Assembly: GCF_011397635.1 (NCBI RefSeq)
Contig: NC_064759.1
Coordinates: forward strand, 12,358,428-12,422,427
DNA length: 64,000 nt
Source: Epinephelus fuscoguttatus
Taxonomy: Eukaryota > Chordata > Actinopteri > Perciformes > Serranidae
Direction of reading: 5' to 3'
The notes below the pieces were generated by a model, which searched no databases, was not told where the DNA came from, and saw only the letters and a list, made by a program, of their open reading frames with translations. Within the stretch, counting starts at the first letter, position 1. Every line of letters begins with the position of its first letter. A program made the position numbers and the translations under genes. Shown in pieces: positions 1 through 64,000 of this stretch.

Positions 1-1583
1 CGTGGCCCTGCAGTCTCATGACTTTTTTTTTAGGGGATTTGCAGGGTGTTTATCTATGCTAATTAGGACTAATAGACATGCATTGTAAATGTGCGAGGAC
101 AACAGGATTCATCATAAGAACACAGGTGTGAGTAATTCTGCCGTTTAAAGAAATATCATGAATCTGACGGGAAGTTTTCTCAGAAACAAATTTAAGGAAA
201 ACTTAAGAAGATATTGGTAAATGAAGTGCAATGACTTAGGCAAATTCTTTGTTGTACTACTATTTTAAATGCTGAAAAAAAAAAAAAGAAGAAGAAAAAA
301 GGCAGAGCCGAGGGCAGAACAATACTGGGAAATACCTGGCATTTCTTGGCAGCTGTCCTTGCAAATTTTGTGTTTCTCAATCAGCATGTGGGATTCCCAT
401 CATGTCAAGTTTTTTGCATGAAATACATGAGCCTCATATGCATCGCCTTGTACCAGTTTCAGCCATGCTGTGAAATGTTGGTTAAATAGCCAGTTTTTGT
501 TGACTGTGCACTCCCCCATGTCCTCCAGGGTAGAGTGACAGCTTGCTAACAGACAGTGGATCCTCTGCTCTGAGCATCCAGGTTGGAAACAAAATAATAG
601 TTGTTGGTTCCCGTAAATTATTTCAAAAATATAGATGTCATTGATTAAAAAAAAACAATCATAAAATCCTACTTCCCATGTCTCAAACAATTTTAAAACT
701 ATCCAAGGACTGATTTTAGACAAATCAAACACGGGCTTCACGTCGGCCACTGTGGCTCTTCTAAACACTTGGCACATGGGAGAAGTTCCAGTTCTGCAAA
801 CTCACCACTGGAGCCACAAAATCCTACACACTAGATCGTCGAGACTTTTTAAGGATCAGCGTGAACCCTGTGCAACCTCTTTCAGTTTTGAGCTTGGAGC
901 ATGGGACAACGAAAATGCCCTCAGGGAAGATTTCACACTTCTTCAGTTTTGCTTGAGGCTGTGTACTAACTACTTATTTTTGTTAATGCGCAAACAGATG
1001 TTATATTCACCCACTTGTTTGCAGAATACAACATCCTGTAGCTGTGCCTCTAAACTAACTTAAGTGTGTTGTCAATGTGAAAAACTAACAGGCGCACTGT
1101 AAACTAAACACAGGCCCGTCCCAGAATAGCAAGAGATGAGAATGTCTAACATTCCCCTGGAAGTGGTTCCCTTAAACGAACTGGTTATGCTGCATGTTCC
1201 TATAAGTATATGGACTAGTTTAAATACACTGATGGTAGTCACAGACATGCATGATGAGAAGCTGATGTACGTGTGTGACAGCAGTACGATATTTGAAAAA
1301 CTAAAATCTTGTTTAACCTCACGGTACACTTGCAGTAAGTTCAGGAAGGGGAGAGCCACAGCTGTGCAGTATAAACCAAATGACCTGACAGCAGGTGCTC
1401 CAATTAGAGTAAAATCCAGCATCTCTCACTCCAAGTTGTCGGCTGCATCAAAGCAGCTTCCCAGAGCGCCAGAGTGCAGCGGTGCGTGCTCAGTAATGCA
1501 GCCCGACAACTGTCCAGCAGCAAAAAGGTCTAAATCAAATCTTTTGACGTGTGTGTATTAGGGGAAAATGTTGCATTCCTTAC
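1..1583 (-). other. Intron of the ABC transporter gene, running off the window
   Basis: This lies downstream (in gene sense) of the last visible abcb exon. The next exon should encode the segment leading into the first nucleotide-binding domain (Walker A). I searched both strands by eye and found no Walker A, Q-loop or signature motif, so that exon lies beyond base 1. Bases about 796-837 match, in reverse orientation, a repeat motif (TCTAGTGTGTAGGATTTAGTGGC type) seen again near 19.3, 19.8 and 47.0 kb. Open frames of up to 141 codons occur on both strands, but they resemble no family I know and overlap each other. Confidence 0.6.
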
Positions 1584-4500
1584 GCGTTCAATAATGCTGT
1601 ACACTTTATGTGCAGCTCCCCTGGCGCTGTCAAAGGTCTGGAAGTTAGGAGCAGTTTGTCCCAAAGTGAACACTCCAATAAGCACGACGAAGAACACCTG
1701 AAGACACAAATCACAGTAAGCTGTAGCAACCTTCTTTTTTAGTGTCTCTTTATGGTTAAAGGGAAACAAATCATTACAAATTCTGTCATGAAGTGTCTAC
1801 TCACAGTGAGTACAGTTCCAATTGTGTACTCCTTACTCAGGATGAGTGTACTTCCGTACCAGAAGGCCAATGCATAAGACAGGTAGATCACCATGAAGGT
1901 GAAGCCCATGGCCAAGTTAGCAGATAGCGCCTTCTTTATTCCCACGTTCTTTGCATCCTCCAAGTTCTTATTATATCTGTGGTGTAACACGCATACAAGC
2001 ATGAGTGTTAGCTCAGTGGAAACAAAGTTAAATAGAAATTAGATTGTGGTGACAACACGGCCTTTTGGCATCAACAAATGTCACATCAGTAGAAAAGAGT
2101 AATCTAATTCTATGGGCTTTTTTGATGGGTTTTATCCAGTTACAGCTTTGCGGGGGATATTTCCTGGACTTTAATCACCTTAAAAACAGATTTATTCACA
2201 GATGTTTTGCTTTGTTGAGTAGAAATTAGCAAAATTTGGTCTCGTAACCATCCATCAGATTAATGGATTAATGATTAATGTCAAAATCTTGTTGTAATTT
2301 AAGGGCAACACTTTGAATTTGGATATTCCAACACTGATCTTCAGCTACAAGGTGACTAGCCATACCTAGAAACTACTGATATACTGTAGCTCAGCCAGCT
2401 TTACTTGTCATTTATTTACTATGCAGCTTGTTTGGCATTAACCCTATAAAGCCCACAGGGCCGCTGGCAATCCCAGCTGACATTCCTGTTTTAAAGAGGC
2501 TGTAGAGGGCTGAGTTTTAACGCTACAGTGATGAAACTGGTATCATATGAATCAAGAAGACCCACAGAATTGACAATTTTAGCACCAAATCTGTGTAACA
2601 AATGGTATCAACCCCAAAGTTGCTGGAACAACTTATGAGACATAATGGAGCATTGGAATGGCTATCGTATACTTTCATCATTCTCTTCAGGTTTCTTGCT
2701 TTCAAATGATGTAAAACACTTCTACATGTACACACTGTTGACCTGCAAATCGGCAAAAATTCCAGTATTGTGCATCCCTATTTGGTTTTTAATGTCCCTG
2801 GTTTCAGCATCTGTCTTTTGTAAAACCCACTGTATTCCATATTTTTGTATAAAACATGCTATACAAATAGTTTTATTATTATTATTATAATCACAGATCT
2901 GCAAATGAAAAATAACTCAAACACTCAATATTTATTTTGAGAGAATCAGTGTCATTATATCCATCTGACAGTAAGCTGAAAATCAGCAGTGGACCACCTA
3001 TACCTTTACATACAGTACATAAACATACTGCACCTGGCGATTTCTTTTTCCTGACCATTGAAGGCAAACACTGTCCTGATAGCAGAGAGCACCTCCTCTG
3101 CCACAGCACCAGCTTTGGCATATGCAGTCTGCTCTTTAGAAGTGAAAGTCGCCAGCACCTGTTTTGACCAAAAAACATAATGTTACTAAGAATACCTGTG
3201 AGGGGGTAAGAGAAAGGTGGAAAGGTGGACAAAGAGCTGGTGTATGAAGAGAACTGGATACAACGTTGGAGCCGGGACCCCGTTGATTCCTATGAAAGTT
3301 GCTCAGTGACACATGGAGCAAAAATAGTTCCACTTTCCATTTATCCAGTCGTATGATCAATTCTTCCCAAACACATGTATTTTGACTAAAAACCTTTCTT
3401 TTGGAGTCTGGCTTTGAGCACAGACAAGTTTAACTTTAGCCAACCACCTGCTGAAGAGGTTTGTATGCTGAACTTTTCTTTTATACCCCAATTAGTGCGT
3501 GTACACGTGTTCTTTAAACACGGGTAAACCTGCTAAAAACAGGCAATGGACTCCATTCCCAGTAGACCGGAGCTGTGTACATAGCACTGCAGCAGATGAG
3601 TCTGCCTTTCTGTGTTTGTGGGGGTTTTTTGGTGTCACGCTCGACATCCACGCAGCATAGAGGCCTGCGAAAACTTCATGGTGGTTACTTCTTTATCTCT
3701 TACTTACTCAGTCTCCGTTTCAAACTCAGTGCAGAGTAATTTGGACCAATGTTTGAGCGCTGCTTGGGCGGAGATGGACAGTATTTTGTGGTGACGCATC
3801 ATTGAATCTCGCCAGTAAAAAAATCTGCGTGTTCATCGTATTTCCATCAATGCCGATATGAGCCGGAGCCGATAAATCCATGTGTGAATAGTGGTTGTAG
3901 CCTTTGCCATTACATTCAAAAAGCCAGATGTTAGCAGGTGTTGACGGGTTTGTTGTGCGGTGAAAAGGGGGCTTTAGACTGGTAAGTAAAATCCAACGTT
4001 GGCTATATAGCTAAATGAATCTTCGGTGTAAGTAATGACAACACAAACAATACTGGAAACATTCCAAATGGCGGCAGTATATGATTTTGGTAGAGCTGTT
4101 ATCTTGCTACTGTGGTCTTGCTAAAACTGAGCTCAGCAGGTTGTAACTTAAGCTACAGGCTGATGTCACACATGAATATTTCGACCGGCTCTCAGAGTTT
4201 CAGCAGCTTATTCAAAAATTGTGCGTATTCTTGCCCTGCTGTTAGTAGTTAGCTTTTTTTTTAATATGACTGATGACTAAATTTAGATTTCATGGACCCA
4301 GAGGCAAAGCAGTGAAATGCTGACCCCCATTTCTTTCCTACACATTGCACCTGTAAAAGAGAGGAAGAAGATGGAGAGACTCACCTTTGAGAAAAGTGCA
4401 GCTGAAATGCCCAGCAAAGGGCTCACAGCCAGGATGACCAGAGTGAGTTTCCAGCCTTTGATGAAGCCGATGATGAAGGATGACAATAAGCTGGCGATAG

Positions 4501-7500
4501 CATAGACAAGCTTCCCAGCCTTGTCGCCAATACCCTCTTGGATCTTGTAGATATCACTGCACACACAAATAAAAACACCAATGATCTTCAGAGTACTGCA
4601 ACATGTATCTATCTATCTGTTAGGGGTATTTTTCAGTTACAATGACCCAAATGGGGAATCAGTTATTTGAGAAAATAGTAAATGGACTGCACTTGTACAG
4701 CACCTTTCTCTTCCGACTACTCAAGGTGCTTTTACACTATGAGTCACATTCACTCATTCAACCACTGGTGGCCAAAGCTGCCATACAAGGTGCTACGTGC
4801 TACTCAGTAACCATTCACACGCTCTCACACACTGATAGAACTGCTATCAGGAGCAATTTGGGGCTTGCCCAAGGACACTTCGACATGCGGACTGGAGGAG
4901 CCTGGGATCGGACTGCCAATCTCGATTCCTCTGAGCCACAGCCACCCAAAAAATGATCAGCAAATTTTGAATCAATAATTGGTCGCAGCTCTACTTTACA
5001 CCTGCACATAAAATAGAGTGTGTGGCTTGTCTGTTACCCACTCTGTGAGACGTGTGTTGAGCTCTCCCGTTTCAGTGACATCAAACCAGCCGATGTCCTG
5101 CTGCATGATGCGGTGGAAGAACAACTTGCGGATGTGTGAGGCCTGCCGCCCGGCCGACAGGCTCCAGAAGGCCACCTGCCCGTAGGCTGCAATCAGTACC
5201 ACAAAACCCAGGATGGAGTAGTAGATGGCAAACCTGGAAGGAGAAGGAGAGAAGTGTTGTGACACAAAGGACTTCAAAAGTTCTCGAATGTGTCTAATAA
5301 GGATGCAAGTAACAAGAAATTGCAATTTATGCTATTTTATATCTAATCCCTGCAAGCTCCCTGATCTTCCTGCATTTATGAAACTCTCAACAAACTAAAA
5401 AAAAACAAACAATCATCAACGTTACATTCAGTATTTTGGAGATATTTTCACTCGATAACGACAGCTTGCTCTGTTGATGCGGATCATGTAAAGTCTTACC
5501 TCGTCATATCCTCCTGTAAGGTGCTGTTTCTTGGTGGGATGGTGATATCTGATGACACACGGTAAAAAAAGACAGTGATATAGGTGTTACTGCATATTAA
5601 TTATTTATTTCAGTTACTTATGTGTGCCGATGTCTGTAACTGAAAACTCACTGAGGTGGCTGGTGTTCATGTGGCTCATCGCGTCCTGTACAAAGCTGTC
5701 CGTCATGTCCCCAAACACGACACACATGAGAGGAAGCACCACACCGTGCACCATGGCCAGCAGTGTCCCAGCCAAGATCAACGCAATGTCCACTCCGCTT
5801 GCAAACCTGAACTACACTCAGGTAAAAGAGACAGTGCGGACAGACCAAAGACAGAACAGCAGATATCAGTATCTGTATGTTGTGGATGCACCTGATTATT
5901 TGCTGGAGGTTAAGAATTTTGAATTACACAATCAGAGCGAGGGAAAGACTTTTAACTCTAAGCAGCTATTATATTCTCACAGCGGGGGACAGGTGGGGTC
6001 AAACAACAGCAGGATGTTCCACACTCCCATCCTCTCTCCCAGCCTCCTCCTCTTACTTCATACACTCACACAAACCTTGACACACACGCAACTTGCTGTT
6101 ATGACTGTAAGATTAAACCACCAAAGGCTGTAGCCACTGAGCATGCACAGCTTTACAGAATACTATGTTAAATAATTTAAAGCTGCTCCCGTCTTCATAT
6201 GTGACACACGCAGCGCAACATCCATGACTGACACTTTACACCTAATACACTTGCGAGCACTGTTGTTGGTCACTGGGTGAGTGTGTGGGTCTTGTATGGT
6301 TCTTTAAAAGTTCTCTATTGGTTCTTTTCCCAGTAAACTAAACTAAGCTGAAGAACCAGTAGAGAGCATTAAGCCCCTGTATGGTTCTTTAGAGGTTCTC
6401 TATTGGTTCTTACTAAACTAAACTACGGAACTAATAGAGAACTTTTTTTTAAGTCTGAATATGGTTCTTTATAGGTTCTCTGTTGGTTATTTCCCCCAGC
6501 AAACTAAACTAAACTGAGCTATTTATTCTGCTGGACCTGGGTAACGAATTTCATTCCCTCATGTTTTTAACATGTTTGAGTAAACATAAAATAAAATAAA
6601 CTGAACCTTGAACTTTAAACCTTGAGGAACCTTTTATTTAGGCCCTGTATGGTTCTTTAGAGGATCTCTATTGGTTCTTTTCCGCAATACACAAAACTAA
6701 CAAAACTAAAATAAAATAAAGAACCAATAAAGAATCTTTTTAAAGGCCCTGTATGTTTCTTTAGAGGTTCTCTATTACTTCTTTCCCCAGTAAACTATAC
6801 AAAACTAAGCTGAAGAACCAGCAGAGAATATTTTAAGCCCCAATATGGCTCTTTAGAGGATCTACTGGTTCTTTCCCCAGTAAACTAAGCTAAATTAATC
6901 TAAGCTACACAAAACTAAGCTAAACTAAGCTAAACTACACTAAACTAAGGAACCAATAGAGAACCTAATTAAGCCACTGTATGGTTCGTTAGAGGTTCTC
7001 CGTTGGTTATTTCCCCAATAAACTACATTTAGCTTGAGTACCAGTAAAGAACATTTTAAAACCCCTAAGGTTCTTCAGAGGATCGCTACTGTTTTTTCCC
7101 TCAGTAAACTAAACTAAATGTCACTAAACTAAAGTAAGATAAACTAAGGAACCAATAGAGAACCTTTTATTAAGACCCTGCATGGTTCTTTAGAGGTTCT
7201 CTACTGGTTCTTTCCCCACTAAATTAAATTAATCTGAAGAACCAGTAGAGAACATTTTAAGCCCCTGTAAGGTTCTTTAGATGTTCTCTACTAGTTCTTT
7301 CCCTCGTAAGCTAAACTAAACTAAACTAAACTAAACTAAAGAACCAATAGAGAACCTTTATTAAGCCCCTGTAAGGTTCTTTAGATGTTCTCTACTAGTT
7401 CTTTCCCTCGTAAACTAAACTAAACTAAACTAAAGAACCAATAGAGAACCTTTATTAAGACCCTGTAAGGTTCTTTAGATGTTCTCTACTAGTTCTTTCC

Positions 7501-9358
7501 CTCGTAAACTAAACTAAACTAAACTAAACTAAACTAAACTAAACTAAACTAAGGAACCAATAGAGAACCTTTATTAAGACCCTGTATGGTTCTTAAGATG
7601 TTCTTTATTGGTTCTTTCCCCACTAAATTAAACTAAACTAAACTAAACTAAACTAAGGAACCAATAGAGAACCTTTATTAAGACCCTGCATGGTTCTTTA
7701 GAGGTTCTCTACTGGTTCTTTCCCCACTAAATTAAATTAATCTGAAGAACCAGTAGAGAACATTTTAAGCCCCTGTAAGGTTCTTTAGATGTTCTCTACT
7801 AGTTCTTTCCCTCATAAACTAAACTAAACTAAACTAAGGAACCAATAGAGAACCTTTATTAAGACCCTGTATGGTTCTTAAGATGCTCTTTATTGGTTCT
7901 TTCCCCACTAAATTAAACTAAACTAAACTAAGCTAAACTAAACTAAACTAAGGAACCAATAGAGAACCTTTATTAAGACCCTACATGGTTCTTTAGAGGT
8001 TCTCTACTAGTTCTTTCCCCACTAAATTAAATTAATCTGAAGAACCAGTAGAGAACATTTTAAGCCCCTGTAAGGTTCTTTAGATGTTCTCTACTGGTTC
8101 TTTCCCTCATAAACTAAACTAAACTAAACTAAACTAAGGAACCAATAGAGAACCTTTATTAAGACCCTGTATGGTTCTTAAGATGCTCTTTATTGGTTCT
8201 TTCCCCACTAAATTAAACTAAACTAAACTAAGCTAAACTAAACTAAACTAAGGAACCAATAGAGAACCTTTATTAAGACCCTGCATGGTTCTTTAGAGGT
8301 TCTCTACTAGTTCTTTCCCCACTAAATTAAATTAATCTGAAGAACCAGTAGAGAACATTTTAAGCCCCTGTAAGGTTCTTTAGATGTTCTCTACTAGTTC
8401 TTTCCCTCGTAAACTAAACTAAACTAAACTAAGAAACCTTTTGTTAAGGCCTCGCATGTTTCTTTAGAGGCTCTCTACTGGTTCCTCCCCCAGTAAACTA
8501 AGCTGAAGAACCAGCAGAGAAAGAATATTTTAAGCCTCTAAATTGTTCTTTAGAGGTTCCTCGCTGGCTCCTCAGCTTAGTTTAGGTGAGTTTACTGGAG
8601 AAAAAATAGAAACACGACTTTCAAAGAGCCTACAAACAGTGCACTTCCACAGGATGACACATTAAAGGAGTGGCTCTCAACCAGGTTTATATTGAATTCC
8701 TCAGTAAGCATTTAGTGCAGGATTCTTAACCTTTACACCAATAGGTTATCTCACAAGAAATGATTAATAATCGTTCATATTATAAGTAAAAGTGTCATTT
8801 AAAAAACATATTGACGACTCCATGATATCATAACATTTTGAAACAGCTATAATACTAAACATCAGCATGAATTGACGAAGGTGTTGTAGCCTATAGCACC
8901 TTTAAAGAATGGGTACCAAATAACACCACAACAGGTTCCTTGTTACAACCAGCCAAAGAACCACTTTCGGGTACCATTTTTGTTTTAAGTGAAAACAGTT
9001 GAAAGAATGAGAAAAAATTAAACTACATAAACTGCTTCAAACCCCTAATTCAAGAGAGAGATGAGAGCGTGATGGTGACTGAGCTTACCACATCAATGGG
9101 GCCAACCATGGGCTCCTTTGCCTCTTTTTCTTTCTCCTTTCCATCCGTCTTGCTATCACTGGAGGATATAAAAATGATGCATGAATATAAAGTCTAATTG
9201 CTTTTTTTTTCACCTGTCAGTGTTTAGGCTGTGTGATATTTTTTTTAAATCTACTGAACTTGGTTAAAATAAGAGAATTTAAAGAGAGTTTACCTTATAC
9301 CTCCGTTTTGTTCCTGTTTGCCGGCGTCCAGCATTTCCATCTCGTCCTTCGCCTCCAT
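1584..9358 (-). CDS. abcb1: ABC transporter B family, P-glycoprotein type, N-terminal 373 residues (gene continues beyond base 1)
   Basis: ATP-driven efflux pump of lipids and xenobiotics in the plasma membrane. Nine coding exons on the minus strand: 9294-9358, 9089-9158, 5652-5811, 5500-5548, 5042-5233, 4385-4556, 3034-3158, 1805-1976, 1584-1697. All junctions are GT/AG and the phases add up to exactly 373 codons. Order: charged cytoplasmic N-terminus rich in K and E (residues 1-45); TM1 about 50-75 ([18 protein letters not shown]); extracellular loop with three N-glycosylation sequons (NTS, NIT, NST); TM2 with YYSILGFVV; the intracellular helix [16 protein letters not shown] and [10 protein letters not shown]3-TM4 ([16 protein letters not shown]); [15 protein letters not shown]5 (YALAFWYG); TM6 ending near [12 protein letters not shown]. 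Exon lengths of 192, 172, 125, 172 and 114 are, as I recall, those of mammalian ABCB1. Both ATP-binding domains and the second membrane domain are outside the window. Synteny with rundc3b favours the ABCB1/ABCB4 locus; fish naming (abcb1 or abcb4) is unsettled. The start is the first ATG after an acceptor near 9370; a non-coding first exon probably lies upstream. Confidence 0.92.
1977..3033 (-). other. abcb intron 8, no recognised element
   Basis: AT-rich intron between the exons encoding the YNKNLED segment and the [13 protein letters not shown] segment. It contains a short (TTA)n run near 2873-2889. I see no inverted-repeat element or coding remnant here. Confidence 0.6.
3159..4384 (-). other. 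abcb intron 7 with a foldback-element fragment
   Basis: Mostly featureless intron. Bases about 3335-3395 (TTATCCAGTCGTATGATCA and the following CTTCCCAAACAC) resemble the middle of the foldback element at 61.5-62.1 kb, so a fragment of that family is probably present. Confidence 0.45.
4675..4956 (+). repeat. Interspersed repeat of a common teleost type in abcb intron 6
   Basis: It starts AAATGGACTGCACTTGTACA and runs through CACTCAAGGTGCTTTTACAC-like sequence, GCCCAAGGACACTTCGACAT and a CTGAGCCACAGCCACCC end. I know this pattern from many fish genomes as a dispersed repeat. An open frame of 104 codons runs across it but is not a gene. It lies wholly inside the intron between the exons at 4385-4556 and 5042-5233. 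Confidence 0.6.
6290..8595. repeat. 2.3-kb tandem satellite of self-complementary units in abcb intron 2
   Basis: The array alternates two blocks: TATGGTTCTTTAGAGG plus TTCTCTACTGGTTCTTTCCC, and AGGAACCAATAGAGAACCTT plus TATTAAGACCCTG. GGTTCTCTATTGGTTC and GAACCAATAGAGAACC are exact reverse complements, so each unit can fold into a hairpin whose loop is a variable (TAAAC)n run. Toward the 3' end a higher-order unit of about 300 bp appears (compare 7951, 8251 and about 7656). The 5' end of the array is more diverged than the middle. No open frame spans it. It occupies most of the 3.3-kb intron between the exons at 5652-5811 and 9089-9158. Confidence 0.93.
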
Positions 9359-10784
9359 GTTTGGGTCCTGTCAGTAAATGTCTCCGGCTAAACAAATTAT
9401 ATTATCCTCTGTGAGATTAAAAAAAAAAAAATAAAAATCAAATAACCGAAGAGCAGCCTCAGGATTCAGAGCTCACTGGCTCAGACTGAGGTTCATTATA
9501 AACTGTAAGTCTAAGATTAAACTGTGTGATGAAAAACACTCGTGGAGGTTAGAGGATAAAAGTGGGATAAAATATTAAATAAAATAAAACAGCAGGGAGG
9601 CTGTGCCACTGTTACACCACCGACCCCTCTCTGTCCTCCGGTCTATTTTTGACAGAAGCAATGATCACACACGCGCTTGCTTAGCCCTTCCTTCTCCTCC
9701 CCTGTCCCCTCCTCCTCTTCCTCCTCCCTGTCCCCTCCTCACGTGTCTTTATCTCCGCCGTACTCTACTCTATCAGAGGACAACCCTCGGGGGTTAACGA
9801 AAGCGCTGACTCTTGTCACCTGCAGAGAGTTGAAATGCACATTTGACTTGTTGATGTCTCACTCGTGGCTCTTTCTTCCTCCTGCTTGTGTCCGCTGAAC
9901 GGTGCTTCACATCGGTTAAAGTCTGTCAACAACAGCCAGGGGCGTGCCCGGGAGTGCAGATGTCTATTTTCCTGTCATTTACTCTATGTTTCACCTCACC
10001 CAAGTCAAAGAAAGTGTCCGCAATTACATAACTACATTTAAGATCGCTCTCGTGGTAAGAAGTACACGAGATGATCGACACCAATAATGTTAAAGGGGTA
10101 CTTCACTCATTTTCATCATTCATACATTTTGCTCATATGACTGTCTAAAAATATTAGTAAAAATGTACGTCTCCCAAATCCAAAAACTAGAGTGCCAAAA
10201 CTCAAATCTGTGATGTCAAAGGGCGGTGGTTTTCAAACTTTTTGTGCTCAGGCCAAGTCAAAATCTCAAAGCACACCTGTATTTGTGTCTGTGCTCAATA
10301 GCTCCCAGGTTGCCAAAAGGATATGGCCTAGAACTGGCCTGAACTTGGATGAAATTAGCCGGGCCGTCTCCAGTTGCCCAACTCGGCTGAGACTCAGTAT
10401 GAATGAAGCCCCAGAATTGGGCCAAATCAGCTGGCACGATTCTGGCGGCACACACTGCCATCACTAGGCCGTTATCAAAAATGACCTGGCCCAGCATCGG
10501 CCCAAAGTCGGCATCCTGAATGAAATTAGCCGGCCGTATCCAGGTGCCTGACGACTGAGACTCAGAATGACGCCCCAGAATCGGGCCAAATCAGCTGGCG
10601 ATTCCGGCTGCCATCATTGGGCTTTTATAACGTGTGTTATCACTCTAATCACGACATAAAACAATAAAAAATAGGAAAAATAAGAGAGGTGGCTTTTGTG
10701 CAAACAATGAGGCTTTTCTTTCAGTGATAGGTCTTCGCTGGTGCTTTGTTTTAATTTGCTCCGTACAGTAAAACGATCTATATA
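9359..10784. other. 5' flank and probable promoter side of the abcb gene, with a short imperfect tandem repeat
   Basis: Upstream of the abcb start codon. The sequence TTTACTGACAG just before the ATG exon (minus strand) is a good acceptor, so a non-coding first exon is likely further up. Bases 9680-9770 are strongly pyrimidine-rich on the plus strand. At 10090 a TAAAGGGGTACTTCACTC end looks like one terminus of a foldback element with no visible partner. Bases about 10347-10620 hold two diverged copies, about 170 bp apart, of a block containing TGAAATTAGCCGG, ACTGAGACTCAG and GGGCCAAATCAGCTGGC. No gene is supported. Confidence 0.5.
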
Positions 10785-11940
10785 CACTCACCGGCCACTT
10801 CATTAGGTACACCTGTTCAACTGCTTGTTAACGCAAATAGCTAATTGGCCAATCACTTGGCAGCAACTCAGTGCATTTAGGCATGTAGACACGGACGACC
10901 TGCTGAAGATCAAACTGAGCATCAGAATGGGGAAGAAAGGTGATTTAAGTGACTTTGAACGTGGCATGGACACACAGCCATCTCTAGGGTTTACAGAGGA
11001 TGGTCCGATAAAGAGACAATATCCAGTGAGCAGCAGTTCTCTGGGTGAAAATGCCTTGTTGATGCCAGAGGTCAAAGGAGAATGGCCAGACTGGTTCAAG
11101 ATGATAGAAAGGCAACAGGAACTCAAATAACCACTGGTTACAGCCAAGGTCTGTAGAAGAGCATCTCTGAACCAACAACACCTCGTCCAACCTTGAAGCA
11201 GATGGGCTACAGCAGCAGAAGACCACACCAGGTGCCACTCCTGTCAGCTAACAACAGGAAACTGAGGCTACAGTTCACACAGGCTCACCAAAACTGGACA
11301 ATAGAAGATTGGAAAAACGTTGCCTGGTCTGATGAGTCTGGATTTCTGCTGCCACATTCAGATGATAGGGTCAGAATTTGGTGTAAACATGAAAGCATGG
11401 ATCCATCCTGCCTTGTATCAACAGTTCAGGCTGGTAGTGGTGGTGTAATGGTGTGGGGGAGATTGTCTTGGCACACTTTGGGCCCCTTAGTACCAACTGA
11501 GCATGGTTTAAACACCACATCCTACCTGAGTATTGTTGCTGACCATGTCCATCCCTTTATGACCACAGTGTACCCATCTTCTGATGGCTACTTCCAGCAG
11601 GATAACGCACCATGTCACAAAGCTCAAATCATCTCAAACTGGTTTCTTGAACATGACAATGAGTTCACTGTACTCCAATGGCCTCCACAGTCACCAGATC
11701 TCAGTCCAATAGAGCACCTTTGGGATGTGGTGGAACGGGAGATTCACATCATGGATGTGCAGCCGACAAATTTGCAGCAACTGTGTGATGCTATCATGTC
11801 AATATGGACCAAAATCTCTGAGGTACAAGACTACTCCCTGCACCATGCTGTGGGGTGGGCAACCACCTCGTGATTGTCATAGTGTATATCATACACTTCA
11901 TATACTTCATATATTAATATTAGCATGGGTCCTCCTGTAA
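10785..11940 (+). mobile_element. Tc1-like DNA transposon, 3' end degraded or missing
   Basis: The left end begins right after a TATA at CACTCACCGGCCACTTCATT followed by AGGTACACCTGTTCAA, a terminal sequence known from fish Tc1-like elements. A mutated N-terminal transposase region (MGKKGDLSDFERG) follows, then an intact stretch of the catalytic half. I do not find the matching right terminal inverted repeat after the transposase frame, so the copy is truncated or rearranged on that side and cannot be autonomous. The right boundary given is approximate. Confidence 0.85.
10927..11873 (+). pseudogene. Tc1-like transposase, broken (226-codon open C-terminal part at 11193-11873)
   Basis: A DDE-type transposase remnant that would act by cut-and-paste at TA sites. 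The N-terminal piece starts MGKKGDLSDFERG at 10927, then loses frame and apparently part of the DNA-binding region. From 11193 an uninterrupted frame gives MGYSSRRPHQVPLLSANNRK, then WTIEDWKNVAWSDESGF (first catalytic D), GYFQQDNAPCHKA (second D) and WPPQSPDLSPIEHLWDVVER (E). The end (KISEVQDYSLHHAVGWATTS) diverges from the usual family C-terminus, which fits rearrangement near 11821. Stops and frame changes before 11193 make this a pseudogene; the start at 11193 is only the first ATG of the open part. Confidence 0.88.
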
Positions 11941-13319
11941 TTAATATACACGGTTGGGTTATAACCTCATTGTTTGCATTTGAGATTATTTGAAATAATG
12001 ATCTGAATCCAACTCAGTCCAGTATTTGCATATTTAAAGACTTTTAAAACAAAGCCCAAGGACTCCTCTGCTGATAGCGTAGGCTATAGGTTTTTCCTCA
12101 AAAACAGGTTTGTCACGCTTCTAAGTGTTTCATTGCTTGAGGCAAATTACGATGACAACAAGAGCTACAAACTGCAAAGCTGATCAGTTGCCTGTTTGGT
12201 TTAACAGAATATCATTGGTAATATTTACTTTTCTCCTTTGTATACCTTTGATCTGCATGTATTGTCACAAAGTAGCTCAGGGAACGTGATAAGGGCCGAG
12301 TCCACGCCAGAGATACACGGGAGAAACAAAGATAATTAACTCAAACTGAACTCCAGAACAAACGATGGAAGAGGGAAATCAAGAACGCAATCAGTGCATG
12401 AAGGTGTGAGGTATGTGTTGAGGTGTTGAATGGTGTAAGATAAATATAAGTGATGGAGGGTGGATGTCTTCTGCAGAGAGAGAGAAACTGGTGGTCCAGC
12501 TTTTATAGCCTGAGGACTGGGGCAAGCTGGATCAACCGATGACCCTCTATCGTCATTCTAAGCTTGACCAAAAACAGTTTTGAGGTAGTTACCTGAATAT
12601 TTCCTTTCCATGGGGGACATATTGCACTTTTTAATTCACTGCAGTTGAATGATGGTTTGAGTTTCAGATAAAGATTTACATTTCAAAAACCCCTTTAAGA
12701 AAAGGGTCTCTTGTTACATTTAGGAGTCCAAAGAAATTAATACAATTCTGTGTTCTCTTCCATCATCTCATGACCCCTCATATTTATCTTGAGACCCACT
12801 GGAAGGAGCCCTACCAAAATTCATGAAAGTAACTAGCTCCACCCCTGGCAGCTTATGTATTGATCCAACATCATCAGTATATAATAACAAACCAGTTATT
12901 GGGGCCATTCTTGTGCACAATGAGTACTTTTACTTTTGATATTAAAAGTACATTTTGCAGATAATGCTTCACCTCAACTAGGATTTTGAATGATGGACAT
13001 TAACTTATAATGGAGCATTTTTACAGTACCATATCAGGACATTTACTGGTGTAAAAGTTCTACATCTTTCTCGTGATGAATGTTATTTACTCCGTTGCTT
13101 TCTTTGCATTTTCTGCGATTCATTTAAAACTAATTTCATTCCCCTATTTCTATCAGTTTTAAATATTATTACAGTATTTAAATCCAACCAGTGCTAATGA
13201 TGATGGTGACACCAGATGGTACTGAAGATGGTGAATAACATTAAACATACTGTGTCTGTTGTTTCTTTAATGCCCACTATGTTTGTAATATCCCTGTAGT
13301 ATATCATTGACAGTATCAT
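11941..13319. other. Intergenic, mostly featureless, with a diverged interspersed repeat
   Basis: No gene seen. Bases about 12840-13075 (GAGTACTTTTACTTTTGATA, AAGTACATTTTGCAGATAAT, AGGATTTTGAATG) look like a worn copy of the repeat family found in opposite orientation at 51.4-52.6 kb. Confidence 0.5.
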
Positions 13320-13640
13320 AATGCACGAAGGCATGGTGGTGTAGTGGTTAGCAAGAGACACTGGGGTGGGGGAGCCCTTCTGTGCGGCGTTTGCATGTCC
13401 TCCCTGTGTCAGCGTGGGTTTTCTTCTTGTACTCCAGCTTCCTCCCACAGTTCAAAGACATGCACATCAGGTTAATCAGTTTCTCTAAATTGCTGTAGGT
13501 GTGACTGGGAGCATGAATGGTTGTCTGTCTCTATGTGTCAGCCCTGTGATAGTCTAGTGATTCAGTGTCAGCTGGGATAGGCTCCAGTCCCCCCGTGACC
13601 CTCACCAGGCTAAGTGGTTACGGAAAATGAATGAATACCA
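13320..13640 (+). repeat. Diverged SINE-like repeat (GAATGAATG-tailed family), copy 1
   Basis: It starts GGCATGGTGGTGTAGTGGTTAG, continues through TTTGCATGTCCTCCCTGTGT, CTTCCTCCCACAGTTCAAAG and GTGTCAGCCCTGTGATAGTC, and ends in AATGAATGAATACC. The same order of blocks recurs at 14.4, 16.7 and 17.2 kb. The region holding the internal promoter-like GGTTCGAACC box is missing in this copy. Confidence 0.75.
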
Positions 13641-14269
13641 CTACTGACTGACTTGGACTCAAGTTTGAATCACAAATTTGATGACTTTAGAAAAATCAAA
13701 GAAGACTTGCAACTAGATTTGGATTTGAACACCAGTGACTCATGACTTTTCTTGGAGTTGAGCGTTTTGACTTGAAAATATTTGATACCTTCCCCCAACC
13801 CCAAATATATTAATACTCGATTTAAAAAGCGTGCCATGAATCAATTCTTTGTTCCTTCATGTTCTGAATTAACTCATGTTAATGCTATCTATTCCCAACA
13901 AGTCGACATGTAAGTCCCCCAATCAGTTTTGTTTAAATTAGTCCGACAGCTTCCAGGCAAGTTGCAGGAGAGAACTATGGAGGGCTAATGTTTGTTTGAA
14001 AATGACAGATGTAGATGCAGCGCTACCACACAACGCTTTTAACAAATAAGTCAAAATTTTAAAAAGCATTTTTTTTTGTACATTATGAATTTACTCTCTT
14101 CGTAATATTGCATTACATTTGTTGAAGAGCGCATTATGACTTGTTTAGGACTCGAAACTCAAAGTTTAGGACTTGGCACTTGGCGGTCTTGACTTGAGAC
14201 TTGACTCAGGACTTGCTGATCTTGACTTTGGACTTCAGTGCAAAGATTTGAGACCTATGTATGACAAAT

Positions 14270-14720
14270 TAAGCACAAACATTCACCTGGACTTAATGAT
14301 GAAGTGATTAGAATTTGGTCGTCATAGGTCAAAGGTCAAGGTCTCATTCTTGTAAACACAATATTTTTCACTGGTGTTCACTTGGATAAATTGTCCATAG
14401 GTGTGAATGTGAGCGTGAATGGTTGTTTGTCTCTATGTGTCAGCCCTGCGATAGTCTGGCGACCTGTCCAGGGTCCTCTCGCCCGATGTCAGCTGGGATA
14501 GGCTCCAGCCCCCCCGCGACCCTCAAGAGGATGAAGCGGTTAGAAGATGAATGAATGAATGAATGTTCACTTGGACTCAACAATGAACTGAGTGGAATTT
14601 GGTAGTCAAAGGTCAAGATCACTGTGACCTTGTGTCTGTCTCATTCTCGTGAACACCATATCTTAAGATCAGATTTAGGGAATTTCTTCAATTTTGGCAC
14701 AAACAAGCTAGTGTTAAAAT
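14270..14720. repeat. Interspersed repeat (TCAAAGGTCAAGGTC type) interrupted by a SINE fragment
   Basis: Sequence on both sides of 14387-14563 belongs to one element: TTCACCTGGACTTAATGATG and CATAGGTCAAAGGTCAAGG on the left; ACTTGGACTCAACAATGAAC, GTCAAAGGTCAAGATCACTG and GAATTTCTTCAATTTTGGCA on the right. A related copy lies at 30.3-30.6 kb. Confidence 0.65.
14387..14563 (+). mobile_element. 5'-truncated SINE fragment with a 12-bp target-site duplication
   Basis: Only the 3' part of the GAATGAATG-tailed family is present (GTGTCAGCCCTGCGATAGTC to GATGAATGAATGAATGAATG). It is flanked by the identical 12-mer TGTTCACTTGGA at 14375-14386 and 14564-14575. The 5' truncation, 3' simple-repeat tail and long direct repeats are the signature of LINE-driven target-primed insertion. 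Confidence 0.85.
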
Positions 14721-15955
14721 GTTTTCAGTGACATCTTTCTTTTCATGGCATATATGGTATTGATGTGTAGCTAGCCTACTTGTATTGAGAGGCTGATGTA
14801 GGCCGTCGAGACTGATCTTGGGCCGATCTTGACTTTGGACTTCAGTCTTATGTGTGACTTGTTAAACAAAGACCTGGGCCCACCTCTGCTTGTTATCCAA
14901 TTAATGTTGATGAATTGTGTCTATGATTGAATCAAACCCTGTGCTGTATCATCTGTCCTCTTGTGTCATCATTTGGGGTCAGTTGCTTGTTTTGTTCATG
15001 TCAAAGAGCATGTATCGTTTAAAGGTTGACATTACAGCTGAGTGCACGTGTGGTGTGAAACTGTCATATTACCGCATTACACAAGTCATAATGTTGACTC
15101 AACGTGGGTGAAAGGTAGCGTAAGACCTGTGATCTATTGAGATCTCACAGGAGACACAGACGTCACTAAATGAGTTACTAAAATCCGTGTTTTGTACACC
15201 TTAAAAGGTCTGAGCTTTGAGTTTAATGGTCATATCATATAAACGGTTTACTCTCTTGTTGAACTCTGACATTGTGTTGATAACAGACCATAAAAACAGA
15301 CTTCACCCTGTGTTATCATGTCCTATCATGTCCTGTGTGGACGCAGGCTGTTGTGGATGAAAGGCTCCTTTACTGTAGCACTGATGTCTGATTCCCTCAC
15401 ATTTGTTCTTATACCAAGTTAAAGCAAAGCAGCGGAGAGTCACGTGTCTTACCTTCAACAATAAGTCATGTAACTCAGTAAAGGTCATCATATTTACAAC
15501 TGTGTCAGGTGTTTCCTTCGGAGAGTATTTTTATCACTGTCGTCGACATTATGGGAAATGTCACTCCTGTGGTTTCTTTGATTCACGTCACCTCACTCTG
15601 AAGCGCAGGTTCTGGCTGCACAGAGGTTATGTGGTGTAAAAAAAAAGAACAGATTCAGCAGATTAATCATGTGATAATGAGACGCTGCTGTTGTGGTTTG
15701 GTTCACAAACACACGTAAGGATTCAAGTAGAGTTCATGCTACATGTCAGACTGACTCAACAAACCACCTTGAGGGAGTTTCATAAAAATGGGAAATTCAT
15801 TATTTTCACTGTTTAATTCACTACAGCAGTGAGTCCAATGTGGGTAAGAGTCATAAGAATGACTATTCTGATCATAGGTTTCACATCCTTCACGGTTATC
15901 TCCACAGCTGCAGTTAACAAATCTTGAAGTCTAATTAACAACCAAAATCTTGTCA
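14721..15955. other. Intergenic, nothing recognised
   Basis: No conserved coding stretch, repeat arms or long simple repeats noticed. Short open frames here have no recognisable protein features. Confidence 0.5.
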
Positions 15956-15959
15956 TATG

Positions 15960-16110
15960 GGGCGCCCTCAGTGGCTCCCAGCGCATACCATTAAGGCTAA
16001 GCTCTTACTGCAGCATAAAGGGCTTGAGTTCAGCCCGGGCCCTTTGCTGCGTGTCATCTTCTCTCCCCTGCCTTTCCTGTCACTCTGTTTCTTAATATGA
16101 AATAATAGAA
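15960..16110 (+). repeat. Degraded tRNA-derived SINE
   Basis: The GGCGCCCTCAGTGGCTC start, the GGGCTTGAGTTCAGCCCGGG stretch and the tail GTGTCATCTTCTCTCCCCTG plus CCTTTCCTGTC follow the layout of a well-known fish SINE whose head resembles a tRNA. The internal boxes are worn. Confidence 0.55.
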
Positions 16111-16540
16111 TAGCAGAGATTAGTCTTTTCAGATGGACGTCCCTGAAGCAAAAACCTTATTAAATAGGGTACCGTGACCTAATGTGTTTCAGTTTAAGGG
16201 TCCTTGACACAAAAAAGGTTGGGAACCACTATTTTACACTGCAGCGTTAAGAGTTTTTACAATGTCTTTGTGTTGCTTTCAGATCTAATAATCGGGTAGA
16301 TCACTGTATGCCCTGTTTCCTTTTTCTTTTTTGTGTTGTTTTGTTTTGTTTTTTTATTTGTTTTGTGCTTTGTTGTATTTTAGGTAGCCTCGTGTAACAT
16401 CTTGGCTGAGGGACTACTGATGCAAAATAGCTTTTTGGCAAATTTTGGCATTTTATACCATGTGTATTTATTAATTTGCACTATCCCTTCTTTATTAAAC
16501 TTAACTCGACTCAACTCAGTGAAAATAAAATAAACTAGAA

Positions 16541-17024
16541 TAAAATAAAATAAATAAAATGAAACGAAATGAAATGAAATTAAATAAAATAAAATAAACT
16601 AGAATATAACACATTAAAATTAGAATCAACTAGAATGAAATAAAATAAAATAAACTACAATTAAAAAAACGGTGCAGTGGTTAGCATTGTCACCTCATAG
16701 CAAGAGTGTTCTGGGTTCGAACCCGGGGGTATAGGTACCCTTCTGTGCAGAATTTGCATGTTCTCCCTGTGTCAGCGTGGGTTTTCTCCAGGTGCTCCAG
16801 CCTCCTCCCACAGTCCAAAGACATGCAGGTTAACTGGTGACTCTAAATTGTCCGTAGGTGTGAATGTGAGTGTGAATGGTTGTTTGTCTCTATGTGTCAG
16901 CCCTGCGATAGTCTGGCGACCTGTCCAGGGTGTACCCTGCCTCTCGCCCGATGTAGCTGGGATAGGCTCCAGCCCCCCCGCGACCCTCAAGAGGATGAAG
17001 CGGTTAGAAGATGAATGAATGAAT
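16541..17024 (+). repeat. First unit of a 484-bp tandem duplication, containing a full-length SINE (16670-17024)
   Basis: An AT-rich lead (AAATAAAATGAAACGAAATG, then AACACATTAAAATTAGAATC) is followed by the SINE: GGTGCAGTGGTTAGCATTGT, TGGGTTCGAACCCGGG (matches the pol III box B consensus GGTTCGANNCC), TTTGCATGTTCTCCCTGTGT, CAGCCTCCTCCCACAGTCC, GTGTCAGCCCTGCGATAGTC and the GATGAATGAATGAATG tail. The same series starts again 484 bp later. Confidence 0.88.
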
Positions 17025-17470
17025 GAAAATAAAATAAATAAAATGAAACGAAATGAAATGAAATTAAATAAAATAAAATAAACTAGAATATAACACATTA
17101 AAATTAGAATCAACTAGAATGAAATAAAATAAAATAAACTACAATTAAAAAAACGGTGCAGTGGTTAGCATTGTCACCTCATAGCAAGAGTGTTCTGGGT
17201 TCGAACCCGGGGGTATAGGTACCCTTCTGTGCAGAATTTGCATGTTCTCCCTGTGTCAGCGTGGGTTTTCTCCAGGTGCTCCAGCCTCCTCCCACAGTCC
17301 AAAGACATGCAGGTTAACTGGTGACTCTAAATTGTCCATAGGTGTGAATTTGAGTGTGAATGGTTGTCTGTCTCTATGTGTCAGCCCTGTGATAGTCTGG
17401 CGACCTGTCCAGGGTGTACCCCTGCCTCTCGCCCAATGACAACTGGGATAGGCTCCAGCCCCCCGCAACC
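17025..17470 (+). repeat. Second unit of the 484-bp tandem duplication, SINE at 17154-17470
   Basis: Nearly identical to 16541-17024 through the AT-rich lead and the 5' two thirds of the SINE; differences gather in the last 150 bp (GTCCATAGG for GTCCGTAGG, GACAACTGG for GTAGCTGG). The GAATGAATG tail is lost at the end, where the sequence changes to CAACAGGACATGGAGG. Both lead and SINE are doubled, so this is a segmental duplication and not two insertions. Confidence 0.85.
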
Positions 17471-18224
17471 CCCAACAGGACATGGAGGTACAGAAAATTT
17501 GAAAAAATTTGAGACATTTTGCCTCCATAACAGACTTTCTATTAGACTAGAGGAAAGAAAACATCCAAAATACACACTGAGGTGTTTCTTTTAGTTCAGA
17601 TTTCTGTTTTGGAAATGTATGCAAAGAGCGCATGGCTCATTTTAACCCTAACCCTAACCCTGTAACATTTTAGACAACTTGTGGAACTGCAAGGGTAAAA
17701 ACAAAGCAGCGCGTCTCTCAAATACAACTCACCTCCACCCTCTAGTGTTTAATGCTGTAATATTGAAGGGAACCAGGATAGAATGTGCTGTTTTCTTTGG
17801 GGCCACTGGATGGCTCTCTCCTCCTTCAAAGCTGACATAACTGAATTTAAAGGCAGTTAAAAGACACAGTGATCCGACAAAATATTTAAAATCCAAGCAC
17901 AGGACTGGAACATGGCAACTCTCTCACATTGCATTTACTGTCAGTTATTTTAAGACACGCATGAACATTAGAAAACATAAATGTGACTCAATGTTTTCTG
18001 ATGCTATTAAATGTTTTGTTTTATTAATACAGGAGTAAAACTTATTTATATATTTCACGTATGATTCACTGGAAAATTGATAAATATGTAGTTCAAAGAG
18101 GAAAATGTAAGATTCAGAATGTTTTCATTCATTTGTTGGATGAATCAGCTTCTTAACACTTGCAAATTAAAACAGACATGTCATTTACCCATTATATAAA
18201 TTTCTGTTTGTGGGTGACAGGCAG

Positions 18225-18225
<1 letters not shown>

Positions 18226-18264
<39 letters not shown>
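18226..18264. repeat. (CA)n microsatellite
   Basis: An uninterrupted CA/AC run of about 19 units. Confidence 0.97.
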
Positions 18265-18266
<2 letters not shown>

Positions 18267-18779
18267 TTAATTTAACCCCTCACACTGATTACAGGATAAA
18301 CATCATCTTGCTTTTCATTCAGGACCCTTTCACTATCAGACTCATACTGCCGATTGGACAAGTCTGCCTTCAAAGTAAAAGTAGGTCAAATTAAGTGTGC
18401 ATTTGAACATTTAAATTTAGTAGAATAAAAACTTGAAATACAGAGAGAAGCTCTCAGGTAGATATGGCTCATGAGACAAACTGACCAGTTTGATAAGGAT
18501 AGGTAGTCTAATGTTAGGGGCCAAAAAAAGAGTTATTTTATTGTGAAAATGACCAGATATCTTCTTCTTTTTTCTTTTTTTAAAAATTTATTTTATAATT
18601 AATTTGGCTGATTAATTAATAATTTCAGTTTTAACAGTTATATATGTAGTTAATGGCTATATTTTACTTTCTTTAAACTGTATTTTTTAACTACAAGAAG
18701 ATCTGGCAAGGAAGTTCGTAATAATGATAATAATATTATTATTATCATTATTACTACTACTACTAATAATAATAATAAT

Positions 18780-18782
<3 letters not shown>

Positions 18783-18831
<49 letters not shown>
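18783..18831. repeat. (GATA)n microsatellite
   Basis: About 12 uninterrupted GATA units, preceded by a degenerate AT-rich (TTA/ATA) stretch from about 18720. Confidence 0.97.
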
Positions 18832-20095
18832 GTCCCCAGGTACTCCCAAACTTAAAAAACAAAACAAAACAAAGAACAAGACTTCATGCCAGGGTAAATG
18901 ACATTTAGCAGCATCATGGGAATTGTATTTGTCAGAAATTACAGCATATTTTTAACCAATAATGTCCTCTCAAATGAAACAGAAACATTTGAAGGAAGTA
19001 TTTGTCATAAACTACACAATTTGAGTTTTTTTTGAATTCCTTGTCTAATATAAACTGAAGGAGATATATTGGCAGAAATTGAACATAAATTCACAAGTAT
19101 GTGTTCAAACTAAGAACTGTGTTTTTGTTACCTTAGAATGAGACGTTTATATTTATATTCTAAGTGGGCTCTCCTCCGCAGAGTCTGTCATGTCGTTCTA
19201 CAGTAGCCTGCACACTGGCTCTTGATAGGACCATTTGCATTTTCATATCAGCCATCATAGTTCTCTAACTAACATGCTTGGCACACAGGTGAAGTTTCCA
19301 TTGGTTGCAATCTGCAATTTCACCACTAGATGGCACGAAATCTGACATACTAGACTTATTTGCATTCTGACCAAGCAGCATCCTCCTGAGCCAAATATTG
19401 CAGTTCCTCTCATGGCCACTTGAGACTGGCTCCATATGTCAATCCCCACAGACCCCCCATGTTAACATGCCCAACTTTACAGCAGAAACAATCATGTTTA
19501 CAGCTTGAAACAAAAAAAGTCCCTGTAGATAATTTCAACATTCATGACAACTGCACAGGGGGTAAAATTTTTATATATGACTCAGCGGTTTACATTTTAT
19601 CACGGCTTAAAGTTATGCAGAATTACTTGAGCAACAGGCCATGAGTCAGATCCACCCTTCACTCCTCCACAGCTCCACCCTCACGTCCAAATATGGTCAC
19701 TTCTGGAGAAATGCCAAACTTGAGGTTTCAAACCAGTGTCCACCAACCAATGGGTGACATCAAGGTAGCTATGTCCATTTAGTTATTTTATACCGTCCAT
19801 GGTTGCAAATCTGCAACCTCACCACTAGATAGCACCAAACCCAAGACCTTTAAGTTGTATTCTGACACATTGTATTAAATTATATTAGCTTTTATTCTGA
19901 AGGTTCCAGCCGGAAGTTCTGTACCAGTTGCCTTGACCCAGCTTTGTGTTGAGCCCTCAGCCCCTCCTGCAGCGGAGCAGCGTGTGTTCCTCCGGGGTGA
20001 CGGAGACAGCTGGTCCTTCCCTGGTGCAGCAGAGCGAGCGGAGCAGGGACGACGCACCGTCGCCGCCCGCAGCCACGGACGGACACGGGCCGGGG

Positions 20096-38714
<18,619 letters not shown>

Positions 38715-39429
38715 GGAACATAGAGCTAAAAAAATACATCACAACCAGGGCCAGACAATCCAGGAACTTTCTTAATGTAGGTGTTTCTGAGCCTGTTTAC
38801 ACCTGGTATTGACGTGCTTCTTGGGTGATACCATCACAAGTGGACAGCGCTAAGTACACAGTGTAAACAGCCACCAAGACGCACTGTGATACGATAACTC
38901 CAACCACTTGTAGAGGTGGTCGTGGTGAGACTCACAAAATGTTAATAAATTCAAGATTCTCTCTTTCACTGAACTAACGTTAAGCTTACTTGCCTTGTGA
39001 CCTTGTCGTAAAACACACTTCATTCAAACTCAACAGAAACGAAATAAAACTCACCAAAACCGTCCGACTCAGTTTACTTGCTTTTGGTTTAGTTTTTTAG
39101 TCCACTGTTCCAATAATCATCGACTCTAGTTCGGTCAAAATAAACCCTTAATTCACAGAGTTAAATGTAAAAAATAAGCTGTTTTTCCACCGGTCTCTTT
39201 CTGCCATGCAGGCTGGCTGTTTGCAGTCCTGTAACGTTATCCCCACTCTTCGCAGTCACCATGTATGTCATCTCAGTTGCCTGTTGCACCAGTAGAGACT
39301 GACACTAGGTGATGCATGATGTGCGGCACATATATCCTCAACACAGCCTCTCCATGTGATTTCAAAAGAAAGATGAGTGTCTGTATTTTTGACAGTATTG
39401 TCTCGGAGTAGAGCTGCTGCTCCTTCGTG
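38715..39429. other. Intergenic, just downstream of rundc3b
   Basis: 3' UTR and flank of rundc3b. No canonical AATAAA in a convincing position was identified, and no other element. Confidence 0.45.
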
Positions 39430-39700
39430 CCGAAAGGGATCAGTTGAGGTGGTTAGGGCATCTGATCAGGATGCTTCCTGGGCGCCTCCAGATAGAGGTG
39501 TTCTGGGCATGTCCAACTGGTAGGAGGCCCCGGGGCAGACCCAGAACACACTACATATCTCATCTGGCCTGGGAACACCTTGGGGTCCCCCAGGAGGAGC
39601 TGGAAAGTGTTGCTGGGGAGAGGGACGTCTGGGGTGCTTTGCTCGGCCTGCTGCCCCATGACCTGGCCTTAGACAAGAGCATGAAAATGGATGGATTGAA
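39430..39700 (+). mobile_element. LINE remnant: ORF2 C-terminal tail
   Basis: The open frame reads MRWLGHLIRMLPGRLQIEVF, then GRRPRGRPRTHYISHLAWEH and LGVPQEELESVAGERDVW, the conserved closing segment of a fish non-LTR retrotransposon polyprotein. No reverse transcriptase motif precedes it, so the copy is 5'-truncated. Same family as the antisense fragment at 22.3-22.6 kb. Confidence 0.85.
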
Positions 39701-39747
39701 AATCTTATCATGTAATACCACCCAAGCCTAGTGCTGATGCTGTATAA

Positions 39748-40138
39748 CAGGGGTGTCCAAACTGTTTTCAACTGGGGCTGGATTAGACAATGGGAAAATA
39801 CCTGGAGGGCCAGCTCCTAAAAGTGACGAGCTTTGCTGTCGACTTTATGCTTCTTTGCTGTGTTCATGTCTGCTCCCGAATCTAAACTTTCGTTAGCTTG
39901 TTTACCATCTATTTATTCTATTATTCTATTTATCTATTCTACTTGGGGCATGTCTACAAACTGTTTGACAGTCCTGTCATCATGAGGTGAACTGAAAAAA
40001 TGCAAAGTGAACTTGCTTGACTATCCAATACTGTGCTGTGGACCATACATAGTCTACTTTGAACAACAAGCTGGGGGCCGTTTAAAATCAGTTCGGGGGC
40101 CACAATTGGCCCCCAGGCCGGACTATGGAGATGCCTGC
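39748..40138. mobile_element. Short hAT-like element (CAGGGGTGTCCAAACT type)
   Basis: The left end CAGGGGTGTCCAAACTG and the right end GGACTATGGAGATGCCTG form imperfect inverted termini (CAGGGGTGTCCA against CAGGCATCTCCA). Flanks CTGTATAA and CTCTATTA agree at 6 of 8 positions, as expected for a hAT 8-bp target duplication. The GGGGGCC-rich inner edges are typical of this group. Confidence 0.65.
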
Positions 40139-40678
40139 TCTATTACTTGCCAATTTTATGATGAATTGAACAATGTATTGTGGATAAGCATTGATCGGTT
40201 TGAAGCACAGTGTTAAATCTGCTGGCAGCGGTATCTCCAGCTGTACCGACACAACCACTCACATGACTAGCAAACATGCTAGCAAGAGCGTGGATGTAAT
40301 AACTTTGTGCTGGGCCCTCATAGTGTCAATGACATAGGCAGTAACACAATCTGAACACAAACTGTCAGCTGGAGGCGCATAATAGACACAGATATGAACG
40401 GTGATGTGTCTCGGCTGTCCACCTGCGTTCGGATTACTGAAGCACTTGTCAATACCAGGTGTCAACAGGCTCATTGATTTGTAGACATTTCCGTTCTGTC
40501 TGTATGTGGAGCTTTGACAGATGGAAGTCGGGGTTTGTAAGTAGAGAATCAGGTGAAGCATGTCCTTTGAATTGTGTTAAACTCAAGAGCAGCTCCATCA
40601 GACAGAATAATGTCTTACTACTGTACCATACAGCTGAAACGACCTCTGACTCTCTATAGAGGATATCCTGCTGTTATT

Positions 40679-41117
40679 TCATTAATAGAGAGGCGAAGTC
40701 CCTCCCCTTCCATTTAGTTTTGTACTCAATGATCTACACCTCTTGTCACATACAGTTTATGTCACCAACACCAACACGGCTGTTACCTCCACACAACATT
40801 CTCCCAGAATGTGAGAATAAGCATTAAAGAGGTGAAAATTACTACAAGTCTGGCCATGTCAAGAGCCGCAGATGTGCCAATGTCAGTACATCCCAGTTGG
40901 AAACACACAGGCGTCGTAGCTTCAGCAAGAGGAAGTTATGACATCACTTATATGATTTTTGGGTGTGTCTTTCTATTTACCTATTTATTTATATTATCAT
41001 ATGTGTGATTCATGTCACAGGGGATCAAAATGATATTTGTCTCTTGACGTTGACTACAGCACCTATTTCTTCCGAAACAAGGTCCACCAGAAGGGGAGGG
41101 ACTTCACCTCTCTATAT
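40679..41117. mobile_element. Foldback element with AGAGAGGCGAAGTCCCTCCCC arms
   Basis: AATAGAGAGGCGAAGTCCCT at about 40684 and its inverted partner AGGGACTTCACCTCTCTATA at about 41098 pair over some 28 bp. The interior shows no coding remnant. The outer limits are approximate. Confidence 0.7.
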
Positions 41118-41630
41118 GTGTTTTTGTTTTGTTGGTGTTTTTATCTGTGGAGCATCCGTTTTTTTCCATTATGGGAAATGTATTAAATAATAGAGAGTTT
41201 GTGTAAGGATTGAAAGGTTTCCCAGGAGATCATAGCATGCTGAAAATACTGAGTGTAGATCAGAGTTCTGAGAAAACACAAAATACTGAAAGCTTTGGTC
41301 AGTGTTAGTCTCTTGTCACTATGAATCATTTCAAAGGGTCTTTTATTATTGTCTGTGCTTTTACTGCTGCCACTGAATTCATGTTTTTTTTATCTAGTGA
41401 TCTCTTTGATTTCTGATGAATGTACCTTCACATTTGTCACATTATGACATCAAAGTTTTGCATAATGCCATCTCACTTTTTGTTTTCGGGTGTAAATGTT
41501 TCTGCACTTTTTTCACATTTTTTATTTGATCAGTTTTATATTGTCAACATGGTGTATAATGCAGTGTCACATGGTTTTGTTCTCAGGTAATGATCCCTAT
41601 GATTAATACTCACCCTTTATTACTTTAAGA

Positions 41631-43189
41631 TTAAAGGGACACTTCATTCCAAAATCAGAAATGCATTTTTCTTCTTACCTGTAGTGCTGTTTATTAATCT
41701 AGATTGTTCTGGTGTGACACCATGTCCTAACAGCAAGTGAGTGTCAGACTGTCGCTCCACAGTGTGTTAAATTGGAGACTTTCTGTCCACGCTGGATCTG
41801 TAAAATATGGAACTCTGGAATTTTAGTACATACTTCCTTATTTTCCATATTCACAACAATATTATCACTCCTATCGTATAGATATCATTGTTGTAGCTAC
41901 CACACTATATCGCAGTGGTTCCGAAACTGGTCCAGCCATGGGGTCCAGATTTCTCCTTAGTCATTAGTTCACGGTCCTCGCAGTTAAATACATTCAGTGT
42001 CATACTTGCGTTTGGCCATTTCTGCAAGCTAGTTTGCTGTCTCTGTCTGCTGTCGAGTAGCTGTGCGTTATTCATTCACTCTACAGCAGGAAACGGCACT
42101 TCAAAATGAAAACTGTGCTGGAAATTCACCGTGCTTAAAAATAAAGTGTGTTTTTACCCGCCAGTTGGGAACTACTGCTGTATCGTACCACCATCTCCAC
42201 TTTGTAAAACAAGCTAGCTTGCTAACAAGCTCAGCTGAGCATCCCACACAATACTTGCCAGAAACTTTCAGCTCCCTGGGGCTCTTCTTCCAGCCAGATG
42301 CCAACTTATGTAGGTTTTTGTAGGTATCATAGATGACTCCTCGTGAATCAGCAACTCCTTGTCCACTGTGGTGCTTTCAACACGAGCAACAAGAATAAAA
42401 TATAAAAGGGCCGTTCAACAAAACACATCTAGTTCAGACACAGTATGAGTTGTCGAGTGTTGGAGATATTGGCCGTAGAGATGTCTGCCTTCTCTCCAGT
42501 ATTATGGAACTAGATGGCACTCAGCTTATGGTGCTCAAAGTGCAAAAAAAACAAACAAAAAAACAAACCAAACATTTGCAAAACTCAACAGCAATGTCTC
42601 TGTTCAAAAATCATAACCTGGTTACTCAAGATAATCCATAAAACTTGTTGTGAGCAGTTTCTTGTAGGAACTATTTTCTTTCTACCAAACTACACCCGCC
42701 AACTGAATCACTGCGCAGAAGGAAGTATGAAGTCTACTCATGGACGAGGCTAATGCTCCTGGCAGTGTAAGATGCGAACATTAATTGCATCCTCCTTGAT
42801 TAAGCTGTAACGTTCACTTGCTCAGTGGTGCTAGGTGAGCTAGCAGTAGATGCACACTTCCTTCTGCGTGTTGATTAATTTTGCGGATGTAGTTTGGTAG
42901 AAAGAAAATAGTTCCTACATGAAACTGCTCTCAACAAGGTCTGTGGATTATCTTAAATAAATGAGTCATGATTTCTGGAAAGAGACATTGCTATTGAATT
43001 TTTTAAATGTATCTTTTTGGCACTTTGAGCACCACAAGACGAGTGCCATCTTTTTCCATTACACTGGAGTGAAGACAGACATCTCCGCAGCCAATATCTC
43101 CACACCAAAACTATCTAGACTGATAAATAGCACCACAGGTAAGAGGAACAATATGTATTTTTGATTTTGGGGTGAACTGTCCCTTTAAG
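41631..43189. mobile_element. 1.56-kb foldback element carrying a nested hAT-like insertion
   Basis: Ends TTAAAGGGACACTTCA and TGAACTGTCCCTTTAA are inverted at 15 of 16 positions. CTGTAGTGCTGTTTATTAAT at the left pairs with GACTGATAAATAGCACCACA at the right. A second inverted pair (TTGTCGAGTGTTGGAGATAT at 42.45 kb; GCCAATATCTCCACACC near 43.1 kb) and GCGCAGAAGGAAGT / ACTTCCTTCTGCG lie inside. The family is shared with 33140-33885. The left half is interrupted by the element at 41913-42177. Confidence 0.85.
41913..42177. mobile_element. Short hAT-like element, family copy 1
   Basis: Begins CAGTGGTTCCGAAACTGG and ends CCAGTTGGGAACTACTG. Flanking 8-mers CTATATCG and CTGTATCG match at 7 of 8 positions. 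Shares GTCCAGATTTCTCCTTAGTC, GTTTGGCCATTTCTGCAAGC and CACTCTACAGCAGGAAACGG with the copies at 45.2 and 55.4 kb. Confidence 0.88.
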
Positions 43190-44212
43190 CATTATTGGCC
43201 CTTTAATTATTCAAATGCAGTATTTTAATGGCTAGTTACCACAAATAGATCACTCTTAAAACTCTAATTAAAGATCTGTGTTAGAACCCAGTAAAGAATA
43301 TCTTGTGACAGATATTTTTCAGACTAAGAAACGTGAATTTGCAGAATATCAGTATAACGTGATGTGTTTGATTGGTGACTAGCCGTGTACCTCAACACTG
43401 AACACATGACTTTGCCTTTAGCTCGTTTCAGCAGTCATTTGCACAGATATGCAGCAGATGTTTTATTGGATTTGTTTGCCTTTTTATCCTTCATTTTGAA
43501 TAAACTCCACTTGATCAAACAGTGAGAATTTGATAGCGACATTTGAGTTTCTTTTTGACAATGAATGGGTGTGATACAGTCTGTATAAAGTCAGTGCATG
43601 AGAAGAATCTACAAAGACAATCAGGTATGTATAGTAAACATTTGAAAAGTCATATTTTCATGAAGTTTACACATGTCACAGTCCACACTCTTAATGGCTT
43701 AACACTTGATTTGGGCTGTTGTGCGTTTGTTTCTCTGTCACACGTGTATTCACAGGTAACAGGGAGTTGGAGTAGAGGTGCAAACACACAGAGATCCTCT
43801 CTGTGTTGTGGAAGGATACACTGACTTGGACTGACACACAGGGGAATCACAATCTTGTATCTCTAATGTAAGGACTTCAGGCACAGTGCACATGATTACA
43901 GTGAAACATATCACATATTATTAACAAAACTGTGGCTGCCATCTGCTGGCTGTTCAGCGCATCAAAAAGCATGTGATTGGAGCACTGATGAGACAGACAA
44001 AACATGATCTATTTTCAGTTGTGCGCACAGGATCTGTAGGAGTGAACATATATTATAGAATATCATTTTAAATACAAATAAACTGAATTTAATATAAATC
44101 TTTAACGCAGAAATGGGTTGAGCCGTTCACCATTTCTGCTTGTGTTTTTTTACTTTGGCAAAATGAGCCATTTCTCCCCCTGCTATAGTATCACAGTGGT
44201 CGTAGTGCTGTT

Positions 44213-47200
44213 TCAGGAGTTGCTGGTCTGCAGCGGCCTGAGTATCCTCTCCTCGTTGTATTTGCGGAAAAAGGCTTTTCCGAACTCGTAGGTGCTGATC
44301 ATGATTGCGCAGGCCGGGGCCACTTTGATCAGCCTTGGGAGGAAACCTGACAGAGAAACAACACATAAGAGGAGTGATTACAGGCCATGTCAGGAGAAAT
44401 AACTATAATCATTCACAGAATATCACACAGGTTTTCTACCTCTGAACAGTCCACTGAAGCCGTCCTGCGCCACAATCCTGCTCATCACACTGAGGGTGGA
44501 GGTGGAGACCTGATGGGACACTGATGAGACAACAACAATAGTCAACATCAAATGGCACATTAAAGCTGGGGTAGGCGATTTTGGCTTCACAGGGCAAAAA
44601 TCCCATAATAACCTTTGAGCATATTGTATTTCAATTGGACTGAGAGAAAAATAGACTTCTGCACCTCCTCTTGGCTCTGTTTTCAGGCTTTAAAAAAATC
44701 TAGCACGTGACGGGAGACTTTGGCCAAGAGAGGGCGTCTCTATTGGCTGTTCTACAAATGCATATGCGTGCCCCTTCGGAAAAAGCCGAATTCAAACAAA
44801 ATAATACACATTAATATCGGCAAAGTGTTTCACAGAAGGAGAGAGAATGTTGCAACAGTTTATCCTTCCGCTAACAGTAGCCTAAAGGACTGCATACACG
44901 ATGAGTTTTTTGCGGCATCAAAGCAAACATTTTCAGTAAAGCCACGCAGAAGGTAGAGTAACGCCAGTGCGGCAAGTGTTTCTAAGCGTCTGTTTTTTTC
45001 ATGGCTTAAGATAATAATACAAAATAAATAGGCACAAAATAGGCAGCACTGATCAAATATAACTCAAGATTCTCTTACTGCATTGCCTATTTCTTGCTTT
45101 AAATGTTTTCAGAAAGTTTTGCTCTGGCTAGTGGACGGTGCTTCATTTTCAGTTCGCCTGTTTTGAACAGTCACCAACTTTCTCATTTTACAGCTAAACA
45201 GTAAAGCAGTGGCTCTAAACTGGTCCAGCCACAGGGGCCAGATTTCTCCTTAGTCATTAGTTCAAGGTCCACACAGTTTAATATATTCAGCATCGTACAT
45301 GCGTTTGGCCAAGTCGTCAAGCTAGTTTGCCGCCTCTGTCAAGTAGCTGTCTGTTAATCACTCACTCTACAGCAGGAAACGGTACTTCAGAAAAAAAGCT
45401 CTGTGCTGGAAATTCACTGTACTTTAAAATAGACTGTGTTTTTTACAAACTTGACATTTTTATTGGGAACCATTGCTCTAAAATATGTGTCTGTGAACAT
45501 CTAAGGTGAGAAATATGAAATGTAGTAACAGAATCTAATTCATATTTGATCAGCGCTGCCTAGTCTGTCAGTTTAACCACAGTTCACGAGTAGTGATTGT
45601 CATGCTTGAAATCTGCGTTAGAGACTCCTCCACTCTGATTGGCTGTTTTTGTTCCCGTCCAGCGATGCCATTAGGAGCGCTGGCATTCGACAGAGAGGGC
45701 AGAGGAATATTTTGTTCACAGATTATCTGTCTCATGGACTTCTGTGTGACAGTTTCGGCAGACATGACGAAAACGTACTTTATAAAAGTTATTGCAGCTT
45801 TAATGTAGGAAAAAACATCTTATTCCACATTGTCTGACAGTTTTACAGAAACATCCTGTGTCAGCTTGTTCCAGCTCTTCATTGAAGATGTGTGAAGTTT
45901 ACACTGTATGACTTTGGAAACTGTGGGATCTCTTAAATCATCTACTGAAAGAGTAAACTGTCTTAGATTAAAGGAATCAAAGACAATGTTTGGCTGCACA
46001 ATCTCCACAATCTTTTCATATACACTCTGACAACTGCAGAACTACCATGGAGGGTAAAACACACCAGTTGGAGATCTTGGAAATCAACTGATGTACAACA
46101 ATCACAATCTTCAGAGCAATAAATAATGATGTCATAATTACAATTCTTTGCTTGTAGCTCTCCCAGCTCCACCTGCCTCCTCGTTTTGACGACATCAAAA
46201 GGTAACGTTACGATGGCTGCAATCTGAAATGGAAATATGTATCAATTAATTAGTGATATTTTCCTTCGAGTTCTATTCCTGCAGGTTGAAGAGCTGAGTT
46301 CTGAGCAGTTTGACAGGACACAAGGCGCAGATACACTTACAGAGCCAGACACCGCTCCAGATATGAAGGTCATGGTAAAGGTGGGTTCTCTGGTGTTATA
46401 CAGCTCACACAGGAAGCTCTTGCCCCTCTCATAGTTGTACCAGTACATGGCAGAGAAGGGCACGTCTCGGAGGAGCGTGGGCCCCAGGCCTCGCCACAGA
46501 GACAGCCTGCCCTCTGCCTGCACCGCAGAGCGGATGCAGTCGGTTAGCTCCCTGTACGTCTGTTTCCGAGATTGCATCTTTGTACGGATCAACTCCAGGG
46601 GGCTGATCACTGTCGCTGAACCCACTGACACACACACACACACACACGGAAACAGAGAGGAAAAGTTTAAAACATACTGTCGCAGAGAACACACCAGGTG
46701 ATGATGACATTTTGAGCATTTTAACTGAAGAGTCGTGTATCACTTCATGAATTATTAACAAGCAAATTGCAGTCACCCTCCTCGAAACCCAGCCAGGGCC
46801 ACAACGTGTTCAAAATGAAATCTAACGTAGTGATAAAATTACACACAGATACTCAGAGCTGTTGGGCAGAAGGTATGGGTGGATGCCCTTGAAAATTAAT
46901 CTAGATATTAAAACACCAGCATTATTAAAATACAGCAATATGTTAATCAAGCTGAAAGGAACTTTGATGACTCAAAAAACACCTTTTCAACTGATACTGT
47001 TTTGATAAGAGTTCTAGTGTGTAGGATTTAGTGGCACCTAGCTGTGAGGTTGCAGTGACACCTAGAGGCCGTTTACACGTACACGGTGATTTTGATAAAC
47101 GGAGACATCTTCCTTCGTTTGTGCCCTTCGTTTACACGCAAACGGAGATTTCGCCTCTGAAAACGAGTCTTTCTAAAAACTCCGGCCAGAGTGGAGATTT

Positions 47201-50200
47201 TGGGAAACTCCGGTTCCGTGTTTGCATGTAAACTGAGATAAACGGAGACGGTTCAAACGGAGTTATAGGCAGTCGACGTCACAGTATGCGCCGGAACCTG
47301 CGCCTTTGTCAAAAGTGCGACCTATGTTGCTATGGTGACAATGGATACATGGAAGGCTTGAGCTTCTCGTTACACTGCCACCTACAGGTTTGGCATGCTC
47401 TTGTGTATATATACACAGGTGAGTGTAAACGAAGATCTTTTTGAAAACGGAGACGGTGAAATGTCCGTTTATGAAAATAGCCGGCCACGTGTAAACGGCC
47501 TCCAACTGATAATTGTCTCATGTGCCAAGTGTGCAGGAGAAATCTGGCTCCTGTGACTGGAGCACTTGGGAACCACTGCTGTAGAACATCCTGGTATTTT
47601 TGGCATACTCCATTTGACATACTATGTACTTGGGCATACTAAATGGTATGGTAGTATGGGTACTGGAACACACTAACTATATCAGTGACTATATAGTGCA
47701 GACTGATAAAGGAGGAAATACAGTGAGTGCTGGACGGAGCAGTGAGTGACAAGAACCCCGCCCACATTTAAGAGTACTGTTTGCAGTGGAAACCCTAGAG
47801 TCTAGGTACCATGTCTGAAGGGTTACTTTAGGTTCCACCAAAGTGTTTGGTGGAAACGGGGCTACATTTGTGAATATTACAGTCCAATTCTGCCAATAGG
47901 TGCCCCTAATCCTCACACTGGACCTTTAAATAGATGGTTCCACTCTGTAAAATAATCAATGCTGGGATCGGTCCTCTTGATGTGACAGCATTTGACTCAC
48001 CTCTAGCGATAGCTCCTGCTAGAAGAGGAGCCACCTGAGCACGCTCTCCCATCCTGACCCTCAGTGCTGCGCACAGTTGGTCGTAGCACGTGAAGTAGAT
48101 CACTGTAGCAGGGACTGCCATCACACTGGAGATGACACATATGGAAAATATTCATATATTAAGCTTCCGTCAAGAGTATTCCAAGCAGGGAAAATGTCAG
48201 CCACAAACGCAACACCAATAAATTACTGAACATTTATTAAAGAAACTTCCATTAAGATAACACTTAACATGAATCAATCTTTAGTCGTCAGCCCTAGAGA
48301 AAACCTTAGGTGGTTTGCCACTAATTGGTACAACTTCAAAGTATCCTTAATGAGTGCATGGGCTACGGGCTAAACGACTGTCGGCCGACCACATTTGCTC
48401 AATAACTCACTCTAAGAGGAGCGAAAGCAGGATGAAGTGCAACAGGGGAATAAAAGAGACACAGAAGACTTCACACTCACAGGGTTGGAGGTAGACCGCT
48501 CCATAATGATTTTACTCCTTCGTTGCGGACTATCTTTATGAAGGCATCCTGCGGAGATGTGAGTGTAGAGTCAATGTGCTGTTTGGCAAGTGAGACAAGC
48601 AAAAGCTGGGGCACTTGTCTGACTAACTCTAAGCCTTTGTATTTTATTTTGGGAAAGAGTGAATTGGGGAAATGGTTACCAGCGTGCCACTGAAGTGACC
48701 TGGGGCTTTGTACCAGGCCCTGGAGTTGCCATTTTCACACACACATATGTGGTCCATTAGTCCATTGCAGTAGACGAAGCATTTCCCTGAAAGATATTGG
48801 AAAAAAAAAACTTAGTCATTTCACATTTACTGAATTCAACAAATAAAACCAACACAGTTCATTTTCCTTATACCTTTGGGGAAGGGATTTTTCTGTGCTT
48901 GCAGTCTGATCTTCACAACATCCAAAGGTGTAACTGAAAAAAAAAGTTAAATTAACATGAGCAGCCATGTATGAAATTAAGTACATGCAATGTCTTTCTG
49001 TGCAAATAGATCTGCTGTACTACTCATAATATACATCAGTGCTTGTACATGTTTTTGGTCTGTCTGTTAAGTTTCCTCGGTGAGTCAAGCTAGGTCAAAT
49101 CCTGCTTTCTTGTGATTCTCGGGTCGTCCACACACACAGCGTCTCATGACTCTGCATCAAATCAGCTGTCACTCACATCTTCGTGGTCAGACCTGCAGCT
49201 GTCGCTTAAGTTGGAGCGCACCGTGCACTTGTAGGCCTGTTCTGACCTATGAGCTAAATGCATTCAAACAGTCCAGGATACTCGTATGACTATGTCCACT
49301 TTTCAAAATAAGATGTTAATACAGTATAAATACGTATATGGTGATAAGCTCAATTAGATCATATTCGCAGGAACTATAAAACATATTTAAAATTATTGAA
49401 AATAGTTCCAAAAAATAGTACAGTGTTGTTTTATGCCAAATTCATTGACAGTCATTACATTTTTATTATTTTATTATTGAATTGTTGAAACTTTGATTAG
49501 TGATTACACACTCTTTCTCGTGGCAAAGTGTGCTTAAATCATAAAACAGAATTTAGAAAAATTTAAATGAAAATCACCAAAATTGGGAAAAAATAAAAAG
49601 GAATCTGGAAAAAATTAAAACGGATTTAATAGGGCCCTAAAAATGTAACATGAGTGTTTCTGTATGTTGTGGCCCCTTGTAATATATCACATATATTTTG
49701 CATTACTATCAACCATTTTCAGAAGATAACAGCTATTTTTTTTCCCTACATTTCAAGAAACCTTTATAACCTTCCTTGAATTACTCGTTCACATTATGAA
49801 CATTTTCATGAACTTGATTAATAATCTGTCACAGTCACAAACATAAAAAGTTTGATACAGCGACAGAAACTATTTAAAAAAGAAAAGAAGTAGTTACCAC
49901 ATTTTACATGATTATTTTCACCACGTCCATGTTCATCTTATTGTTTATCTACTGCTCAGATTTCCTTTCAGGTCTTAAAGTTTCGAGAATCCCATCTGTA
50001 TTTGAACACATCACTTGGACCGACTTTTAAATTCAATTTGACTGTTTCATTACCACCACAAAATAAAATGCTAACTCAGTTTTAACAGAAATGAAAAAGA
50101 AACAGAATGTTCACGGTGGATTCCCTGAAGCGCACTTGTTTGACTAGTTGTCATGTAAATATTGATGACATTAATACATTCTAATAAGACAGCTCTGCAG

Positions 50201-50583
50201 TTAATCCTACCTACTTACAGGATAGTATTGTATTAGACTGCATTGGTTTTCCCTGGCTTTACCCATAGATGCACAATAATAAGGTTTTACCCAATAAAGT
50301 GTCAACTGAGATTTAGGTTTCAATTTTTAAAGTAGATTTTCAGAATGCACTGAATTGAGTAGAAAACAGTGACTGCCGGTAAAGACAGGAAACAAATGGC
50401 GAGTTATAAGAAATGATTAAATGTAGTATTGCTTTGCATGAGCTAAAGCAAGTAAAAAGCCTAAACAGGACAGATGCTTAGTCTCTCACCAAACAAAGAT
50501 GTAAGGATGGCTCCGGAGCAGGACGCCGCCATCTGCTGCAGTGGAGTAATGCCATTAGAGGCTGGAGGACTTTGACCACTCAT
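44213..50583 (-). CDS. slc25a40: Mitochondrial carrier SLC25A40 (glutathione import)
   Basis: Inner-membrane carrier; SLC25A39/SLC25A40 are known to be needed for glutathione import into mitochondria. Nine coding exons on the minus strand: 50490-50583, 48874-48933, 48680-48786, 48481-48548, 48001-48125, 46341-46624, 46142-46223, 44440-44520, 44213-44346. They give 344 residues (human about 338), with consistent phases. The three carrier repeats show PLDVVKIR (residue 34 on), PLELIRTK and PFDVVKTR. Other landmarks: [60 protein letters not shown] and [14 protein letters not shown]. The first matrix loop holds four cysteines, C54, C58, C66 and C68. The exon starting at 44520 uses the upstream of two possible AGs; only this choice keeps frame with the AATT/GTAATT donor before it. 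ATG context is good (A at -3). Convergent with rundc3b and divergent from dbf4. Confidence 0.95.
44560..45803. mobile_element. DNA-transposon-like element in slc25a40, with a nested hAT-like insertion
   Basis: The left end TTAAAGCTGGGGTAGGCGAT is a common fish MITE start. A right end TTGCAGCTTTAA at 45803 gives the inverted terminus TTAAAGCTG. The interior is interrupted by the element at 45207-45475. Sits in the slc25a40 intron between the exons at 44440-44520 and 46142-46223, only 40 bp from the former. Confidence 0.65.
45207..45475. mobile_element. Short hAT-like element, family copy 2
   Basis: Same family and orientation as 41913-42177 (GTCCAGCCACAGGGGCCAGA, TTTCTCCTTAGTCATTAGTT, ACTCTACAGCAGGAAACGGT). 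Termini are worn (CAGTGGCTCTAAACTGG; TTGGGAACCATTG), and flanks CAGTAAAG / CTCTAAAA agree only in part. Confidence 0.75.
46627..46650. repeat. (CA)n microsatellite next to an slc25a40 acceptor
   Basis: A CA run of about 11 units; on the minus strand it forms the (TG)n tract just before the acceptor of the exon 46341-46624, standing where the polypyrimidine tract would be. Confidence 0.85.
47065..47502. mobile_element. Short DNA transposon with GAGGCCGTTTACACG ends
   Basis: GAGGCCGTTTACACG at the left and CGTGTAAACGGCCTC at the right are perfect 15-bp inverted repeats. Inside, AACGGAGA-type words recur many times on both strands. The surrounding sequence (GTGTAGGATTTAGTGGCACC and GTGAGGTTGCAGTGACACC on the left) is another repeat, so the element has probably inserted into it. 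Located in an slc25a40 intron. Confidence 0.85.
48934..50489 (-). other. slc25a40 intron 1 of the coding part, nothing recognised
   Basis: AT-rich intron between the start exon and the exon with PLDVVKIR. I saw no arms, tandem repeats or coding remnants. Confidence 0.6.
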
Positions 50584-50740
50584 TGTGTCTTCTTAAAAGC
50601 AGAGATATAGTTTGACATTAGACGTGTTGTAGACTGTGTGTAACTTATCAAGAACCTGTTTTGTCAAATGAGTAAATTAGTAGCCACAGAAACATTGACT
50701 TAGTTAGACTGTAGTGGAATAATTAATCAGCTCTTTTACG

Positions 50741-51431
50741 TAAAGGGGAACTACACCCATTTTCAAAATTCATACATGTTATTCCTGTGGTTTAAGACAG
50801 TCCAAATATATTTGTAAAATTGACAACTCTGTCCCAAGTACAAAAAGCAGAATGCTAAAACTTAGATTGATTAAAAATTAAATTGAAATTAAATTGTGTT
50901 TTGGTCTGGAGCTGCTCCATAGGCAATGAATGCTAAAAGATGTTACAGATCTGGGGAAGTTTTACAGGCCAACGACCCCTTAGCTGAAAGAGAGACAGAG
51001 CGGGAACCCCCTACTGCATATATTGCATAAAACTGAGCAGCATATTCAACTGGGCGGATGGAGGTTGTCAGGCAGAGAGCCATATCAGCCTCAGATTGTG
51101 CCTTGACCTGTGTTTACTTTTCCAGTAGGTGAGGGAGGAAACTCCACTTTCACAAGTATAACCAGGATGTATACAGGGTATATGAAGAACCTTATTTCTC
51201 TGTTCTCATGTAAACGCCATGTCCCAAATATGATCATAATTTAGATAAGCCTCGTAAACAGGTTATTCATGTGCATGTAATCGCACTCTATGTCTGTGGA
51301 GCAGCTCCAGACTTTATATCTTATCACATCACAAGTTTGAGACTCACCTCGTGTTCACAAATACTGACTGAACTTTCTAAGGCCGTGGAAGTGACATTTG
51401 GAATTCTTAATTTAGATGGACTTCCCCTTTA
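50741..51431. mobile_element. Foldback/MITE-type element with TAAAGGGGAA ends
   Basis: TAAAGGGGAA at the left and TTCCCCTTTA at the right are perfect inverted ends. An inner pair, TCTGGAGCTGCTCCA near 50916 and TGGAGCAGCTCCAGA near 51297, is also perfect. It lies upstream of the slc25a40 start exon. Confidence 0.82.
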
Positions 51432-52564
51432 AGTAAAAGTAGCAATACTACAGTGTAAAATAGTCCAGTGAAGTCAAAGTGAAAGTCCTGCATTCAAAGT
51501 CTTAGGCTAAAGTAGAAAAGTATTAGCATAAAAATAATGTTTAAGTGCCCAAAGTAAAAGTACTCATAATGGCCCATTAACTGGATTATTACTGATGCAT
51601 TCATGTGGTAATCCTTTTAATGATGAAGCTTGTAAAGGTGGAGCTTATTTTAATTACATTATGTACTGATGGCTGTCTTAATCCATATTTTTAGGGATAT
51701 ATTAGGGACTGTTTGTTATTTATGATAGGAGAGGGGGTGGTGCAAAAAGGGAGGGGCATGTCAAATATTTTTTTCAAGCAATGCGGCAGGACTTATTTTT
51801 TTATTTTGGCTTAAGGGAGGGGCATACAGCTCATTGAAAGAAAACAGCTCTTTGAAAGCGGGTTTGAAAGGGCTGTTTTCTTTAAAATTACTCTAAACTA
51901 CACCATTTATTTCAGGCAGAAACAAAAAGTATCTTTGGATTTTCAAATTTATGATGGTACTTGAACACATTACATGGGACGATTGCTACCAACAGAAAAA
52001 CAAATTGAGTTAAAAAAAAAAAAGGTGATATTTTATCAAAGTTACTTTATTCTATATCTAAAATTTTGTAAAAATTCGGCACTAGCAAACCAACATACAT
52101 AACAAGAGAGGAAAAACTGTTTTTTTTTTTTTCAACTTGAGGAGTTTACCCTCAATCTTTAACTTTCAAACATCAAGTTTGGGTAAGTCTTTAAAACGTT
52201 ATAACTAATTTATGGTGGAGGGAGGGTTGAGCATTTCCCCAAGTCACTCAGGGAGACTCAAGGAAAAACATTTGTAGCTTTGGGGAGGGTTAAAAAGCAA
52301 AAGAAAACAAACAAGCAAAAAAGTCAAACCCCAGCCACCACCCTCCTCTGATAAGTAAAGAACAATCCCTTAGAAATAATACTCACATTCTGCAATACAA
52401 CTTAAGTTATCAGATAAATATAGTGGAGTAAATGGTACAATATTTCCCTCTATGATGTAGTAACGTAGAGGTATAAAGCAGCATAACAATGGAAATACTC
52501 AAGTAAGCCACAAGTATGTCAAGACTGTACTTAAGTAAATGTACTCAGTTACATTCCAACACTG
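51432..52564 (-). repeat. Long interspersed repeat (AAGTAAATGTACTCAGTTACA type), reverse orientation
   Basis: The right edge AAGTAAATGTACTCAGTTAC then ATTCCAACACTG and the left edge AGTAGCAATACTACAGTGTA with AAAGTAAAAGTACTCATAAT are the two sides of a dispersed fish repeat usually read as CAGTGTTGGAATGTAACTGA. The middle (51.7-52.4 kb) is AT-rich and may hold a further insertion. Confidence 0.65.
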
Positions 52565-53119
52565 TGGTTACTAACTTATTACAATATCGCCCCAGGTGTC
52601 ATAACATTACATGAACAGAACTCTCCAGCTAACCAATCCACGCATATCTTTATACAGCCATTTTATATATCTTCATACATTCATGGGCTGACCTGGGTTA
52701 GCTATTTAAGTTAGCTAACTTCCTACCTGCTAAAGCGCCTCAGCATCAACGAAGTCGTCCATGACACATGATCCTCACGTTTTTTAGTGTTTTGACAGTT
52801 ACTACTACTGTCCTACATGATCTAAAGGGACAGCACAGCTCCAACACGTGTGTGTGCGCAGTGGCTGTAACCTTAGCTAGCTGGTCAGTTTACACAACAA
52901 CATGATAACATTTCCTGCACGGTGTTAATTTCAGCAGAGCACTTTCTTGCACTTTTCGGAATTTTACGTTACATTAAACGCAGAAGAGGATATTAATATT
53001 TACATACGAAGCGTATAAAAGTTGTTTGTAAAGAGGCTAATTTATCGATTTGCATTTTTAATGTATATTTTTATTATTTAATTTTTTTACAGCAATGTGG
53101 AAACATCACTTTCAAACAC

Positions 53120-53622
53120 AGAGGCAGCGTTTACTTATTTCCGGTGTTGCCAGGGTTGAAGAATTTCCGTAAAACCTCACAACGTCTCAATTTGTCAACG
53201 GTATTAAAAGTACGACCGTGACGTTCATCAAAGACAAGTGGGTTATTTTTAGGAATACTATATGTAAATACAAAACTGCTGTTCAACTAATTTGGGAACG
53301 CCCGCTGAGCACCTTTAAAACAAACGTAACAGTGCTTACGTGACCGGAAAATATCAAACATGGCAACGTGGACTTCCTCTTCTATTGGATTTAAAGCGGG
53401 AAAGGGAAGCTTTGTGGAGCTGTGGTCTGGAAAGTTTCCTACAGCTGGCTTAACAGTTGTAAAACCTCCCACAAATGGATAGTTTGTGCCAGCAAACTTG
53501 CTCACGTCGCTCGTTTACCGTTTATTAATGTTAGCTTGCGAAATAATGTAACGTAAAGTTAGCAAAGCAGCTAACTGACAAAGCTGTGTGCACCGGAGGA
53601 AACGAAACAGTAACGTCACACG
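53120..53622. promoter_or_regulatory. Probable shared promoter region of slc25a40 (-) and dbf4 (+), with a dbf4 non-coding first exon ending at 53622
   Basis: The two start-codon exons point away from each other. Between them are ATTTCCGGTG (ETS-type core) near 53138, GTGACGTTCATC (CRE-like) near 53218, CATGGCAACG (RFX half-site-like) near 53358 and AAGCGGGAAAGGG (E2F-like GCGGGAAA) near 53395. GTAACGTCACACG at 53622 is followed by a GTAAGA donor, and ACCAACAG at 53778 is a matching acceptor, so a 5' UTR exon of dbf4 is likely. E2F control would fit a cell-cycle gene. All sites are by eye. Confidence 0.55.
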
Positions 53623-53848
53623 GTAAGACTGCATTTAAAAGTTACCGTTGGTTAAATCCGGCTATCGGTTGACACTAACGGTGCGCCGACATTACATTGC
53701 TCATATTTTACTATTCAAACACTTTTTGCCTTACTGTTTGCATTATTTGTAAATATCCGCTTGTTTGTTTACCAACAGGGGACAAACAAGGACTTCCTGG
53801 GTCATGTTGACTTGAGACAAGAGGGCAGTAAGAACATTTTTCTCCTCA

Positions 53849-56800
53849 ATGAAAGAGAATAAAATGAAGCCGAGACGCATCCAGAGGCACACAGGCCCCA
53901 ATTGGCAAGGTAATGTTTATGTTTTTATTTACTAGAAATGTTGAAACACCAAAGTCCGTTTCCATGTTTTCCAGTTAAATCTGAGACGTAGTGTTAAGCT
54001 AGTTTAACGATTTTTATCATCACTGACGCAATGTTTTTCGGTTAAACTGGGTCCTTAAGAAGTCTTTAAAGGCCTTAAAAGTAATAAAATAGTCTTAAAT
54101 TTGAATTTGTGAACTTAACTACTACAAAAATTTTATCTAAGTTAATTTATCCATTTTTAATTTAATAATAATCTTTATTACGGACTCAAATGGTCCACAC
54201 ACACATACACACAACCATTATATACATTTAAAATACATAATAATTTCTTTTTGTGAAAATGAGTGAAGCATTTTTGTGTAAAAGTCCACATATCTAAGGT
54301 TACAAACTTTAAAAACTATAATATTGTCATTTTACTTCATACTTGCACTTACCTGTTGGCAAAATGTAGACTGACTTAACTCACTGTAATAACCACGTTC
54401 CTACATAACACTTACCTTTGCACAAGACCACATATATACTGCTTGATTTGTCCAAAAATCTGTCCTAAGGTGTCTTGAACAGGTCTTAAAAAGCATTAAA
54501 TTTAACTGTCTGATACCTGTAGACACCTACATCTGCTCCACATAACCTAAAAGCAATGTTACTTTGATTCAAGATGTTTAAGTCTCTTCACTCAAAGTCT
54601 GTCTTCAGCTGAATTAATGTCCCATCAAGTCAACTTTAACAGTTATTATACAGTGCAATGAGAGGATAAAGTAACAAAGTCCTTTGTTATCTTTAAAGTT
54701 GCTTAGTTTAGCCAGCAGCTGATGAAACACACCCAGTTGACAATGATTAAAAACAAGCTGCTCATTGTATTTCTGAAGATGTAACTATCAAAGGTTTAAC
54801 TTTTAACCAGAAGAATGTAACAACAAATGACCGGTAAGTAAAATAAATGGTTTCATTTGTGACTGATCACTCAGTTAGTGACCACTGATTCAAGACTTGT
54901 TGATCTCCCTCTCTCATCCTGTGACTTTACTGATTTGTCTTTTCAGGGAAATGTGTCACTACTGGTAACAAGGCAGCGCTGAGCCAAGCTAAGCCAACAT
55001 GTGTGTCCTCTCCTGCTCAAGTCAGACCTTTTGTTGGGAAGGTATTTTACTTGGATCTGCCATCAAACAGAGTAGCAGAGACGTTGGAGAGTGACATCAA
55101 AGACCTGGGAGGGGTGAGACATTTATCTATATTCTTATTTTGGTTGTCAGAAGGGCTCAAATATCTGTCGCTTCCCTTGTGTCGGCTTTACATATCCATG
55201 ATTGAGTCAGTTGGATAAAGTCTATACTCTATAAAACACAATGTTGTATTTTCTCCCAATTAGCTCTGCTGACTTTATGAGGCTTCATCCCTATACTCAG
55301 ATTTCTCCTCTGTGTTTGAAGTAAACTGACTCTTTTATTTGGTAGCATTGTATCATTATAGACTGATATAATTTAACCTTTAAACCAGTGGTTTCCAACT
55401 GGTGGGTCGTGGTCCAAAAGTGGGTCATGGGTCCATTCTGAATGGGCCACAAGTGACTTGCTAATGTATCAACTTTGTAAAAAACACACTTCATTTTTCA
55501 CTACAGTGAATTTCCAGCACAGAGCTTTTATTTTGAAGTGCAGTTTCCTGCTGTAGAGTGAGTGAATAATTTAATGGAGACCGCAAACTAGCTTGAGACA
55601 TGGCCAAACACAAGTGTGATGCTGAATATATTAAACTGTGTGGACCTTGAACCAATGACTGGGGAGAAATCTGAACCCTGTAGCTGGACCAGTTGGGAAC
55701 CACTGCTATAAACTATGATGATTCTTCATCTTCTCTGTAGCTGCTCCTGTACAGTTTTCCAACTTCTGTTCTTATTGTACTTGTGTGTATACCTTTTTCT
55801 ATTTGTTCTTAAAGAGGTTTATCTCTGTAGGGATCTTTTCCATAAACTTGTCAAACACTTACAGTAACAATCTGAGCCTATCAGTGGCAAAAACAACCAC
55901 TTTCAGGAGATGAAAACTGATGTGCAAACTTATCCTGAGAGGTTACATTGAAGCCTGTTTTGTCACTGTGTCTCACTCATTATTGGACCAATTACAAAAA
56001 CTGTTGTTCCCATTAGTCACTTGCACAAAAACCCATGGGAAATAGGGTCCAGGTTGAGAAATACCAAACTTAATACCAATTTTTGATCCTTGACAGTTTT
56101 CAGAACACTGTGAACATGGAGACATGTCAGTTAGTACCAAAATGCATTTAATGTGGATACCAACACATGTATGTAAGACACTGTAAATATACTCTGTGTA
56201 TTGCAATTGTTTGGCATAAGGGTCCTAAATTTTTCTCAAAAACCTTGTCCTGTGTTTTTTCGTCTTTGTCACTTAGACTGTTGAGAAGTTCTTCAGTAAG
56301 GAAATTAAGTATCTGGTATCCAACAAAAGGGAGGCACGATACGTTCAGTGCCTGAGGCAGGACTCTCCTGTGCCCAGCCCGGACTCTGGACCGAGTTCAC
56401 CTCACCCTCGATCAAACCAGCACCGACCCAGCAGCCGTGGGGACAACGTCAAAAGCAGGTCTCAGGGCCAAACAGACACAGTGGGTTCGCTTTCATTGCT
56501 TCATCAACTGTAGTGCAGATGTGTTTTTAGGTCGGTCTCTTCTTACCTGTGTCATTCCCTTCTAGATCTGGATTCTTACTTGTTATTAATGGGATAGATT
56601 TTTTGTTTTTGTTTGCAGTGTGTTTCAAGCCGAGGGAAGGCTTTGTTGGAGAGAGTGGTGAAAGGGCAGGTAAGTCAACTTATGAGTTCAGCAAGGAACT
56701 TTAACTACCCTGTTTCTTTCCTGTGCTCATACACAGTTGTTTGTTTTCAGGAGAGGGTGAAAATGAACAAGATCCTGTCGAATGCTCTGGAGTGGGGTGT

Positions 56801-59800
56801 GAAAATCCTCTACATAGACGGTATGTTGTAGAGGTTACACCAGTTTTTGCTTCATAACCTCAACCACTGTTTACAGTGCTTGAATATGTAATAACCAATA
56901 ATGACCTTTTTTCTGGTTTTATCTCTCTTATGGCTCTTTCAGATATTATAGCATATGTACAGAAGAAAAAAAAGATCTTCAGCAGCCAGTGTCCTGCTGT
57001 CACTGCTGTGAAAACAAGTGTAAGTGTAAATTTCAAGTTCTTAAATGCATTCTCTGGTTTAACATTTCATTTCATTTATTTTATTTTAAAGGAAAATGCA
57101 CATTAATTAACGTTAGCCAGCTGGCTAATTTTCAGCTGCAGTCCTTTGGCGAGATGTTTTTAAACCAATAAAAGAATAAAATTCACACAACAATTCACAG
57201 AACAAAGATAACATAGAGACGCAAACACAGCATTAATTACAGCACACAGAAATTGTCAAGATAGAAGAGAAGCTGTGCAAAGCAACAAGCAACAGCAGAG
57301 CATCAGAACAAACCACTAACACGGGGGGTTGTCAGGGGTTGGCTGTGGTCGGCAAGAAATTACCGCTACCCGCTTGAGTGCGGGCAGCCCGGCTTTTGGA
57401 CCAGCTCCTGAGAAGGTCAATCTGCAGTATGGCTTGGCATGACACGGTGCATCTAAACTGACAATAGAAACACAAATTGGCACAGCATGGTTTTACTCGG
57501 CACGGCCAAGAGTGACAATCGCGAAAGGATAATGGATAAAATACAATAGTCATTATGTAGGTCTTAGTAAAATGTTAAAACATGCAGTTACAGGTCAGTG
57601 ATATGGTCATGTGCACTAACACACAAGCCATGCGACACAAAGTTAGTCATGCTGTTAATAAAATAGATACTGCACACATACCCATGCAGAGCTGACTGCC
57701 TGGCAATGACGTAAAGCAAGTTAGCACCAGGTTAGGAAAGAAATAACAGTGTTTCGGTGAGCAGTGTACTGTTGATTAGAAATGTTCACATGTCTGATTG
57801 TCCAAAAAACAGGTCTTGAGCCTTTGTTTGAAGGTGTGACAGGTGTTAAAGTTTCTTATCTCAGATGGGAGATCATACCATAGTATAGAAGCTCTGACAG
57901 AAAAGTATGATTGGCTGAAGGTTTTGTAAAATTTTGTTTATAAAAGCTTTTGTTTTTCATTTTTTTTAAAGGTCAAAGCTGAGTCAGCAGCAAAGCAAGG
58001 CTTTCAGAAATGCAAAGGTATGTGAAATGTTGCCTAGTTATTACCCAGTATTGTGTGGGGGGGGGGGGTGAAAAGCATGCTCTGTGATACGGGGCTATAA
58101 TAAACTTGACTTGACTATTACTTTTGATGTTTTCTAAGTACATGCTCATATTTAAATTTCCCATCAATGATGTTTGTTCCAGGGGGGCGCATCACTAAAC
58201 CATTCATCAAGGTTGAGGATTCAAGCAGGTAAGAGACAGTAGGTTAAAGGGAGATGACATCCTGCTGTCTTTGAGCTTACATCTATTGGCTATAAAATGC
58301 TTCTTTTCTCCTCCTCAGACACTACCGTCCAATCTACCTCACTATGCCAAACATGCTTGAGTTCAACCTGAAGACTGCCCCTCCCTGTACGCCCTTCTGT
58401 GTTGAGGACAAACATCCAGCAGGGAACAAACAGCCAGTACACAGGTATGGTGTTTCTTCTCTGCTTTGCTCAACATGTGGAGAGCAGAGTATGTCACATG
58501 TTCATAAAGACCACATTTATTTTCACATACTTTAACCACTGGCACCACCAAATCCCACTTTAAATTCCCCTGAAGGAGCTTCAAAGTTAGTTTAATCAAC
58601 TAACTTTTGCACACAGCTCCTTTTTGTATTTTTCAGTGATCTATATCTTTCACAGTGCTGTTGTTTATTGATGTTCTGTTAAAGACATCTGTTCTGAACT
58701 AATTGTGTTGCCTTGTTTTTAATTTGTACTGTGGGTCGAAGCCAAGGACAAATTCTCAACGCTGTGGAAAATAAAGTAACTAACTAAATACATTTTTTCC
58801 ACACTGTTTAAAAGGAATGTATTTTCACAGATTACTGCACTGTGTTGGCTTACTTTCCTACACATCGATCTGCAGTTCAGTCTTCAAAACCTTTAGGATC
58901 TTGATAATAGTGATGTGGTTGATTCTCCACCCAATTTGAGTTGGTAGTGCTGGAGCCACCCATCAAGACTGGATAAAAATGTGTGTTTTATTTGTGCAAC
59001 GTCTGGAAAACAGAGGTGCAAAAGCCTCAGCCAGTGAAGAGCGAGCACACGGCAGAAAGAAGAACAGAGACAAGAAACGAGGCGGCTACTGCGAGTGCTG
59101 TATGATCAAATATGAGAACGTCACAATGGTAAGTTATCACAAAGCAAAAACTGTCAATACAATACCACCAGGACTATAATACAATAATTTATGTTAATAC
59201 CACAAAAACCAAAACCCACACCCCACACAACCTTTGCTTTGCAAAATATCTCTGTAGACAGGAGAGCGCAAAAACACCAACCCTAAACGCTCACCATCAG
59301 CTGTCTGATTACCATTTAATATGAGGTTGCAAGAACTCACTCAAACATAAGAGTGTTGAGAGACATGTAAGAGACATTTGGAGGTTTTCCTGTCATCGAC
59401 AAAACTCCCACTCTGGAATGTGTCACACAATCTGCTGGTTTGAACGAGCCTAAATCAAAATGGTTGTTTTTGGTGGATTTTGAGGTGGAGCAAAAACATT
59501 TGGTGCGGCAGATGCCTCCATTCTTTTGTGAAGAGCTTCAGCAATACTAAGTTTAAGTGTAAAGTAGTCACACCAAACAGTGTTAAAAAATGTTAGCAAA
59601 CCAGTAATCCACCATAGGTATTGTTTCTGGACATGCTCTTTACACAGCAACAATGGACATGCCCGACTTAAGGAGATCAGGCAATTTTTTCCCCCAGACG
59701 CTCCGTTTTACACGTCCACAAAGATGAACAGTAACCAGAGCTTTGAAAAATCTGCATCCTAGAAGGCATTTTTAAAAGCTGTCTGTAATTTTGATCTGTC

Positions 59801-61021
59801 TGTTTTTTTTGTAGCTACTTGGGTGTGTAACAGAAGAAATTGTGTGCAAATTAGTCTCCACTAGACAGCTGTAATTATCAATTATTTAATCGAGTGATGT
59901 AATTTTTTTTTTTTTTTTGTTCAGCATCTTAAAAGTGAACGTCACAAAGCTTTCTCCAAGAGTGATGAATACCTGGTGGTTGACCAACTGGTTTCAACTC
60001 TGCAGTGCAACTTCATCCACATCAGAACTCAAGTTAAAAGGTAATTTGTTTACATTCCTTTAAAAACGTCCATCAACATATGTTCATAAGAAAGAAATGC
60101 ATTTAAATTGATTTGTGTTTGACATATTCAGATTTTTTATCTCTGCTTCACTCTCAACTTTCACTCATGCAATATTTTTCTTTGATTCCTGTCAGACCAA
60201 AGTGCAGTGTTTCCTCTGTTCTCATTGCCCCGGGACCATGTGGGAAAACTGAGCTAAGGCACAAGGGAGATCTCGATACCACAGAGATTATTAAAGAAGA
60301 GCAGCACTGGACTATCGATGGGCACGAGGGATCTTATTCAGGACACACTTTAAAAACCAGATCAGTTACTGGTTCTGCTCCTCTGGTTGACAGAGGTGGG
60401 GAGAGGAGGAACTGTTACACTCACACAGACAGATCCAAGCACAGATCTCTTGCACGTAAACGGCCGTGCAGACAGAATTCTTTGACTTCTTGCCCTCAAA
60501 AGACTGAACAGGCTGAAATTCTTCAGCCCGTGATGGAAACAGCCCCCTCTGGAGGTGAATGTCCTCCCTCTATTCCCACCAGGGTTACTCAGGTCAAAGA
60601 GGAGGACCAAACAGTTACTCAAGACATTAACAACTCATCTTCTCATCTCCAAGACATGAATGTACAGAATGAAACTTCCTTAAAATGCCTTAATGTTGTA
60701 ACCAATCAAAAAGAGGAGTCTGAGAAGAAACAGGATTCCTCAGTGCATGAGGCTGTTCAGGACGTAAACACATTGCCTGACAAAATGACTGAAAACAACC
60801 TCTCATTAAAGGAAGAAGTGAGCCTTCCCTCACAAAGCTTCTCCCCGGTCCGGAAAATACGGAGGAGGGTGAGATTTTATAAGCGCAAAAGACGGAAAGT
60901 GGACACACGCGTTGAGAGTGTGAAGCCAAGTGACACTCCTGACAGCTCTTTGCTGAGACTTTTGGAGATTTTCCAGTCAAGTGATGACATGGACGTGGAA
61001 TTTCTGGGGTTTGAGGACTAG
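53849..61021 (+). CDS. dbf4: DBF4, activating subunit of the CDC7 kinase
   Basis: Nuclear regulatory subunit that binds and activates CDC7 so that MCM helicase is phosphorylated at replication origins. Twelve coding exons: 53849-53909, 54947-55113, 56277-56480, 56619-56669, 56751-56820, 56943-57019, 57972-58017, 58183-58228, 58319-58444, 59014-59128, 59925-60040, 60196-61021; 634 residues, phases consistent. Motif N (BRCT-like) is at about 45-115 (GKVFYLDLPSNRVAETLESD, IKDLGG, FFSKEIKYLVSNKREA) and its continuation ILSNALEWGVKILYIDDI. Motif M is at about 229-247 (ITKPFIKVEDSSRHYRPIY). Motif C is a CCHH zinc finger: C309, C312, H322, H328 (GYCECCMIKYENVT / HLKSERHKAF). The long last exon encodes a low-complexity tail ending LLRLLEIFQSSDDMDVEFLG. 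Two ATGs compete: 53849 (weak context) and 53864, five codons on (better context). The acceptor at 59013 has a poor pyrimidine tract. Confidence 0.95.
53910..54946 (+). other. dbf4 intron 1 of the coding part, nothing recognised
   Basis: AT-rich; ends in a good TTTGTCTTTTCAG acceptor. No repeats with identifiable ends. Confidence 0.6.
55386..55705. mobile_element. Short hAT-like element, family copy 3, most complete
   Basis: CAGTGGTTTCCAACTGG and CCAGTTGGGAACCACTG are inverted ends of 17 bp with one mismatch. Flanking CTTTAAAC and CTATAAAC match at 7 of 8 positions. The body is the same as at 41.9 and 45.2 kb but reversed (TTTCCTGCTGTAGAGTGAGT, GGGGAGAAATCTGAACCCTG). In dbf4 intron 2. Confidence 0.92.
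57020..57971. other. dbf4 intron 6, probably repeat-filled
   Basis: After a TTTCATTTATTTTATTTTAA stretch the sequence changes character: CACAACAATTCACAGAACAA, a GC-rich patch at 57330-57440, then CTTGAGCCTTTGTTTGAAGG and GATGGGAGATCATACCATAG, which reads like a decayed transposable element. I cannot name it or fix its ends. Confidence 0.4.
58445..59013 (+). other. dbf4 intron 9, nothing recognised
   Basis: No element seen. A G-run of about 13 lies just before this region, at 58057-58069 in intron 7. Confidence 0.5.
59129..59924 (+). other. dbf4 intron 10, nothing recognised
   Basis: AT-rich. Ends in a long T tract (59902-59919) and a GTTCAG acceptor splitting the zinc-finger motif between the Cys pair and the His pair. 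Confidence 0.6.
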
Positions 61022-61479
61022 GAAGGAACAAATGAAGTGAGGGGGTAAACTGGTCTGTTTTTGAATATTTCAATACTTGAACCACACCACATTCTGAGCC
61101 ATGGATTATACACGCCACTAGATTTCTCTTCTCTTCAGAAACATCAATTTAAAAATGGCAGTGATCTACACTCACTTATTTTCTTTCAGGGGTGAAAAAA
61201 ATCCCCTTTTTTCCCCCATTTATTTTGTTTCACATCAAATGAAATGCAGCTGCTGATGTGCTGCAGCATTTTGTTCACAGCTTTTCATGACAGAAGTTAA
61301 AAAAGAGGTAAACCAGCATACAGTGACATTTATAGTTCTCTTAATAGTGGCTTTAAAATGACATTTTGCACATTTTATTGCACTGCAAAAATTGGTTGAC
61401 AATACATTGATTTGGTGTAGAGTTAAAAGAATATTTCACCCTCAAAATGATAATTTGTTTATCAATAACTCACTAAGTG

Positions 61480-62125
61480 TTACCGTGAATTTGTGAAGAG
61501 ACCTTTTTCTTTTTCACATGCCTCCACAGTGAATGGAGAATCCCAAAAAAGACGAACATTCTTCCCGAATCGAAGTCTTTGGGGACTACGTTGAACAAGA
61601 GCAAAACCAAATCAAAACATCTTTTCACAAACTCTCACACAACTCACAAACTCTTCACACAACTCTATGCTAGCAAGTTTTGTTTATCCAGTCGTATTGT
61701 CACTACTTCCCAAACACGTGCATTTTCGCTAAAAGGATGATATGATATGATTTAAAACACGTCATGGTCTCATGCATGGTCAAGAGGAATGCCTGGCCAT
61801 GCCCCTTGCATTTGAAAACTACTCATATGCACATTCATGCTGAGGCGCGTCCTGCTTCTCGTAGGCGGAAGTGTTTGTATCATGATGTTTCAATGAAAAT
61901 GCATGTTTTTAGGAAGTACTGAGCATAAAACTGAATGAAAGAGACTTGGCTTATACTGCGCAAGTTGTGTGACCTTTTTGCAAACGGATGTTTTGATTTA
62001 AGTTTTGCTGTTTGATAAACCCAGTCCCCAACGACTTCAATTCATGAAGAAGGATCGTACTTTTTGAATTCTCCGTTCAGCATGGAGGCGTGTGAGATAA
62101 ACAGTGTTCTTCACAAATTCAACAT
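61480..62125. mobile_element. Foldback element downstream of dbf4
   Basis: Left arm GTGAATTTGTGAAGAGACCT ... CACATGCCTCCACAGTGAAT ... GGAGAATCCCAAAAAAG ... AAGTCTTTGGGGACT pairs with the right arm CCAGTCCCCAACGACTTCAA ... TTGAATTCTCCGTTCAGCAT ... GGAGGCGTGTGAGA ... CTTCACAAATTCAAC over about 90 bp. The middle word GTTTATCCAGTCGTATTGTC recurs near 3340. Confidence 0.85.
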
Positions 62126-64000
62126 AACATGCAATGAGTAGTTGATATACAAATGGTTATTTTACAGGCTTTTCAAAGTGGACTGGAAATTGAAGAAATG
62201 TTTGAAACTAATATTCCCATGACAAAATTTGTCGTAAATGTACAAAATTAAGTGACGCCTTGATATCAAGTTGCAGCCCTTTTCCTGCACATCTTGCATA
62301 TAGTTAAATGTTTCTGTTACTGTCTAATCTTAATCTCCTTTGTGATGGGTCCATACATATTTAGTAAGAGAAAACAATAATAGCTAATTGCTTTTACCCA
62401 TTATTCAACTTATTAGCCTACTATGTGAAGACAAAATAGATTTAATAATGTTGGGCACATTCATTGTAGACTGATACATCCACTATTTAGTGGCCTCACT
62501 CTTGAAATCATCCTAATTTTTTCTTCAGTTTTACACTGAAGATTTGTGAGTATGTTATTTTTTTGGAAATTGCTATAATAAGAATGAATGCAAAGTTCTG
62601 CCTCTAAACTTTAACACAGTCATTTATACATAATTTTACATGGAGAAATATCGTCTAGATGCCATGAACTATAAGAAAATGCCCCCTGAAGGTGACACTG
62701 ATCTGCGGAGGAAAAACCCAACAACTTGAAGCCCCATCACTAAGTTTTAAAGGAGCCTTATTTTAGACAGGGAACAGTAATTTGTATGAAATGAAATTTT
62801 AAACAGTGTCAAAAATCTGAAACCATTTATGGCCACTTCAAAATCTATTAAATCTTAATGTGTGAATTAATTTTCTCAGAAGTGTTTATTTTCCAAGTTT
62901 GTAGCCGTTTCCTCTGAATACTGCTGAATACTGATCAGGGAAGAGGAGCATATTGAAAAAAGGCAGCTTTAGTTGTAATGTTTTATACCATAATATGGAG
63001 AAAGACTCAATCTTTCCATAGCACAGGGAGCTGATTGTATGTGTGAAATAAATGGTTTCATATGTACTTCTCTGAATAATCTGCAGGTTGGATGTGTGGT
63101 ACTTGACATCATAAGTAACATTTTAGGATTCTTCCTAAGTGCACTTTTCATGACCTGCCTTCATGTGCTTTTTTCTGATGCATTAGTTCAGCTTCTCCTT
63201 TTTTTCCCCTGCATTTAGTGCATTAGCATAGTGCCCTTGTTCTCCCTCGCTGCTCTCAAATGGATGCAGTGGGTCGAACAGGAGTCTCTGTGCCACTGGC
63301 ATTAAGAAAAAGCAACCGAGCAACAGTGTGTTCTGAGGTACAAGCACAGCTGCAAACAAGCTGTCAAAGGAAACACTGAATGCAGACATTATCATCATTA
63401 TTTTCTCGTCTCAGACAGACGATAACCTGCTGCCACTACTTTTATAATCATAGTGCACAAACTGTACCTGCCTCGTACGATTGAATACCACGCATTAGGA
63501 GTCCAGCCATTACCTGTACCTGCTCTGCAGGGTAATAGACAACCACTCACTCAGATGTACACACCATAAGTATAAATTTAGAGTCTTAAGTACTTGCACA
63601 TCTTTACACATATAATATTACATCTTTCTGTTGCAAGGGGTCTTTTAATCAAAACAATAACAGATGATGCAATGCCATCATTGCAGACGGTTTCACCCGG
63701 TTAGGTTTCCCTCTGCGTTCATTGTTCAGGAGGTTTTTTACCGGGAGCTGAATTATCCAAAAGCACTTAATAAAGCAGTTTCAAGTTAAAAATCAGTGTT
63801 TCTCCAAGGCTGTTTGTTACTGCAGGGGCTGGAGTTGAGCTGCAGCTGACATTAGCTCAGCTCGTTTCTCTGATAATTTAAGATCCAGTTGTCCAATGAC
63901 TTAACATCCTTCATCTGTTTAAAACGTATAGTTAAAAACAACCAAGATCTAAAACATTTATAGTAAAAATGTGGCTTAAAACAGGATAAAAAGGCAGCTT
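62126..64000. other. Intergenic, no gene recognised
   Basis: In mammals ADAM22 lies next to DBF4, but I see no signal peptide, disintegrin-type cysteine pattern or other recognisable exon here. Open frames are short and lack protein features. Confidence 0.5.

Follow-up and report, generated by a model that had tools for sequence, protein, structure and literature searches.

In Drosophila virilis, the foldback transposon Tetris is associated with the TIR-220 satellite; as described in the parts of PMC4079207 drawn on here, it is apparently non-autonomous, with no complete partner found, and carries ~220-bp repeats that are ~94% alike within long terminal inverted repeats, their amplification being favoured in beta-heterochromatin (PMC4079207). 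In Xenopus, miDNA4 (a Tc1/mariner MITE) and Xstir contain a tandem repeat, found either as a lone monomer or in arrays, and composite MITE-plus-array structures are reported (PMC12628747, in the sections consulted). The same sections describe the Angel elements of zebrafish, which are short inverted-repeat elements that are able to pair within a single strand (PMC12628747). Here we describe a tandem array in a 64-kb window (the whole stretch of Epinephelus fuscoguttatus DNA that was analysed), which is very probably the amplified internal repeat of a dispersed MITE-like element of the non-autonomous kind; the copy is old, seems to lack its left end and lies within an ABCB-type gene, in one of the introns.

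The tandem array contains 23 unit heads and extends from 6290 to 8566 on the plus strand (6290–8630 when its terminal half-unit is counted), with units of 80–188 bp, most of them 84–119 bp. The preliminary description of this DNA had located the array correctly: GAACCARTAGAGAAC, searched with up to two mismatches on both strands, has 40 matches across the 64-kb window, every one of them within 6310–8522, compared with a mean of 0.32 and a largest count of 2 in 100 shuffles. The regular alternation of two arms that had also been claimed is seen through the 23 heads, with L arms (similar to GTTCTCTAYTGGTTC) and R arms (similar to GAACCARTAGAGAAC) following one another along the array, but it is not complete. 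The R arm is present in 20 of the 23 heads and is absent from heads 3 (6475), 21 (8386) and 23, the last (8556), and most L arms have a second, weaker L-like match 11 nt upstream. TRF reports periods of 87–119 and 300 bp, among others, and the 300-bp higher-order period noted earlier is borne out by the copies at 7815–8114 and 8115–8414, which are identical at 297 of 300 positions; over the stretch that precedes them (7530–7814), 281 of 285 aligned positions are the same and the length differs by 15 bp. The 300-bp period covers 7525–8432 (plus strand) and is within a recently homogenised part (7168–8441, plus strand) composed of 84–119-bp units of three classes, as judged by eye. The end originally proposed for the array, at 8595, does not stand, because the last unit is inverted and the homologous element extends past that position to approximately 8991.

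Loop length varies from 18 to 78 nt across the units. Seven perfect TAAAC runs of at least four copies are present in the window (4–9 copies each), all of them within the array, and the longest, with nine copies, is in the loop of one unit (7505–7549, plus strand). A variable (TAAAC)n loop had been given as a property of the units in general, but units 9, 14, 17 and 20 have instead a common 28-nt loop, TTTCCCCACTAAATTAAATTAATCTGAA.

The position of the array within an intron of an abcb-type gene, proposed at the outset, is consistent with the exon stretches on either side and with an in-frame junction between them. On the minus strand, ABCB1-like exon stretches are found at 5811–5647, 5238–5032, 4555–4382, 3170–3033, 1978–1802 and 1703–1587, two of which match ABC_membrane in Pfam. 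The alignment query was part of the human ABCB1 protein, to which the stretch at 5647–5811 (minus strand) has 41% identity. An upstream exon fragment can be read from the sequence at 9089–9151 (minus strand), followed by the donor GTAAGC, which reaches 9083, and the next exon can begin with TTC AGG TTT after TGTAG, giving the in-frame junction VGPIDV/FRFASG. Because this donor and this acceptor together yield an in-frame junction, the intron is predicted to span 5812–9088 (minus strand), with splice sites assigned from the sequence; there is an alternative AG five bases downstream of the chosen acceptor. The segment from 6290 to 8991 represents 82.5% of the predicted intron.

The repeat is also present elsewhere in the genome. 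In a search of 1.05 Gb in 26 contigs with the arm sequence GAACCAATAGAGAACC, allowing up to one mismatch, there are 83 matches, 15 of which are in the window, compared with 14 for a reversed control. A 331-bp query taken from one dispersed copy (L057) has 164 genome matches, and those listed fall at no fewer than 39 places, spread over 17 contigs and counting both the window and the copy that supplied the query, such that at least 38 places besides the window carry the repeat among these matches; the places were delimited by eye, and of 100 first-look candidates 40 were scored, which makes these counts lower bounds. Twenty loci were fetched and their unit heads were counted with a 36-nt head motif, the units having been located by their likeness to the arm motif, a selection biased toward paired arms. 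Nineteen contain at least one head, and the one that has none (L063) is not a clear member of the family. One or two heads are present at 13 of the 20, and the longer series contain three (L056), four (L065), six (L058 and L060), seven (L059) and ten (L053) heads, with 22 in the window, where the motif misses one of the 23 heads (6857); some of the heads at L058, L059, L065 and L072 are non-contiguous. Among the matches listed, three or more on the same strand lie together on C10, C11, C16 and C9 (at 17.44 Mb) and at two places on C20, and with L053 on C19 there are seven array loci in addition to the window, at C10:38428503, C11:20074530, C16:23548785, C9:17439891, C19:24353627, C20:21749733 and C20:22574333. 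A 21-mer has no matches in IMG/VR, and a 17-mer has one match in each of 43 contigs, which we take to be chance, without a formal expectation; in GTDB genomes there is a single match on one contig (L001). The arm and family motifs, searched as exact sequences, have no match in the literature searched.

Immediately to the right of the array there is a non-repeated segment (8567–8991, plus strand) that aligns with all seven of the dispersed right parts tried. Six of these alignments score 213–290 against shuffle maxima of 69–83, and the seventh (L071) scores 101 against 61; in the best of them 328 of 395 aligned bases are identical (score 290, shuffle maximum 69). A right-end motif finishing with CCAAAGAACCACTTTTGGGTACTGTTTAGCACCATTTTTGTTTAGAGTG is present at 11 of the 20 fetched loci with scores of 52–106, and in the window with a score of 63, these scores being without a shuffle control and the count including some fetched stretches that stop short of the right end. 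The last, diverged L arm of the array is followed by an inverted loop, forming an inverted terminal half-unit (8556–8630, plus strand) that is typical of the family: it is found at 17 of the 20 fetched loci as well as in the window, with scores of 39–85 against shuffle maxima of 20–28 (47 against 28 for the window). L053 and L070 have the L arm only at this site, and L063 has nothing above the shuffles. We considered whether the array is bounded by terminal inverted repeats of its own and rejected this, as the inverted last unit is part of the family architecture at those 17 of 20 loci; inverted matches flanking the array beyond this unit score no higher, or hardly higher, than shuffles do (98 of 500 as high). 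Reading the TTAA between units as piggyBac- or Kolobok-like was also set aside, since the unit ends, inspected by eye, are not inverted repeats.

The left side of the window copy is different. Eleven dispersed copies have a common left end around ACAGAAAAATGTTGGTTCC, and left ends compared with each other score 44–92. Within 5901–6292 of the window, however, all seven left ends tried score 14–18, where shuffles have means of 15–16 and maxima of 24–30, and the left end was not found at its expected site (6190–6290, plus strand). Because these scores are within the shuffle range, the window copy appears to be left-truncated. Terminal inverted repeats are weak in the family: six of 49 left–right pairings exceed all 100 shuffles, four of the six involve the right end of the window copy, and a short core of the GAAAAATG type is shared. 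The four copies inspected gave no convincing target-site duplication, their common words having only 4, 4, 4 and 6 bases. With weak terminal repeats and no recognised target-site duplications, we use MITE by likeness, in that the element is dispersed, short and rich in foldback sequence, and its status as a putative transposon is suggested by its dispersal and common ends.

The dispersed copies, the linked right part and the family-typical inverted end argue that the array is an amplified element core and not a free-standing satellite, and the term satellite, as used in the preliminary description, is better replaced by the amplified core of a MITE-like repeat with copies at the 38 or more other places. 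MITEs are recognised by dispersed copies with common ends, and here the copies occupy at least 39 places and the left end is common to 11 of them. For transposon-derived satellites, a unit that is in low copy in the elements also forms long arrays, as is the case in this genome, and at some loci the array is linked to the element ends, for which the window provides the right part but not the left end. Classical satellites form long, homogeneous, heterochromatic arrays, and this one is 2.3 kb, heterogeneous and intronic; in foldback transposons the subrepeats make up long terminal inverted repeats, and here they are in the internal core, the element ends tried not being inverted repeats of any length.

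A plausible course of events begins with a basic element whose core would be palindromic, consisting of an L arm, a CCCCAGTAAACTAAACTAAGCTG-like loop, an R arm, a short spacer, a second L arm and the loop inverted, and this layout is seen in dispersed copies. At the window locus the L–loop–R unit would have been duplicated over and over, probably by unequal exchange or replication slippage, and the foldback arms may have helped. Older, diverged units would have been left at both edges of the array as the middle and right part was recently homogenised, finishing with duplications of three units (300 bp), and the TAAAC stretch in the loop would have grown and shrunk by slippage. The pre-mRNA would include the array, which would form extensive fold-backs and be removed by splicing. 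Nothing indicates a function for the host gene, and the array probably has no effect on it.

Comparison of the unit heads provides some information about when these duplications occurred. On the list of 22 window heads, 19 are closest to another member of the array, among them heads 8–20, for which the identity to that member is 97–100%, and the other three (1, 7 and 22) are closest to a head at another locus. When the window is included, head likeness within loci is 0.783 compared with 0.723 after permutation (0 of 300 as high), and outside the window it is 0.703 compared with 0.696 (87 of 300 as high). As heads outside the window are no more alike within loci than between them, some arrays may predate dispersal, and we consider it possible, if somewhat unlikely, that the tandem units were amplified in mobile copies before these dispersed, with only the last rounds occurring in the intron; pre-dispersal amplification has been suggested for Tetris and Galileo, where the repeats may aid transposition. 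The three window heads with closest relatives elsewhere are in keeping with such early growth. However, 13 of the 20 fetched loci carry just one or two heads, the 19 other window heads are closest to members of the array, and the comparison rests on only 36 nt per head. Overall, the likeness tests fit recent local amplification in the window, with amplification elsewhere being either old or pre-dispersal. A more tentative and rather doubtful proposal is that amplification recurs because of the alternating foldback arms themselves, between which stalled forks would switch template, and that one palindromic core came to form arrays in this way at eight or more loci of one genome; if this is true, the family offers a natural gradation, from a single unit to over 20, in which the hairpin-driven birth of satellites could be studied.

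That the array is instead an independent intronic minisatellite or satellite, derived from local sequence and unrelated to mobile elements, is very unlikely. Minisatellites ordinarily have tandem units, higher-order periods and loops of microsatellite sequence, and the failure to recognise a target-site duplication in the four copies tried is also in its favour, but the units and the ~425-bp non-repeated right part recur across the genome with common ends, and we reject this explanation because the right part of the element directly adjoins the array in the window.

The array is able to fold back extensively, as had been anticipated. Three array blocks have folding z-scores of −4.9 to −13.1 on both strands (30 dinucleotide shuffles each), compared with −0.3 to 1.4 for two intron flanks in the same test. 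The units are not, however, the perfect inverted repeats with exactly complementary arms that were initially described: over a 15-bp core, two of the 20 two-armed units are fully Watson–Crick paired, or five if G–U pairs are counted (range 9–15). The arms pair within units at 254 of 300 positions, compared with 255.8 (sd 2.7) when R arms are shuffled among units, a count in which arm positions were entered from the scans, the three heads without an R arm are excluded and units 6 and 8 are kept despite damaged L arms. R arms pair with the L arm of the next unit at 255 of 300 positions (250.2 shuffled; 697 of 10,000 shuffles as high), and mean hairpin energies are −23.2 kcal/mol within units and −25.8 kcal/mol between them, the latter being lower in 12 of 20 cases. 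For 25 units at other loci, picked out by their resemblance to the arm motif and hence biased toward paired arms, there are 298 of 400 within-unit pairs compared with 302.0 permuted. There is thus no sign of compensatory change between paired arms within units, such as a structured RNA would have, either in the window (20 units) or elsewhere (25 units), so that a selected hairpin is unsupported and was rejected; hairpin potential by itself is no evidence for selection. At gathering thresholds Rfam has no match in the window, and a tRNA scan of the window with the bacterial code was empty. It is thus very improbable that the array is a functional structured element, with hairpins selected as RNA (double-stranded RNA for editing or small RNAs) or, at the DNA level, to act within the abcb intron as a barrier or a regulator: the strong fold-back of both strands, the alternation of arms along the whole array and the slightly better fit of R arms to the next L arm are in its favour, but within-unit covariation and Rfam matches are absent and the units are present at many other genomic places.

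An origin as an amplified element core accounts for this odd array without invoking function. Within a single genome the family provides a series from palindromic cores of one or two units to loci with 6, 7, 10 and 22 heads, a useful setting in which to study the seeding of satellite-like DNA by mobile elements within gene introns. The closest parallels appear to be Tetris/TIR-220 and miDNA4. As in Tetris, insofar as the consulted parts of PMC4079207 describe it, there are internal tandem repeats in variable number that expand to satellite-like arrays (PMC4079207), although here the units are mostly 84–119 bp with internal inverted arms, are located in the element core, are intronic and more diverged, and the terminal repeats of the element are weak. 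As in miDNA4 and Xstir, the unit is present singly or in arrays within a MITE-like element, a likeness of description rather than of sequence (PMC12628747, sections consulted). Angel is similar, again by description, in being a teleost inverted-repeat element with pairing within one strand (PMC12628747), but the tandem core arrays seen here are not mentioned for Angel in the sections of that source drawn on. Arrays seeded by the internal repeats of non-autonomous elements are thus already known, and the present array is a good example of them and not a new kind.

On the plus strand, the window also has a 238-aa reading frame for a transposase of the Tc1/mariner type at 11157–11873; it matches the Pfam families DDE_3 (3.2e-11) and HTH_Tnp_Tc3_2 (6.7e-08). 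Several other tandem repeats are present. There is a tandem duplication at 16538–17480 with a period of 484 bp and 96% matches, within which there are AAAAT-rich arrays; a minisatellite at 26778–27013 has ~4 copies of 57 bp, and there are two perfect microsatellites, (CA)n at 18226–18264 and (AGAT)n at 18782–18831.

Further short palindromes, e.g. GGTGCTATATAGCACC, were noted by eye in the outer parts of the dispersed element, both at the 20 fetched loci from the same genome (L053–L072) and at 8880–8991 in the window. This style of short palindrome is reminiscent of other teleost repeats.
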